A DNA stretch of 64,000 nt from Rikenella microfusus DSM 15922. GTDB taxonomy: Bacteria; Bacteroidota; Bacteroidia; Bacteroidales; Rikenellaceae. The stretch spans positions 186,001 through 250,000 of the forward strand of contig NZ_KE386488.1 of the NCBI RefSeq assembly GCF_000427365.1. The letters are read 5' to 3'. Both the position numbers and the translations under genes were made by a program. This document shows, piece by piece, positions 1-64,000 of this stretch (its first letter is position 1; each line of letters begins with the position of its first letter). Under the pieces are notes generated by a model. That model did not search any database. It worked only from the letters and a program-made list of their open reading frames with translations, and was not told where the DNA came from.

Positions 1-566
1 CTCACCCCGGCCGGCACCACGTCGGCGAAGAGCGGACTCCAGCGCATGGCCCGGCAGTCGGGGAATACCTCCCGCATCAGGCGAGGTTCTTCGTCGGGGC
101 TGAAAAAGGCGATCAGTTGCAGCACGCCCCGCCGTGCCGCCGCGCTCCACTCGTCGAACGGCACGACGACGGCCAGGTTTTCGGTTTCGACCATTTTACG
201 CACGCGCGTGACCCGTTCGTTCACGAAGTTGATGCACATGCCTTTTTCGCCGGCCAGCACGCAGGCGAACGGCTCCGGCCCCTGCTGCCACCGGATCATC
301 CGTTCGATGTCCGCGGAGGCGATTCCGCGCCGGAAGATCACTTCGTCCCGCCCCGCCAGACAATAGCCGCCGTTGAGGGTCACGTAACCGTCGAACGGGA
401 AGTCGAGGACGGGAAAAATATCGAGCGGGTGCCGCCCGGAGGCGATGAACAGCCGGATGCCTTTGCCGCGCAGCTCATCCAGGGCCTGGCGGGCGGACGA
501 GGGAATACCGTGGGTACGGAAACTGACCAGCGTGCCGTCGATGTCGAAAAATATGGCCTTTATCAT
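1..566 (-). CDS. Cof-type HAD-IIB phosphatase, 3' end cut by window edge
   Basis: The frame is open from an ATG at 566 to the window edge (188 codons seen). The N-terminus carries the HAD motif I DIDGT at about residues 9-13 (FFDIDGTLVSF), followed by motif II-like FIASGRHP near residue 42 and the cap start FDGYVTLNGGYCL. This is the pattern of the Cof/YbiV-type HAD-IIB subfamily, Mg-dependent phosphatases acting on sugar phosphates and related metabolites in the cytoplasm. The first Asp is the expected nucleophile. Motifs III and IV lie beyond the edge and cannot be checked. It is divergent from a small doubtful ORF at 658. A -7 box ends only about 8 bases before the ATG. The substrate is not predictable from sequence. 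Confidence 0.9.
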   Translation of the reverse strand, partial: MIKAIFFDIDGTLVSFRTHGIPSSARQALDELRGKGIRLFIASGRHPLDIFPVLDFPFDGYVTLNGGYCLAGRDEVIFRRGIASADIERMIRWQQGPEPFACVLAGEKGMCINFVNERVTRVRKMVETENLAVVVPFDEWSAAARRGVLQLIAFFSPDEEPRLMREVFPDCRAMRWSPLFADVVPAGV

Positions 567-573
567 ATCGGTG

Positions 574-581
574 CAAAGTTA
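574..581 (-). promoter_or_regulatory. Bacteroidetes -7 box (TAACTTTG) of the HAD gene
   Basis: On the minus strand TAACTTTG matches the Bacteroidetes -7 consensus TAnnTTTG. It ends 8 bases upstream of the ATG, so transcription would start at or next to the start codon. I see no clear -33 TTTG at the usual spacing. Confidence 0.5.
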
Positions 582-657
582 GCGGGTTTCGGGACTGCCG
601 TGCAATAGTTGCGGGCGGCGGCCCGTTGTTAGGATATATAACGACCCGATTATTATT

Positions 658-984
658 TTGATATACCGGCAGTTTTCACCGGCGTTTTTCGGCCTGCGCC
701 GGACCCTCCGGGACTTTGGATTCGCAATATTCGACTCGGGCGGCACCGCCGAGCCGATGGAGGAGACCATGCCCGAACATCTTCGGTATATCCAAGTATA
801 TAAATCAGGTACAACGATTCTTCGTATGGACGAAACTCTGCTCGACGACGCGCTCCTGATGCGGGAGGCGACCGGCGGCGACCCCGAATTGCTGGCGGTC
901 GATTTCTGGCTCCGCGAGGCGTTTGCCCGGCTGCGCGAGCGGGACGAAGTTCCGCTAACGAACGGTTCCGGACCGCCTCAGTAG
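658..984 (+). CDS. Small hypothetical ORF, doubtful
   Basis: This ORF of up to 108 codons sits in the gap between the divergent HAD gene and the end of the ABC ATPase gene, which it overlaps by 30 bases. Inner ATGs at 769 and 826 would give about 71 and 52 residues. The last part is acidic and helical-looking (MDETLLDDALLMREATGG, then a WLREAFARLRERDE stretch) and uses codons like the neighbouring genes, which argues for a real short protein. The first 37 codons look like untranslated sequence. I recognise no family. It may equally be chance coding in a GC-rich spacer. Confidence 0.3.
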   Translation: MIYRQFSPAFFGLRRTLRDFGFAIFDSGGTAEPMEETMPEHLRYIQVYKSGTTILRMDETLLDDALLMREATGGDPELLAVDFWLREAFARLRERDEVPLTNGSGPPQ

Positions 985-1974
985 GGCGGCCAACGCATGG
1001 AAATCCCCGGCGGTGCCGACCGTCCCGCTCCGGGCGTCGGATACCGAGAACGTTCCGTCGGCCGACAGGGCTATGGAACAGTCGGCCGGAGCGGTCTCCC
1101 CCGCGACGACCCGGAAACCGCACCGGGCGGCGACCCCGGTGAGCAACGCCGTCGTTTGCGGATCGGTCGCCGCAGGAATCTTTACGGTCCGTTCTTTCTC
1201 CTGTTCCAGCCTTACGGTGCCCTCGGGCGTGAGGGTCAGCGGCGTGCCGTCGAACATGGCGTTCAGACGGCCGGAACGGAGCAGGTCTTCGGGAGCGCCC
1301 GCCGCCACGCCTTCCGGGGTCATTACCCACAGGGCATCGCACAGCTGGACGGCGGTCGAGAGATCGTGGGAGGAATAGACGACGCTTTTTCCGGTGTCGT
1401 GGGCCAGCTCGCGCAACAGCAGGGCGATCTGGTAGCGGTTGGGCAGGTCGAGGAAAGCGGTCGGTTCGTCGAGCAGCACGAGCGGCGTGTCCTGAGCCAG
1501 GGCGCGGGCGATCATCACCCGCTGCCGTTCGCCGTCGCTGAGGCTTTCGAGCGTCTTGTCCCGGAAAGCGGCCATGCCGACCCGTTCGAGCGATTCGCCG
1601 ACGATCCGTTCGTCTTCTGGCGACAGGGTACCGAACCAGCCGGTATAGGGAGCGCGGCCCATCGATACGACTTCACGGACGCGCAGGTGGGCTGCGGCAA
1701 CGGGTTCGGTGGTCACGAATGCGATCCGAGCGGCCCGTTCGCGGGCGGTCATCGAGGCGACTTCCCGACCGTCGAGCAGTACGCGGCCCGCCAGAGGCGG
1801 CCGCACGCCGGCCAGCACCCGGAGCAGGGTGCTTTTACCGACGCCGTTCCGTCCCAGCAGGGCGGTCAGCTCGCCTTCCGGGGCGCAGAGCGAAAGGTGT
1901 TCGGCCAGCAGGCGCGTTCGGGCGTGCCGCTGTGCGTAACCGAGGGCGATCTCTTCAAGTTCGAGTTTCATCAC
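955..1974 (-). CDS. ABC transporter ATP-binding protein, FecE/BtuD type
   Basis: This is the cytoplasmic ATPase of an iron-siderophore/heme/cobalamin-type importer. Walker A is at residues 41-49 (GRNGVGKST), the signature at about 145-152 (LSDGERQR), Walker B at about 166-171 (VLLDEP), and the H-loop His near 203 (YSSHDLS). The ABC core ends near residue 255. About 80 further residues form a C-terminal extension of unclear role, making it longer (339 aa) than the usual roughly 260. Its ATG overlaps the stop of the upstream FecCD permease by four bases (ATGA), so the two are translationally coupled. No substrate-binding lipoprotein or TonB receptor is adjacent, so the ligand cannot be deduced. 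Confidence 0.92.
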   Translation of the reverse strand: MMKLELEEIALGYAQRHARTRLLAEHLSLCAPEGELTALLGRNGVGKSTLLRVLAGVRPPLAGRVLLDGREVASMTARERAARIAFVTTEPVAAAHLRVREVVSMGRAPYTGWFGTLSPEDERIVGESLERVGMAAFRDKTLESLSDGERQRVMIARALAQDTPLVLLDEPTAFLDLPNRYQIALLLRELAHDTGKSVVYSSHDLSTAVQLCDALWVMTPEGVAAGAPEDLLRSGRLNAMFDGTPLTLTPEGTVRLEQEKERTVKIPAATDPQTTALLTGVAARCGFRVVAGETAPADCSIALSADGTFSVSDARSGTVGTAGDFHALAALLRRSGTVR

Positions 1975-2963
1975 ATCATTCTCCCGCGTTTGCTGTTCAC
2001 GACGACCATCACGACCACCGGGATACCCAGCAGGGCGGTGATGGTATTGACGGGCAGTATCAGATCGGTACCCGGCAGCTGCGAAATCATGTCGCAGAGG
2101 AGCATCATGTCAGCCCCTATCAGTACCGAGGCCGGGAGCAGGATCCGGTGGTCGGCCCTGCGGAAAATCATGCGTGCGATATGGGGGACGGCTATCCCGA
2201 CGAAACCGATGGGACCGCAGAAGGCCGTGACGCTGCCGGCCAGCAGCGAGGTGGCCAGGAAGATGATCCCGCGCACGCGTCCTACGCTGACGCCCATGCT
2301 GCGGGCGTAGCTCTCGCCCAACAGCAGCAGGTTCAACGGCTTGACCGACAGGGCGGCGAGCAGCAGGCCGCCGGCGACGCAGACGGCCATGATAAGCAAT
2401 TGGCCGTGCGAGAGTCCGCCGAGGCTGCCCATCGACCAGACGACGAATCCTTTGAGGGCGGTGTCGCTGCTGAAGTATTGCAGGACGTCCACGAATGCGG
2501 AAGCGGCACTGCCGAACATCATGCCGAGGATCAGGACGGCCATGATGTCGCGGATGCGGGCCGATACGGCTGTCACGAGCAGAAGGATGGCGGCGGCGCC
2601 GATCCAGGCGGAAGCGGCGGTACCGAGGTCGCGGGCGATGCCTGCGCCGCCGAGCATGGGGAGGCCCAGCAGAAAAAGGGCGACGCCGAGGCTGGCGCCG
2701 GAACTGACGCCGAGCACGTAAGGCCCGGCCAGGGGGTTGCGGAAAATGGTTTGCATCAGCAGACCGCTGGCGGAGAGGGCGGAGCCGGCAAGCAGAGCGA
2801 CGGCGGCTTTGGGCAACCGGAAGTCGAAAAGGATGCGCCGCACGATGTCGGGGTCGGCATGATCGCCGAAAGACCACAGCACGCCGGTGGAGCCGACGAG
2901 CACGTCGGCAATGGCCAGGGCTGCGAACAGCAGCAGGAACAGGGTGAATTTCAGTTTCAACAC
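1971..2963 (-). CDS. FecCD-family ABC transporter permease
   Basis: This polytopic inner-membrane permease of the BtuC/FecCD family partners the ATPase just downstream. Hydrophobic segments run along the whole protein, and the family landmarks GVSSGASLGVALFLLG and GPIGFVGIAVPHIAR are present. The open frame extends to 3071, but the first 36 codons lie in low-hydrophobicity sequence that runs into a repeat block. I therefore prefer the GTG at 2963, just before a lysine-flanked first membrane helix (LKLKFTLFLLLFAALAI); a TTG follows it. That gives 330 aa, the usual family length. It overlaps the ATPase gene by four bases. The pair lacks a binding-protein gene because the upstream side is repeat mosaic. 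Confidence 0.9.
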   Translation of the reverse strand: MLKLKFTLFLLLFAALAIADVLVGSTGVLWSFGDHADPDIVRRILFDFRLPKAAVALLAGSALSASGLLMQTIFRNPLAGPYVLGVSSGASLGVALFLLGLPMLGGAGIARDLGTAASAWIGAAAILLLVTAVSARIRDIMAVLILGMMFGSAASAFVDVLQYFSSDTALKGFVVWSMGSLGGLSHGQLLIMAVCVAGGLLLAALSVKPLNLLLLGESYARSMGVSVGRVRGIIFLATSLLAGSVTAFCGPIGFVGIAVPHIARMIFRRADHRILLPASVLIGADMMLLCDMISQLPGTDLILPVNTITALLGIPVVVMVVVNSKRGRMM

Positions 2964-3063
2964 CGGTGGCTTGGATCTTTTCCCTATTCGGGCGGCGTGC
3001 GCGAACCGCACCGTGTTTTTTGTCGTGTGTTCAACCCGCGACGACACGACGGCCGTAAACCGC

Positions 3064-4947
3064 AGGGGCATTTATCCGCGTAGCGGCCGGCCCGAACCGA
3101 CGGCGGCAGGCCGATGCCATCGAACTTGTTCGTATGGCCGAGGCGCCCGGAGAAAGCCGAAACGGCAAACCATCTTCGGCGCAAAACTGGTACCGACCAG
3201 CACTCGAACCGGCCTGTAGCTACCCCTGCCCTCGCTGGATCCGGGCCTGCGGCAGAAATGGTCTGCCGAAGAGTCGGCGGGCGGCGGAGCGCGTAAGTGC
3301 GAAGCCGCAGTAAGGCCGGGAAGCGAGTAGCTAAGTCCCCATGCCAATGGCGGCGCGCCCCGTGGGGGGCGTGGGCGCGCCGAAAACGATACAGCGGCCG
3401 GCTAAATCCTCTGCCAACGAGCGGCTGAGTTTCCGCGCCAGCGGCCAGCCCGAACCGACGCAGCAGCCGAGCGCCATCGAACTTGTTCGTATGGCCGAGG
3501 CGCCAAGAGGAAGCCGGAACGGCAACCCACGCCGGCGAACCGACGCTGCCGGCGTGGGCGATCGGGGTTGGCTTCGCCTTCCTCCTCGCCGTTCGGCAGT
3601 GCTTAAGCCCGCTTGCACTGCTCTCACCGGCAGCGTCGGTTGCACGAATAGCCGAGGCGCAAGGAGGACAACGAGCGAAGCGAAGTTAACGGCTGCAACC
3701 TCATGAAGTTCGGTCTTGCCCTCGCTGGCTCCGGCCTTGAATCTGCAAATTAAAAGTACGATTCTTTCTACGGTCGGACGCCCGGGAGCGGTCGCAACTT
3801 TCGGCGCGTAGAGCGGCGAATTGCGGGCCTCCCGTGGGGGAGGCGTCCGGCCCGCCCGCTAACGCGGAAACTTATGCTTTAACTGTATGGTTAATCGCCA
3901 TGTTTCTCCTTAGTCAGCCCGGATCGAGTGCCGAGCGGCATCTGGCCTCCGCTGCCCGGAGGTTGCGGCCCCCTTAGCTCCGGCCTTGAATCCGCAAATT
4001 AAAAGTACGATTAAATAATTGAGACATGCTTTGCGACCTTCCGGTCGCGCGGGCCGCAGCCTCCCGCAGCGGAGGCCCGCTCGCTCGCGACGCTCGTTCC
4101 CGTTCCTCGCAGGCTGCGCCCCATTACAAAAAAAACTACAATTAAATGTCCCCGGCCTTTTCCCTTGCGCTTAGCTCACGGGTAAAGACTGCTGGCCCGG
4201 GAATGTGCGATTTTCCGTTCCGACGGGAGTCGGGAACGGGGAATCGCATTCCCGGCGACTTTTTTGCTTACTTTTTTGGTCGCGCAACCGACGCAGCAGC
4301 CGGGCGCCATCGAACTTGTTCGTATGGCCGAGGCGCCAGGAGGAACCGAGCAGCGTACCGAGGCCAGAGGCCGTTTACGGACTATGGCGAGGAAGCGCGA
4401 GGAAGCCACCGGCAAACCATAGGTAAAAAAGTAAGTGCCCCGCCGGCATGAGGCGTCCGGCACAGCCGCTGTCCCCGCGGCACGAGCGGACAAAGAAAAA
4501 ACAAACACCTGTCGGCGAAAGACATACAATTAAACCTACGGTTATCTATCCGCGTAGCGGCCAGCCCGGAGCCACCCCCGGCGAAGGGCTGCAACCTGCG
4601 GTCGCGCCCTCGCTGGCTCCGGGCTTTAACCTGCAAATTAAAAGTACAATATAAAAGGCAGGAAAATATTTTTTGCGACTTTCCGGTCGCGCGGGCCGCA
4701 GTCTCCCGCAGCGGAGGCCCGCTCGCTCGCGACACTCGTTCCCGTTCCTCGCAGGCTGCGCCCCATTACAAAAACCTACGTTTTTTATTGATGCGATTCA
4801 AGAAAATCGCCGGCTTATGCGGTGCCTCCGGGCACTCCGACCGGGAGTTTGTTCCGCTGGGGAGCGCAAAGCCGATAGTATTAAATTAAACCGTACCTTG
4901 AATTCATAGCCGTCAAGCGTCGTTCGCCCCGCGTTCGCTCCCCCGCA
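3064..4947. repeat. Mosaic intergenic repeat block 1 (modules D, A, B, C, E, F)
   Basis: This 1.9-kb gene-free stretch is assembled from GC-rich modules seen again in other gaps. The D module (a GCCAT-CGAA hairpin) occurs near 3105-3160, 3457-3520 and 4286-4345. B (ends in CGACC-TTCCG-GTCG, rich in GCGG) is at about 4026-4132 and 4670-4775. C occupies about 4185-4530 and A 4563-4625, whose ends are the 12-bp inverted repeat AGCCCGGAGCCA/TGGCTCCGGGCT. F (GCGATTC-type hairpin) is near 4784-4870. Short AT-rich linkers such as TTTAACTGTATGGTTAA (3879) and AATTAAACCTACGGTTA (4529) separate modules. Open frames here repeat between loci only because the DNA does. No protein-coding gene is supported. 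Confidence 0.85.
4281..4425. repeat. Module D-type element nested in the loop of a module C hairpin
   Basis: In simple C copies the stem arms are separated by six bases (for example 22343-22372). Here the left arm ends with GGTCGCGC and the right arm AAAAAAGTAAGTGCC resumes only after about 145 bases containing a D hairpin. The same insert in the opposite orientation is at about 35950-36060. Confidence 0.7.
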
Positions 4948-5340
4948 TTACTCCGGCGCCGTGGCCAGCACCAGTTTGTATTTGTTGTCCCGCGCGATGT
5001 TCATCACCTTCACCACTTCGTCCACCGGTACCGTACGGTCGCAGTGCAACGATACGGTGGGATCTTCCACCCCTTCGAGTTTCGCTTTGAGCCTCGGCGC
5101 CAGCTCCGCGAACGGCACCTGTTCCGTCTCCACGAAGTATTGCAGATCGGCCGTGATCGACACCGTCGTGTACGGCTTCTCCTTGTTCGTATTGCTGCTC
5201 TTGGGCAGAAGCAGTTTCAGCGCATTCGGGTTGATGAGCGTCGTGGAGATCATCAGGAACAACAGCAGCAGGAAGATCAGGTCGGTCTGCGACGCCGAAC
5301 TTCCGCCCATATCCACTTTCGAACCCCGTTTGATAGCCAT
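4948..5340 (-). CDS. exbD: ExbD/TolR biopolymer transport protein
   Basis: This 130-aa protein has a short cytoplasmic N-terminus, one membrane helix at about residues 20-40 (LIFLLLLFLMISTTLI) and a periplasmic domain. The conserved Asp at the helix start (SQTDLIFLL) is the proton-path residue of the family. It forms an inner-membrane proton-driven motor with ExbB, which energises TonB-dependent receptors or Tol-type envelope functions. exbB ends 4 bases upstream, so the two form an operon. No tonB or receptor gene lies nearby, so which system it powers is open. The repeat mosaic begins just beyond its stop. Confidence 0.93.
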   Translation of the reverse strand: MAIKRGSKVDMGGSSASQTDLIFLLLLFLMISTTLINPNALKLLLPKSSNTNKEKPYTTVSITADLQYFVETEQVPFAELAPRLKAKLEGVEDPTVSLHCDRTVPVDEVVKVMNIARDNKYKLVLATAPE

Positions 5341-5344
5341 ATCC

Positions 5345-6040
5345 CTACCGGTTGATGAAATTGCCCCCCGCCAGCGGATTTTCCCCGGCCGTTACGATGT
5401 CCATAAACGCGATCGTATTGGCCTCCATCTGAAAGACCAGTTTTTCGATCCGCGCCACCAGAAAATTATAGCCGAAATAGGCGGGAATCCCCACTACCAG
5501 ACCTCCGACGGTGGTAATCATCGCTGTGTACATCCCGCTGGCCAGAATCGACAGATCGACCGACCCTCCGGCGGCCGCCATATCCATGAACGCCTGTACC
5601 ATGCCGAGCACCGTTCCGAGAAACCCGATCATCGGCGCGCCGCCGGCCGTGGTGGCCAAAAACGGCAGCCCGCTCTCCAGCCGCGAGACCTCCAGATTGG
5701 CCACATTTTCGATCGAAGCCTGTATATCCGCCTTGGAGCGGCCCAGGTTCATGATCCCTTTTTCGATCATCCGCGCCACCGGGCTACGCCGTGCGCGGCA
5801 GTACTGGATCGCCTGTTCCGTTTTGCCTTCGTAAATCAGGTCCCGGATTTTGGCCATGAAGCCTGCGTCTGTTTTACCCGACGCCTGCCGGATCATCCAG
5901 AAACGTTCGAAAAAGATGAAGATCGTAATGGCCGAGAGGAGCGCCAGCGGGATCATCAGCCATCCCCCCGCCAGAATCAGCGAGCCGAGGCCTATCGTTT
6001 CGGGTTTGGCCGCCTCTTGCACGGCCTGCAACAGCATCAT
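5345..6040 (-). CDS. exbB: MotA/TolQ/ExbB proton channel family protein
   Basis: This 231-aa protein has the three-helix TolQ/ExbB layout: an N-terminal helix (LILAGGWLMIPLALLSAITIFIFF, about residues 19-42), a cytoplasmic stretch with RSPVARMIEKG, then the conserved region LPFLATTAGGAPMIGFLGTVLG near residues 125-146 and a final helix (MYTAMITTVGGLVVGIPAYFGYNF). The TVxGM-type segment and the small residues of the last helices line the proton path. It pairs with ExbD four bases downstream. The start at 6040 fits the family. A TATCTTTG -7 box lies about 37 bases upstream. Confidence 0.93.
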   Translation of the reverse strand: MMLLQAVQEAAKPETIGLGSLILAGGWLMIPLALLSAITIFIFFERFWMIRQASGKTDAGFMAKIRDLIYEGKTEQAIQYCRARRSPVARMIEKGIMNLGRSKADIQASIENVANLEVSRLESGLPFLATTAGGAPMIGFLGTVLGMVQAFMDMAAAGGSVDLSILASGMYTAMITTVGGLVVGIPAYFGYNFLVARIEKLVFQMEANTIAFMDIVTAGENPLAGGNFINR

Positions 6041-6076
6041 ATTCTACTTGAGTTTTTGGAAAAAACGTTATCCTTG

Positions 6077-6084
6077 CAAAGATA
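6077..6084 (-). promoter_or_regulatory. -7 box (TATCTTTG) of exbB-exbD
   Basis: The minus-strand sequence TATCTTTG matches TAnnTTTG. It sits 37 bases upstream of the exbB ATG and implies a leader of about 30 nt. A -33 TTTG is not evident. Confidence 0.5.
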
Positions 6085-6249
6085 CACATTTTTGGCATTA
6101 TCCTTCATCGGGGGAGGCAGGGCCGGTTCGGAAAGATTATGCATGCCGCGCGTCGTCCGCCGGCGCGGAAACGAGAAACGGACAGTGCGGTTATTTTGTC
6201 GAGTCCGCCCTCCGGCCTGCCGGAACCGGCTACCGGGTACCTGCCCGAA

Positions 6250-6765
6250 ATGAATGAAACCGTAGGTTAAATAAACACTTCTTCCGACGTCTTACTTTGT
6301 ATCGAAGTACGGGCAGAGGCTGCTAACCCGGGAATGTGATTTTTTTACTTACTTTTTTGATCGCGCAAGAAAGAAAGCGCCCGCGGCATGAGCGGGCAAA
6401 GAAAAGACAAACGCCCGTCGGTGATAGATATAGAGTTAACCGTACGATTTTATGTAAAGTTCTCCCGATGTCAGCCCGGAGCCACCCCCGGCGAAGGGCT
6501 GCAACTCGCAAAGCTCGTTTGGCCCTCGCTGGCTCCGGGCTACACCGTATGAATTAACTGTACAGTTAAAACTAAATTTCCGCATTAGCGGGCGGGCCGG
6601 ACGCCTCCCCTCGGGAGGCCCGGTACCGCTCGGCACTCGATCCGGGTTGTAACTACCCGAGACCTCCCGGGCGTCCGACCGTAGAAATAATCGTACGGTT
6701 TCTATTGATGCGATTCGAGAAAATCGCCGGTTTTCGCGATACCGCCGGGCATTTCGACCAAGAGT
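6250..6765. repeat. Mosaic intergenic repeat block 2 (modules C, A, E, F)
   Basis: It lies in the gap between exbB and hydG. A partial C module (about 6303-6420) is followed by a linker (GTTAACCGTACGATTT), then an A module (6473-6541), the palindromic linker TTAACTGTACAGTTAA (6553), an E module with ends GGACGCC/GGGCGTCC (about 6597-6682), another linker and the F hairpin near 6706-6735. The rest of the 6041-6821 gap shows nothing else. Confidence 0.85.
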
Positions 6766-6821
6766 TTCCTCCATTGGACGATACGGTCCGTACCGATGTC
6801 AGCCGGGGACCCGCCGGCAGA

Positions 6822-8246
6822 TCAGAAATAGAGGTCCCGCTCCCCGGCCCGGATACGTTCAAGCCGTTCGCGCGTCAGTTCCGCCGAGGCCGCCGGCAAT
6901 CCGGCCAGAGCCGTTTCGATCGCCGCCCAGCCCTTGCTCGCCACCCCCTCCGACGCATAGTCCGACAAGTACTCCGCCAGCGTCAGGATAGCGTTCGGGC
7001 CGCAAAAACGCTTGATAAAACCCGGCACCGAGAACTCCATGAAATGCTCCCCCGTGCGGCCCCGCCGATAGCACGCCGTACAGAACGACGGCAGGTATCC
7101 TTCGGCCGTCAGCGTACCGATGATTTCGTCCAGCGAGCGGTCGTCGTTGATGGCGAACTGGCGCGATCCTAACTCTTCGTCCGGCGCGGCGGCCGAAGAA
7201 TAGCTCCCGATTTCCAGCCGCGTACCTCCGTCGATTTGCGAGACCCCGTAACGGATCGCCGCGTCGCGCACTGCCGCCGGTTCCCGCGCCGTCAGGATCA
7301 GCCCCGTATAGGGCACTGCCAGCCGCAGTACGGCGATGGCATAGATGAAATCCTCGTCGCTCACCGGCGAGGCGGCCGGCAACGAAGCCGACGACTCTTT
7401 GATACGAGGGAAAGAGATGGTATGCGGCCCTACGCCGAAACAAGCCTCCAGATGGTTCGTATGCCGCACCAGCGCCATGATTTCGAACCGCCAGTCGTGC
7501 AGCCCCAGCAGCGCCCCCAGCCCTACGTCGTCGATGCCCGCCTCCATAGCCCGGTCGAGGGCCGTCAGCCGCCAGTCGTAGTCTGCCTTTCGGCCTCCTA
7601 AGTGGTAATGTTTGTAGGCTTCGCGGTGGTAGGTTTCCTGGAAAATCTGGTAGGTCCCGATACCCGCTTCGCGCACCGTGCGGAAACCTTCGACCGTCAG
7701 CGGCGCGGCGTTGATGTTCACCCGGCGTATCTCGCCGCCCGGAGCGGTCTTTACCCCATAAGTGATACGCACCGTCTTCGCGATATATTCCGGGTCGTAC
7801 AGCGGGTGTTCCCCGTAAACCAGAATCAGCCGTTTGTGTCCGGCCCGCTCCAACGCTTCGACCTCCCGCACGATCTCTTCGTCCGAAAGCGTCTTTCGCA
7901 CCGTTTCGGTACTGTCGGCCCGGAAACTGCAATAAGCGCAACGGTTCGTACAGCGGTTGCCGACGTAAAGCGGAGCGAAAAGCACGATCCGGTTGCCGTA
8001 AACTTCGCGTTTGAGCCGCGAAGCGGCTTCCAGTACCGCTTCCCGTTCCTGCGGCCCGGCACCGAGCAGTACGGCTACCTGCGAAAGGCTGAGGCGTTCA
8101 CGGTCCATAGCCCGTGCGACGGTTTCGAGCACTTCCTCGCGGCTGGGCCGGACGTGCGCGGCGAGGAATTTTTCTATCTCCTGCCCGTCGATGAAAGGTT
8201 CTCCGGAACGGTCGGGAATTGCGTATTCTTGAGGATTGAAAATCAT
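6822..8246 (-). CDS. hydG: [FeFe] hydrogenase H-cluster radical SAM maturase HydG
   Basis: HydG splits tyrosine to give the CO and CN ligands of the [FeFe]-hydrogenase H-cluster. The radical SAM site is at C99-C103-C106 (CTNRCAYC), and the second cluster site CX2CX22C lies at about residues 389-415 (CTACYRRGRTGEHFM through KRFCGP), which separates HydG from ThiH. Other landmarks are LVYGEHPLYD, TYQIFQETYH and GLGALLGLHDWRFE. I start it at the ATG at 8246 (474 aa, MIFNPQEYAIP); the frame runs 15 codons further but through a long palindrome. No hydE, hydF or hydrogenase gene is in this window, so the maturation genes are scattered. Presence of hydG implies a hydrogen-metabolising anaerobe. Confidence 0.96.
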   Translation of the reverse strand: MIFNPQEYAIPDRSGEPFIDGQEIEKFLAAHVRPSREEVLETVARAMDRERLSLSQVAVLLGAGPQEREAVLEAASRLKREVYGNRIVLFAPLYVGNRCTNRCAYCSFRADSTETVRKTLSDEEIVREVEALERAGHKRLILVYGEHPLYDPEYIAKTVRITYGVKTAPGGEIRRVNINAAPLTVEGFRTVREAGIGTYQIFQETYHREAYKHYHLGGRKADYDWRLTALDRAMEAGIDDVGLGALLGLHDWRFEIMALVRHTNHLEACFGVGPHTISFPRIKESSASLPAASPVSDEDFIYAIAVLRLAVPYTGLILTAREPAAVRDAAIRYGVSQIDGGTRLEIGSYSSAAAPDEELGSRQFAINDDRSLDEIIGTLTAEGYLPSFCTACYRRGRTGEHFMEFSVPGFIKRFCGPNAILTLAEYLSDYASEGVASKGWAAIETALAGLPAASAELTRERLERIRAGERDLYF

Positions 8247-8264
8247 GTCGTTACTGAAAAAAGA

Positions 8265-8284
8265 GCGGGCGGCATGCCGCCCGC
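8265..8284. promoter_or_regulatory. Perfect 20-bp palindrome in the hydG leader
   Basis: GCGGGCGGCATGCCGCCCGC is self-complementary over 20 bases. It lies 19 bases before the hydG ATG and 5 bases after the -7 box, so it spans the predicted transcription start. It could be an operator for a dimeric repressor or a 5'-end RNA hairpin. Confidence 0.6.
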
Positions 8285-8288
8285 CTCG

Positions 8289-8296
8289 CAAATTTA
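8289..8296 (-). promoter_or_regulatory. -7 box (TAAATTTG) of hydG
   Basis: The minus-strand sequence TAAATTTG fits TAnnTTTG and is placed 43 bases from the hydG ATG. No good -33 element is seen in the AT-rich upstream stretch. Confidence 0.5.
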
Positions 8297-8355
8297 CATT
8301 ATTTTTGTCTTTATTATTACTGTACCGTTATTTCATTCGACCCCGGACATCCGGC

Positions 8356-8960
8356 CTTATGTTTAACCGTACGGTTATTTATCCGCGTAGCGGCCAGCCC
8401 GGAGCCACCCCCGGCGAAGGGCTGCAACCTGCGGTCGCGCCCTCGCTGGCTCCGGGCTTTAACCTGCAAATTAAAAGTACAATTATTTCTACAGTCGGCC
8501 GCCCGGGAAGGGTCGCAACTTTCGGAGCATAGAGCGGCGAATTGCGGATCTCCCGTGGGAAGGCGTCCGGCCCGCCTGCTAACGCGGAAGTTTAGTTTTA
8601 ACCGTACAATATAAAAGGCAGGAAAATATTTTTTGCGACCTTCCGGTCGCGCGGGCCGCAGCCCCCGCAGAGGCCCGCAACAAGTTGCAGTCCGTCCGCA
8701 GGCTGCGACATTTTGGAAAAATCGTACGGTCAAATTTTATGTTTGAAAAGGCCACGGCCTGCGGAGAATGGGACAATTACAGCCCGGTTCGAGTGCCGAG
8801 CGGCATCAGGCCTCCGCTGCCCGGAGGTTGCGGCCCGTCCACCGGCGCGGAAACTGAGTTTTAACCATACGACTCTTCGTTATGCGATCCGCGCGGATCG
8901 TCGGTCTTTGCGCCGGACAGCTATTCGACCGTCGGGGGCGGAGCGAGACGAGAAGACGAA
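8356..8960. repeat. Mosaic intergenic repeat block 3 (modules A, E, B)
   Basis: The block starts at the near-perfect linker palindrome TTAACCGTACGGTTA (8363-8377). Then come an A module (8396-8458), a linker, an E-like segment (about 8490-8590), the linker TTTTAACCGTACAAT, a shortened B module (about 8630-8714), the linker ATCGTACGGTCAAA and a further CGAGTGCCGAGCGGC segment. The final 45 bases before the symporter start are ordinary spacer. Confidence 0.85.
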
Positions 8961-9005
8961 TGCAGTGTAACAACAATAATAGACAATTATAGAGCAACAC
9001 AGGAC

Positions 9006-10358
9006 ATGAAAGAGCAAAGAGGCGCGTTTACCAGCAGTTTCGGAACCATGATGGCCGTGGTCGGTTCAGCCGTCGGATTGGGCAATATCTGGCGTTTTCC
9101 CTACCTGGCCGGCGTAAACGGCGGCGCCGCTTTCCTGCTTCTTTACCTGTTCCTGATCCTGCTGGTAGGCCTGCCGCTGATCCTTTCCGAGTTCGTGATC
9201 GGCCGGGCCACCCATCGCGGAGCGGTCGGCTCGTTCAAACAGCTCGCCCCGCGGAGCAGGTGGTATCTGGTCGGTTACATGGGCGTCGTGGCGGGGTTCT
9301 GCATCCTGGGATTTTACAGCGTTATCGCAGGGTGGAGCGTCCGTTTCCTCTACGACTCGGTCATCAATGCCAACGCCGGACAGAGTTACGACGAAATCGC
9401 GGCGTCGTTCAACGCGTTCAAGAATACGGGCTGGCAGCCGATCCTGCTCTCGGCCGGGTTTCTGGGCCTCACGGCGTTCGTCGTCTTCAAAGGGGTGGAA
9501 AAAGGCGTGGAACGGTGGAACAAGATCCTGATGCCCCTGCTGATCGGCATCCTCGTGGTGCTCTGCGTCAATTCGTTCACCCTCGACGGTTTCGGGGCGG
9601 GTATGAGCTTCCTGTTCAGCCCGGACTTTTCGAAAATCACGGCCAATACGGTGCTCGACGCGCTGGGGCAGGTATTCTTTACCCTGAGCCTCGGCATGGG
9701 AGTGATGATTACGTACAGTTCCTATGTGGTCAAACCGGAGAACATGCTTCGTTCCAAGGGAATCGTAACGCTCATCGATACCTCGATCGCGATCATTTCG
9801 GGCATTGCTATTTTTCCGGCAGTGTTCACATTCGGCATCAGCCCCACACAGGGACCCGACCTGATTTTCCTGACCCTTCCGAACGTTTTCGGCCAAATGG
9901 CAGGCGGGCAGTACGTGGGGATTCTCTTTTTCCTGCTCATCACGATCGCCGCGCTGACTTCGATGGTCTCGATTTTCGAGATGATGACCAATTACATGAT
10001 GGAGGAACTGAAGATGACGCGCCGCCGGGCGGTGCTGTGGCTGCTGGGTACGCTGTGCCTGGTCGCGGCCCTGTGCGCCCAGTCTCAGGTCGAAGGGTCG
10101 CGCCTCATGATCGGGCGGTACAACATCTTCGATTTTCTCGACATGCTTTCGTCGAACTACCTGATGACCATCGGCGGCCTGCTGATCGTCGTTTTCGCAG
10201 GCTGGCACATCTCCGAAAAACGGCTGCGCAAGGTTTTCACCACGAACGGGGCCTACAACAACCGGATATTCCCCGTATTCCGCTTCGTCATCCGGTATGT
10301 CTCCCCGGTAGCCGTAGCCATTATTTTCCTGAGTAAAATCGGATTGATCCGAGGATAA
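9006..10358 (+). CDS. Sodium-dependent transporter, neurotransmitter:sodium symporter family
   Basis: This 450-aa protein has 11-12 predicted membrane helices with the NSS/LeuT fold. The N-terminus carries the family's sodium/substrate-site helix 1 (MMAVVGSAVGLGNIWRFPY, about residues 17-35). Unwound helix 6 is around FTLSLGMGVMITYSSYV, and MVSIFEMMTNYMMEE follows in a later helix. Family members use the sodium gradient to import amino acids or related amines; the substrate here is unknown. The length is typical for bacterial NSS proteins with 11-12 helices. It stands alone, running towards the convergent sialidase gene with a 118-base gap between them. Confidence 0.93.
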   Translation: MKEQRGAFTSSFGTMMAVVGSAVGLGNIWRFPYLAGVNGGAAFLLLYLFLILLVGLPLILSEFVIGRATHRGAVGSFKQLAPRSRWYLVGYMGVVAGFCILGFYSVIAGWSVRFLYDSVINANAGQSYDEIAASFNAFKNTGWQPILLSAGFLGLTAFVVFKGVEKGVERWNKILMPLLIGILVVLCVNSFTLDGFGAGMSFLFSPDFSKITANTVLDALGQVFFTLSLGMGVMITYSSYVVKPENMLRSKGIVTLIDTSIAIISGIAIFPAVFTFGISPTQGPDLIFLTLPNVFGQMAGGQYVGILFFLLITIAALTSMVSIFEMMTNYMMEELKMTRRRAVLWLLGTLCLVAALCAQSQVEGSRLMIGRYNIFDFLDMLSSNYLMTIGGLLIVVFAGWHISEKRLRKVFTTNGAYNNRIFPVFRFVIRYVSPVAVAIIFLSKIGLIRG

Positions 10359-10435
10359 GGCGTTTCCGCCGGCGGTGCCGGCCGGTATCGCCGGGGCATC
10401 CTGTGGACAAAGCACAGCCGCGCGAAGCGATGCAG

Positions 10436-10465
10436 GCGCCGGACCGCGACTGCCGGTTCCGGCGC
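10436..10465. terminator. Possible bidirectional hairpin between symporter and sialidase
   Basis: GCGCCGGA (10436-10443) pairs with TCCGGCGC (10458-10465) in the short gap between two convergent genes. There is no T-run, so this is placed mainly by position. Confidence 0.35.
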
Positions 10466-10476
10466 AGCGCGGCAGC

Positions 10477-11670
10477 TCATTCGGCCCGCAGCAATTCGTC
10501 GAGGCCGATGGTCTGGAACACTATGCGCGATCCCCCGCTTTCGTAAAGTACGCCAATGGTATGCTGATCGAGGCTGGTTATGCAGGAGTAGCCGAAACTC
10601 AGCGTCGAGTCGAGCAGTATGCCGCGGCTCCAGCTCGTCCCGTCGTCGCGGCTCACGCGCAAAGTCATGTTGCGGCGCTCGGTTGCCGAAGCAGGATTGC
10701 AGAAGAGGAGCACACTTCTGGCTGTGCCCTTTTCGGTGTAGACGTGCCTGTGGAGGGAAGCCATGCAGACAGGTTCGACGAGGGCTTTCTCGGAAGTGGG
10801 ATGGACCTGCCAGCTCTCGCCGAGGTCCGCAGTGGTGCAGACCACGCGCCCGGTACGGCGGTTGTTGCGCATGTTGAGCATCAGGCGGCCGTCGCCGAGT
10901 TCCGCCACGGCGCATTCGGTAGTCTGGGAAGCGGCAGGGGCAGAGGCGTGCCACGTGCGGCCGCGGTCGGTGCTGTACATGATGCCGGAAAAGGGTATCC
11001 CGGCGCTGTCGCGTCCCTGGGTGGGAAAAACGAGGATACCGTCGCGAGTCACGATTCCCCGCCCCGGAGCCGGTGCGAAAAGCCACCATTCCGGGCGTTT
11101 GACGGAGGCCGTGATGTTCCGGGGAGCGGACCAGGTCCGTCCGTCGTCGGAGCTTTCGGCGAGCAGGAACTGGCACGTCCGGTATGGCGAGGTGCCGGGC
11201 TGCGACCCGCGGCCGACCCATTGATGCTGCCAGCGGGTGCTGTCTTCGGTCAGACCCTCGATCCACTTCCCTTCGTCGTCCAGCAGGCCGTGCATCCACA
11301 AACCCGCGACGTATATTTTGCCGCTGGCACTGTCAACCAAAATACAGGCGTCGCTGACGCCGTTGTATTTGGCAGGCAGGCCGCCCCACCGGCCCATGTC
11401 GAGCACGGTGCGCATGGGTTCCCAGGTCTTGCCGCGGTCGGTGGAACGGCTCAGGCCGATGGCCATACGTCCCTGGAGATCGCGCGAGGATTCGTACCGG
11501 GCGTCGTAGATGGCGAGCAGGGTGCCTTTAGGGGTGGTGGCCAGGCCGGGGATGCGACAGGTGTGGACGCCGTCCTGTCCGGGCTGGCGGACGACGGTAT
11601 AAGGCCGTTGCGCACTTGCCGGGAAATGGCACAGGAAGCCGAGAAAAAACAGCGAAAGAAGATGCTTCAC
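10477..11670 (-). CDS. nanH: Secreted exo-alpha-sialidase (BNR/Asp-box)
   Basis: This enzyme releases terminal sialic acid from host glycans, probably in the periplasm or at the cell surface. I start it at the GTG at 11670, which opens a signal peptide (VKHLLSLFFLGFLCHFPASAQ); the longer frame upstream lacks signal character. Mature-protein landmarks are the arginine-triad motif CRIPGL and at least three clear Asp-boxes of the type S-x-D-x-G-x-T-W (SRSTDRGKTW, SSDDGRTW, STDRGRTW), with degenerate ones at TTADLGESW and SRDDGTSW. The length is about 397 aa, typical of GH33 single-domain sialidases. Nearby amino-sugar enzymes at 40-46 kb fit a mucin-feeding role. No sialic-acid catabolic genes are adjacent. 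Confidence 0.93.
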   Translation of the reverse strand: MKHLLSLFFLGFLCHFPASAQRPYTVVRQPGQDGVHTCRIPGLATTPKGTLLAIYDARYESSRDLQGRMAIGLSRSTDRGKTWEPMRTVLDMGRWGGLPAKYNGVSDACILVDSASGKIYVAGLWMHGLLDDEGKWIEGLTEDSTRWQHQWVGRGSQPGTSPYRTCQFLLAESSDDGRTWSAPRNITASVKRPEWWLFAPAPGRGIVTRDGILVFPTQGRDSAGIPFSGIMYSTDRGRTWHASAPAASQTTECAVAELGDGRLMLNMRNNRRTGRVVCTTADLGESWQVHPTSEKALVEPVCMASLHRHVYTEKGTARSVLLFCNPASATERRNMTLRVSRDDGTSWSRGILLDSTLSFGYSCITSLDQHTIGVLYESGGSRIVFQTIGLDELLRAE

Positions 11671-11776
11671 GGGTAAAATGTGATTAGCGGTTACGGTTCG
11701 GCAGGTTCCGCGAGGGACGATTTCCGTTTCCGGGCCGTCCTGTCCGGTGTAGAATTTTTCCGGAGGGCCCGCCGGT

Positions 11777-12562
11777 TCAATATATCTTGCGGTAAGGCGG
11801 GCGGCGCAGCAACTTGTCGAGCAACATTTCCCAGACGAATCCCGCATGCGCGAACAGCGTCGCCACCAGCCCGTAATGCCGCCGCATGATCGTCCACCGT
11901 TCGCGCAGGCTCGCCCGGCGGCGGCGCGTCGAGATGCCGCCCGTGGTGAAACGACTCAGCACGAGGCCCGTATCCCGGATCGACGAGGCCCGTTTCAGGC
12001 ATTCGATCACCCAGTCGATATCCGCCGCCAGCCGGTAACGCCGCGTATCGTACAGCGGCGCGACGGCCCGCCGCACGATGAAAGACTGGTGGCACACCAC
12101 CATGCCCCGCTGCAGCGACCGCCAGGTCAGCCCGCCGCGCGGCAGCCGCTTCTTGCGCAGCCCTAACGCCGTCCCGTCCGGAGCGGTCACCAGCGTTTCA
12201 CCGTAGTAAACGTCCGCCGGGCCGTCGGCCGCCAGCGGCGAACCGGGTCCGAAAATCCGGGTCAGCACGTCGGGCGCGTAAACCGCGTCTGCGGCGTTCA
12301 CGAACCACAGGTAGTCGCCCGTCGCCGCCCGAATGCCCTTGTTCATCGCGTCGTACAGCCCGCCGTCCGGCTCGCTGACACTATACGAAATCAGCGATTC
12401 GTAACGTTTTATGACAGCAGGGGTACCGTCGGTCGATGCTCCGTCGATCACGATCACCTCCAGTTCCGCCGCCGAACGGTCCAGCGCCGCGAGGTTCGAG
12501 AGCGTCCGTTCCAACTCCGCAGCCGCGTTCCGCACTACCGTGATGACCGAAACCTTGACCAT
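11777..12562 (-). CDS. Glycosyltransferase family 2
   Basis: This 261-aa GT-A fold enzyme resembles WcaA/colanic-acid-type family 2 transferases. It has the N-terminal strand VSVITVVRNAA, the nucleotide-binding IDGASTDGT near residues 39-47, and EPDGGLYDAMNKGI (about 64-77) typical of this subfamily. The usual metal-binding acidic pair appears as FVNAADAV, a weak DxD. The HQSFIVRR segment is also conserved in the subfamily. A basic C-terminus (DKLLRRPPYRKIY) could touch the membrane. It probably adds a sugar during surface polysaccharide or LPS synthesis, but no polysaccharide operon surrounds it. It is transcribed away from the S41 protease with overlapping divergent promoters. Confidence 0.88.
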   Translation of the reverse strand: MVKVSVITVVRNAAAELERTLSNLAALDRSAAELEVIVIDGASTDGTPAVIKRYESLISYSVSEPDGGLYDAMNKGIRAATGDYLWFVNAADAVYAPDVLTRIFGPGSPLAADGPADVYYGETLVTAPDGTALGLRKKRLPRGGLTWRSLQRGMVVCHQSFIVRRAVAPLYDTRRYRLAADIDWVIECLKRASSIRDTGLVLSRFTTGGISTRRRRASLRERWTIMRRHYGLVATLFAHAGFVWEMLLDKLLRRPPYRKIY

Positions 12563-12589
12563 AGTCGCAATAAGGGATGAATTCCCTGC

Positions 12590-12605
12590 AAAATTACTAT
12601 ATTTG
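12590..12605. promoter_or_regulatory. Adjacent divergent -7 boxes for the GT2 and S41 genes
   Basis: Minus-strand TAATTTTG (12590-12597) points to the GT2 gene, 27 bases from its ATG. Plus-strand TATATTTG (12598-12605) points to the protease gene 105 bases away. The two TAnnTTTG boxes abut, so transcription in the two directions may compete. Confidence 0.5.
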
Positions 12606-12709
12606 GCACGATTTTACGCACACCGGCGCAAACGCTGCCGCCGGCCGGAAGGCGCAGCAACCGCAGGACCGGGGAAACGGTCTTTTTTTCGGACAGAATA
12701 TCTTTTTCT

Positions 12710-14341
12710 ATGGGCAATTATAAAACCAATATACGCATCACGCTGTTCCTGGTCACTTCCCTGTTGATCGGTACGGCGTTAGGAGTCATGCTCGAACGCG
12801 CCGCGCTGCGCGACGCCTATACCGAAGCCCGGCAGGGCGACAAACTGACCTGGGCGCTGAGCCAGATCGAAGAACGGTATGTCGATCCGATCGACCGCGA
12901 CTCGCTGGCGGAGCTGGCCGTGCCGGTGCTCCTGCAGGAACTCGACCCGCACTCGGTCTATATTCCGGCCAGCGAGTTCGCCGCCACCAATGAGCCGCTG
13001 ACCGGCACGTTCGACGGCATCGGCGTGATGTTCAACATGCTGACCGACACGGTGCAGATCACCAACGTCATCTCCGGCGGGCCGAGCGCGGCGGCGGGGA
13101 TCGTGGCCGGCGACCGCATCATTACGGTCGATGACAGTACGATCGCGGGGGTCAAGATGGACCAGGACAAGGTGGTCGGTATGCTGCGCGGCAAACGCGG
13201 CTCGACGGTGAAGTTGGGTATCCTGCGTTCTCCGGCCACGGACCTGCTGCCCGTTACCGTCACGCGCGGGGCCATTCCCATCAAGAGCCTCGAAGCGGCT
13301 TTCATCGTGCCCGGCAACCCCGAGGTAGGCTATGTCAAGTTCGGCCGGTTCGCCGCCACTACATACAGCGAGGTGCTCGCCGCGCTGATGCAGCTCCGGG
13401 AACAGGGGGCACGCAAGGTGATCCTCGATCTGAGGGGCAACGGCGGCGGTTATCTCGACCAGGCCATCTACATCGCCAACGAATTTCTGCCCAAGGGGCG
13501 CAAGATCGTCTATACCGAAGGATATGCCTCTCCGCGTGCCGACCAAGATGCGGACGGGCGGGGACAGTTTCAGGACATCGGGCTGGCCGTGGTGATCGAC
13601 GAAAATTCGGCGTCGGCTTCCGAAATCGTAGCGGGGGCGATTCAGGACAACGACCGAGGGGTGATCGTCGGCCGCCGCTCGTTCGGTAAGGGGCTGGTGC
13701 AGGAACAGATCGGCTATCCGCTCGACGGCTCGGCCATGCGGCTCACCGTCGCCCGTTACTACACCCCGGTGGGCCGGTCGATCCAGAAGCCCTATACGCC
13801 GGGCGACGGAGAGGATTACAACGGCGAACTGATCCGCCGTTTCGACCACGACGAAATGTTCAACATCGACAGCATCCGCCTGGCGGATTCGCTGAAGTTC
13901 GTCACTCCCGGCGGCAAAATCGTCTACGGCGGGGGCGGGATCATGCCCGACGTATTCGTGCCGATCGACACGACGGGCGTAACGCCCTATTTCTCGAAAC
14001 TGTTCCAGAAAAACCTGATTTTCCGCTACGCGCAGCGGACGACGGACCGCTACCGCAAGCAGGTCAATGCGATCCGCAGCCTCGATGAGCTGGATCGTTT
14101 CTTTGCCGACAAAAACCTGTTTTACGATTTCGTCGCTTTCGCCGACCGCGAGGGAGTGCATCCGACGGAGACCGAGATGACGCTTTCCAGACCGCTCATC
14201 ACGGCCCAGATCAAAGGCTATATCGGCCGCAACACGTCGTTGGACGAAACGGCCTTTTATTATTATATCTTCCCGCAGGACAGCACGCTGGTGCGCACGG
14301 TGCGGGCGCTCGGCGACAGTTCCCCCGCGCCGCGGCAGTAA
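12710..14341 (+). CDS. S41 family C-terminal processing peptidase with PDZ domain
   Basis: This 543-aa envelope protease has an N-terminal membrane anchor or uncleaved signal (residues 7-28), a PDZ domain at about 95-185 and the S41 catalytic core. The Ser-Lys dyad is visible as S302 in ENSASASE and K327 in RSFGKG, 25 residues apart as in E. coli Prc. LDLRGNGGG (about 239-247) is the family's oxyanion-side loop. Family members trim C-termini of periplasmic or secreted proteins. About 150 residues after the core are Bacteroidetes-typical. It is monocistronic, followed by a strong hairpin, and divergent from the GT2 gene. Confidence 0.94.
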   Translation: MGNYKTNIRITLFLVTSLLIGTALGVMLERAALRDAYTEARQGDKLTWALSQIEERYVDPIDRDSLAELAVPVLLQELDPHSVYIPASEFAATNEPLTGTFDGIGVMFNMLTDTVQITNVISGGPSAAAGIVAGDRIITVDDSTIAGVKMDQDKVVGMLRGKRGSTVKLGILRSPATDLLPVTVTRGAIPIKSLEAAFIVPGNPEVGYVKFGRFAATTYSEVLAALMQLREQGARKVILDLRGNGGGYLDQAIYIANEFLPKGRKIVYTEGYASPRADQDADGRGQFQDIGLAVVIDENSASASEIVAGAIQDNDRGVIVGRRSFGKGLVQEQIGYPLDGSAMRLTVARYYTPVGRSIQKPYTPGDGEDYNGELIRRFDHDEMFNIDSIRLADSLKFVTPGGKIVYGGGGIMPDVFVPIDTTGVTPYFSKLFQKNLIFRYAQRTTDRYRKQVNAIRSLDELDRFFADKNLFYDFVAFADREGVHPTETEMTLSRPLITAQIKGYIGRNTSLDETAFYYYIFPQDSTLVRTVRALGDSSPAPRQ

Positions 14342-14366
14342 GTCTCTCTGAAATCCATGGCAAGAC

Positions 14367-14403
14367 ACGGGCGGTGATTCCCATAAAGGAAATCACCGCC
14401 CGT
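14367..14403 (+). terminator. Terminator hairpin after the S41 protease gene
   Basis: A perfect 13-bp inverted repeat (ACGGGCGGTGATT / AATCACCGCCCGT) with an 11-base loop starts 26 bases after the stop. No T-run follows, so it may be only a 3'-end stabiliser. Confidence 0.6.
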
Positions 14404-14679
14404 CATGCATCCGTACTCTCCGTCCGCAAACCCGGCACCGCCGGTCGTATACTTCGTCCTCCGGCACCGCCCGGGACCGGTTATATTTGTGCTGACAACA
14501 TACCTAATAACCTTTAACTATATAAGACTTTCCCCAGTTTTATATCCATACTTGATTTTCAATTGTTTTCGGCCCGCACCCATCCCCCGAAACAGCGGAG
14601 TCGCCTGGGCGCAGGCCGGTTGGGAAGATCAGTACCTGATTCAGGGGAAAGTCGTATATAGTCACTAAAACAAAATGCT
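14404..14679. other. AT-richer leader before the C39-like gene, no gene seen
   Basis: This spacer holds an unsupported open frame (14405-14668) rich in proline and without family features. The stretch around 14500-14560 is clearly AT-richer than the surroundings and may contain the promoter of the next gene, but I find no exact TAnnTTTG box. Confidence 0.4.
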
Positions 14680-15261
14680 ATGCCACACCCATGGAACACC
14701 TTTCCCGGCACCGGTATCCAGTACAAACAACAGGATTACGCCTACGGCTGTTTTCCCTGCGCCCTGCGCATGATTCTCGTCAATACCGGCGACATCGCCC
14801 CCAATATTGACATTGAAACCGGCATCCTCCAATCCGTCGCCACCGGGCGCGGCCTTGCTCCCGGTACAGACCTCAACACCATCGGTCCGTCACCCGTCGA
14901 ACTCACCGATGCCTTCCAGCAAATTACAGGCCCCATCAACGATCCCGTCCACGAGTTCATACACTTCACCCTGAGCGGCCTCAGCGACTCGCAGGTTGCC
15001 GCCGACGCCATCGCCGAGGCCAACGCCCAATACCGCTTCGTCGGTGTTATCGGCGCACAGGTCACACAGAGTAACGATGCCGGCGGCCATGCCGTCGTCA
15101 TGCAATTCAAGGACGGTGCAAACTATTATTTTATGGACCCTTCCGACCCCACACAGACCTGCCTCCTGACATCACCCGTCGCACTCACCCCGTGCGAAGC
15201 CGGGCTAATGATAGGCAACCGATACGGCGCCAACAACCTCTGGGTTATCTGCAAGCAGTAA
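14680..15261 (+). CDS. Orphan cysteine-peptidase-fold protein, C39-like
   Basis: I cannot assign this 193-aa protein to a named family with certainty. The N-terminus QQDYAYGCFPCALRMIL (residues 17-33) has the shape of a papain/C39 active-site helix: a Gln before a Cys-x-Pro block, with Cys24 the likely nucleophile. GGHAVVM puts a His at 137, and DPSDP gives an Asp at 153 or 156, in the right order for a Cys-His-Asp triad. There is no signal peptide and no membrane helix. It is monocistronic with its own terminator and has no transporter, precursor peptide or immunity gene next to it, so a bacteriocin-leader peptidase role is not supported. It could be a peptidase, transglutaminase-like enzyme or effector. 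Confidence 0.75.
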   Translation: MPHPWNTFPGTGIQYKQQDYAYGCFPCALRMILVNTGDIAPNIDIETGILQSVATGRGLAPGTDLNTIGPSPVELTDAFQQITGPINDPVHEFIHFTLSGLSDSQVAADAIAEANAQYRFVGVIGAQVTQSNDAGGHAVVMQFKDGANYYFMDPSDPTQTCLLTSPVALTPCEAGLMIGNRYGANNLWVICKQ

Positions 15262-15277
15262 TCCCCTTTCAAACGCC

Positions 15278-15326
15278 GTTCGGGCCGGACTCTCCTTTTG
15301 CGGAGAATCCGGCCCGAACCGTTTTT
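15278..15326 (+). terminator. Strong bidirectional terminator between the C39-like gene and the V-ATPase operon
   Basis: An 18-bp stem (GTTCGGGCCGGACTCTCC with GGAGAATCCGGCCCGAAC, one G-T pair) is followed on the plus strand by GTTTTT. It also lies just past the end of the minus-strand ATPase operon and can serve both. Confidence 0.85.
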
Positions 15327-15342
15327 GCCATTCAGGCGGCGC

Positions 15343-15810
<468 letters not shown>

Positions 15811-15839
15811 TTATTGTTTTGTTAATTGTTTTTCATGCA

Positions 15840-16045
15840 CATCGCCAGGCATTCTCCAGCCTCGCGCCGCCCCGTTTTCCGGCGGCTCTGCCGCCCGGCG
15901 CCGGGGCTGCCGTTACCGCGGAAGTTTACAGCCCATATGGCCCTGCCCTCTGCCCCCTTCTGCGCCCCCTCGTCGCCCCTTCTACGCCCTCCTCTGCGCC
16001 TCGCCCCTTCGGCCTCCCTCGCCTCCCCTTCGCCGCCGCGCAACA
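15840..16045. other. Pyrimidine-rich low-complexity spacer between atpI and atpK
   Basis: About 100 bases (15945-16045) are almost pure C/T on the plus strand, built of near-repeats of CGCCCCTTC and CCCTC, so the operon mRNA would be G/A-rich here. A GC-rich hairpin-prone piece (GGCGGCTCTGCCGCC) precedes it. It does not resemble the mosaic modules and holds no supported gene. Confidence 0.6.
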
Positions 16046-17872
16046 TCACTTTTCCGCCCGTTTGAACGGTGTGAACCGACGTCCGCCACCCTCGAAACCG
16101 GCGTTTTTGTAGAACTCCACGAATGTCAGACGGACCGGATGCACGAATGCTCCCAGCGCGCTGATAAAGATATTCAGTCCGTGGCCGATCGCCAGAATCG
16201 CCGCCATGAAAATCCAGCTCAGCACCGGAATATCCCCGCTCAGCCCTACCGACAGCGCGTTGAATACCTGCGCGATGATCGCGCCGCAAAGACCGATCGC
16301 GAACAACCGCACGTAAGAGACCAGGTCGCCCACTACGCCGGTCGCCATCTCGTAACAGCTGTACAGCCCCGCCCCTACGTTGATGAACGGGTTTTTGTGC
16401 GGCGAATTGAGGAAAAAGATCAGCACGCCCGAAATCCCCAGCAGTATATAGAACGCCAGACTGCCGGCCGGCAACACGCCCAGCAATACCAGAATGCCGC
16501 TGATCATCAGGATCACCCATCCGAGGGTCGAAAGCCCGTACAGGAAACTCCCGTTCTGTTTCGAGCGGTTGAAGATGCGCAGGATCTGTCCGAACAGCAC
16601 CTGCGCGGCCCCCATGCCGACCGCCACGTTGAACATGTTGTCGTTCGAAACGAAATACTCCTTGAACCGTACCAGCGCCGGCACTTTCGCCAGTTCGATA
16701 CCGAACATGTTGCCCGTCAGCAGACCGAAAAATACCGCCGCGATATTCAGGAACAGCACCAGCCACGCATAATCGCGGAACCGCACCGGAATCTTGCGCC
16801 AGAAAAGTACGATCGCCAGGATGAACAGCAGCCCGTAACCCGCGTCCCCGAAGCACATGCCGAAAAAGAGCATGAAGAACGGCGCGAAAAACGGCGTCAT
16901 GTCCAGCTCGTTGTATTTCGGCAGCATGTAGAGCGATCCGACCGGCTCGAACAGCCGTGCGAAGAAATGGTTTTTCAGTTTGATGGGCGGATTCTCCCCG
17001 GCCGTGGCCTTGTCCGATTCGTAAATGACCCCCTCGCGGTCGAAAAACGCTTCCACTGCGTCCCGGTTGGCCGCCACCGACCATGCCTCCACGATCTTGA
17101 CCGTCCCGTCGGCATAAGACTCGCCCGCGTTCACCGCCTCGTCGAACAGAACCCGGTTTTTCATCTCCAGATAGTCGGCCCAAATCCGCTCGCGCGACAG
17201 GGCGGCACGGGCGATCACGGCCTGCTGTTCCTGTTCCTGCCGGAGGAAATCCTCGATCTGCGCCTCTTTCTGCGCGAAGGTCATCTCCGGCGCTTTCAGT
17301 TCCGTCGCGGCACTGCCCAGTTCCACCGGTTCCGCCGTACCGTTCTCCGTCAGGGGTTGAGCCACCACGAAATAGGTTTCGCCGCCGGCCGTCTGAGAAA
17401 CGACCTGAATGGCATATTCGCGTTCCCACTGCGGGTCGTACTGTTTCGTAGCGACTTCGAAGAAACGCAGCGCGATCCCGTCCTGTTCCCTCAGGCGCCT
17501 GATCTCCTGCGGGTCGAATTCGCCCCACATCGCCAGTTCGTCCAGTTCGGTGGTCGCTTTGGCACGCATGTTTTCCAGCTGGGCGATGCGTTCCGCAGCC
17601 GTTTCATAGGCTTCGACCGCTTCGTGCACGGTAGCGAACGGCGCCGCGTCGTTGTCCTGTCCGGCTTCCGCCGCGCCCGGTTTCACCGAACCGAGCCGCT
17701 GGTAAACGGTCCGGTAACGTTCCGATGCCGCCATCAGGTCGCGCACCTGCTGCGGCGCGTCCCAGTCGCGCAGGGTGATGTCCACCATCCCCAGCTCCCG
17801 GAGCTTTTCCATAAAAGGCTTCACATCGCCGTGGTACAACAGCAGGTTGTACCGTATCATCGGTTCAATCAT
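16046..17872 (-). CDS. atpI: V-type ATPase subunit I (a-subunit homologue)
   Basis: This 608-aa stator/ion-channel subunit has a cytoplasmic N-terminal half with coiled-coil stretches (around VEAYETAAERIAQLENMRAKA and the QEQEQQAVIARAALSRER region). Its membrane half has about seven helices, starting near FFAPFFMLFFGMCFGDAGYGLL, typical of the family. The C-terminal helices contain GVVGDLVSYVRLFAIGL, with the Arg that faces the proteolipid ring. I start it at the ATG at 17872 (MIEPMIRYNLLLYHG); the longer frame reads into atpD. It overlaps the atpD stop by four bases (ATGA). Confidence 0.93.
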   Translation of the reverse strand: MIEPMIRYNLLLYHGDVKPFMEKLRELGMVDITLRDWDAPQQVRDLMAASERYRTVYQRLGSVKPGAAEAGQDNDAAPFATVHEAVEAYETAAERIAQLENMRAKATTELDELAMWGEFDPQEIRRLREQDGIALRFFEVATKQYDPQWEREYAIQVVSQTAGGETYFVVAQPLTENGTAEPVELGSAATELKAPEMTFAQKEAQIEDFLRQEQEQQAVIARAALSRERIWADYLEMKNRVLFDEAVNAGESYADGTVKIVEAWSVAANRDAVEAFFDREGVIYESDKATAGENPPIKLKNHFFARLFEPVGSLYMLPKYNELDMTPFFAPFFMLFFGMCFGDAGYGLLFILAIVLFWRKIPVRFRDYAWLVLFLNIAAVFFGLLTGNMFGIELAKVPALVRFKEYFVSNDNMFNVAVGMGAAQVLFGQILRIFNRSKQNGSFLYGLSTLGWVILMISGILVLLGVLPAGSLAFYILLGISGVLIFFLNSPHKNPFINVGAGLYSCYEMATGVVGDLVSYVRLFAIGLCGAIIAQVFNALSVGLSGDIPVLSWIFMAAILAIGHGLNIFISALGAFVHPVRLTFVEFYKNAGFEGGGRRFTPFKRAEK

Positions 17873-18465
17873 ATCGTAGCCTCCGCTTCCAATCTGGATT
17901 TGACAATCTTTTGCGACGATTTGGAGAGGTTCTCCTCGTCTTCGAGGAAGCGTTTGATTTTGCGTATCGCTTCCTGATAGCCGGGAATCTGCACTTTTTC
18001 GTACAGGTTCACTTTCTGAGTGGTCTTTTTGCGGGCTTTTTCGAGCAGGTCCATCTTCCGCTGGTAAAATTCGCTTTCGACGCCCAGCCGCGCCAGTTCC
18101 TTGAGTATCCGCACGCCGTCGGCGATCCACAGCGGGGCGCTGAACAGGTTGTACGGTTTTTCGCTGTACCGGATATCTTCCAGCACGGGTATCTCGACGC
18201 CGGCGATCTTCTGGGTACCGAATTTCACGTCCCGCACTTCGATCAACGACCGGTCGAACTCGCCCCAAAGCTGTACCATATAGTCGTATTCAGCCATGGT
18301 CTTGTCCAGCTGCGCTTTCAGCTCGGTCATCCGGTCTTTGGCTTTCTTGACCTCGGAACGCAGGGCGGATTCCTTGCTTTTGATGGTGGGCAGGGCTTTC
18401 TGCCGCATGGCGAGCTGCTTGCCCAATTCGCCCAAGGCGGTTTTATTGAACTGAAACTTTATCAT
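17869..18465 (-). CDS. atpD: V-type ATPase subunit D (central stalk)
   Basis: This is a 198-aa, largely helical protein starting MIKFQFNKTALGELGKQLAMRQKALPTIKSKESALRSEV..., the classic subunit D N-terminus. It forms the rotating central shaft of the V1 sector. I start it at the ATG at 18465; the upstream 45 codons of open frame lie in repeat-like spacer. It overlaps atpI by four bases and is separated from atpB by a 389-base repeat-containing gap, so coupling inside the operon is uneven. Confidence 0.92.
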   Translation of the reverse strand: MIKFQFNKTALGELGKQLAMRQKALPTIKSKESALRSEVKKAKDRMTELKAQLDKTMAEYDYMVQLWGEFDRSLIEVRDVKFGTQKIAGVEIPVLEDIRYSEKPYNLFSAPLWIADGVRILKELARLGVESEFYQRKMDLLEKARKKTTQKVNLYEKVQIPGYQEAIRKIKRFLEDEENLSKSSQKIVKSRLEAEATI

Positions 18466-18479
18466 CCCATTTCTCCCTT

Positions 18480-18854
18480 TTCCTTCCTCTATTTCGTATA
18501 TTTCGGTTTGAGGCAACCGTTCTTTTTCTGAAGAAAAAGAACCAAAAAGACTTTCCAGAGGCCGCCCTTCGGGCTGCCACGCTGTAACTACCCTTTGCAT
18601 TTGCTATGCAGGAGGGGCATTACAATGGGAATCGCCGGCCCCCTCCTGCATAGCAAAACCTGGGGCGACACGGCATTAGCATCCCGCAGGGATGCGTTCG
18701 GAAGTTTTTCTGGTTCTCTTTGTTCACAATCGACGCTGCCAGCGAACCCAAAGACCGCGAGCTGGCTTTGGTAAGCGGCGAGGAGAAAAACGAGCGTAGC
18801 GACGTTAAAGAGAACAGTACCCTCGAACCTAACGGTACGAAATAAAGGAACGGA
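18480..18854. repeat. Repeat-containing gap inside the V-ATPase operon (between B and D)
   Basis: It contains a CAACCGTTCTTT/AAAGAACC hairpin like that at 37085, and a perfect 17-bp inverted repeat TTGCTATGCAGGAGGGG / CCCCTCCTGCATAGCAA (18601-18617 and 18640-18656). A third piece (about 18710-18820) ends in GGTTCTCTTT/AAAGAGAAC and resembles 3640-3690. It splits two genes that must be expressed together. No gene is seen. Confidence 0.75.
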
Positions 18855-20240
18855 TTAATTATCGCCGAGCGGTTCCATATCTCCTTTGAGGGCCGCCGCC
18901 GCATCCACCCGGCGGGCCGGATCGTCCGTCGGCCAGTACTTTTTGAGGATCGCCTCCTTGATCGCCACCTCGCTCGGCGAGAAATACTTCGCGAAAAGTT
19001 TCCACGCCGTATCCAGCATCTGCGTGATGTCGATATTGATGTCGATCGCCAGCAACTCCTCCGAATATTCCTTCGCGAACGCCAGCGTACGCTGGTCGTA
19101 ATCCGAGAGGTCGAACCCGTTTTCGAGCTTGGTACGCGCGTTGGCCGCATCCGAATAGAGGCGCACCGCCGCATTCATCACCTGCGGATGGTCCTCGCGC
19201 GTCTTCTTGCCGATCACCAGCTGTTTCAAACGCGACAGCGAACGGAACGGGTCCACGATCACCTTACCTATTTCCGCATCGTTACGCAGGAACAGCTGCC
19301 CTTCGGTGATATACCCCGTGTTGTCCGGGATCGCATGCGTGATGTCCCCGTCGTTCAGCGTCGTCACCGCGAGGATCGTGATCGATCCCCCGTTGGGCAG
19401 CTGCACCGCCTTTTCGTAAATCTTCGCCAGGTCGGAATAGAGCGATCCCGGCATCGAGTCCTTCGACGGAATCTGGTCCATACGGTTGCTCACGATCGCC
19501 AGCGCGTCGGCATACAGGGTCATGTCCGTCAGCAGTACCAGCACCTTTTCGCCCTTATCGACCGCGAAATATTCCGCCGCCGTCAGCGCCATGTCCGGTA
19601 CCAGCAGCCGCTCCACCGGCGGGTTGTCCGTCGTGTTCACGAACGACACGATGCGGTCCAGTACCCCCGCGTTGTCGAATACCGTCTTGTAATACAGGTA
19701 GTCGTCGTTGGTAAGCCCCATCCCACCCAGGATGATCTTGTCCACCTGCGCCCGGAGCGCCACCATCGCCATCACCTGGTTGTACGGCTGGTTCGGGTCG
19801 GCGAAGAACGGGATCTTCTGTCCGGACACCAGCGTGTTGTTCAGGTCGATGCCCGCGATGCCCGTCGCGATCAGCTCCGAGGGCTGTTTACGTTTGTAGG
19901 GGTTCACCGTCGGGCCGCCGATCTCGCGTTCCTCGCCTTCGATCGGCGCGCCGTCCAGCGGTTCGCCGTAGGCGTTGAAGAAACGTCCGGCCAGTTCGTC
20001 GCTCACTTTCAGCGTCGGCGGATGGTGTAGGAACACCACCTCCGCGTCCGTCGGAATCCCTTCCGTACCCGCGAAAACCTGGAGCGTCACGCTGTCCCCT
20101 GCCACCTTCACCACCTGCGCCAGACGGCCCGCCACAGTGGCCAGCTCGTCGTTCGCGGCCCCTTCGGCCCGGAGCGTCACCGTCGCTTTGGTGATCGCCG
20201 TCAGCTGCGTATATATTTTCTGAAATCCCTGAGTCTCCAT
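18855..20240 (-). CDS. atpB: V-type ATPase subunit B
   Basis: This 461-aa non-catalytic nucleotide-binding subunit of the V1 head alternates with subunit A. The barrel domain is N-terminal. FFNAYGEPLDGAPI and NTLVSGQKIPFFADPNQPYNQ (about residues 87-150) are family landmarks; the P-loop is degenerate as expected. LTDMTLYADAL and PNGGSITIL mark the core, and a helical C-terminal domain follows. It starts at the ATG at 20240, 18 bases after atpA. It was checked against F-type beta: no GGAGVGKT P-loop is present, which supports V-type B. Confidence 0.95.
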   Translation of the reverse strand: METQGFQKIYTQLTAITKATVTLRAEGAANDELATVAGRLAQVVKVAGDSVTLQVFAGTEGIPTDAEVVFLHHPPTLKVSDELAGRFFNAYGEPLDGAPIEGEEREIGGPTVNPYKRKQPSELIATGIAGIDLNNTLVSGQKIPFFADPNQPYNQVMAMVALRAQVDKIILGGMGLTNDDYLYYKTVFDNAGVLDRIVSFVNTTDNPPVERLLVPDMALTAAEYFAVDKGEKVLVLLTDMTLYADALAIVSNRMDQIPSKDSMPGSLYSDLAKIYEKAVQLPNGGSITILAVTTLNDGDITHAIPDNTGYITEGQLFLRNDAEIGKVIVDPFRSLSRLKQLVIGKKTREDHPQVMNAAVRLYSDAANARTKLENGFDLSDYDQRTLAFAKEYSEELLAIDINIDITQMLDTAWKLFAKYFSPSEVAIKEAILKKYWPTDDPARRVDAAAALKGDMEPLGDN

Positions 20241-20258
20241 AAGATAAGCGCCTCCGTG

Positions 20259-22019
20259 TTAGTTCTGTTGTTCTTTGAGAATATCCTGCACCGCTGCGTA
20301 GTGCCGTTTGAAGTCGTCGCTCTCGAACGTCGAGAAGTTCATCTGCCGCAGTTCGTTGATAAGCCGTTTGTAGTACGACACGCACGCTTCGAAATCCGCG
20401 AAATCGAACTTCCGCCCGCAGATGTCCATCACCAGATTGAACATATAGACCTGCCGCTCCATCGGGCAGTTGGCATCGGTGGGGTCGAACGAGTCCTGTT
20501 GCAGGATGATGAAGTCCAGCAGTTCCGATTTCCAGTAGCGGTCATGGTACTCGACCGGCACGCCGTCGTCGCCCAGAATGTTGATCTGTTCGAACGCCTC
20601 TTTGCCGCGCTGCACCATCGCTTTCGAGGCCAGCACCTTGGTCACCCAGTCGTCGCCGTAGTTTTCATCCAGGTAACCGATGATTTCGGGGTATTCGAGG
20701 TATTTCGAGTAGCTTTCGAGCGGGTCGATCGCCGGGTAGCGTTTGGAGTCGGCGCGCGCCTGCGAGAGGGCGTAAAAACACCGCGCCGCCTTTTTGGTCG
20801 ATTCGGTGACGGGTTCTTTCAGGTTACCCCCAGCCGGCGACACCGTCCCGATAAAGGTAACCGAACCGGTCTGCCCGTTGTTCAGATAGACGAACCCGGC
20901 GCGGGCGTAAAAGTTCGAGATGATGGCCGACAGGTCCACCGGGAAAGCGTCCTGTCCCGGCAGCTCTTCCAACCGGTTCGACATTTCGCGCAGGGCCTGC
21001 GCCCAGCGCGAGGTGGAGTCGGCCAGCAACAGCACTTTCAGCCCCATCGCCCGGTAATATTCGCCCAGGGTCATGGCCGTATAGACCGACGCTTCGCGGG
21101 CCGAAACGGGCATGTTCGACGTGTTGGCGATAATCGTGGTACGTTCCATCAGCTTGCGTCCCGTGCGCGGGTCGTCCAGTTCCGGGAATTCCACGAAGGT
21201 TTCCACCACTTCGTTGGCCCGTTCGCCGCATGCCGCGATGATGATCACGTCGGCGTTGGCCTGTTTCGAAATCCCGTGCTGCAACACGGTTTTACCGGCG
21301 CCGAACGGCCCGGGGATAAAGCCGGTCCCGCCTTCGGCGATCGGGTTGAAAGTGTCGATGGCCCGGAAGCCAGTCTCCATGGTCTTGAACGGGCGCGGTT
21401 TGTCGCGGAATGCGGTTACGGCCACTTTCACGGGCCATTTCTGCACCATCGACAGGCCGTGTTCCACGCCGTCGGCATCCACCACCGTAGCGATGGTGTC
21501 GGTGATCTTGTAATTGCCGGCCGGGGCGATCCATTTCAGGCGATAGGTGCCTTCCATCTTGAACGGTACCATGATTTTGTGCTGAAGCCACCCTTCGGGT
21601 ACCCAGCCGAGCCAGTCTCCGGCGCGTACTTCCTGATTTTCGGCTGTTGCCAGGGGGGTGAAGTCCCAGCGCGATTCATAGTCCAGCGGGTCGTTATATT
21701 CGCCGCGTTTGAGGAATACGCCTTCCATCGCCTTGAGGTCGTTTTGCAGACCGTCGTAAATACGTGTCAGGATACCCGGCCCGAGGGTCGCTTCGAGCAT
21801 GTGCCCTTCGAACTCCACGCGCGTGCCGCCTTTCAGGCCGCGGGTGCTTTCGAACACCTGCACGTACGCCTTGTCGCCGATCACTTTGATCACCTCGGCC
21901 ATCAGCCTCACTCCGCCGTCCATCAGGATGTAACAGATTTCGTTCTGCGACACCGGACCCGAAGTCCTGACTGTCACCAGGTTGGCAATAATACCGATTA
22001 CTTCGCCCGTTGTTTTCAT
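20259..22019 (-). CDS. atpA: V-type ATPase catalytic subunit A
   Basis: This 586-aa protein is the ATP-hydrolysing (or ATP-synthesising) subunit. The barrel domain is at about residues 5-70, and the V/A-type non-homologous insert spans about 110-190 (VPEGWLQHKIMVPFKMEGTYRLKWIAPAG). The P-loop GPFGAGKT is near 233-240, followed by ACGERANEVVE and LLADSTSRWAQALREMS. All catalytic motifs are intact. The frame starts at 22019. A 957-base repeat-filled gap separates it from the upstream DUF2764 gene, so it may need its own promoter. Confidence 0.96.
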   Translation of the reverse strand: MKTTGEVIGIIANLVTVRTSGPVSQNEICYILMDGGVRLMAEVIKVIGDKAYVQVFESTRGLKGGTRVEFEGHMLEATLGPGILTRIYDGLQNDLKAMEGVFLKRGEYNDPLDYESRWDFTPLATAENQEVRAGDWLGWVPEGWLQHKIMVPFKMEGTYRLKWIAPAGNYKITDTIATVVDADGVEHGLSMVQKWPVKVAVTAFRDKPRPFKTMETGFRAIDTFNPIAEGGTGFIPGPFGAGKTVLQHGISKQANADVIIIAACGERANEVVETFVEFPELDDPRTGRKLMERTTIIANTSNMPVSAREASVYTAMTLGEYYRAMGLKVLLLADSTSRWAQALREMSNRLEELPGQDAFPVDLSAIISNFYARAGFVYLNNGQTGSVTFIGTVSPAGGNLKEPVTESTKKAARCFYALSQARADSKRYPAIDPLESYSKYLEYPEIIGYLDENYGDDWVTKVLASKAMVQRGKEAFEQINILGDDGVPVEYHDRYWKSELLDFIILQQDSFDPTDANCPMERQVYMFNLVMDICGRKFDFADFEACVSYYKRLINELRQMNFSTFESDDFKRHYAAVQDILKEQQN

Positions 22020-22117
22020 TTATGGTCGTTTTTTGCTTTTTGATTTCTTTCGTGTCGTTGTCGTTTCCGGTCCGTCCGATCGGCGGAGCCGCTTCGGGGG
22101 GACGCAATGTCGATATC

Positions 22118-22850
22118 TAACGGTATTTAACTGTACGGTTAATCGTCCGCGTAGCGGTCAGCCCGGAGCCACCCCCGGCGAAGGGCTGCAACCTGCGGTC
22201 TTGCCCTCGCTGGCTCCGGGCTTGAATCCGCAAATTAAAAGTAGGTTTAATCATATGTCTGTCGCCGACGGGCGTTTGTTCTTTCTTCGCCCGCTTATGC
22301 CGCGGGGCACCGGTTGCGCCGGACGCCTCATGCCGGCGGGGCACTTACTTTTTTGCGCGACCAAAAAAGTAAGCAAAAAAGTCGCCGGGAATGCGATTCC
22401 CCGCTCCCAACTCCCGTCGGAACGGAAAATCGCACATTCCCGGGCCAGCAGTCTTTACCCGTACTTCGGGTACAGAGTAAGACGCTGGAAAAAGGAATTT
22501 TTAAACCTACGGTTAATCACAATGTTCTCCCTTAGTCAGGCCGGAGCCACCCCCGGCGGCGGCCTGCAACTGCGCGGTGCTTGTTGCGGCCTCGCTGGCT
22601 CCGGCCGACAATTATATAAATTAACCGTACGGTTAAACTGTTTTACCCGTTCGGCTTTGCGCCCCCCCGAAGCGGCATAGCCGCTTGGGCGCGAAAGCCG
22701 GCGATTCTTATGAATCGCATCAATAAAAACCCTACGGTTAAATTAGGTTTCCGCGTCAGCGGCGGGTCGCAGCCTCCCGTAGCGGAGATCCGGTGCCGCC
22801 GGGCACTCCAGCCGGGCTGTAAGTACCCTATCCCCCGCAGGATGCGGCCC
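22118..22850. repeat. Mosaic intergenic repeat block 4, inside the V-ATPase operon (A, C, G, F, E)
   Basis: The linker TTAACTGTACGGTTAA (22127-22142) is followed by an A module (22160-22222), a nearly full-length C module (about 22257-22480) with the 12-bp stem CTTACTTTTTTG/CAAAAAAGTAAG at 22343-22372, a linker, a reversed G module (about 22536-22608), the perfect linker TTAACCGTACGGTTAA (22621-22636), a reversed F hairpin (about 22699-22716) and an E-like piece. The remaining bases to 22976 show nothing. It separates the DUF2764 gene from atpA. Confidence 0.88.
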
Positions 22851-22976
22851 TGCGCAAAACATACCCTTATTATTACCAATCGGAGCCGACGCAAACGCCT
22901 CGTTTCCGTCCCCCTCCCCCGATATGCCCGGCCCCTCGGTCTGTCCCATTATCGGCCTGCCAGCCCCGCACGAACG

Positions 22977-23981
22977 CTATCCCCGCGTCCCGCCCACCGA
23001 CTCCGCAATCTTCTCCGGATCGGTCAGCGCCGATACCATTTCGCGGAAGTTCCCGCGCCCCTGCTCGGCATCCAGCGACGCCCAACGGTGCAGGATATTG
23101 AGACGGATCAGGTAATCCATGATTCGGCCGATCCCGAAATAGTCGTGTTCCGCCAAGTCGTCCGCCATCTGACAGCGCAGCGCGTCCATCCGCCTCTCCC
23201 GCTCCACGAAATCCTCCGTTTCCAGCACCTGCAACAACTCTTCCGCATACGGGAAACGGTCTTTCATGCCGAAATCCGCCGCCTGCCCGCCGATCAGCGC
23301 GTCGCGTACATCCCGGTTCTCCTCCACGATCATCCCCTCTTTCTGCTCCGGCGTCAGTCCCAGCTGGCGCGCCTTGTACGCCGCCACGATATTGCGTACC
23401 ATCCGGTCGTATTCGGCCCATGTCCGCAGGTATTCCGGCACCGCGAACCCGCCCGGCCACATGTCCGTCCGGAACCAGCCGCCGCCCTGTTCTCCAGCTG
23501 CGCCGCAGGCTTTATAAAAACTCAGGAACAGTTCCCGCTCCAAATCATCCTCCGACAACGGCGCGAAATCGTCCGGCTCCGGCACGGCGTCCGACCCGCC
23601 GTGCCCCCGGAAACGGTCGATCACCAATCTTACCGCCCCCGGCAACGCCAGTTTCGCCTCGCGTTCCGCCATCTCCTCCGGCAACGGCTGGCCCGCCTGT
23701 TCCCCCTCTCCGCCTTTCCGGTCCGTCAGAAAGGCTATCTCTTCGCGCGACAGGTTCCCCAGCTCGTTGAAGGGCAACTTCGTTCCCCTCACATGCCCGA
23801 TGATGTTTTCTATATCGTAATAAGTATAAAGCAACTCCACCGCCCGACGGTCCCGCGGCGACAGTTCGCCCATGATCTGAGCCTTGATCTGCGGCACGTC
23901 CACGCGCAGCCCTCCCGACACCACGTTGTCGATGTCGAACGGATACTCCGTCAGTCCCGCGACCAGATAATAATACTGCAT
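22977..23981 (-). CDS. DUF2764 protein, V-type ATPase subunit C-like
   Basis: This 334-aa protein begins MQYYYLVAGLTEYPFDID. Proteins of this kind (DUF2764) occupy the subunit C position in Bacteroidetes and chlamydial V-ATPase operons, between subunits E and A, as here. Subunit C/d caps the rotor shaft and links V1 to the membrane ring. It is acidic and helical with no membrane segment, as a peripheral subunit should be. DYFGIGRIMDYLIRLNILHRWASLD near the C-terminus is reminiscent of the family. It starts at 23981, 40 bases after atpE. The assignment to subunit C is by position and family knowledge. Confidence 0.85.
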   Translation of the reverse strand: MQYYYLVAGLTEYPFDIDNVVSGGLRVDVPQIKAQIMGELSPRDRRAVELLYTYYDIENIIGHVRGTKLPFNELGNLSREEIAFLTDRKGGEGEQAGQPLPEEMAEREAKLALPGAVRLVIDRFRGHGGSDAVPEPDDFAPLSEDDLERELFLSFYKACGAAGEQGGGWFRTDMWPGGFAVPEYLRTWAEYDRMVRNIVAAYKARQLGLTPEQKEGMIVEENRDVRDALIGGQAADFGMKDRFPYAEELLQVLETEDFVERERRMDALRCQMADDLAEHDYFGIGRIMDYLIRLNILHRWASLDAEQGRGNFREMVSALTDPEKIAESVGGTRG

Positions 23982-24021
23982 ACGCCCGAATTTCCTGGAT
24001 TAAACAATCTCCGCCCGGAGC

Positions 24022-24639
24022 CTACTCGCCGGCCTCCCCGAACAGCAGCCCCGCCACCTTCGGCCGCAGGTACGACCGGAACAGCGCGTCGAAATCCGCA
24101 TCGGCGAAGCTCACGTAATACCCTCCTTCCCGGACCTGGATCCGGAACGGTACGCGTACCCTCGCGTCGGTCACGACCTCGATTCCGCCGTCGGCTCCGA
24201 ACCGTTCGGCCAGCGCGTTTTTCACCGCCTCGACCAGTTCCGCGCCCCGGTTTTCGGGCAACACCACCCGCAGGCCGTTTTCGGCTCCGATCGACTGTAC
24301 GGCGGCCACCGCCAGCTCTTTGATAAAGGAGTCGTCGCGCCAGGCATCGCTCACTTTGGGCGAGAGCACTTCCATCTGCACCATCGTCTCCACCTGCTGG
24401 CGCAGCGCGCTCTTGAGCTGCCCCGCGGCCAACCGTACTTCGTTCTCCGAATTGGCTTTGAGCTGCGCGGCCTCTTTTTCCGCTTTCGCGACGATCGTTT
24501 TGGCTTTGTCCTGAGCTTCGGCCACGATTTTTTCCGCATCGGCATGCGCTTTGGCCAGTATCGCCTCCGCTTCGGCCCGTCCTTTCGACAGCCCTTCTTT
24601 GTACAATTTCTCGGTGAGTTGTTGCAGTTTGTTTTCCAT
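24022..24639 (-). CDS. atpE: V-type ATPase subunit E (peripheral stalk)
   Basis: This 205-aa protein has a long N-terminal alpha-helical segment rich in Ala, Lys and Glu (residues 1-80, repeating AEAEAILAKAHADAEKIVAEAQ-like heptads). A compact C-terminal domain follows, the layout of stator subunit E. I choose the ATG at 24639 (MENKLQQLTEKL); the upstream 21 codons of open frame do not look coding. It is the first gene of the minus-strand V-ATPase operon. I could not identify a clear -7 box in its 170-base upstream spacer, beyond which repeats begin. Confidence 0.9.
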   Translation of the reverse strand: MENKLQQLTEKLYKEGLSKGRAEAEAILAKAHADAEKIVAEAQDKAKTIVAKAEKEAAQLKANSENEVRLAAGQLKSALRQQVETMVQMEVLSPKVSDAWRDDSFIKELAVAAVQSIGAENGLRVVLPENRGAELVEAVKNALAERFGADGGIEVVTDARVRVPFRIQVREGGYYVSFADADFDALFRSYLRPKVAGLLFGEAGE

Positions 24640-24814
24640 GATCTTATGATGCGTTTTTATTCTTATCATTCCATATCGGACATCCGGACAGACGAAGGAC
24701 AAACCGCAGGCGCCGCCCGTTCCCCGCGTTGCCCTCCCGCATATCCGTTCCGTTCGTTCTGCGTATGCCCTCTATCTCTACCGGAGCCGGCGCCAAAGGA
24801 ATGCGCATTTCAAA

Positions 24815-25345
24815 GCGTACGGTGAAATTTATATATTGTCGCCCGGAGCCAGCGAGGGCCAAACGAGCTTTGCGAGTTTCAGCCCTTCGCCGGGGGTGGC
24901 TCCGGGCTGACCGCTACGCGGACAATCAACCGTAGGTTTAATTGTAATGTCTATCGCCGACGGGCGTTTGTTTTTCTGCGCCCGCTCATGCCGCAGGGCA
25001 CCGGCTTCCCCGGACGCCTCATGCCGGCGGGGCACTTGCTTTCTTGAGCGGGCAAGAAAGCAAGCAAAGAACCCGCCGGGAATGCGATTCCCCGCTCCCG
25101 ACTCCCGTCGGATCGGGAAATCGCACATTCCCGGGTCAGCAGCCTTTACCCGTACTTCGATACCAATGTAAGAAGCCGGAAGTGCTTTTAAACCTACGAT
25201 TAAAAACAAGTTTCCGCGTCAGCGGACGGGCCGGACGCCTCCCCCCCCGGTAGGCCCGGTGCCGCTGGGCACTCCAGCCGGACTGTAACTACCCGAGACC
25301 TCCCGGGCGCCCGACCCGAATGAAAAATAACCGTAGGTTTGTAAA
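24815..25345. repeat. Mosaic intergenic repeat block 5 (reversed A, C, E)
   Basis: A reversed A module (24841-24908) and a linker (CAACCGTAGGTTTAAT) are followed by a C module (about 24955-25180), whose stem reads CTTGCTTTCTTG/CAAGAAAGCAAG (25034-25063). That is two compensatory pairs away from the other C copies. Then come a linker, an E module (about 25225-25318) and a final linker. The gap 24640-25501 also holds ordinary spacer on both sides, with no gene. Confidence 0.88.
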
Positions 25346-25501
25346 TGTACTGTCTGTCGCCGACGGATGTTTCCCGGTTTTCTTCGCCCGTTCACACCGC
25401 GAAGATACCGGTTCTGCCAGAACTTTATGTCAGCGAAGCATCCCCTTTCCTCTTCTCCCCCTCCGCATATGTCGAAAAGGACGGCTCCGGAAAATTCCGG
25501 G

Positions 25502-26992
25502 CTACTGGTGCTGCGGCCGGAGCAGGTCGGCCACCGTTTTGACCGGCGCGAAGGTCGTGATCGGCACCTCCACGAACACCGTGTTCCAGTCCGCCATCGC
25601 CCCGTTCCACAACCCCGGCAATTCCTGCGCCTTCAAACTGCGTCCGTCCTTACTTTTTTCGGATATAAAACCGGTTTTCTTATCTATATATTGTGTCAAG
25701 TCGAATTTATTTCCTTTGAAATCGCGTACAGCGCAAACCAGATCGACCGGATTGAAATGCGTTCCTCCGCCCATCAGTTTTTCGCGTACAGCCGGGTCGA
25801 TCTGCGACGATTCCGCGATCTGGAGCGACAATGCCCCCGGCATCCCCAGCGACGTTTCGGCCCAGAACGGCCCCCCGCCCGGTTCCCCCTCGTTGCGTAC
25901 CATGCCGCACACCCGCAGCGGCCGGTCGAGCACCCGCCTCAGCTCCGCCAGAGTCGGTTCCGCCCCCGCCGGGAACCGGTAGCACAGTTTCTCTTCGATG
26001 AACTGGCGCACTTCCGCAGCGAAAGCCGCGTCACCCGCCTTGCCCGCGCCTCCGTCGATCGCCTTCAGATACGAGAACACCTGCTGCTGCAACTCCAGCG
26101 CCACCGCCGCCAGCGCCTTCTTGTACAGCACCGTATCCCCTTTCAGGTGATCCGGCACCACATTATCTACCGTCTTGATGAAAATCAGGTCCGCGTCGAT
26201 TCGGTTCAGGTTCTCGATCAACGCCCCGTGGCCGCCCGGGCGGAACAGGATCTCCCCTGCGGCGGCATCCCCTTCGCGGAACGGCGTATTGTCCGGATTC
26301 ACCGCGATCGTGTCCGTCGAAGGCTCCTGCACAGAATAAGTGATTTCGTACTCCACTCCGTATTTCGAAGAAAAAGCCTCCAGCCGCTCGTTCACCAGCG
26401 CCTTGAAATCGTCCATATGCTCCGGCGATACCGTGAAATGGATCCGCGCCGGGCTGCCTCCGTACAGGGCCACCTCCACCAGATGCTCCTCCATCGCCGT
26501 GCGGCCTCCGCCCGTATACTTATGGAACTTGATCAGCCCTTTCGGTTTTTTGCCCAACCCCAGGCCCGTCCCTTCGGCCGGACTTCCCCCGACGATGGCC
26601 GAAACCACCGCTTTCGGATCTTTCATAGGGATATCCAATGCCGCCAGATCTTCGTAAAAAGCGAATTTCTCCAGCCCCGAGAGCACCGCCTCCACCGTCG
26701 CGCTCGCCTTATTCTCGCCCGCATATTCGTACAATTCCTTGAACATGCGCGAGGCCGCACCCGATGCCGGCACGAACTTTTCCACCGAAAGCCGGCAGAC
26801 CGACTTCCCGTACAGCACGGCCAGCTCCGCCGCCTTCTCGGCATCCAGTTTCCGGATACCGTCCCCGACCACCGCCGCGCGGTCGATCGCCAGGTACGGG
26901 AACCCCGTACGGAATGCTTCCAACTGTTCTTCGACCCGTTCCGGAGCCATGCCCCTTGCAGTCAGTTGAGTCAAGTCTTTCTGGGTAAACAT
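25502..26992 (-). CDS. DUF4301 family protein
   Basis: This 496-aa cytoplasmic protein starts MFTQKDLTQLTARGMAPERVEEQLEAFRTGFP, the usual opening of the uncharacterised Bacteroidetes family DUF4301. Motifs that stand out are FVPASGAASRMFKELYEY (about residues 73-90), a glycine-rich VGGSPAEGTGLGLGKKPKGLIKFHKY, and FRPGGHGALIENLNRIDADLIFIKTVDN, which resembles the substrate loop of sugar-nucleotide pyrophosphorylases. This suggests, as inference only, a nucleotidyltransferase-like fold. It is monocistronic and divergent from murB with a tight 86-base spacer, which may hint at a cell-envelope sugar role. Confidence 0.88.
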   Translation of the reverse strand: MFTQKDLTQLTARGMAPERVEEQLEAFRTGFPYLAIDRAAVVGDGIRKLDAEKAAELAVLYGKSVCRLSVEKFVPASGAASRMFKELYEYAGENKASATVEAVLSGLEKFAFYEDLAALDIPMKDPKAVVSAIVGGSPAEGTGLGLGKKPKGLIKFHKYTGGGRTAMEEHLVEVALYGGSPARIHFTVSPEHMDDFKALVNERLEAFSSKYGVEYEITYSVQEPSTDTIAVNPDNTPFREGDAAAGEILFRPGGHGALIENLNRIDADLIFIKTVDNVVPDHLKGDTVLYKKALAAVALELQQQVFSYLKAIDGGAGKAGDAAFAAEVRQFIEEKLCYRFPAGAEPTLAELRRVLDRPLRVCGMVRNEGEPGGGPFWAETSLGMPGALSLQIAESSQIDPAVREKLMGGGTHFNPVDLVCAVRDFKGNKFDLTQYIDKKTGFISEKSKDGRSLKAQELPGLWNGAMADWNTVFVEVPITTFAPVKTVADLLRPQHQ

Positions 26993-27041
26993 ATCTCGTC
27001 TTTCGATGGTGATAACAAAGTCTAAAGTTAGGTATTATTTT

Positions 27042-27049
27042 TAAATTTG
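27042..27049 (+). promoter_or_regulatory. -7 box (TAAATTTG) of murB
   Basis: TAAATTTG matches TAnnTTTG and lies 29 bases upstream of the murB ATG in an AT-rich divergent spacer shared with the DUF4301 gene. Confidence 0.5.
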
Positions 27050-27078
27050 TAACACCTTAACAGTCCCGAAGCGACAAG

Positions 27079-28095
27079 ATGACCAATTTTTCCGACAATT
27101 TCACACTCCGCGGCCGTAATACCTTCGGCCTCGACGCTACCGCCCGGCACTGGGCCGAATTCCGCACGAACGACCGGTTGCGCGAACTGATCCTCGCCTG
27201 CCGCGAACGCGACCTTCCGTGGTATGTGCTCAGCGGCGGCAGCAATATCATCCTGACGGGCAATTTTCCCGGCGTCGTCCTTCATCCGACGGCCGACGGT
27301 ATCTCGGAACCCGAACCCGGTCTGGTGCGGGCCGAAGCCGCCGTCGTCTGGGACGATCTGGTGGGCTGGGCGGTGGAACGCGGTCTGGGCGGGCTGGAGA
27401 ATCTGTCGCTGATCCCCGGCTATGCCGGCGCCGCCCCGGTTCAAAATATCGGCGCGTACGGAGCCGAGGCCAAGGATACGATCGAGACGGTCGAATATTT
27501 CGATACGGAGACTCTCGAAACGGTACGTATCGCAGGAAAAGATTGCGCTTTCGGCTACCGCGATTCCGTTTTCAAAGGTCCGCTGCGAGGGCGGGCCGTC
27601 GTCACGGCGGTGGAGTTCCGGCTCGCGCCCGAAGCCGGTGGGAAATATACCTATAATATAGGATACGGAGATTTGCGAGACCGGGTCATGGAGCTGGGCG
27701 GCCCTTCGCTGAAAAATATCCGGCGGGCCGTGATCGCCATCCGCCGGGAGAAGCTGCCCGATCCCGCAGTCGCGGGGAACGCCGGGAGCTTTTTCAAAAA
27801 TCCCGTCGTCCCGGCCGGACAGGCCGAGGCATTGCGGCGACAGTACCCCGACATGCCGGGTTACCCGTGCGATAACGGGACGCAGGTCAAGATTCCGGCG
27901 GCCTGGCTGATCGACCGTGCGGGCTGGAAAGGTTTCCGCTGCGGTACGGTGGGCGTTCATCCCCGGCAGGCGCTTGTGCTCGTGAATCTCGGCGGCGCGA
28001 CCGCGCAGGAGATTCTGAACCTCGCCCGACGCATCATCTGCGACGTGGAAAAAAAATTCGGCATCACGCTCTCGATGGAGGTGAATATTCTCTAA
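27079..28095 (+). CDS. murB: UDP-N-acetylenolpyruvoylglucosamine reductase MurB
   Basis: This 338-aa flavoenzyme reduces UDP-GlcNAc-enolpyruvate to UDP-MurNAc with NADPH in peptidoglycan synthesis. The FAD-binding motifs are clear: NTFGLDATA (about residues 14-22), YVLSGGSNIILTG (49-61) and LSLIPGYAGAAPVQNIGAYG (112-131). The catalytic region GNAGSFFKNPVV (about 233-244) carries the serine proton donor. AWLIDRAGWKG follows, as in type I MurB. It starts at 27079. It is monocistronic, ending at a hairpin/T-rich region near 28155-28197. murF-alr, the later step, lies 1 kb away on the same strand behind a repeat block. Confidence 0.95.
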   Translation: MTNFSDNFTLRGRNTFGLDATARHWAEFRTNDRLRELILACRERDLPWYVLSGGSNIILTGNFPGVVLHPTADGISEPEPGLVRAEAAVVWDDLVGWAVERGLGGLENLSLIPGYAGAAPVQNIGAYGAEAKDTIETVEYFDTETLETVRIAGKDCAFGYRDSVFKGPLRGRAVVTAVEFRLAPEAGGKYTYNIGYGDLRDRVMELGGPSLKNIRRAVIAIRREKLPDPAVAGNAGSFFKNPVVPAGQAEALRRQYPDMPGYPCDNGTQVKIPAAWLIDRAGWKGFRCGTVGVHPRQALVLVNLGGATAQEILNLARRIICDVEKKFGITLSMEVNIL

Positions 28096-28154
28096 GAAAA
28101 GCCCGCGCGGACCGAAAAACACAGAACAACCGAAAGGAGAGACACCGCCCGCAG

Positions 28155-28197
28155 ACCGTAAAACGCAGGGTTGCGTTGTACGGTTTTGTCTTTTTTC
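28155..28197 (+). terminator. Terminator downstream of murB
   Basis: A nested hairpin (ACCGTA with TACGGT outside, AACGCA with TGCGTT inside) is followed by TTTTGTCTTTTTT, about 60 bases after the murB stop. Confidence 0.55.
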
Positions 28198-28325
28198 GGT
28201 TCAGCGGATGGTTTCCTATCCTTCGGCGGTGAATCTCGAAAATCACCCGGAGCCGTTATCCCCGATTTTCATGCAGTAACCCCGTAATCCGTAAAACCGA
28301 AGCCCGATTATATTAAATACAGACC

Positions 28326-28365
28326 TTCCCGGTCGGTTCGGCGGCACCGCCGAACCGACCGGGAA
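28326..28365. repeat. Isolated long palindrome with 19-bp perfect arms
   Basis: The arms TTCCCGGTCGGTTCGGCGG and its complement are separated by only two bases (CA). It lies in the 28096-29056 gap, outside any mosaic module, with no T-run and no adjacent gene start. Confidence 0.8.
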
Positions 28366-28479
28366 TGCTCTCTGCTGTCGGGGGACGGCGCGAGCCAAAA
28401 ACGTATCGACGAAAACCAATGGGTATATCGAAGTATATAATAGGGTGTATAATCCGGACACCCGGGAGGTTATGGGTAA

Positions 28480-28980
28480 TTACAGCCCGGTTTGTCTGCT
28501 GACGCGGAAATTTATATTTTCATCGTACTTTTAATTTGTAGGTTCAAGGCCGGAGCCAGCGAGGACAAGACCGAGCTTCGCGAGTGTGGCAGCCCTGCGC
28601 CGGGGGTGGGTTGCCGTTCCGGCTTCCTCCTGGCGCCTCAGTTCGGGCTGGCCGCTACGCGGATAATTAACCACACTGTTAAGAGTAAAATTCTGTGTCA
28701 GCGGGCGGGTCGGACGCCTCCCCACAGGAGCCCGGTGCCGCTCGGCACTCGAACCGGGCTGTAACTACCCAAGACCGGGCGTCCAACCTTAAATCTTAGA
28801 AATAACTGTAGGTTTAAAAAGTTCTCCCGACTTCTTACTTTGGTATCGAAGTACGAGTAGAGACTGCTGCTCCGGGAATGTGCGATTTCTTTGCTTTCTT
28901 GCTTGGTCGCACAAGAAAGAAAGTGCCCCCGCGGCACGAGCGGGTGAAGAAAGGACAAACACCCGCCGACGCAGGAGACA
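28480..28980. repeat. Mosaic intergenic repeat block 6 (variant A, E, C)
   Basis: A degenerate reversed A/D composite (about 28549-28660) lies between linkers TCGTACTTTTAATT and TTAACCACACTGTTAA. An E module follows (about 28707-28790), then a linker and a C module (about 28840-28975) whose stem is a third variant (TTTCTTGC...GCACAAGAAA type). The last 75 bases before murF are ordinary promoter spacer. Confidence 0.82.
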
Positions 28981-29023
28981 GGTTTTCCCGACAATATTTA
29001 TAACCGTTCTTGGGGTAAAACCT

Positions 29024-29031
29024 TAACTTTG
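29024..29031 (+). promoter_or_regulatory. -7 box (TAACTTTG) of murF-alr
   Basis: TAACTTTG lies 25 bases upstream of the murF-alr ATG and matches TAnnTTTG. A TTG at 29010 is too close to be a proper -33 element. Confidence 0.5.
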
Positions 29032-29056
29032 CGAAGCCGATAAAACTGGCTCCGTT

Positions 29057-31450
29057 ATGGACTATACCCTATCCCACATAGCCGCCGTTACGGGCGGTGC
29101 TCTGCACGGCGACGACCGGCGCGTCGCCGCCGTCGCTACCGACAGCCGCAACAGCATCGCCGCGCCGGGCGAAACCCTGTTCGTCGCTCTGGTCGGTCCC
29201 AACCACGACGGCCACCGCTACATCGAAGAACTCTACCGCCGCGGTGTCCGCAGCTTTCTCGTCGGATACGTCCCCGACCCGCCCGCGGCACCGATGCCCG
29301 ATGCGTCGTTCGTCACCGTTCCCGATACCCTCGACGCATTGCAGGCCCTCGCCGCATACCACCGCCAGCAATACAACGGCACCGTAGCGGCCATAACGGG
29401 CAGCAACGGCAAGACCGTCGTCAAGGAGTGGATCGCTCAGCTCTGGCCGGAGGGCGCCGGCCGGCTGTTCCGCAGCCCCCGCAGCTACAATTCGCAGTTA
29501 GGCGTAGCCCTCTCGCTGCTGATGATCCGGGGCGACGAACAGTTGGTCGTGATCGAAGCCGGCATCTCCCGCCCCGGCGAGATGGAACGGCTCGAAGCCA
29601 TGATCCGGCCCCAGATCGGTATCCTGACCAATATCGGCGCCGCCCACGGTGAAAATTTCAACTCCGACGAACAGAAACTGGACGAAAAACTCAAACTGTT
29701 CCGCAATGCCGAATCGATCATCTACCGCGCCGACATCCCCCTGATCGCCAAACATATCGGCAAACGGTACGGGAAATGCCCCGAACGGTTGCACGGCTGG
29801 CGGACCGACCTGGCGACCGGCCTCGCGGAACACTTCGGCGACTACGCCTCGCGCGAGAACGCCGCCCACGTCGTCGCCCTCTACCGGTTGCTCGGCATCG
29901 CGCCCAAGCCTCTCGACGGGTTGCAGCCCGTCGCCATGCGGCTCGAACTGCGTGAAGGGATACTCGGCAGCACCGTCATCAACGACTCCTACAACAGCGA
30001 CCTGACCTCGCTGGGCATCGCGCTCGACTACCTCGACCACAACGCCGGCGACCGGCCCAAAGCGCTGATCCTGTCCGACATCCTGCAGGCCGGGCTGAAA
30101 TCCGACGAATTGTACCGCCAGGTCGCCGCCCTCGTCCGCGAACACGGTATCGCCGATTTTACCGGCATCGGCCCCGGCATCGCCTCGGCCGCGCACCATT
30201 TCGTCGCGCTGCTCGGCTCGGAACATGTCCATTTGCACGCCGCCACCGACGATTTCCTGCGCCATATCGACAAGGAACGTTTTGCCGGCCGCTTCATCCT
30301 CGTGAAAGGGAGCCGCGCGTTCGGTTTCGAGCGTATCAGCCGGATGCTGGAAAAACGCACCCATACCACCACCCTCGAAGTGAATCTCGGCGCGCTGGCC
30401 GCCAACCTCGGCCACTTTCGCGCCATGCTCCGCCCCGGAACCCGGGTGATGGCGATGGTCAAAGCCCACTCTTACGGTACCGGTTCGGTTGAAATCGCCG
30501 CCATGCTCCAGCACGAAGGAGTCGATTACCTGGCCGTCGCCTTCGCCGACGAAGGCGTCGCCTTGCGCGAAGCGGGCATCCGCCTGCCGATCGTGGTACT
30601 CAATTCCGATCCCGGCAGCTTCGCCGTGATGGCCGACTACGATCTCGAACCCGAAATCTATTCGTTCTCTTCCCTGAAAGGCTATGCCGCCGAAATACGC
30701 AGCCGGGGGATTACGGAAGCGCCCATCCATCTGAAGATGGACACCGGCATGCACCGCCTCGGTTTCATGCCGCAGGAGCTGCCGGAACTCTGCGTCCTGC
30801 TGAAAGACGAACACGCGGTGAAAGTAAGGTCGATATTCTCGCACCTGGCGGCTTCCGAAGACCCCGCCGAAGACGATTTCACCCGCGGGCAGATCGCCCT
30901 GTTCACCCGGATGAGCGGCCGGATCGTCGAAACGCTGGGCGATCCCTCTATCCTGCGACACATCTGCAACAGCGCAGGCATCGCCCGTTTCCCCGAAGCC
31001 CACTTCGACATGGTGCGCCTCGGCGTGGGGCTTTACGGCATCGAAGACCCTGCGTTGCAGGCGGCGGCCACGCTCCGCACGCAGATCGTGCAGATCAAGA
31101 CCCTCGACAGGGGCGATACGGTGGGTTACAACCGCCGGGGCGTAGCGACCGGGCCGATGCGGACGGCAACCATCCCGATCGGCTACGCCGACGGCATGGA
31201 CCGCGGCCTGGGACGCGGGGCGGGGCAGGTCTGTATCCGCGGGGTATTGTGTCCGACATTCGGCAATATCTGCATGGACACCTGCATGATCGACATTACG
31301 GCCGTACCGGAGGCCCGCGAAGGGGACGAGGTGGTGATCTTCGGCGAACGGCCGACGGTGCGGGAGGTGGCCGAGGTGCTGGGTACCATCTCGTACGAGG
31401 TGCTGACTTCGGTGTCGGCCCGCATCAAGCGGATTTATGTGCGGGAATAA
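29057..31450 (+). CDS. murF-alr: Bifunctional MurF ligase / alanine racemase
   Basis: This 797-aa fusion supplies and uses D-alanine for peptidoglycan. Residues 1 to about 435 are MurF (UDP-MurNAc-tripeptide:D-Ala-D-Ala ligase), with the P-loop AITGSNGKT at 112-120 and NDSYNSDLTSL in the central domain. From about residue 440 an alanine racemase follows: the PLP lysine is K469 in MAMVKAHSYGTG, HLKMDTGMHRLGF is conserved, and IGYADGMDRG carries a conserved Alr tyrosine. This fusion is known and common in Bacteroidetes. Both halves keep their key residues. It starts at the ATG at 29057 behind a good -7 box. Confidence 0.95.
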   Translation: MDYTLSHIAAVTGGALHGDDRRVAAVATDSRNSIAAPGETLFVALVGPNHDGHRYIEELYRRGVRSFLVGYVPDPPAAPMPDASFVTVPDTLDALQALAAYHRQQYNGTVAAITGSNGKTVVKEWIAQLWPEGAGRLFRSPRSYNSQLGVALSLLMIRGDEQLVVIEAGISRPGEMERLEAMIRPQIGILTNIGAAHGENFNSDEQKLDEKLKLFRNAESIIYRADIPLIAKHIGKRYGKCPERLHGWRTDLATGLAEHFGDYASRENAAHVVALYRLLGIAPKPLDGLQPVAMRLELREGILGSTVINDSYNSDLTSLGIALDYLDHNAGDRPKALILSDILQAGLKSDELYRQVAALVREHGIADFTGIGPGIASAAHHFVALLGSEHVHLHAATDDFLRHIDKERFAGRFILVKGSRAFGFERISRMLEKRTHTTTLEVNLGALAANLGHFRAMLRPGTRVMAMVKAHSYGTGSVEIAAMLQHEGVDYLAVAFADEGVALREAGIRLPIVVLNSDPGSFAVMADYDLEPEIYSFSSLKGYAAEIRSRGITEAPIHLKMDTGMHRLGFMPQELPELCVLLKDEHAVKVRSIFSHLAASEDPAEDDFTRGQIALFTRMSGRIVETLGDPSILRHICNSAGIARFPEAHFDMVRLGVGLYGIEDPALQAAATLRTQIVQIKTLDRGDTVGYNRRGVATGPMRTATIPIGYADGMDRGLGRGAGQVCIRGVLCPTFGNICMDTCMIDITAVPEAREGDEVVIFGERPTVREVAEVLGTISYEVLTSVSARIKRIYVRE

Positions 31451-31575
31451 CGGCCCCGGCAGAGAAAACCGGATTTCGATTCTGTTTAAAATTTGTATGA
31501 TGTCATTTTGTATTACTGTGAAACATAACCATAAAATCATATGGTTATGAACAAGAAAAAATTAGCCCGGTTAAA

Positions 31576-31860
31576 ATGCTGACGATCGTTGCCGCCTTGT
31601 CGCTGGGCGCTGGCGTATTTACGGCCTATCGTCTGGCGCAGCCCGAACCGCAGGTCTCCGATCTGACCCTCGCCAATATCGAGGCGCTCGGCCTCGATAC
31701 GGACGAAACGGGAATCGTCGTCGGCAAATGCGGCAATAGTTTTTTGTACAAGTGCGAAGCCACTTGCTCCAAATGCGGTGAGAAACTAAGCGCCGGTTGG
31801 CCCGGTCCCAAACTTCAGGCGATGGGGCCGTGTCCCAATTGCGGTACATGGATTCTCTAA
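31576..31860 (+). CDS. NVEALA-type small exported peptide, leader apparently frameshifted
   Basis: This 94-codon ORF contains a hydrophobic leader (MLTIVAALSLGAGVFTAYRLA), the diagnostic LTLANIEAL near residues 29-37, and a C-terminal part with four cysteines in CSKCGEK and CPNCGTW, a zinc-ribbon-like pattern. NVEALA peptides are short Bacteroidetes exported proteins of unknown function. The usual Met-Lys-rich start is missing in this frame, but MVMNKKKLARLK is encoded at 31541 in another frame. One extra A in the A6 run at 31556-31561 would fuse the two into a normal leader, so this is a frameshift, sequencing error or phase-variable tract. The lipoprotein gene follows after 12 bases. Confidence 0.75.
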   Translation: MLTIVAALSLGAGVFTAYRLAQPEPQVSDLTLANIEALGLDTDETGIVVGKCGNSFLYKCEATCSKCGEKLSAGWPGPKLQAMGPCPNCGTWIL

Positions 31861-31872
31861 TTTTCGTCCGAC

Positions 31873-32901
31873 ATGCGTAAAATCCTGTTTACGTCGTTTC
31901 TCGGTCTGGCGTTGGCCGGATGCGGACGGCAGCAGCCTTGCGAGAACTATGCGCCGCCCGTGTTCCCCGCTCGTTCCGTCCCGCAAACGGAAGTGCTTCG
32001 CGATTCGCTTGTCCTGTACGGTTCCGGCGCCATGGCTTTATATAAAGACTGGCTGATCGTCGCCTCCCGCCATGCGGACGGATGGGTCCACTTTTTCGAC
32101 AAGCATACCGGCGAGCGGATCGGCATGGCGGTTCCTCCGGGGAAAGGACCGGGAGAGGCCGTCCAGGTCTCGACGATCGACGTTTCGCCAGCCAATGGGC
32201 GGCTGTTCGTGACCGACCGATCGACCTACAAGATACTCGAATTCGACCTCGATTCCCTGATCCGGTATGGGAAACGGCTCCCGGAACGCGAGTTTACCCT
32301 GCCGGATTCCGTAACTACGCCGACAAAGATGTGGCATACGGCCGACGGCATTTTGTCGAGAGGATCGGGAGTTTATGGTCAGGCCCGTCTGGCCCGGTTC
32401 CGCGACGGGATTTGTACGGCCCGGTACGATACCTATCCGGCGGCGGAAGACACCGCCTTGATGCGGAAAAGCTATGTCGATTGCACGGCGACCGTATCGC
32501 CCGACGGCTCGAAAATGGCTTTCGGGCTGAAATACGGGTGCGTTCTGGAAATCCTCGACCTGCGGGACGGCGGTATCCGTCCGTACGCCGTGCGTTATTT
32601 CCATAAACCGGAAATGGCCGAAGGCGCCGCAATCGGCCCCAACGAAAAGACGGTTTTCGGGTTCGGAGATATCAGCTCCACCGACCGCTATATCTACGGC
32701 ACTTACCGCGGTACCAAAGAGATGGATGCCATTCATGGCATCGCGGTCTTCGACTGGGATGGAAACGAACGGCATTTCTATCAGATCGATAAGTTGCTGA
32801 TCGATTTTTGCGTGGAACCCGACGATTCTGTTCTTTACGCTGTCGAACTCGACACGCAAAACGGGGAATTTCGGCTCGTATCGATTCCGTTGGAGGTCTG
32901 A
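31873..32901 (+). CDS. BF3164/TolB-like beta-propeller lipoprotein
   Basis: This 342-aa protein has a lipoprotein signal (MRKILFTSFLGLALAGCGRQ; lipidated Cys17). The rest is beta-rich, with repeated blade-like segments such as DGWVHFFDKHTGERIG, NGRLFVTDRSTYKILEFDLD and YIYGTYRG. It fits the BF3164 / TolB-like six-bladed propeller lipoproteins of Bacteroidetes, which are often paired with NVEALA peptides, as here. It probably sits on the periplasmic or outer face of an envelope membrane. The function of the pair is unknown; a ligand-binding or sensing role is inference. Confidence 0.82.
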   Translation: MRKILFTSFLGLALAGCGRQQPCENYAPPVFPARSVPQTEVLRDSLVLYGSGAMALYKDWLIVASRHADGWVHFFDKHTGERIGMAVPPGKGPGEAVQVSTIDVSPANGRLFVTDRSTYKILEFDLDSLIRYGKRLPEREFTLPDSVTTPTKMWHTADGILSRGSGVYGQARLARFRDGICTARYDTYPAAEDTALMRKSYVDCTATVSPDGSKMAFGLKYGCVLEILDLRDGGIRPYAVRYFHKPEMAEGAAIGPNEKTVFGFGDISSTDRYIYGTYRGTKEMDAIHGIAVFDWDGNERHFYQIDKLLIDFCVEPDDSVLYAVELDTQNGEFRLVSIPLEV

Positions 32902-32927
32902 GACGACCCAAAGCCCCGAAAAAACGT

Positions 32928-32970
32928 TACCTTTGCGACCGCCTGCCTCGATCGATATACGGCAGGCGGT
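32928..32970 (+). promoter_or_regulatory. -7 box and 5' hairpin of the HAD gene
   Basis: TACCTTTG (32928-32935) matches TAnnTTTG. Directly after it, ACCGCCTGCC (32938-32947) pairs with GGCAGGCGGT (32961-32970), so the transcript would begin with a 10-bp stem, 25 bases before the start codon. It resembles the hydG arrangement. Confidence 0.5.
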
Positions 32971-32995
32971 TTTTCATTTCCAACATTCGCGACCT

Positions 32996-33661
32996 ATGCT
33001 TCAGGCTGCTCTTTTCGATATGGACGGCGTAATCGTCGATAACCGCGACGCCCATTTGCGCGCTTTCGCGGAGTTCGCCCGCCGCCACGGCATACCCGGC
33101 TTCGACACCTCCGCCCTTTTGCCCTATTTCGGTTCCACCAACGCCGTCATCATGGGGCATCTCTTCGGTCGCGACGACATTCCGGCCGGGGAGGTCGAAC
33201 GCCTCTCGCAGGAGAAAGAAGCGATCTACCGCGAACTCTACGACCCCGTCATGGAACCTGCCCCCGGCCTTATGGAATTGCTGGCAGCCTTACGGGCAGC
33301 CGGCGTAAAAATCGCCGTGGGCAGCTCCGCGCCGCGGGTGAATGTCGATTTCGTCCTCGACCGCTGTCGTATTTCCCGGTATTTCGATGCCGTCGCGTCC
33401 GGTTCCGAAATCACCCGCAGCAAACCCGACCCGGAGGTCTATCTGCTCGCGGCGAAAAAATTGGATGTACGGCCCGACCATTGCGTCGTTTTCGAAGACG
33501 CCTTCGTCGGCATGCAGGCCGCCCGCAGCGCCGGGGCCAAAGTGGTCGCGCTCGCTTCTACTTTCCCGCGCGAGACGATCCGGCAGCGCGGCGACTACGA
33601 CCTGCTGGCAGACGGTTTCCGGGATGTCTCCATAGGCGACCTGCGGAACCTCTGGGAATAG
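32996..33661 (+). CDS. HAD superfamily hydrolase, beta-phosphoglucomutase-like
   Basis: This 221-aa HAD subfamily IA protein has motif I LFDMDGVIVDN (DxD at residues 9 and 11), motif II VAVGSSAPR (about 104-112), the motif III lysine in SKPDPEVYLLAA, and the motif IV acidic pair in VVFEDAFVGMQAARSAG. The small helical cap is inserted after motif I. The DMDGVIVD start and the VGSSAPRVN motif are typical of beta-phosphoglucomutases and related phosphatases; which of the two cannot be decided. I start at the ATG at 32996; the 21-codon longer frame covers the 5' hairpin. Confidence 0.9.
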   Translation: MLQAALFDMDGVIVDNRDAHLRAFAEFARRHGIPGFDTSALLPYFGSTNAVIMGHLFGRDDIPAGEVERLSQEKEAIYRELYDPVMEPAPGLMELLAALRAAGVKIAVGSSAPRVNVDFVLDRCRISRYFDAVASGSEITRSKPDPEVYLLAAKKLDVRPDHCVVFEDAFVGMQAARSAGAKVVALASTFPRETIRQRGDYDLLADGFRDVSIGDLRNLWE

Positions 33662-33744
33662 GTGCGGCTGTTAGTCAAGAGGTACATTGGGAAATGGAGT
33701 ACATATCGCCCGCGCGACTTTCCGGTCATAAAATATATCCCGGC

Positions 33745-34010
33745 CATTTAACTGTAGGGTTAAATGTTAAGGACATGCTTTGCGACCTTCCGGTCGCGCG
33801 GGCCGCAGCCTCCCGCAGCGGAGGCCCGCTCGCTCGCGATACTCGTTCCCGTGCCCCGCAGGCTGCGGGCCAGATAACCCTACGTTTTTATTGATGCGAT
33901 TCTTTAGAATCGCCGGCTTATTCGCCCCCAAGCCGCATTGCGGTTTTTGCGGTGCCGCCGGACCCTCCGACCGGGTTATAACTTCCCGTTCCCCGCAGAC
34001 TGCGGTTTTG
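33745..34010. repeat. Mosaic intergenic repeat block 7 (B, F)
   Basis: The linker TTTAACTGTAGGGTTAAA (33748) is followed by a B module (about 33775-33870), a linker (ATAACCCTACGTTTT) and an F module with the perfect hairpin GCGATTC-TTTA-GAATCGC (33897-33914), continuing to about 34000. The remaining gap up to 34271 shows no gene; it is the probable promoter region of mtaB. Confidence 0.85.
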
Positions 34011-34271
34011 TTCGAAAAACAATGCTATTTTTGCGATGCTGGCTCCAACAGTACCGCCGGACTCGTTCGGGGGGGCTGCTCCACCGCGGAGAGAACCTAT
34101 ACAAAACAGACCGGCACAACGCTATTTACGATTGCCGGAAAGACTGACCCGTGTCCAAGGGACGAAATCTTCTGCACGGGCATACCGATATATACGGTCA
34201 GTCTCCGCAAAAAACGCTTTCGGACAGCCCGGCAACAAGGCTGTACCGTTCAAATCCATAAACCGACCGAA

Positions 34272-35621
34272 ATGGAAGTCCGAACGCTCAAAGTCGCTTT
34301 TTATACCTTAGGCTGCAAACTCAACTTTTCCGAGACCGCAACCATCGCCCGCCAATTCGAAGAAGGCGGCTATGCCCGTGCCGCGAAAGGAGAGCGGGCG
34401 GACATCTGCGTGATCAACACCTGTTCGGTGACCGAACACGCAGACAAAAAATGCCGCCATGTCGTGCGGCGGGCGGTACGCGAGAATCCCGGCGCACTGG
34501 TAGCCGTAACGGGGTGTTACGCCCAGCTCCGCCCTCAGGACCTGGCGGCCATCGAAGGGGTGGACATCGTGGTCGGCAATAACGAAAAGGGATCGCTCTA
34601 CGCACAGGTGGCAGCGATGTTGGGGCGGGGCGAACGGCGGCTCGAAGTGCACACATGTGCCGCCGAGGAGATACGTTCGTTCTTCGCCGCTTTCTCGACC
34701 GGCGACCGCACGCGGGCCTTTCTCAAAGTGCAGGACGGCTGCAACTACCGTTGTTCGTATTGTACGATCCCGGACGCGCGCGGGGCCAGCCGCAACATAC
34801 CGGCGGCCGAGCTGGTCGGCGAGGCGGAACAGATTGCGGCGCGCGGCGTGAAGGAGATCGTGCTGACAGGGGTCAATATCGGCGATTTCGGCCGCACGAC
34901 GGGGGAATCCTTCCTGCAACTGGTTACGGCGTTGGACGCGGTGAAAGATATCGAACGGTACCGCATCTCGTCCATCGAGCCGAACCTGCTGACGGACGAG
35001 GTGATCGCGTTCTGCGCCGCGTCGGAAAAATTCGTACCGCATTTCCATATTCCTTTGCAATCGGGCAGCGACCGGATCCTGCGCCGGATGCGGCGGCGGT
35101 ACGACACGGGGCGTTTCGCGGAGCGGATCGCACGGGTAAGGGAGGCGATGCCGGACGCTTTTCTGGGTATCGACGTGATCGTGGGCTTTCCCGGCGAAAC
35201 GGAAGATGACTTCGCGGACGCATACCGTTTCCTGGCGGAGACGATCCGGCCTGCTTACCTGCATATCTTTCCCTATTCCGTGAGGCCGGGGACGCCGGCG
35301 GCGGAATTCCCGCAGCAAGTGGCGCCGGAAACAGCGGCGGAACGGGTGGCCCGTTTGGGGCGGTTATCGGCGGAATTGCATGCGGAGTTCTGCGCCCGCT
35401 TTACGGGGCAGGTACGGCCGGTGCTGTTCGAATCGACGATGCGGGGAGGCCGCATGACGGGTTTCACGGACAACTATATCCGCGTGGCGGTGCCGTACCG
35501 GCGGGAGTGGGTGAACCGGATCGTACCGGTGGAACTGGGAATGCCGGCTTCCGCCGTGCCTGAAGCCTCGGGCTATGCGGGAGGCGATGAATTCCTGACC
35601 GGCCGGATACTCGCCGAATAA
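34272..35621 (+). CDS. mtaB: tRNA (t6A37) methylthiotransferase MtaB
   Basis: This 449-aa radical SAM methylthiotransferase adds the methylthio group to t6A37 in tRNAs reading ANN codons. The N-terminal UPF0004 domain has the [4Fe-4S] cysteines C15 (LGCKLN), C51 (NTCSVT) and C82 (TGCYAQ). The radical SAM motif is C157-C161-C164 (CNYRCSYC), followed by IPDARG, typical of MtaB rather than RimO or MiaB. A C-terminal TRAM-like segment is present from about residue 375. I start at the ATG at 34272 (MEVRTLKVAFYTLGCKLN), because the 160 codons upstream in frame run through repeat modules. Confidence 0.93.
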   Translation: MEVRTLKVAFYTLGCKLNFSETATIARQFEEGGYARAAKGERADICVINTCSVTEHADKKCRHVVRRAVRENPGALVAVTGCYAQLRPQDLAAIEGVDIVVGNNEKGSLYAQVAAMLGRGERRLEVHTCAAEEIRSFFAAFSTGDRTRAFLKVQDGCNYRCSYCTIPDARGASRNIPAAELVGEAEQIAARGVKEIVLTGVNIGDFGRTTGESFLQLVTALDAVKDIERYRISSIEPNLLTDEVIAFCAASEKFVPHFHIPLQSGSDRILRRMRRRYDTGRFAERIARVREAMPDAFLGIDVIVGFPGETEDDFADAYRFLAETIRPAYLHIFPYSVRPGTPAAEFPQQVAPETAAERVARLGRLSAELHAEFCARFTGQVRPVLFESTMRGGRMTGFTDNYIRVAVPYRREWVNRIVPVELGMPASAVPEASGYAGGDEFLTGRILAE

Positions 35622-35799
35622 TTCCTCTCTCTCCGGCCTGCCGCCGTTACCCGCGAGTACTCCCGGAAGGACCGGTTTTCCCTACCTGTATCCGGCCGTC
35701 CGAGAACCCGATGACGCTCCCCAGCCGGATCGGCCCCCTTAGCCTTCAGACTTTATTACGACTGCACTGTCCGATGCCGGCGAAGATTGTTTGCGCCTT

Positions 35800-36110
35800 G
35801 ATTCCGGGTGGCTCCGGGCAGAAAAAGGAAACATTCGACAGATAACCGCAGGTTTATCATATGCTTTCGCCGACGGGCGTTTGTTTCTCTTCGCCCGCTT
35901 ATGCTGCAGGGGCACCAGCTTCTCCGGACGCCTTATGCCGACGGGGCGCATACTTTTTTACCTACGGTTTGCCGGTGGCTTCCTCGCGCTGCCTCGCCAA
36001 AGTCCGCAAGCGGCCTTTAGGTCTCAGTACGCAGCTCGGCTGCTGCGTCGGTTCGGGCTGGCCGCTACACAGTGGACGATTAACCGTAGTTTTTCCGAAT
36101 ACCCTGCCGG
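35800..36110. repeat. Mosaic intergenic repeat block 8 (partial A, C with nested D)
   Basis: The end of an A-like module (GGTGGCTCCGGGC) and a linker lead into a C module from about 35866, whose stem is interrupted after ACTTTTTT by the same roughly 110-base D-type insert seen at 4281-4425, here in inverted orientation. It ends with the linker GATTAACCGTAGTTTTT. The first 180 bases after mtaB show nothing recognisable. Confidence 0.78.
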
Positions 36111-36167
36111 TCGATCCCATTTCCACTCCCATTCGGTCGCCTGGAGAGGGGAACGGCTCCGGGGCGT

Positions 36168-37034
36168 TTATTTCCCGTATATGGTTCCTTTGGCTGCGAG
36201 CAGCGTGTTTTTCATCAGGCTCACGATCGTCATCGGTCCTACTCCGCCCGGTACGGGGGTGATGTAACTGCATTTCGGCGCCACTTCGTCGAATTTCACG
36301 TCGCCTAACAGTTTCCAGCCGTTCCGGGTTTTGTCGCTCGGTACGCGTGTGATCCCGACGTCGATCACCACGGCGCCCGGTTTGACCATATCGGCGGTGA
36401 CAAATTCGGCTTTGCCTAAAGCGGCGACCAGAATATCCGCCGAGGCGCAGATCTCTTTCAGGTTTTCCGTCCGGCTGTGGCACAAGGTAGCGGTGCAGTT
36501 GAACTCTTTGTCCGAGAGCAGGTTTGCCATCGGACGACCGACGATGTTGCTGCGGCCGACCACCACGCAGTGTTTTCCGGCGGTCGGTATCCTGTAGTAC
36601 CGCAACAGTTCGCAGATCCCTTCGGGGGTCGCGGAAACGTATGCGGGCAGCCCGAGGATCATCCGTCCCACATTGACGGGGTGGAAACCGTCCACGTCTT
36701 TTCGGGGATCGATGGCTTCGATTACTTTCTGTTCGGAAATGTGTCTCGGCAGCGGCATCTGCACGATAAAGCCGTCCACCTGCGGGTCGTCGTTGAGTTT
36801 GCCGATTTCGGCGAGCAGGGCGTCTTCGGTGATGGTATCTTCGAAGCGCAGTACGGCGGAGTTGAACCCGATCTCTTTGCAGGCTTTCTCTTTATGCCCT
36901 ACGTAGGTCTCGCTGGCACCGTCGTGCCCAACGAGAATCGCTACCAGGGTGGGTTTACGCTCCATTACGGCGACTTCTTCGGCCATCTTCCGCTTGAGCG
37001 CGGCGGCTACTTCTTTCCCGTCGATCAATTCCAT
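36168..37034 (-). CDS. folD: Methylenetetrahydrofolate dehydrogenase/cyclohydrolase FolD
   Basis: This 288-aa bifunctional enzyme interconverts 5,10-methylene-THF and 10-formyl-THF with NADP. The signature near residues 43-52 ([17 protein letters not shown]) carries the catalytic YxxxK lysine. [32 protein letters not shown] and the nucleotide-binding [16 protein letters not shown] (about 159-174) are complete, and [18 protein letters not shown] ends the protein. Its ATG at 37034 is followed upstream by a short spacer and then repeats. With glyA, 0.8 kb upstream on the same strand, it forms the one-carbon pair, although a repeat block lies between them. Confidence 0.96.
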
Positions 37035-37074
37035 AATTTTATCTGTTTATCCGTTCGTTTATTCAGTACGTTAA

Positions 37075-37820
37075 GTTTTGAAGCAACCGTTCTTTCTTTT
37101 CAAAGAAAGAACCAAAGAGCCGACGCAGCAACCGGGCGCCATGGAGCTCGTTCGGATGGCACTCGGCTGTTGCGTCGTTCGGGCTGGCCGCTATGCGGAC
37201 GATTAACCGTACGTTTCTTTGTAATGGGGCGCAGCCTGCGGGGAACGGGAACGAGCTGTGCGAGCGAGCGGGCCTCCGCTGCGGGAGGCTGCGGCCCGCG
37301 CGACCTAAAGGTCGCAAAGCATGTCCCGATTACTTAATCGTACGATTAATTATGGCCGGAGCCAGCGGGGCCGTAACAAGCACCGCGCAGTTGCAGGCCT
37401 ACGCCGGGGGTGGTTCCGGCCTGACAAAGGGAAAATTTTACACAAAATCGTACGGTTTAATTGTACTGTTGTCTTTCGCCGACGGGCGTTTGCTCTTTCT
37501 TCACCCGCTCATGCCGCGGGGGCACTTACTTTTTTGCGCGACCAAAAAAGTAAGCAAAAAAGTCGCCGGGAATGCGATTCCCCGCTCCCGACTCCCGTCG
37601 GAACGGAAAATCGCACATTCCCGGAGCAGTAGTCTCTACTCGTACTTCGATACCAAAGTAAGAAATCGGGGGTACTTGTAAACCGTAGTTTTTTTATTGA
37701 TGCGATTCATCAGAATCGCCGGCTTTCGCGGTGCCTCCGGGCACTCCGACCGGGAGTTTGCTCCGATGGGGTGGGCGCAAAGCCGAAGGAGTGCCAGCTT
37801 AACCGAAACGGACGGTTAAA
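37075..37820. repeat. Mosaic intergenic repeat block 9 (D, B, G, C, F)
   Basis: It runs in order: a CAACCGTTCTTT/AAAGAACC hairpin, a D variant (about 37118-37185), a linker, a reversed B module (about 37222-37322), the linker TCGTACGATTAA, a G module (37353-37423), a linker, a C module (about 37473-37665; stem CTTACTTTTTTG/CAAAAAAGTAAG at 37526-37555), a linker and an F module with GCGATTC-ATCA-GAATCGC (37702-37719). It fills the whole folD-glyA gap, and no gene is supported. Confidence 0.88.
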
Positions 37821-37837
37821 AATCGGGAGCGAAAGGT

Positions 37838-39118
37838 TTACCAGGTGAAAAGCGGGAAACCCTCCATCAGCGCATTGACCTCTCCGCGGACCGCCGCGAT
37901 AACCCCCTCGTCCTCCGGCGCGTTCAGCACCCGGTCGATCAGTTCCACGATTACCGGCATATGCTCCTCCCTGAGTCCCCGCGTCGTGATTGCCGGCGTA
38001 CCCACCCGGATGCCCGAAGTCTGGAACGGCGAACGGCTGTCGAACGGCACCATGTTCTTGTTGGTCGTAATGTCTGCCGCCACCAGCGAGCGTTCCGCCT
38101 GCTTGCCCGTCAGTTCCGGGAACTTGGAACGCAGGTCGATCAGCATCAGGTGATTGTCCGTTCCGCCCGAAATGATCTTGTATCCCTTCGCCACGAATGC
38201 CGCCGCCATCGCCTGCGCATTCCGCTGCACCTGTTTTTGATACGTTTTGTATTCCGGTTTGAGCGCCTCGCCGAACGCTACCGCTTTGGCCGCGATCACA
38301 TGTTCCAGCGGCCCCCCCTGTACGCCCGGGAACACCGCGCTGTTCAGGATGGCCGACATCTTTTTCGTTTCGCCCTTCGGCGTCTTCACCCCCCACCAGT
38401 TTTCGAAATCCTTGCCCACGAGGATGATCCCCCCGCGCGGGCCGCGCAGCGTCTTGTGCGTCGTAGAAGTCACCACATGCGCCCACTTCACCGGATTCTC
38501 CAGCAATCCCGCGGCGATCAGTCCCGCCGTATGCGCCATATCGACCCACAGCACCGCCCCCACCTTGTCCGCAATCTCGCGCATGCGCTTGTAATCCCAT
38601 TCGCGCGAATAGGCCGAAGCCCCGCCGATAATCATTTTCGGCTTGTGCTCCAACGCCAGCGCCTCCATTTTGTCGTAATCGATCGTTCCCGTCTGCTCGT
38701 CCACCCGGTAGGCCACCGGATGGTAGAGTATCCCGGAAAAATTGACCGGCGACCCGTGCGTCAGGTGTCCCCCGTGCGCCAGGTCCAGCCCCATGAAGGT
38801 CTCGCCCGGTTTCATCACCGACAGGAATACCGCCATATTGGCCTGCGCCCCCGAATGGGGCTGCACGTTGGCATATTCGGCCCCGTAAAGCTCGCACACC
38901 CGGTCAATCGCCAGCTGTTCCACCCGGTCGATCACCTGGCACCCCCCGTAATAACGGGCATTCGGGTACCCTTCGGCGTACTTGTTCGTGAGGACGGAGC
39001 CCATGGCCTCCATCACCTCTTCGCTGACGAAGTTTTCGGAAGCGATCAGTTCGATGCCGTGCATCTGGCGGGCGCGTTCCTGCCCGATAAGGTCGAAAAT
39101 GGCTGTGTCGCGGTTCAT
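37838..39118 (-). CDS. glyA: Serine hydroxymethyltransferase GlyA
   Basis: This 426-aa PLP enzyme interconverts serine and glycine with tetrahydrofolate, feeding FolD. Landmarks are [11 protein letters not shown] near the N-terminus, [39 protein letters not shown], and the PLP lysine in [15 protein letters not shown] (about residues 220-235). [24 protein letters not shown] is also intact. The length and every major motif are normal. It is divergent from fabG with a 155-base spacer. A TACCTTTA near 39183 may be its -7 box, but this is weaker than the others. Confidence 0.97.
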
Positions 39119-39238
39119 TTCCTGTTCGGTGTTTATGATGGTTGGTTACGTAATATCCCGTTCGAAAGAAAGTTGCCGTAAAGGTAGGTAAAATTTCAAA
39201 GCCCGGCCACTCCCTCGTCCCATATCCGGGAAAAATGT

Positions 39239-39246
39239 TACCTTTG
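39239..39246 (+). promoter_or_regulatory. -7 box (TACCTTTG) of fabG
   Basis: TACCTTTG matches TAnnTTTG, 27 bases upstream of the fabG ATG at 39274. Confidence 0.5.
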
Positions 39247-39273
39247 TCTTATATAACCAACATACAGCAAAGC

Positions 39274-40020
39274 ATGAAACTTCTCGAAGGAAAAGTCGCT
39301 GTCATTACGGGCGCGGCCCGCGGTATCGGCAAAGCCATCGCCCTGAAATTCGCTCAGGAAGGGGCCGCCGTCGCCTTTACCGACCTGAACGAAGACGACA
39401 ACTTCCGGAATACGGAAAAAGAGATCGCCGCACTGGGCGTCAAAGCCAAAGGTTACGCCTCGAACGCCGCCGACTTCGCGCAGGCCGGAGCCACCGTCGA
39501 ACAGATCGTCAAGGATTTCGGCCGGGTGGACATTCTGGTGAACAACGCGGGCATCACGCGCGACGGTCTTCTGATGCGCATGACCGAACAGCAGTGGGAC
39601 ATGGTGATCAACGTGAACCTCAAATCGGCTTTCAACCTCACCAAAGCCGTCATTCCGTTCATGATGAAACAGCGTTCCGGTTCGATCGTGAACATGAGTT
39701 CCGTAGTAGGGGTCAGCGGGAATGCCGGCCAGGCCAACTATTCGGCCTCGAAAGCCGGGATGATCGGTCTCACCAAATCGACCGCCAAAGAGCTGGGGTC
39801 GCGCGGCATCCGCTGCAACGCCATCGCGCCGGGATTCATCATCACCGACATGACGGGCGCGCTGCCGGAAGACGTCCGTAAGGACTGGGAATCGAAAATT
39901 CCGCTCAAACGGGGCGGTACCCCGGACGACGTGGCCAACGTCTGCACTTTCCTTGCTTCGGACATGGCCGGGTACGTGACCGGACAGGTCGTGCACTGCT
40001 GCGGCGGGATGAATATGTAA
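39274..40020 (+). CDS. fabG: 3-oxoacyl-[ACP] reductase FabG
   Basis: This 248-aa short-chain dehydrogenase reduces 3-oxoacyl-ACP with NADPH in fatty acid elongation. The cofactor loop TGAARGIG is at residues 12-19, followed by NNAGITRDGLLMRM, the catalytic Ser in VNMSSVVG and YxxxK in NYSASKAGMIGLTKS. GIRCNAIAPGFIITDMT is characteristic of FabG. I start at the ATG at 39274, as the 13-codon longer frame includes the -7 box. It is monocistronic with a strong terminator. No other fatty-acid genes are adjacent, so a FabG-like specialised reductase cannot be wholly excluded. Confidence 0.92.
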   Translation: MKLLEGKVAVITGAARGIGKAIALKFAQEGAAVAFTDLNEDDNFRNTEKEIAALGVKAKGYASNAADFAQAGATVEQIVKDFGRVDILVNNAGITRDGLLMRMTEQQWDMVINVNLKSAFNLTKAVIPFMMKQRSGSIVNMSSVVGVSGNAGQANYSASKAGMIGLTKSTAKELGSRGIRCNAIAPGFIITDMTGALPEDVRKDWESKIPLKRGGTPDDVANVCTFLASDMAGYVTGQVVHCCGGMNM

Positions 40021-40036
40021 TTTCTCCCCCCTATCA

Positions 40037-40083
40037 AACGCAGCAGGCCCTCTTCCGAAATACGGAAGAGGGCCTGCTGCGTT
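40037..40083 (+). terminator. Strong terminator hairpin of fabG
   Basis: A perfect 21-bp stem (AACGCAGCAGGCCCTCTTCCG and its complement) with a 5-base AAATA loop starts 16 bases after the stop. There is no T-run, so it may act as a 3'-end stem or bidirectionally. Confidence 0.75.
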
Positions 40084-40428
40084 CCGCCCCTGCCGCGCTC
40101 TCCGAAATAGGTTCCATAGATCCGCACAATCAGTGACAGAGGTCGGATATCCGGTAGTGCCGCATCGAGCCTGGCAGGAAAACGGGCCTCCCGAGGGGGG
40201 AGGCGTCCGGCCCGCCCACTGACGCGGAGATTTAGTTTTAGCCCTACCTTTTAAAAAAAGATATACAGCCGTCCGCACGACCGATACCGGACATAGGACT
40301 TCGCATGGCGTCACGCGCTCGCAATCCCCCGGACAAACAAGCCCGGAAATTTCCGAAAAACCATTATCTTTATCCGTCGAACCGACCGCAAAAGGCCGGC
40401 AACGAACCCATAAACCAACCCGAACCGC
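40084..40428. repeat. Gap between fabG and the kinase gene with an E-module remnant
   Basis: An E-type segment (GGGCCTCCCGAGGGGGGAGGCGTCC, about 40185-40235) is followed by a degraded linker (TTTTAGCCCTACCTTTTAAAA). At 40364-40371 TTATCTTTATC resembles a -7 box (TATCTTTA), about 58 bases before the kinase ATG. Nothing else is recognisable. Confidence 0.6.
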
Positions 40429-41529
40429 ATGAATCAGACATTACGTGCCATCGCCGGCCGTTTCCAGACCGAAGGCGAAATCGCCGTCGTGCGCCCCTTA
40501 GGCGAAGGTTTCATCAACGACACCTTCATCATCGAAACCGCCTCGGCCCACACGCCGAACTACATCCTCCAGCGGAAAAACCGGCACATCTTCACCAACA
40601 TTCCCGCCATGATGGAAAACATCGTGCGCGTGACCAACCATCTCAAGAACAAAATCATCGCCCGCGGCGGAGATCCCCGGCGCGAAGCCCTGACCGTAAC
40701 CCCCGCCCGCGACGGCAAGCTCTACTACAAAGACGACGAAGGCGAATACTGGGCCGTGTGCGAATTCATCGACGGCACGATCGCCTATCAGAAAGCCGAC
40801 ACGCCCCGGCTCGCCTACCAGGGAGGCAAAGGGATCGGCCGTTTCCAGGCCATGCTGGCCGATTTCAGGGAACCGCTGACCGACATCCTGCCGGGCTTCC
40901 ACAATATCCGGTTCCGTTTCAAACAGTGGGACGAAACGTTGGCCGCAGACCCTGCCGGACGCGCCGCCCAGGTGGCCGAAGAGATCCGCTGGATCGAAGA
41001 CCGGCGTGCAGAGATGCTCGCGTTCTGGCGCTTGGTCGAAGAGGGTACCATTCCCGCCCGCGTGACCCACAACGACACCAAAATCAATAACATCCTGTTC
41101 GACAAACAGGAGAACGTACTCTGCGTGATCGACCTCGACACGGTGCTTTCGGCCACATGTCTGAACGACTACGGCGACGCCATGCGTTCGTACACCAACA
41201 CCGGGCTGGAAGACGACCCGAATCCGGACAACGTATCCATGAGCCTCGACATTTTCAAGGCCTATACCGAAGGGTACCTCTCCGAAACCCACGCGTTCCT
41301 GACCCCCGCCGAAGCCGAACACCTCGCATTCTCGGCCAAATACATCACCTACGAACAGGTGCTGCGTTTCCTGATGGACTATATCGACGGCGACCGCTAC
41401 TACAAAATCAAGTCCCCGGACCACAACCTCGTGCGGACGCGGGCGCAATATAAACTCCTGCAAAGCATGGAGGCGCAATACGCCGACATGCAGCGCATCG
41501 TAAAAGAAGAGCTGGAACGTTATGCTTAA
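40429..41529 (+). CDS. nahK: N-acetylhexosamine 1-kinase-like phosphotransferase (NahK type)
   Basis: This 366-aa protein has the aminoglycoside-phosphotransferase fold. It matches the pattern I know for Bifidobacterium NahK along its length: YILQ-x-N-x-IF near residues 45-55, RVTHNDTKINNIL with catalytic Asp216, the metal-binding IDLDTVL (Asp235/237), and the end block EGDRYYKIKSPDHNLVRTRAQYKLLQSME-like. NahK phosphorylates GlcNAc and GalNAc at C1 for salvage into UDP-sugars. The neighbouring CBM9-like, esterase and GH20 genes fit that role. The next gene starts 8 bases before its stop. A kinase for another sugar or amine remains possible. Confidence 0.8.
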   Translation: MNQTLRAIAGRFQTEGEIAVVRPLGEGFINDTFIIETASAHTPNYILQRKNRHIFTNIPAMMENIVRVTNHLKNKIIARGGDPRREALTVTPARDGKLYYKDDEGEYWAVCEFIDGTIAYQKADTPRLAYQGGKGIGRFQAMLADFREPLTDILPGFHNIRFRFKQWDETLAADPAGRAAQVAEEIRWIEDRRAEMLAFWRLVEEGTIPARVTHNDTKINNILFDKQENVLCVIDLDTVLSATCLNDYGDAMRSYTNTGLEDDPNPDNVSMSLDIFKAYTEGYLSETHAFLTPAEAEHLAFSAKYITYEQVLRFLMDYIDGDRYYKIKSPDHNLVRTRAQYKLLQSMEAQYADMQRIVKEELERYA

Positions 41530-42142
41530 GATCCCGAAAATCGACGCGCCGGCTCTTCCGGCGGAACTGACCGGATCGTCCGGCGCCGTGGCCTGCAACA
41601 ACTGGGCGGCCGACTACCCTTATGCTCCGAAAACGACCTTCACGGCCGCCCACAACGGCACGCACCTGCTGCTTACGTTCCGCGTCGAGGAGGAGTGCAC
41701 CAAAGCCGAAGTAACCGAAGACAACGGCCCCGTGTGGACCGATTCGGCCGTGGAATTTTTTATTTCGTTCGACGACACCGGTTACTACAATTTCGAATTT
41801 TCCTGCATCGGCAAAGCCCTGCTGGGCTTTCGCAAGACCAAACCCGACGTAACGCACGCCGCCCCGGAAGTGATGCGTACCATCCTGCGCCGTTCGTCGC
41901 TGGGCGGGACGAATTTCGCGGAACGCCGGGGCGACAACCGCTGGGAACTGGACGTGGCGATTCCGGCAACGGCCTTTTTCGCACACCGTTTCGCCTCGCT
42001 GGACGGACTGAAGGCACGCGCCAACGTCTATAAGTGCGGCGACGACCTTTCCCGGCCCCACTTCCTGTCGTGGCAGCCGATCGGGACCGAAAAACCCAAC
42101 TTCCATGTGCCGGAATATTTCGGCGACATCGAATTCGAGTAG
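41522..42142 (+). CDS. CBM9-like/DOMON-type carbohydrate-binding protein
   Basis: This 206-aa beta-rich protein has no signal peptide. WTDSAVEFFISFDDTGYYNFEFSC (about residues 70-94) and the late HFLSWQPIGTEKPNFHVPEYFG are the conserved core of the family-9-like carbohydrate-binding domain found as stand-alone proteins in Bacteroidetes. The absence of a signal suggests a cytoplasmic role, odd for a CBM. It overlaps the NahK-like gene by 8 bases, so the two are co-translated and may act on the same sugar. The ligand is unknown. Confidence 0.82.
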   Translation: MLKIPKIDAPALPAELTGSSGAVACNNWAADYPYAPKTTFTAAHNGTHLLLTFRVEEECTKAEVTEDNGPVWTDSAVEFFISFDDTGYYNFEFSCIGKALLGFRKTKPDVTHAAPEVMRTILRRSSLGGTNFAERRGDNRWELDVAIPATAFFAHRFASLDGLKARANVYKCGDDLSRPHFLSWQPIGTEKPNFHVPEYFGDIEFE

Positions 42143-42222
42143 TCGTCGGCTCCGGCCCGCCATGGGGAGATCGCTCTCCGACTTTGGGTAAAGTCATTCG
42201 AATCGAAAAAAAACACAACCCT

Positions 42223-43425
42223 ATGCAAACCCGACACATATTTGCCTTCATGGCCGCCGGCCTGATGTTCGGCGGCGCGGTATCGACCGCTTCGGCTGCC
42301 GAAAAGGCCCTCACCCGGGCCGCCAGCGACGCCCGGTCGAAAACCATTGTCGAAGAACGCCGCGCGAAACTGCGCCAGGCGCTCGCCGACGAATGGAAAA
42401 ACCACGAATTCACCAACGGGGAGTACCGGATGAAATTCTGGGACACCATCTACGGGCCGAAAGAGGCGCCTGCGGACGGCCGCAGCCTCTACATCTCGCT
42501 GCACGGCGGCGGGGGCGCCCCGCCCGAAGTCAACGACCAGCAGTGGGAAAACCAGAAAAGGCTGTACAGCCCCGCTGAAGGGCTTTATTTCGTGCCCCGT
42601 TCCCCGACCGACAGCTGGAACATGTGGCATCAGGAATACATGGACGATTTCCTGCGCAAGGCTATCGCCGCCGCCGTGCTTTTCGAAGGCGTGAACCCGG
42701 ACAAAGTCTATATACTCGGCTATTCCGCCGGGGGCGACGGGTTGTACCAGCTGGCCCCGCGACTGGCCGACCATTGGGCCGCCGCTTCGATGATGGCCGG
42801 TCATCCGGGCGACGCGCGGCCCGAATCGCTGCGGAATCTGCCGTTCGCCATCTACATGGGCGGACAGGATGCGGCTTACGACCGCAATTCGCTGGCACGG
42901 CAGTACAGCACCACGCTCGACAGGCTGGCCATCGCGGAGGGCGAGGGAACATATATCCACGATACGCATATTTACGAAGACTGCGGCCACTGGATGCTGC
43001 GCCGCGACACGATCGCGATTCCATGGATGGCGCAGTTCACGCGGAACGTCTATCCGAAACGGGTGATTTGGGTACAGGACGATGTGCTGCGCGATAACTT
43101 CTACTGGCTCGGCGTACCGGAAATCCACCGTCGCGCAGGCGCCAGGATCGTGGCGGAGATCGACGGCCAGACGGTTCGCATCGAAGAGAGCGACTCGCCG
43201 GTGGTATTGGTGGGCCTGAACGACGGGCTGGTCGATCTGGACAAACCGGTGACGGTGGTGTTCGGCGACAAAACGGTCGCGACGAAACGTTTCCGCCGCA
43301 CGGCTTCGGCGCTGGCGCAACCGCTGAACCGGAGCGCCTACAGCCTCGACGCTCCCTATCCGGTACTGCTGAAGATCGAAAAAGATGCGAATACCAAAGC
43401 GGGAGCCACGGTTTCGCAACTCTGA
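42223..43425 (+). CDS. Secreted alpha/beta-hydrolase (esterase)
   Basis: This 400-aa protein has a signal peptide (MQTRHIFAFMAAGLMFGGAVSTASA, cleavage near 26). The hydrolase fold shows the oxyanion loop LHGGGGAP (93-100), the nucleophile elbow GYSAGG with Ser168, an acidic candidate at GGQDAAYD (213-220) and the His in CGHWM (His256). The resemblance is to PHB-depolymerase/dienelactone-like esterases of Bacteroidetes. About 120 residues follow the core as a beta-rich C-terminal domain. It probably removes acyl groups from glycans in the periplasm, given GH20 just downstream. I start it at the ATG at 42223; the 63 codons upstream overlap the CBM gene. Confidence 0.85.
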   Translation: MQTRHIFAFMAAGLMFGGAVSTASAAEKALTRAASDARSKTIVEERRAKLRQALADEWKNHEFTNGEYRMKFWDTIYGPKEAPADGRSLYISLHGGGGAPPEVNDQQWENQKRLYSPAEGLYFVPRSPTDSWNMWHQEYMDDFLRKAIAAAVLFEGVNPDKVYILGYSAGGDGLYQLAPRLADHWAAASMMAGHPGDARPESLRNLPFAIYMGGQDAAYDRNSLARQYSTTLDRLAIAEGEGTYIHDTHIYEDCGHWMLRRDTIAIPWMAQFTRNVYPKRVIWVQDDVLRDNFYWLGVPEIHRRAGARIVAEIDGQTVRIEESDSPVVLVGLNDGLVDLDKPVTVVFGDKTVATKRFRRTASALAQPLNRSAYSLDAPYPVLLKIEKDANTKAGATVSQL

Positions 43426-43429
43426 CCGC

Positions 43430-43600
43430 TTTAACCGTCCGTTTATCCGTACTTTGGTATTGGAGGGTACTGTTCCTTTTGTGAAAAAGGAACCGGAAAA
43501 CCGACGCAACTGCCGAGTGCCATCCGAATGAGTTCGATGGCGCTCGATTACTACGTCGGCCTTTGGTTCTTTTTTGAAAAGAAAGAACGGTGGACTCTGC
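43430..43600. repeat. Mosaic intergenic repeat block 10 (linker, hairpins, D)
   Basis: A linker-like TTTAACCGTCCGTTTA is followed by the hairpin GTTCCTTTT/AAAAAGGAAC, an inverted D module (about 43498-43556) and the hairpin GGTTCTTTTTTG/AAAGAAAGAAC. It lies between the esterase and GH20 genes, so it may weaken transcription between them. Confidence 0.7.
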
Positions 43601-43665
43601 ATCGATGTACAGCATAAACGAGCGATAAAAAGAGAAAATTAACCCGATAAACATACCGTAAATTT

Positions 43666-46044
43666 ATGAAAAGAGAGATTCGCCTGTCGGGCATCGCATC
43701 GCTGGCCTGCGCCGCCGCGCTGGTGCTGGCCTCGTGCTCGGCACCCGAAAAAAGAAGCTGGAACGAAGGGATAAACGTCATTCCCGTACCGGCCGAAATG
43801 ACCCGGAACGAAGGAGCCTTTACCCTGAACGGAAACACCGCTATCGCATGCAGCGTGCCGGAATTCGCTCCGGCCACCGCATACCTGGCCGCGAAAGTCA
43901 AAGGTTCGACCGGATACGACCTGACCCTCGTACAGGCCGCTCCGACCGACAACTACATCTATTTCGTTCAGGACACCGCCATCTCCGCCCCCGAAGGTTA
44001 TACCCTCATATCGACCCCGAAAGGCGTAACCGTCACGGCCGCTACGCCCGCCGGAGCTTTCTACGGCATGCAGACCCTGCTGCAACTGCTCCCGGCGGAA
44101 ATCGAAAGCCCCGCCAAAATCAAAGGTGTGGAATGGACCGTGCCGGCGGTAACGATCAAAGATCAGCCGCGTTTCAAATACCGCGGCGTACACTTCGACC
44201 CGGCCCGCCATTTCGCCGGCGTGGACTTCATCAAGAAGCAGCTCGACGTGCTGGCGATGTTCAAGATCAACAAGTTCCACTGGCACCTGACCGACGACCA
44301 GCTCTGGACGATCGAAATCAAGAAATATCCCGAACTGACCGAGAAAGGCGCCGTGCGCACCGAAGGCGACGGCTCGAAATACGGCGGCTTTTACACCCAG
44401 GAGCAAATCAGGGAAGTCGTGGCCTACGCGCAGGAACGTTTCATCGACGTGATTCCGGAAATCGAAATGCCGGGCCACGCGCTGGCCGCGTTGGTATCGC
44501 ATCCCGAACTTTCGTGCACCGGCGGCCCGTTCGCTCAGCCCCGCATCATCTGGGGGGTGGAACCCGACGTTTTCTGTCCCGGTAAAGAAGCTACTTTCGC
44601 TTTCCTCGAAGACGTGCTGACCGAAGTGTTCGCCCTGTTCCCCAGCGAATATATCCATGTCGGCGGCGACGAATGCCCGAAAGTGCGCTGGAAAGAGTGT
44701 CCTGACTGCCAGAAACGCATCAAGGCGGAAGGATTGGACGTAAAAGCGCTCAAACCCGGCAAGGACGGTAAACGGCACAGCCCCGAAGAGCTGTTGCAGA
44801 GCTATACCATCACCCGGATGGAAAAATTCGCCAACGCCCACGGTAAGAAAATCATCGGCTGGGACGAAATACTGGAAGGCGGGCTGGCCCCCTCGGCCAC
44901 GGTGATGAGCTGGCGCGGCGAAGCCGGAGGCATCGCGGCCGCCAAACAGCAGCACGACGTGATCATGACCCCGAACAGCGCCGGTTTTTACATCGACTTC
45001 CTGCAAGGCGCGGCCGAGGTGGAACCCGCATCGATCGGAGGTTACTCGACCGTAGGCAAAGTGTACGCCTACAACCCGGTGCCCGATACGATGCCTGCCG
45101 AGATCGGTAAATATATCATCGGGGTACAGACCAACCTGTGGTCGGAATACATCCTCTCGGACGAGCACCGCGAATACATGTACTACCCGCGCGTGCTGGC
45201 GCTGGCCGAAGTGGACTGGTCGCCGAACAGCCGCAAGGATTGGGACGATTTCCAGCGACGCCTGACCAACGCGCAGGTACGGCTGGATTACCACAATATC
45301 AACTACCACATTCCAATGCCGGAAGGCACGCTGGTCGATCTGGTGGCCTTCACGGGCGATTCGGCAGCCGTACCGTTCGCCAATACGCGCGACCTGCCGA
45401 TGGTCTATACGCTGGACGGTTCCGTTCCGACGCCGGAATCCGCCGTCTATACCGATACCCTGATGATCGGAGGCGACAAGCCGGTGACGATCCGTATCGC
45501 GACGCTGCTGCCGCAAGGTAAAATGAGCCGCGTTCGGACGATCCGCGTCGAAAAACAGACGCTGAAACCGGCCACGGAAGTGGCCGGGGCGGATTCGGGC
45601 ATCGTGATGCGCGTCGCTCCGGGACTGTACGTGACGGACGAACAGATGGCGGGCGCCGAGTTCGGACAGGATACCGTGGTACGTTACTTCATGCGCGGCC
45701 GCGTGCCTGATTCCGGGGTCAGCCCGAATTCGCTGGCGGTGTACGAAGGTTTCGTGGAACTGCCTGAGGACGGCGTGTACGGCTTCACGACGGACATGGA
45801 CGAACTGTGGATCGACGGCGAGCTGCTGGTGAAGAACGGCCAGGAGTGCGCGAGCCGCTTCCAGCGCCACAAGACCACCCGAGCGATGGCGGCGGGCAAG
45901 CATCCGTTCAAAATGGTGTTCAACAACATGATCAAACACGGCTGGCCGAACGACTGGAACGAGATCACGTTCTACGTGAAGGCGCCGTCGTCGGACGAAT
46001 ATGTGAAAGTAACTCCGTCGCAACTGACGCACGAGGCGAAATAA
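43666..46044 (+). CDS. GH20 beta-N-acetylhexosaminidase lipoprotein with PA14 domain
   Basis: This 792-aa lipoprotein (signal ending LASC, lipidated Cys24) removes terminal GlcNAc/GalNAc from glycans at the cell surface or periplasm. The GH20b domain covers about residues 35-165. The catalytic barrel starts at FKYRGVHFDPARHF, with FHWHLTDDQ and the catalytic pair Asp335-Glu336 in HVGGDECPK. From about 575 comes a CHB_HEX_C-like module (YTLDGSVPTPES). A PA14 domain of about 130 residues ends the protein (YEGFVELPEDGVYGFTTDMDELWIDG), common in Bacteroides hexosaminidases. A good terminator follows. It fits with the kinase and esterase upstream. Confidence 0.95.
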   Translation: MKREIRLSGIASLACAAALVLASCSAPEKRSWNEGINVIPVPAEMTRNEGAFTLNGNTAIACSVPEFAPATAYLAAKVKGSTGYDLTLVQAAPTDNYIYFVQDTAISAPEGYTLISTPKGVTVTAATPAGAFYGMQTLLQLLPAEIESPAKIKGVEWTVPAVTIKDQPRFKYRGVHFDPARHFAGVDFIKKQLDVLAMFKINKFHWHLTDDQLWTIEIKKYPELTEKGAVRTEGDGSKYGGFYTQEQIREVVAYAQERFIDVIPEIEMPGHALAALVSHPELSCTGGPFAQPRIIWGVEPDVFCPGKEATFAFLEDVLTEVFALFPSEYIHVGGDECPKVRWKECPDCQKRIKAEGLDVKALKPGKDGKRHSPEELLQSYTITRMEKFANAHGKKIIGWDEILEGGLAPSATVMSWRGEAGGIAAAKQQHDVIMTPNSAGFYIDFLQGAAEVEPASIGGYSTVGKVYAYNPVPDTMPAEIGKYIIGVQTNLWSEYILSDEHREYMYYPRVLALAEVDWSPNSRKDWDDFQRRLTNAQVRLDYHNINYHIPMPEGTLVDLVAFTGDSAAVPFANTRDLPMVYTLDGSVPTPESAVYTDTLMIGGDKPVTIRIATLLPQGKMSRVRTIRVEKQTLKPATEVAGADSGIVMRVAPGLYVTDEQMAGAEFGQDTVVRYFMRGRVPDSGVSPNSLAVYEGFVELPEDGVYGFTTDMDELWIDGELLVKNGQECASRFQRHKTTRAMAAGKHPFKMVFNNMIKHGWPNDWNEITFYVKAPSSDEYVKVTPSQLTHEAK

Positions 46045-46066
46045 CAGGCTTCGGAAACGATCCTCG

Positions 46067-46098
46067 GGGCTGCCGTCTTTCGGGACGGCAGCCCTTTT
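46067..46098 (+). terminator. Rho-independent terminator of the GH20 gene
   Basis: The 11-bp stem GGGCTGCCGTC/GACGGCAGCCC with a 6-base loop and a TTTT tail lies 23 bases after the stop codon. Confidence 0.85.
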
Positions 46099-46194
46099 CG
46101 TACCCGGGCTCCGCAACCGCTAGCAAACACGCCGCACCCCGGTACCGCCCGCAGCCGCCGTCCGTCGAAATGCGAACCGCCCCGCAGAATGGCG

Positions 46195-47110
46195 AGTTGC
46201 AGCCGATAACTTCGCTTCGTTCGTTTCCCTCCCGGTGCATCGGCCATACGAATGAGTTCGATGGCGCTCGGCTGCAGTGTCGGTTCGCCAGGGGTGGTTG
46301 GGTTACCGTTCCGGCTTCCTCCCGGTGCATCGGCCATACGAACGAGTTCGATGGCGCTCGGCTGCAGTGTCGGTTCGGCCCGCCCGCTGACGCGGATTTT
46401 TCACAAATAACTGTACGATTAAACTGTTTCACTCCTTCGGCTTTGCGCCGATCCCCCGGATCGGCATAGCCGCTTGGTCGCATAAGCCGGCGATTCGGAA
46501 GAATCGCATCAATAAAAACGTACGGTTAATTATGGCCGGAGCCAGCGGGGCCGCAACAAGCACCGCGCAGTTGCAGGCCTACGCCGGGGGTGGCTCCGGC
46601 CTGACTAAGGAAGAATATTGAAATAAATCATAGGTTTAAATGTACTGTCTTTCGCCGACAGGCGTTTGTTTTTTCTTCGCCCGCTCGTGCCGCGGGGACA
46701 GCAACTGTGCCGCACGCCTCATGCCGGCGGGGCACTTACTTTTTTGTACGACCAAAAAAGTAAGCAAAAAAGTCGCCGAGAATGCAATTCCCCGCTCCCG
46801 ACTTCTGTCGGATCGGGAAATCGCACATTCCCAGGCCGGCAGATTTTACCCTGCTTCGACACCAAGTAAAAAGTCGAGAGTACTTGTAAACCGTACGGTT
46901 AATTATGGCCGGAGCCAGCGGGGCCGCAACAGGCACCGCGCAGTTGCAGGCCTACGCCGGGAGTAGCTCCGGCCTGCCAAAGGGAAAACTGTACACAAAA
47001 TCGTACAGTTAAATTTATATGTTGTCGCCCGGAGCCAGCGAGGGCCAAACGAGTTTTGCGAGTTGCAGCCCTTTGTCGGGGATGGCTCCGGCCATAATTA
47101 ACCGTACAAT
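46195..47110. repeat. Mosaic intergenic repeat block 11 (2 x D, F, G, C, G, A)
   Basis: The order is: two inverted D modules 90 bases apart, a linker, a reversed F module with GCGATTC-GGAA-GAATCGC (46489-46506), the linker ACGTACGGTTAA, a G module (46533-46603), a linker, a C module (about 46646-46875; stem at 46734-46763), the palindromic linker TAAACCGTACGGTTAA (46887-46902), a second G module (46907-46977), a linker and a reversed A module (47027-47093). 47111-47506 shows no further module and no gene. Confidence 0.88.
46229..46377. repeat. Tandem near-identical module D copies, 90-bp period
   Basis: The 57 bases at 46231-46287 recur at 46321-46377 with one substitution (GAATGAG against GAACGAG). 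Each copy holds the GGCCATACGAA...TTCGATGGC hairpin. The high identity implies a recent duplication. Confidence 0.85.
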
Positions 47111-47506
47111 TGTACTCATTTCGAACAGGCGCCCGGGAGGCCTCAGGCAGTTCCAGCGTGGTTCCCCGCAGCCTGCGCCCCTCGGCAAACAAACATACAA
47201 TTCATATAACGTTTGCTACATAGCTCCGCATCCCGCATATCCGGGAGCATCTTATCGGGCCTATTTCGCTCAGCTCTGCCGATTTCCCGTTTCCATCAGG
47301 GGGCCCTCGCGACGACAAGAGATTACGACAGACGAGCCTGTTAGAGACCTGACACATGGCGGACATCACTCGCCTCCCCTACCCCGAATATCCCCCGATA
47401 AGTCCCCAGTCCTCACCGTGCCGACCCGCATATCCTCAACAAAGCACGCCGCCTCCGCCAACCGCTCCTCCACCCTGCCCCTTCCCTCCCCCTCCCCGAA
47501 AAACGA

Positions 47507-47539
47507 GCCGGGGCGTCCATTAAAAATGGACGCCCCGGC
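47507..47539 (-). terminator. Rho-independent terminator of nifJ
   Basis: A 14-bp perfect stem (GCCGGGGCGTCCAT on the minus strand's complement) with a 5-base loop is followed on the minus strand by CTCGTTTTTCG, 45 bases after the nifJ stop. Confidence 0.88.
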
Positions 47540-47583
47540 CTATGCTCACCGGAACGGGTTGCCCCGCCCGGAACCGAATCGCA

Positions 47584-51174
<3,591 letters not shown>

Positions 51175-51262
51175 TGCTATCGAAAATTGTTGGATTTAAT
51201 TTGTAAGCCGTTGCCTGAGAGCGCGTTCCGGTAATTTTGGAACCGGCGCACCCCACAGGCCG

Positions 51263-51270
51263 CAAAGTTA
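51263..51270 (-). promoter_or_regulatory. -7 box (TAACTTTG) of nifJ
   Basis: The minus-strand TAACTTTG lies 88 bases upstream of the nifJ ATG and downstream of the dacA stop, implying a leader of about 80 nt and transcription independent of dacA. Confidence 0.5.
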
Positions 51271-51311
51271 GGCAATTTTTTCGGGACTGCCGATACGGAA
51301 AAGAGCCAAAA

Positions 51312-52088
51312 TTACGCCGACAGAATCCGCCCGAGTTTTTCGCCCAGCGCCGCCGGATCGGCTACGGCGGTGATTTCGCCGGCTTCGACGATCGATATTT
51401 TGCCCCGTTCCTCGGACACCACCACCACCACGGCGTCGCTGTGTTCGGTCAGCCCGATGGCCGCGCGATGCCGCATGCCGTAATGCTGCGGGATGTGGGG
51501 ATTGTCCGACGAGGGCAGAATGCACCGCGCGGCATGGATCCGCCCCTGTTTGATGATGATCGCCCCGTCGTGCAGGGGGCTGTTTTTGAAAAAAATGCTT
51601 TCGATCAGCCGGGTGTCGATCCGCGCGTCGATAATGTCGCCGGTGGATGCGTACACCTCCAGGTCGCCCTGCCGTTCGATGCAGATCAACGCCCCGGTAT
51701 AGGTCGAAGCCATGTCGCGGCACGCTTTGGCCACGTCTTCGGTCCACAGTACCTGCGCATTGCGCCCGGCGGAGCGGAAAATACGCCGCACGAAGCGGTT
51801 CTTGACTTTCGAATAGCGGCTGCCGAGCAGCAGCAGGTAGCGCCGGACCTCCTGCTGGAACACGATGATGAGCGCCAGCACGCCCACGCCGATCACCTGT
51901 CCCATGATGGAGCTGAGCAGGGTCATGTTCAGTGCCTTGACCACCACCCACAGCAGATAGACGATGAAGATGCCGGCAAAGATGGTCATGGCCGCCGTCC
52001 CGCGGATCAGACGGTACACCTGATAGAAAAACAACGCCACCACCAGCACGTCGATCACGTCCAGCAGGCTGATGTCGATAAAATCCAT
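51312..52088 (-). CDS. dacA: Diadenylate cyclase DacA/CdaA
   Basis: This 258-aa membrane enzyme makes cyclic di-AMP from two ATP. Three N-terminal membrane helices (about residues 8-80) precede the DAC domain. The catalytic motifs are intact: HDGA in NSPLHDGAIII (about residues 168-178) and RHR in YGMRHRAAIGLTEHSD (about 203-218). The protein therefore controls a second messenger for potassium/turgor and envelope stress. In many Bacteroidetes dacA follows folP; here no folP is upstream, only a 0.5-kb spacer. It ends 138 bases before nifJ on the same strand. Confidence 0.95.
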   Translation of the reverse strand: MDFIDISLLDVIDVLVVALFFYQVYRLIRGTAAMTIFAGIFIVYLLWVVVKALNMTLLSSIMGQVIGVGVLALIIVFQQEVRRYLLLLGSRYSKVKNRFVRRIFRSAGRNAQVLWTEDVAKACRDMASTYTGALICIERQGDLEVYASTGDIIDARIDTRLIESIFFKNSPLHDGAIIIKQGRIHAARCILPSSDNPHIPQHYGMRHRAAIGLTEHSDAVVVVVSEERGKISIVEAGEITAVADPAALGEKLGRILSA

Positions 52089-52551
52089 ACGCTCGAAGCC
52101 GTTAAAAATCGGAGGTAATTATATACTATTTTTACACGGCAATGATTTTTCGGTTCGCGCCGGACCCTTCAGGTCTGTTGCCCGGGTTTGCACCGCCTCA
52201 TGCCGTCCGGCGCGGAACCGAAACGGGGTTTGTGTAAAGTCGTATATAGTCGTCATCGGGTTACGCCCGTAAAGATAACACTTTTTCAGGCACCTTTTCC
52301 GCATTTACGTACCCGCCGGGCGCCGCATCCGGTTTTTCAGCGGAACCGTCGCGCTTCGGGCACTGTCCATAATCCGGGGCCAACCTGCAAACGCGCCGGA
52401 GACAACGTCCTGCTTTCTCTCCGGCTGCCATATCCCGGTCGCGTCGTGCATCGGCCGGAACCGAAAACATACGATTCGGAGTAAGTCCGCAGCCTGCCAA
52501 GATACGACGTACCCTCCCCGACCTCGGCCCGCCCGCTGCCGAGGAACGGCC
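52089..52551. other. Spacer upstream of dacA, no supported gene
   Basis: About 460 bases hold only open frames of unlikely composition (arginine/proline-rich). No mosaic module or linker is seen. The dacA promoter should lie near 52100-52140, where the minus strand has TAGTATATAATTAC, but no exact TAnnTTTG box is present. Confidence 0.5.
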
Positions 52552-52773
52552 TTACAGGACATATCCTGATTTTCTTTGTAACAAACCACGCAGAATGTTC
52601 TCTTTTCCATGATGCTGTACGTTTTTGATGATCAATACGTTTACAGCATAGAAATGTTGCGGGGCAAGATATGGCAGGAGTGCGTAATAACCGTCATTCT
52701 CGACCCATTTCAGATTTGGTTCCGAAAGGTCGCTAATCAGGTTTAGAAACCTTGCGTTTGGTTGCTTTTTCAT
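52552..52773 (-). CDS. Small hypothetical protein at the island border
   Basis: The 73-codon ORF from the ATG at 52773 encodes MKKQPNARFLNLISDL..., a mixed polar/hydrophobic sequence of natural composition (Asn-, Lys- and Leu-rich) in DNA that is AT-richer than the backbone. There is no signal peptide, membrane helix or motif I recognise. The frame extends 14 codons upstream to 52815. It sits just left of a tRNA-like repeat and may be the end of an older insertion or a gene fragment. It is doubtful but more protein-like than the other frames here. Confidence 0.4.
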   Translation of the reverse strand: MKKQPNARFLNLISDLSEPNLKWVENDGYYALLPYLAPQHFYAVNVLIIKNVQHHGKENILRGLLQRKSGYVL

Positions 52774-52857
52774 GCGACCGCCTGAAAAGAAAAAATCCTT
52801 ACCTATCATTGACACATAAGGATTTTTCGTCTTATTACAGCCTCTTTTTCAAGGCGT

Positions 52858-53050
52858 CTGGAGCGGAAAACGAGACTCGAACCCACGCAGAGCGTGGGTA
52901 TCTCGCGCCGTTGTCCGCACCCCCGTTCCCCCTCATAGGGGGCCTTGGGGTCGCTCGCCGAAGTCTCCGTTTTCCGAAAACAAGAAAGCCGGCAATCGTT
53001 TGATTACCGACTTCCCTCATGAGCGGAAAACGAAAACCGAACCTTCGGTT
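52858..53050. repeat. tRNA-3'-end-like sequence and repeats at the GC-shift border, candidate att site
   Basis: On the minus strand 52858-52900 reads GTGGGTTCGAGTCTCG then TTTTCCGCTCC, like the T-loop and 3' acceptor strand of a tRNA. I cannot fold a complete convincing tRNA around it: the T-stem is weak and the anticodon arm unclear. GAGCGGAAAACGA occurs at 52861-52873 and again directly at 53021-53033, with an inverted partial copy near 52966-52976. A hairpin AACCGAA/TTCGGTT (53035-53050) follows. From here to the right GC falls sharply. The remaining bases to 53167 show nothing else. Confidence 0.5.
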
Positions 53051-53167
53051 CTTATCCGTTATGTATCAGTATGTTTCGGTGTTCTTTAGAATTTCAGGTC
53101 ACTAATGCGTAGTGCGTATCTTTCGCCTCGTTGCATTTCTAATGCTATTGTAAATATACGAAAAATT

Positions 53168-54397
53168 TCACGAATTTACAATCTCCGATTCCGGATTCGT
53201 TAGACTGATTAATTCCTCGCAAAAGATGGGTTTATCACATTTTTGAACCATAAAGGGAGCCCGGAAAAATGACAAATTGAGGGAAACGATAGCTCTTAAT
53301 ATATCCATTATTGTTGCGTTGCATTCTGTTCGTATTTTTCTAAGTTCAGGGTATTTCAAACAGCCTTTTTCAAGTTGTTCTTTCAATGCATTTTCCAATG
53401 TCTTATTGGGCATGTGTAATAGTATTTTAGAAAAATCATCATGACCATTCGTCAGGATGGCTCCCGTCCCTTTTTCTTTGCAATATTCAATCAAGGCTTT
53501 AAATTTAGTGTGGACTTTTCTCTCTACCATTCCTAATGTATCCTTGATTTCAACTACAAAACATCGTCCGTCGCTCAAGAATACCGTTACATCAGGAATG
53601 TAATAATGCATCCGTGTTTTGATGAAATACGGAACCTATTCAGCTTGTTCCGTGTAATGGATCACGTCAGGACATTCTTCCAGGAAACCATAAAACTGTT
53701 TCTCAAGCAATGACTCATAAAAAACATTGCGATTTAACTTTTGGGAAAAGAATTCACCTTGTTTTGATCGATTTCTCTCAGTATCCGAATTCAATTGTCT
53801 GACTGACAAGTAGTTTTTCATTTCTGCCTCAGACCATATTTTAGGAGTATCAAACCATATGATACTTCCGATTAATTTCTCTAATCTGGTATTTAACTTC
53901 AGTATTTTTCTTTGTGCCTTTTGTTTTCGTCTATTGTTCTGTCGGTTCTGGCATATAATGGTTTCCCATTTATCAACACTCTCGGAATTCTTGTAAAGGT
54001 AAAACGATAGCAATCTTAATAACAAATTAAGATTGAAATCGGGCATATGTTCTTTGTGGAATTGCTCAATGTATAATGCGAATTGTTCATCACACTCGAT
54101 AGAGACAGAATGGTTTTTTGAAATATGATTGTCAATCTCTACTATGGCGGGGTAGTTATTCCGGCGTAGAAATCCCATTCTCTTGAAAATTTTGACGTGT
54201 AATTGACGAATGCGTTCGCGGCTCAGGCCGTATTCTTGGGCAATTTCTGTAAATGTATGTATTTCGGAATCCGCTAATCCATACGTTTCCATCAAAATCT
54301 TACGATCCCTATCCGAATATAGTGGCGCCCCATTTTTCTTTAAAGCAAGGGAACATTGATAAAAACAATCGAAAAAATGTAATCCTATGGCATCCAT
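53168..54397 (-). pseudogene. Sigma-region-4-like HTH / PD-(D/E)XK nuclease fusion interrupted by one TAG
   Basis: Two ORFs (54397-53636 and 53611-53168) are in the same frame, separated by a single TAG (53636-53638) and 8 sense codons; together they make 409 codons. Residues 48-72 (FTEIAQEYGLSRERIRQLHVKIFKRM) form a sigma-70 region 4-like helix-turn-helix. The C-terminal part resembles a TnsA-like restriction-endonuclease fold: a Glu in YESLLEKQF (227-235), then DVIHYTEQAE before the stop. After it comes YIPDVTVFLSDGRCFVVEIKD, giving Asp269 and Glu283-x-Lys285. The stop falls between the catalytic elements, so the nuclease is inactive unless the TAG is read through or is a sequence error. 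Low-GC codon use differs from the backbone. Confidence 0.78.
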
Positions 54398-54527
54398 AAT
54401 AATAGAACTTTCACACTGAAGTTGGCTTGAGGGTTATGAACTATATTAATCTTTGCGTTGTATTGGGGGAGGTTTTATCTGTATAGAAATATGCGCTTTC
54501 AGTGTGAACTGAATCCATATGCTATTA

Positions 54528-56237
54528 TTAGAATTTTAAAAGCAGATTATGCATGTCCACAAATTGGTCTGTTAATCCATCATATACCTGATCGCAAGCT
54601 ATTGCGTAGTTGTTAGAAATGGAATTAGGCTCAATACCCAATTTCTCTAATGCCGAATTAAATTTCAAAGTGGAATTATGGTTCTTATGAGCGTCTAATT
54701 GCCTTATATCATTCAACGCAAACAATTTTGACAGCATATTAAACTCCTTTAATTCAGCAACCCTCTCAATAATGGCTGCTTTATCATGAATAGGATTCAG
54801 CCCCGTTTCGACACTTACAAACAGATACTTTAGCACAAACTCCAGAAGCTTCAGACTTCGATAGTCTTTAGTATTATCCGATGAAAAACCAAGCGAGTTG
54901 ATGATTTTACGTAAGTTACTCTCCCGTAAATTTTCCGCCAATAAAATGTATAGTTTTTTGCATCGGGAAATAAAATCCTCTTTGCAAAATTTCCGCACAC
55001 TGACATGATGTGTGATTGGATTATAATCAGGAAAATCCATCCATCCGGTCTCATCGATTGCCCCTTGATTTAATGTGATTATTTCTACAGGTGATAATGA
55101 AATGTCGCAAATCTTATTAACGACCTGGGAGAACAATTGTCCGAATAAAAAATATTTTCGAGTCAAACGTTTTGCTTTATCCGCTATATTTTCTCCGTCC
55201 CCTACTGCCGAGATATCTATTGAATATTTGTTCCAATGCTCGATAACGTCGTCAGGTGTCCCTTCATATAATTTTTTCAATTCGACTTTAATGCCATTGC
55301 GTCCGATACGTTCACAATGGCCAACTGCCCATTGATTTCGATATCTTACCCCACCAGAATCGGGATGGACTGCATAATCGTCGTCGGTTTCATACAATTC
55401 CAGTACATCATCCGATACGTAAACATACTCGCCTGCCATTTCATGGCGGGCACGATATTCGGTAACTATACCTTCAATACCTTTCCAATAATGTCCTACA
55501 GGGGATATCTCCATTTCAAATTCGTCAACAGGGATTATTTTATAGCCATTAATTTCAAGCCTGGCGACACCCTCTTTATGACTGGATTCACTAATCCGGA
55601 TTTCGAATTGCCCAAACTCTTCAATAAAATAGCCCTTTTCGTTAAGCAATCCCTTAATGTCGTCGTCAACATTTATCTCTTTAATTATAGTGAAAAGTTG
55701 AACAGCAGTTTTCTTACGATAGGACAGATATTGGTCTAAATACTCTTTTTTTACCTTTACATAGGCTTCTGTATGATTAGGGAAATCATATTCCGAAATC
55801 AGCTTATTTTTTACGACGTCATAATCGGGCTTTGATAAATTATCCCAATATATTTCATCGTTTAATAATCTGGGAATTAGACGAAAGGTACTCAGAAAAC
55901 CTTGATCTATAGATAAGACCGTTTTATTGACGGATTCCCATGAAACAACCAAAGGTTCAGCCTTTTTTAATCCGGATGAAGGAGATGCGTACAGCCAGAA
56001 TGACGGCTTGTAGATATAATCTTTATTGTAATAGACTCCTGGTGCTTTAACAACAGGATTAATATGAGATGGTTTGATTTTGGAAATAAGTGCTGGGGAG
56101 ATTAGTGCCGTGTTTATGTCAATGGATGCTTTGTCCTCAGTTGTTTTAAGTTGAGCAACGGTAATATACCCATCGCAGGAAATATCGACATCTAAATAAT
56201 TCCCGATCAATTTAGTGATAATATCTTGTTCGTTCAT
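54528..56237 (-). CDS. 569-aa protein of unknown function with C-terminal HEPN-like motif
   Basis: I do not recognise this protein as a whole. The N-terminal 450 residues are mixed alpha/beta, without signal peptide or membrane helix. The C-terminal roughly 110 residues look all-helical and contain LNDIRQLDAHKNH, where R512-QLDA-H517 fits the HEPN ribonuclease consensus R-x4-H in its common RxxxAH form. HEPN domains are frequent effectors in abortive-infection and toxin systems, so an RNase role is plausible but unproven. Its ATG overlaps the stop of the DUF6236 gene by four bases, so the two are one translational unit. The DNA is low in GC and uses AT-ending codons, unlike the backbone. Confidence 0.8.
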   Translation of the reverse strand: MNEQDIITKLIGNYLDVDISCDGYITVAQLKTTEDKASIDINTALISPALISKIKPSHINPVVKAPGVYYNKDYIYKPSFWLYASPSSGLKKAEPLVVSWESVNKTVLSIDQGFLSTFRLIPRLLNDEIYWDNLSKPDYDVVKNKLISEYDFPNHTEAYVKVKKEYLDQYLSYRKKTAVQLFTIIKEINVDDDIKGLLNEKGYFIEEFGQFEIRISESSHKEGVARLEINGYKIIPVDEFEMEISPVGHYWKGIEGIVTEYRARHEMAGEYVYVSDDVLELYETDDDYAVHPDSGGVRYRNQWAVGHCERIGRNGIKVELKKLYEGTPDDVIEHWNKYSIDISAVGDGENIADKAKRLTRKYFLFGQLFSQVVNKICDISLSPVEIITLNQGAIDETGWMDFPDYNPITHHVSVRKFCKEDFISRCKKLYILLAENLRESNLRKIINSLGFSSDNTKDYRSLKLLEFVLKYLFVSVETGLNPIHDKAAIIERVAELKEFNMLSKLFALNDIRQLDAHKNHNSTLKFNSALEKLGIEPNSISNNYAIACDQVYDGLTDQFVDMHNLLLKF

Positions 56238-57274
56238 TCCCTAAAATTGCGAAAGGTTCTGTTGGCTAACGCCAGATATTTCATTCCGGAAGTATTGTCA
56301 ATACGATTCGGATTAAGATTGGAAATTGCCGTAGCAATTGCAATTGAGAGTGTAATTGATCCGGTAATCAAAACATTCCTATTGAATTCCCCTTCTAATG
56401 CCGCAGCCGCAAACGGTATCATGCCATGAACCGAATATTTGAGTATGTTTCTGTAATTGTATTCTTCCATCCGCCGGGTTATTTCATCCCGTTGTTCTTT
56501 GATGCGATTAAGTGTGGTATCGAATAATTCTGTATTAACAGTTATCGCGTCATTCAAGACAATCGCCTCTATCTCAGTTCTAAATCGGCTTAATAAGTCG
56601 TTATGTCTTTCTTTGAACCGCATTAACCGCCCTAAATCAATATCTTCCGGAAGCGGCATGATGTTTTTTAATAAAACATCGCGCTTTTCATTCCGGGTTC
56701 TTACGATTACATCATCTTGACTCTTGATCGCGAAGAATGGGAACTGATCTGTTATAGGAAAGGCATCTATTCTGCTTGCAATAAGACTGGTCAGCATGTA
56801 CATTAAGTCAAAGGCCGTTTTCTTTTCCACATAATACATGCTGTGGTTTTCGTGCCTGGCTAATCCAAGTTCTTGAAGCTCATGTAAAATTGCGGGTCCA
56901 AATTTACTTTCATATATCTGTGAGCTAAGAACGGATTCGTGTGGCTTGAATTTAGTCGCATACATAACGTGAGCAGAAACACTCATATAATGCTCCCCCC
57001 TGAAAGCCGCCTGCCTTTTCGTGAGGTCGTTATTTCTTAAATAACGGATAAATTGGATATGCAGTTGATTCTGTATATCATAGTCGCCTGAGAAATTCTG
57101 AGGAATGACCAACTCTTCACGAATCAATTCTTGCATATGTCGCGGATAGAGAGTGGGATCGTGAAAATATTCCATCGGAACGACGGTCGATATTTCATCA
57201 TAGTAAAGCAACTGGCGATACGTCCAAGCTTTGGGTGGCAAGCTAATAAAGGGGTAGTAAATAATTCCGCTCAT
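56234..57274 (-). CDS. DUF6236-like protein, first gene of a two-gene unit
   Basis: This 346-aa protein opens MSGIIYYPFISLPPKAWTYRQLLYYDEISTVVP, resembling uncharacterised DUF6236 proteins of phage-related and accessory regions (from memory; not searched). The middle is helical with charged stretches (LNRIKEQRDEITRRMEEYNY). Near the C-terminus a hydrophobic glycine-poor segment (MIPFAAAALEG and NVLITGSITLSIAIATAIS) could be a membrane hairpin or buried helix. The following 569-aa gene overlaps it by four bases. This tight pair in a low-GC island next to a reverse transcriptase and a nuclease suggests a defence module, by association only. Confidence 0.7.
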   Translation of the reverse strand: MSGIIYYPFISLPPKAWTYRQLLYYDEISTVVPMEYFHDPTLYPRHMQELIREELVIPQNFSGDYDIQNQLHIQFIRYLRNNDLTKRQAAFRGEHYMSVSAHVMYATKFKPHESVLSSQIYESKFGPAILHELQELGLARHENHSMYYVEKKTAFDLMYMLTSLIASRIDAFPITDQFPFFAIKSQDDVIVRTRNEKRDVLLKNIMPLPEDIDLGRLMRFKERHNDLLSRFRTEIEAIVLNDAITVNTELFDTTLNRIKEQRDEITRRMEEYNYRNILKYSVHGMIPFAAAALEGEFNRNVLITGSITLSIAIATAISNLNPNRIDNTSGMKYLALANRTFRNFRE

Positions 57275-57695
57275 ATCTTTATGATTGTATTACACGAATA
57301 CTATCTTGCATGCTCATTGACAGGAAATTCATTATACTAAATTACAAAAATATCCGGACGAATTATATAGGCCGGTTATTGCAAGAGTAAAAATTCGATA
57401 ATATCATATCGGGCATTCTTAACACGATAAAATCTGGGATGTTGATTACTCTATAAGACCTGGAACGACTTCCTTTGGAATAGTGCAACAAGTTGAATAT
57501 TGACTTATTGCACTTTTTTATTGGGATGAGGTAACGAATTGGCAACGGTTCTATTTTCCGTGCATTGCGTAGAGAATCACAGCCTCAAATAACTGATACA
57601 AACATAATAAAAACAGCCTATAACCAACTCCAGGCAATAGAAAATCTATCCCTTCCCCCCAATAGCAGTTGAAGAATTTTGATTATAAAACGAAA
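57275..57695. other. Gap between reverse transcriptase and DUF6236 genes
   Basis: This AT-rich stretch of 420 bases has no supported gene. The one clear structure is the terminator-like hairpin at 57482-57520. The promoter of the DUF6236 unit should be near 57280-57340 on the minus strand, but no exact TAnnTTTG box is found. Confidence 0.5.
57482..57520 (+). terminator. Rho-independent-type hairpin reading on the plus strand
   Basis: AGTGCAACAAG (57482-57492) pairs with CTTATTGCACT (57504-57514), one G-T pair, followed by TTTTTT on the plus strand. All genes here are on the minus strand, so it would end an unannotated plus-strand transcript, or simply act as a stem on the other strand. Confidence 0.6.
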
Positions 57696-58562
57696 TTAAG
57701 AACGAGAAGATTTTGCCTTGAGAGATGGTTTATTGGATTTGAAAACTAAATCTTTGTAATTCAATTCTCCCGCGATTTGTTCCTCGGTTTTTCCGTGAGA
57801 ATTTTTGATTTTCTCTTTGAGTTTATCTGTAATGTCAATATAATTATTCCCCACTGATATCCCAGTAATATTCGGATGATTGGTTCGATATGAGGTTTTA
57901 GTGTTGCTTATAGTGTAACCATCATGTCGAATAATGTCAAGGATTTCGGGAATCATCTCCTGAAAATCAGAGGGGCCTGAAATCGTTAAATCATCCACAT
58001 ATGTGCTAAATCGTAGTCCGCTTTGCACACAAAAATCGGCAATGACATTCCCTGTTTTTGTAAAAACAAAATTAGCCACAGTTGAAGAGGTCGGTGCTCC
58101 TTGAGGTATGTGTCCGTTATATGTCGTTAATTTTGTTAATATAGATGCTACATCAGGAGAAAAACCAAATCGGGTAAACATTCGATATCCTTCTCCACTT
58201 GTAATGGATGGAAAGAATCCCCTTAAATCTGTCTGAAAAATAAATTTATTTCCTTGATGAAATCGTCCGTTTGATATTCCGCTATGTTTTTTAACCGATC
58301 CAAAAGCATATGGAGCTGCTGAAATCTTTTCATTAAGCATTTTGTTAATGTGTTTCTGTACTATTTTCAGCGTCTTAATACTTGGATTGATTACTCTCAC
58401 CTCCGGCGTACCGTGTTTTGTTAATTTATGAAGTCCCTGCTTGTTTTTCTTCTTTTGCTCATATTCATAATAATAAGTATTAATATTGGAGAGTATCAAA
58501 TCAATCTCTTCCTTCTTTATGCTTATTGCCCTAAATAAAGAGTCGGGGTTACTTATCATCAC
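57696..58562 (-). CDS. Retron-type reverse transcriptase
   Basis: This 288-aa RNA-directed DNA polymerase has RT motif A FQTDLRGFFPSI (catalytic Asp112), the motif HIPQGAPTSSTVANF (151-165), and motif C FSTYVDDLTISG (YVDD at 188-191). The retron landmarks are present in diverged form: NGRFH (98-102) in place of NAxxH, and NITGISV (231-237) at the VTG position. A retron RT makes a branched RNA-DNA from an adjacent ncRNA and usually works with an effector in phage defence. Start codons are a GTG at 58562 or an ATG at 58559. Both overlap the end of the XRE gene, implying coupling. Low GC suggests transfer. No msr-msd was identified with certainty. Confidence 0.88.
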   Translation of the reverse strand: MMISNPDSLFRAISIKKEEIDLILSNINTYYYEYEQKKKNKQGLHKLTKHGTPEVRVINPSIKTLKIVQKHINKMLNEKISAAPYAFGSVKKHSGISNGRFHQGNKFIFQTDLRGFFPSITSGEGYRMFTRFGFSPDVASILTKLTTYNGHIPQGAPTSSTVANFVFTKTGNVIADFCVQSGLRFSTYVDDLTISGPSDFQEMIPEILDIIRHDGYTISNTKTSYRTNHPNITGISVGNNYIDITDKLKEKIKNSHGKTEEQIAGELNYKDLVFKSNKPSLKAKSSRS

Positions 58563-58843
58563 TAAAAAATGTATTCAACAAAGATTTTACAGAAGGGGAT
58601 AGCGCATCATAAGCTTCCCGTTTTTTTCTGGAATATCCTCGTTTTCGACAGATAAAAATAGGAGAATCGGGAGGGGAATAGAAAGACTATCGGTATTGCC
58701 TTGAGTGTTGGAATCGTTGGCTCTTTCTGGTTATTTTCAATTTGAGAAAGATATGTCTGTGTGATCTGACTTAACTTAGCAAGTTGAGTTTGAGTGATTT
58801 TCTTTTTCTTGCGAATGTCTCTTATAACAGAACCAATATCCAT
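58549..58843 (-). pseudogene. XRE-family regulator with two single-base deletions
   Basis: The intact N-terminus MDIGSVIRDIRKKKKITQTQLAKLSQITQTYLSQIENNQKEPTIPTLKAI is a standard XRE helix-turn-helix. The frame is then lost near 58692-58696: adding one base restores a sensible tail (DSLSIPLPILLFLSVENEDIPEKK). It is lost again at an A7 run (58621-58627 on the minus strand), where an eighth A would continue with REAYDALSPSVKSLLNTFFSDDK and a stop at 58549. Restored length is 98 aa. The restored stop overlaps the RT start by about 11 bases, so it is the first half of an XRE-RT unit. It may be truly decayed or a homopolymer sequencing error. Confidence 0.75.
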
Positions 58844-58870
58844 GTCAATCTAAAAAAATGGGGCGGGACG

Positions 58871-59098
58871 TTACAGAATCTCTTTAAATTTGTCATAAAC
58901 CTCGAATAGTAATAACAACAATGTTGCGGCTTTCTCGAATGAACCACGCCAGTCTGCATTGTTGCTTTCCAGTTTTCTCAGTTCGGTAAGACAAGATTTC
59001 AAAAGAGCTTCATCTTCGTCAGTTTGTGGACAACGGCCCTTTGACAGCAAACCTTCAATACCTTGCATGAGGTCTGCTAATTTTTGATTGTGTTCCAT
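58871..59098 (-). CDS. Small acidic helical protein upstream of the XRE-RT unit
   Basis: This 75-aa ORF begins MEHNQKLADLMQGIEGLLSKG and is predicted mostly helical, ending in a leucine-rich AATLLLLLFEVYDKFKEIL. No family is recognised. It lies 28 bases before the XRE gene on the same strand and is likely co-transcribed with XRE and RT. It could be a small retron-associated protein. A GGAGCAA-CA-TTGCTCC hairpin (59121-59136) lies just before its start region. Natural composition and operon position support it; function is unknown. Confidence 0.6.
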   Translation of the reverse strand: MEHNQKLADLMQGIEGLLSKGRCPQTDEDEALLKSCLTELRKLESNNADWRGSFEKAATLLLLLFEVYDKFKEIL

Positions 59099-59616
59099 AG
59101 TTTATGGATTTTGTTTAAGCGGAGCAACATTGCTCCTACTGCATAAACAAATAGTCCCTACTTAAACTCCATAAACGTTGTCCGTTTGTCCACCCCCAGT
59201 TTCCTGCTGCAAAATTGTTATTACTTATTTATTGATAATTCGTGCAATTAGCAACGTCTTAGCTTGCGGCAAAGCGTATATACTAATAGTTTAATAAATA
59301 CGCCCATATCGTCTATATGCATTTGTGCATATGCTCTTAGAGTCTTTACGCTCCTTTATATTTAGGAGTTACGTGAAGAGCGGTAAGGCGAGCAAAGACG
59401 TCCGGCCCCCAAGTACCATAATGGCATGCAGAACTTAATCTGCTTCAAGCATGTGGATTTAAGTAAGGAAATCAAAAATCACGTCAAAGAACTACACTGT
59501 AAACATAGCGATTATTACTGAAAGTTAATATTATTGATCAAAAATATTTTTCAACAAGTTGTCAACAATCAAATATTCAGTATTGTAAGCTGTATTTTAG
59601 AAGGAATAATCAAGTG
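59099..59616 (-). ncRNA. Structured 0.5-kb leader, candidate retron ncRNA region (unproven)
   Basis: This gene-free stretch upstream of the small ORF-XRE-RT unit is rich in stems: ATATGCA-TTTG-TGCATAT (59315-59332); GTCTTT(AC)GCTC (59342-59353) pairing with GAGC-AAAGAC (59390-59399) as a long hairpin; and, mutually exclusive with its lower part, CTCCT/AGGAG (59351-59355, 59364-59368). GCTCTT/AAGAGC (59333-59338, 59376-59381) is a further alternative. Near the ORF is GGAGCAA/TTGCTCC (59121-59136). Retron msr-msd RNAs lie upstream of the RT and are folded like this, but I cannot identify the branching G or the a1/a2 repeats. The remainder of the stretch is plain AT-rich spacer. Confidence 0.35.
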
Positions 59617-59638
59617 CCCATAGGATTTATCTTATGGG
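59617..59638 (-). terminator. Hairpin after the outer-membrane protein gene
   Basis: CCCATAGGAT pairs with ATCTTATGGG (one G-T pair, very short loop) 10 bases past the stop of the minus-strand gene. There is no strong T-run. Confidence 0.5.
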
Positions 59639-59648
59639 TACTAAGTGG

Positions 59649-60001
59649 TTAACGAATCAGTGTGAATCGATATTTGACTTTTAAGCCAACACCGACATAA
59701 GTTCCCCGATATGCAGATCCGGAACCCCAATGATCAGGATTAAAAAACGGATTTGCATGAGCCTCCAATTCGGCAAATAACTCCTTGTACGGGCGAATAT
59801 CCTTGCTAATGCTAAAGTAAGGCCCGTAGGCATCGCTTGGAGCGTATTTTCCAACTCCAGTATCATAAAGCATTCCGGCGTAAATGCAAAGCCTGTCGAC
59901 AGCCTAGTCTTAAAAGATTCCTGCGCATTCGCACTCGTGCCGCCCCACGCCATAACTGAGGCGGCGGCCATACCGACGATGGCCCTGCTTGTTGTTCCCA
60001 T
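59649..60001 (-). pseudogene. Small outer-membrane beta-barrel-type protein, frameshifted
   Basis: The upstream part encodes a signal peptide MGTTSRAIVGMAAASVMAWGG...NAQ and FKTRLSTGF. After about residue 38 the sensible frame continues one base out of phase (IYAGMLYDTGVGKY...), through repeated aromatic strands to the end GVGLKVKYRFTLIR, an OMP-like aromatic C-terminus. Adding one base near 59885-59888 would restore a 117-aa protein. At about 117 aa it is too short for a full barrel and may be a fragment of a larger porin-like protein. Either a real frameshift or a single-base sequencing error explains it. The higher-GC style resembles the backbone more than the RT region does. Confidence 0.6.
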
Positions 60002-60063
60002 GATGTTGAAATTTGGGTAGGTGAAAATATGGCGGTGTCAGTAGTCTCCTAAAGATAAGCAAA

Positions 60064-60561
60064 TTACCTGTAGTTTGTAATCGTCCCGCAGATGCGGTAC
60101 TTGCCTAAATTATCCTCCGGCTCCGTAGGAGCCTTGTCGCACAGCAGGAAGACCGTCTCGATCTTTCCGCTGTCCCGCTCCGTCATCAGCGTAGCATAGC
60201 GCGCATTGCGGCACAACTCCGCCGACAGATGAATGAAATGGTGCGGTTCCTCCGGCTTCTCTTTCAGAGCGTCCAATGAAAGATAGAAAGGAATAATCCG
60301 TATCGAAGTCTCATGGGGTTGATTCACGCATAATATCGGCTTTTCCGCCTCGAACACCCCCTCTCCGAAAATCAGCCACGCCACCGAGAAACACGGAAAT
60401 ACCCGGTTGATTCTTTTAGCCAGTTTCGTGCTAACACCGTTGTTCCCTCTCTTGATCTGGTACATGTTCTCGCTTCTTTTCAGACCAATGGCCTTGGCGA
60501 AAGCATTGACCGAAAGGCCCGAATATGTGATGCCCCTCGGAAAGCCGTTCCCAGGTGGAGT
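60064..60561 (-). pseudogene. XRE/phage-repressor-like protein lacking its start
   Basis: The frame open from 60561 encodes, without any ATG/GTG/TTG at a plausible place, ITYSGLSVNAFAKAIGL and then KRSENMYQIKRGNNGVSTKLAKRINRVFPCFSVAWLIFGEG, a helix-turn-helix with the LIFGEG end common in phage-type repressors of Bacteroidales. A C-terminal domain of about 100 residues follows. The only ATG (60465) lies inside the HTH. Upstream, in-frame TAA at 60562-60564 cuts off the first residues, so the 5' end has been lost or frameshifted. It may still be expressed as a truncated protein. Confidence 0.6.
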
Positions 60562-60970
60562 TTAGGGGATGATCTGATTTCATAATTCAGGAGCGATAGA
60601 TGATTCGATAAGCTCCGCGTCGGAATAAAAAAAGGACGTGGTAACAGCCCCTCTTCGTAGGTCTTAGGAAACCTTAAAATCGGAAGCTGCCCCGCGCCCA
60701 GGTCATACCCTGACACGAATGGTCAGGGCATAACGAAGATTGGCGACTATTATACCCGATTTAAACAACCTCAGAATCTGAGGCTTCCTAAGTTTACGAA
60801 GAGGTATAAAGAGTTGTGTCTCTTTATGGTACGTTTCGGCTTAAATTCAGCCGTGTGTCAATACCTGTTCAAAGGTAATGTTTCTTCTCTGTTTCTTTTT
60901 CATAATGCCTTATCCAGCTTCAACAAATATAAGCGATTTTATTTATACCTACAAGTGTGGAGTAAAAATA
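60562..60970. other. Gap without a supported gene between two regulators
   Basis: About 400 bases hold an open minus-strand frame (60716-60480) that mostly overlaps the repressor fragment in another frame and shows no family features. No repeats or linkers of the mosaic type occur. The right half becomes AT-rich and should contain the promoter of the XRE gene at 60998. Confidence 0.5.
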
Positions 60971-60988
60971 AACTACACGATTGTAGTT
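60971..60988. promoter_or_regulatory. Palindromic operator candidate in front of the XRE gene
   Basis: AACTACA-CGAT-TGTAGTT is an inverted repeat with 7-bp perfect arms and a 4-base centre, ending 9 bases before the ATG of an XRE regulator. This is a natural place for autoregulation. Confidence 0.6.
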
Positions 60989-60997
60989 ATTTGTATT

Positions 60998-61228
60998 ATG
61001 AAAGAGCAAAGGCGGAATGAAATCTTGGTCAAAAGGATTGCGGAGAGGCTAAAAGAACTCCGCAAGGAGCGTAATTTGACCCAAGAAAATGTTCGCTTTG
61101 ACTTGGAATTGAACATTGGCCGTATCGAAGCCGCCCAGCATAGCATCACGTTCTCCACTCTTGGTGATTTGTGTGACTACTACGGCGTGACCTTAGAGGA
61201 ATTCTTCCGCGGTATCCACACCAAGTAG
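60998..61228 (+). CDS. XRE-family transcriptional regulator
   Basis: This 76-aa single-domain helix-turn-helix protein reads MKEQRRNEILVKRIAERLKELRKERNLTQENVRFDLELNIGRIEAAQHSITFSTL..., then LCDYYGVTLEEFFRGIHTK. The layout (LKELRKERNLTQEN, recognition helix around LNIGRIEAA, then FSTLGDLCDYYGV) is a classic Cro/C1-type HTH. It probably binds as a dimer to the palindrome just upstream. The 40-codon longer frame is AT-rich and passes through the operator, so I start at the ATG at 60998. The partner genes are unclear; it is divergent from the truncated repressor. It is intact, unlike most neighbours. Confidence 0.85.
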   Translation: MKEQRRNEILVKRIAERLKELRKERNLTQENVRFDLELNIGRIEAAQHSITFSTLGDLCDYYGVTLEEFFRGIHTK

Positions 61229-61635
61229 GCGGCTAATCTCTATTCCTGCGAAATAACACAACATTTTCCAATACACTTTTACCTGATGACTGGAAGCGTC
61301 ATCTATTGGTATTGCTTTTCCCGCACCTCTCCCTTTCTTTCCGGTAGCGTTTAGCCAGAGATTTTCCGGGGAGTTCGGCAAGGCCGCCCGGTGAGGGCGC
61401 TTCGTATAGCCTTGTCCGACACCCCGGAAAATCGGTAACTTAGCGGACGGGGGGGAAAGGGAGAGTTCGGAGCCGCACGGCAGAGGACGGACAGAGCAAA
61501 GGAGAGGGAGCGAAAGAAACAGGCAGAATAAAGGAGCGTGGCAAGGGGAAAAGTGAATGAGAAATCGAGGTTTCGGAGAATGAGACAGGAAAGGGGGACG
61601 ACCAACAAAGACGACGAAAACCGGGTAAAGAGACC
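61229..61635. other. Gap with a purine-rich tract, no supported gene
   Basis: 61440-61630 is strongly purine-rich on the plus strand (runs like GGGGGGAAAGGGAGAG and GGAGAGGGAGCGAAAG). The overlapping open frames reading its complement are Leu/Ser/Pro low-complexity and not convincing. A minus-strand frame at 61193-61381 (MPNSPENLWLNATGKKG...) has natural composition but no family I know, and it could be a fragment of a lost gene. Confidence 0.5.
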
Positions 61636-61638
61636 GGG

Positions 61639-61668
61639 CGAGGGCCGCGACTAAAATCGCGGCCCTCG
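61639..61668 (-). terminator. Terminator hairpin containing the relaxase stop codon
   Basis: CGAGGGCCGCGA and TCGCGGCCCTCG are perfect 12-bp arms around a 6-base loop CTAAAA, whose complement holds the TAG stop of the restored mobB frame. Confidence 0.75.
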
Positions 61669-62954
61669 CTGTTTCTTCTTTCGTTTCTTCCGGTGCAGCA
61701 GCCTGAACTCCGGGTCGATGTATTCATGCACCTCGTGCCCCGGCTCGAAAAGCGTCCCGAATATGTCCAGTCCGTCCAGTAGCGTTTGTCCGATCAGGGA
61801 TGTTTCGCTATCAGGCCCGGATGTGGCGCCCGCCCTCCTGGCAATTTCGGCATCTCTGCCGGGATCGGTTCGTAGGTCATAGTCGGAGATTCGGACTGTT
61901 CCGTCGGTGGATTCTTAAACCATTCGTCCCAGGTGCGAGCCGCATACTCCTTACCCAACGCCGAACCGTTCAATACAGTCCGGCTGCCGTGATCGACAAA
62001 GGTTGCCCCGTAGACCCGCCCGTCCTCCGTCCGGCGGAATACGGCGTCGATATGCTCTGTCTTGAGCCTGGCGACTAACGAACGCTCGGACGTGGAGTTA
62101 GCTTTAGCCCGGTCTATAGCCTGCCGGATCTGCGCCAGCCGTTCGGGGTTCTCCTTCAGCTTTTCGCTATTCCGCGCAAACCGCTTTTCCAATGACTTTC
62201 ACCCGAACACCTCGCCGAGCCTGCTGGACTTAAACGGCGTTCCGATGCGCTAACCGTTGTCGTTCAACGCTCCGTACATAAGGCCATGATAAGGGCCTTT
62301 CTCTGTCACACCCTTAACCTCGTCGATGCGGATGTTGTAAAGCTCCAGCAAGGTATTCAGTTCCGACAGCGAACGGACGTTGTACCGCTCGATCAGCGTA
62401 CGGGCCGTGCGTTTGACTTGCTCCTTCACATTCCCGGCTGGATAGTCCACGCGCTTTAGTTCGGCGATTTCTTGTTTCGTGTCGCTTTTGGTGGGCGGGT
62501 GAAGCCCGTACTTCTGTTCCATTTCCCGGCAGTGGGCGATGGCCCGTTTCAGGTCGAAACGGTACGGGATTTCCTGTCCGTTTTCGTCCACCCGCACGGA
62601 TACGATGTGCATGTGCTTCCGGTCGATGTCGGAATGTTGGAAAATAATGTAGGGTTGTTCGCCATAGCCCATGCGCTGCATAAACTCCTGGGCCAGAATA
62701 ATCATCTGGTTCGCCGTCAGTTTGTCTTTGGGCGACGGGTTGAGCGAGAAGTGGATAACCGGCTTCTTAACGTCGGTATTCAGGTCTGCATAGTATTTGA
62801 AGGCTTCGGCGCACTCGTCGATATGGAGCTTGCCGCCGGGACTCTCCGGAATGCCCTGAGATCAGAGCAGTTTACCGTTGCTTGCTTCGACTTTAATGTT
62901 GTTGTAGGCCAGCACGCCGTATACGTTGCTGCCATAATCGACGGTAGGGATCAT
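61651..62954 (-). pseudogene. MobB-type relaxase, decayed (three in-frame stops, one frameshift)
   Basis: The restored frame starts MIPTVDYGSNVYGVLAYNNIKVEASNG at 62954. It shows the relaxase metal-binding motif HSDIDRKHMHIVSV (His107, His114, His116), then KGPYHGLMYGALNDNG and a long C-terminal region ending HRKKRKKKQRGPRF. Stops interrupt it: TGA at 62862-62864 (codon 31), TAG at 62250-62252 and TGA near 62202-62204. A one-base loss near 61796 shifts the last 48 codons. Family members nick oriT and lead the strand in conjugative mobilization of Bacteroidetes elements. The stop positions make a working relaxase unlikely. Confidence 0.85.
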
Positions 62955-62957
62955 CGG

Positions 62958-63410
62958 CTATTCGGGATTCTGTGTAGTGACTTTATGCTCCTTCTGCCAG
63001 GCGCGAAACTTCCCGATCAGGGCTATCACCTGCTGTATCAACTGCTCCAATTTCTGCGTTTCTCCCGCCAGTTTGTAGAGGAAAGCCAGCGCTTTCTTCT
63101 CCCCGTAAATGGAGTGAATCGCCTTCACGCATTGGTTATAGTTGTTTCCTATCGCCCTGAATTGGGAATAAAACTCGGTCAGGCGGACGTAAAAATCGAA
63201 CGTGTTTTTGTCCTTCGTGACGACCGTAAAGTCTCAGCCGAATATCCTCGCCCGGATAAAATCGGCGGCGTTGCGGGCCTGTGTTCTGCGGAACATAGCC
63301 AGGAATTTTTCATTTTCCTCGTCGTTCAAGGCGACGTAATAGCGATGTATTCGCGGATCGGCCAGCACGATATTGCCGGCCTGATTTCTTGTTTGATGTC
63401 CTTTTCTCAT
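62958..63410 (-). pseudogene. MobA-type mobilization accessory protein, one in-frame stop
   Basis: The restored 150-codon frame starts at the ATG at 63410 (MRKGHQTRNQAGNIVLADPRIHRYYVALNDEENEKFLAMFRRTQARN), with a TGA at codon 59 (63234-63236) after FIRARIFG. It continues in frame DFTVVTKDKNTFDFYVRLTEFYSQFRAIGNNYNQ through a helical tail to TAG at 62958. This is the DNA-binding relaxosome accessory gene normally placed just before mobB, as here (3 bases apart). It shares the fate of the relaxase. The frame before 63410 runs through the oriT-like repeat and is not coding. Confidence 0.8.
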
Positions 63411-63478
63411 AAAACAACATTTTAACGGTTCGACTTGGGAGAACCGGCCCGCACCCCGAATGGTTTTCGGGGGTGGCC

Positions 63479-63512
63479 TTTCAGCGGGTGGATCGTCATT
63501 CACCCGCTGAAA
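63479..63512. other. oriT-like inverted repeat upstream of mobA
   Basis: TTTCAGCGGGTG and CACCCGCTGAAA are perfect 12-bp arms around a 10-base loop, 69 bases before the mobA start. Origin-of-transfer hairpins commonly lie here. No nick site was identified. Confidence 0.6.
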
Positions 63513-63522
63513 GTACCCCTCG

Positions 63523-64000
63523 CTATATGCTTGCGCATATTAAAATCCGGCCGGGGCCGAATTGGAGGTATTCGGGTGCCTGTTTCCTGTGCGGGAAACG
63601 GCGGGGATGGTTCTCACGGGACAAAAGTAGGGGGGGGGTATAATCAAGTTGTACTGTTTGCGATCCCGCCAACTCCCGCCAAACCCTGACTTCACGCGCC
63701 ACCTCTGCAAAGAGCGGTACAATGTCGGGAGATTGTCGTTTCATTTGCAATTGAAAGAACGTCTAAAAAGCCTTTGATAAACACGTCAGCACAAACGGAC
63801 GAGAGGACAGTCGTTCGTAAAACCGAACGAAAGGCCATACGGACGGATCAATGCCATTCCGTACTTATTTCCGATAAGAAGTTCGGACGGCAGTACGTCC
63901 GAAAGTGAAAACGAACGAATTTCCCGACAGCTATACGGATAGATAGCTATACTGCTATGGGATAAATCAAATTCTGAACGAACAACCATTATTCATTGCA
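63523..64000. other. Right edge of the window: gap with small inverted repeats, no supported gene
   Basis: Minus-strand frames at 63523-63750 (MQMKRQSPDIVPLFAEVAREVRVWRELAG...) and 63786-63989 have no recognised family. The first has a natural-looking N-terminus but turns arginine/proline-rich. TTCGGACG-GCAGTA-CGTCCGAA (near 63880-63902) is a perfect 8-bp inverted repeat, and GAACGA motifs recur around it. A GGGGGGGG run occurs near 63630. Confidence 0.4.

Follow-up and report, generated by a model that had tools for sequence, protein, structure and literature searches.

The TnsA subunit of Tn7 (1f1z, 1t0f) has a PD-(D/E)XK endonuclease fold in its N-terminal part and acts together with TnsB in the transposon. 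The 64,000-nucleotide stretch of Rikenella microfusus DSM 15922 that we analyzed (the window) contains a gene whose nuclease domain shares this fold, with 251-271 columns aligned. However, the gene has no TnsB or TnsC nearby and its nuclease does not group with the Tn7-like TnsAs in a tree. A second described protein, the sigma-like MzaA of the MZA anti-phage system, matched the helix-turn-helix (HTH) of the window gene weakly (E = 0.014 with PADLOC and 4e-5 with NCBIfam); the match was confined to the sigma region 4 HTH, and the other MZA genes are absent from the vicinity. The same two Pfam domains are found together in a 528-aa protein encoded on plasmids of the IncI type from E. coli, Shigella, and a small number of other Enterobacteriaceae, a family for which the literature we searched held no functional study. 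The nuclease domains nearest to that of the window gene belong to standalone Bacteroidota proteins of 229-261 aa that are 29-33% identical to it and carry no HTH. The HTH-TnsA architecture is thus present in databases yet apparently uncharacterised, and the window gene is a broken relative of this fusion family, not a working member.

Re-translation reproduced the coordinates and the in-frame TAG of the preliminary description and placed the gene on the minus strand, a detail that the description had omitted. The frame of 409-410 codons contains two stops, the TAG at codon 254 (TAG254) and the terminal TGA. Beyond TAG254 lie 155 open codons, a stretch that stayed open in 0 of 20,000 mononucleotide shuffles and that has 14 stops in each of its alternative frames. 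GC content by codon position is equal on either side of the stop. The openness after TAG254, the matching GC pattern, and the conserved residues that flank the stop mark this as one coding sequence with a single interruption and not a chance arrangement, and the earlier view that both halves are well preserved and free of a frameshift stands. An internal ATG at 53611 could yield a 147-aa C-terminal piece without E228.

Pfam and sequence alignments support the proposal that a sigma-factor-like HTH is joined to a TnsA-like nuclease and that the TAG separates parts of the active site. With TAG254 treated as a residue, the TnsA-like N domain (PF08722) was matched at aa 243-310 (E = 5.5e-8); the C-terminal half by itself scored E = 5e-5, slightly short of the family cut-off. 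We assessed residue conservation in two alignments: the first compared the gene with an intact homologue from a plasmid and with two relatives from Bacteroidota, the second with six relatives from Bacteroidota and viral contigs. E228, D269, E283, and K285 are invariant in both. TAG254 falls within a motif, EQP-(V/F)-(R/S)-IPY, between E228 and D269. We take E228, D269, and K285 to be the equivalents of TnsA E63, D114, and K132. Since TAG254 parts E228 from D269, E283, and K285, no single polypeptide holds the complete PD-(D/E)XK active site, and the 253-aa product would retain the HTH but, of the active site, one acidic residue only.

An AlphaFold2 model built from a seven-row alignment, with TAG254 entered as Q, reached a pLDDT of ~90 over aa 221-395; confidence was low in the HTH half, where the other alignment rows are empty. 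The top Foldseek matches in the PDB were the TnsA structures 1t0f and 1f1z and the TnsABCD transpososome 9bw1 (E from 1e-4 to 9e-4, probability 1.0), with TM-scores that are low across the whole 409 aa. A profile search of PDB sequences matched 9bw1 and endodeoxyribonuclease I. The comparison with TnsA therefore returned the PD-(D/E)XK fold, the absence of which the preliminary description had named as grounds for giving up the nuclease assignment.

Table 1 Features of the interrupted HTH-TnsA-like gene, its surroundings, and the compared loci (window positions unless a locus is named).
Feature	Position	Strand	Details
HTH-TnsA-like gene	53168-54397	minus	ATG start 54397-54395; TGA end 53170-53168; single internal TAG
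Sigma70_r4-type helix-turn-helix, aa 28-74	54176-54316	minus	Pfam PF04545, E = 2.1e-9; PDB matches to region 4 of RpoS/RpoD/SigA
TnsA-like PD-(D/E)XK nuclease half, ~aa 221-409	53168-53737	minus	PF08722, AlphaFold model, Foldseek matches to TnsA
Codon of E228, invariant, putative catalytic Glu	53714-53716	minus	5' of TAG254; alignments with relatives
In-frame TAG, codon 254	53636-53638	minus	directly ahead of predicted strand aa 255-259; sense codon in relatives
Codon of D269, invariant D of 'PD'	53591-53593	minus	3' of TAG254; alignments with relatives
Codons of E283-x-K285, invariant	53543-53551	minus	3' of TAG254; alignments with relatives
Perfect 11-bp inverted repeat, TTCACACTGAA / TTCAGTGTGAA	54410-54508 (arms 54410-54420, 54498-54508)		5' of the start codon; 77 nt between arms
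Two copies of the tRNA-Gly 3' end	52859-53043 (52861-52883, 53021-53043)		probably the island's distal attachment site
Type VI retron reverse transcriptase, intact	57696-58562	minus	PADLOC RT_VI, E = 9e-71; 71% identical to an intact homologue in L109
Retron VI HTH partner, broken	58548-58843	minus	PADLOC HTH_VI; at least 2 single-base frame changes relative to the intact 98-aa homologue in L109
TnsA-like nuclease directly after a umuC-type gene	L081:6597-10162; L106:1916-5173; L107:1023-4276; L079:4228-7261; L080:6277-8726		Bacteroidota and viral contigs (L106, L107)

On the IncI-type plasmids the fusion gene sits between excA and a hok/gef gene (WP_000004563.1 on NZ_CP024247.1; WHJ86803.1 on CP125022.1), and its product is annotated as a 'TnsA endonuclease N-terminal domain-containing protein'. 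The protein is present in at least 279 plasmid records, counted where at least 80% of its length lies in one place, and a DNA search with a threshold of at least 80% recovered the gene from 207 of the 5,426 E. coli genomes that are complete, plasmid-borne every time. An intact full-length homologue from this group (P0004) aligned with aa 26-371 of the window protein, across the HTH, the linker, and the nuclease, at 24% identity (E = 3e-21). The IncI protein resembles the window gene in domain order and in the E, PD, and ExK residues but differs in its longer N-terminus, in being mostly intact, and in residing on gammaproteobacterial plasmids. With a Sigma70_r4-type HTH placed N-terminal to a TnsA-like nuclease, the window gene falls within the HTH-TnsA family, though its frame is interrupted. 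Its 4.1-kb stretch had no DNA match among plasmids. A full-length fusion was sought in the genomes of 101 relatives and in 393 genomes of the order, 268 of the family, and 396 of the phylum; the window copy was the only one found in Bacteroidota, and the matches in the relatives and the family genomes were mostly sigma factors. Peptide-pattern searches of GTDB and of viral contigs similarly returned no Bacteroidota HTH-TnsA fusion except the window gene. Separate IncI HTH and TnsA open reading frames in NZ_OP038276.1 were considered as naturally split genes and rejected, as that copy is 4 nt shorter than the usually intact gene.

The standalone Bacteroidota nucleases group with the window nuclease (support 95/94), and both non-transposon groups lie apart from the transposon TnsAs (95/96), in a small tree with few rows, long branches, and a long branch for the window protein itself. 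Five of these nuclease genes directly follow a umuC-type gene (Table 1). A umuD-type gene lies upstream in four of the five loci (L079, L080, L106, and L107), and a gene for an SOS-associated peptidase (SRAP) comes after the nuclease in three, identified by sequence in L081 and by Pfam in L106 and L107. Judged from this gene order, umuD-umuC-TnsA-like-SRAP may be an SOS operon, so far undescribed, that includes a nuclease of the TnsA type. The window gene, by contrast, has the HTH, does not follow umuD-umuC, and has none of these partners beside it. The preliminary description had called the architecture unusual and had named homologues lacking either domain as evidence against it. Both points come out mixed: the closest Bacteroidota relatives do lack the HTH, whereas the IncI fusions have both domains and are common, so the architecture is unusual only in part.

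The window gene is the first gene inside an AT-rich block of ~37% GC in a host of 55-60% GC. At the right end of the block (L027:1254-2910), an intact tyrosine recombinase (MEKRTFCVVFFCK...) lies beside an intact tRNA-Gly, at the equivalent of window position ~66,338, slightly outside the window; two copies of the tRNA-Gly 3' end mark the other side (Table 1). The block thus looks like a tRNA-Gly-integrated island of ~13 kb. A possible integrase remnant (MEKRTFCVVCYK...) is present at the left end, within window positions 52305-53043. Rfam gave no match across 52-62.5 kb.

Within the island, a type VI retron locus (57696-59500) comprises the reverse transcriptase, its HTH partner, and a 75-aa open reading frame. 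Relative to its homologue, the gene for the HTH partner carries two single-base indels, one of them within an A7 run. A two-gene operon (54528-57274) encodes a 569-aa protein and a 346-aa DUF6236-like protein with an overlap of 4 bp; the 569-aa protein had no match in Pfam, PADLOC, or NCBIfam and no homologue in the 393 order genomes. Farther along, a secreted or outer-membrane-like open reading frame (59649-60001) has its signal peptide and C-terminal part in different frames and is probably broken cargo. The damage to neighbouring genes speaks for an island in decay, although sequencing errors could also have produced the indels of the retron gene.

We favour, with a probability of about three in four, the reading that the gene is a non-transposon member of the HTH-TnsA family, the outermost cargo of the ~13-kb tRNA-Gly island, and was recently inactivated by a nonsense mutation. 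A recent mutation in a decaying island accords with the single lesion, the preserved residues, the lack of a tRNA with a CUA anticodon, the broken retron HTH gene, and the broken copies on IncI plasmids. The preliminary description had listed a fresh nonsense mutation, a sequence error, and regulated readthrough; after our tests the first two remain, and mutation is preferred. An intact member would bind DNA through its sigma-region-4-like HTH and cut it with its PD-(D/E)XK domain, and cutting would probably benefit the mobile element, through defence, element-versus-element competition, or DNA-damage processing. The bearing on anti-phage defence is contextual: the gene shares its island with the type VI retron locus. 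The product of the window copy would be no longer than 253 aa, possibly able to bind DNA but unable to cut it, and the 147-aa fragment from the internal ATG may be made as well. The gene is probably costly or dispensable and is often lost, as on the IncI plasmids.

The main rival is an error of sequencing or assembly, in which a wrong base call has created an apparent TAG in a gene that is truly intact. The remaining frame is perfect, with no frameshift after TAG254, and the indels in the nearby retron HTH gene resemble some errors of long-read assembly. However, a substitution is less typical of long reads than an indel, the long genes of the host within the window, one of 1196 aa among them, seem uninterrupted, and the breakage we observed is in the foreign island. 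We therefore consider an error unlikely, at well under half the odds of a coin toss.

It is considerably less probable that the truncation was selected, with the 253-aa HTH half retained as a regulator, for instance of its own promoter, and the nuclease shed. The HTH half is intact, and the inverted repeat just 5' of the gene resembles an operator: 4 of 2000 dinucleotide shuffles reached such a repeat, the window holds no other exact copies of its arms, and we regard it as a candidate operator. Several broken IncI copies likewise keep the HTH half alone, having lost the nuclease frame in the linker. By contrast, the nuclease half of the window gene has no further lesion, which implies that TAG254 is either young or false, and one plasmid copy (L121) has breaking indels in its N-terminal part as well. 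Other lesions in IncI copies include a shortened C-run, a deletion in a G-run, an IS3 insertion, and larger deletions.

The linker between the HTH and nuclease of the IncI gene contains an (AAGA)n tract (L120:1171-1190, nt ~872-890 of the 528-aa gene; also in L028, L117, and L118). Three units are present in ~206 E. coli genomes, four, which shift the frame, in 5, and two in one Shigella plasmid. Such changes move the nuclease half in or out of frame and leave the HTH half unaffected. This variation is a lead only, since a tract of three units is short by the standards of classical phase variation and the four-unit copies may descend from a common ancestor. We give little credence to the idea that the family is built for switching off the nuclease while keeping DNA binding, by slippage of the linker tract on IncI plasmids and by a stop codon here. 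If it were true, the truncated HTH protein would act as a working repressor or as a decoy, and populations would contain both nuclease-on and nuclease-off forms.

Finally, we examined whether TAG254 could be read through. The genome has 47 tRNAs according to Infernal, and ARAGORN assigned their anticodons; none is CUA, so the suppressor tRNA that the preliminary description had suggested looking for is missing from this set. All aligned relatives have a sense codon at the TAG254 column, and a pattern search of viral contigs around the stop returned no other alleles. One match with a TAG inside (G012) was irrelevant, the TAG lying upstream of that gene's ATG. The 101 nt after TAG254 form a somewhat more stable fold than shuffled sequences do (z = -2.6), but a 121-nt stretch that includes it does not (z = 0.3), and no convincing RNA element was found around the stop. 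Several long open reading frames of the window end in TAG, which makes it look like an ordinary stop here, a weak point as these frames were called mechanically. With neither a suppressor tRNA nor a conserved stop and stimulatory element, with folding that is not robustly stable, and with at least one neighbouring cargo gene also broken, regulated readthrough that yields active nuclease under some conditions only is the least probable account, despite the preservation of both the HTH and the nuclease halves.

At present, then, TAG254 reads as ordinary gene decay, and the interest of the locus is that it represents, in broken form, a family that is uncharacterised. There are at least two non-transposon settings for TnsA-type nucleases: fused to an HTH on plasmids and islands, and standing alone beside umuDC-SRAP. 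Our search of the literature found no functional study of this non-transposon group. Its proteins form a clade separate from the transposon TnsAs compared here and constitute a group that can be tested.
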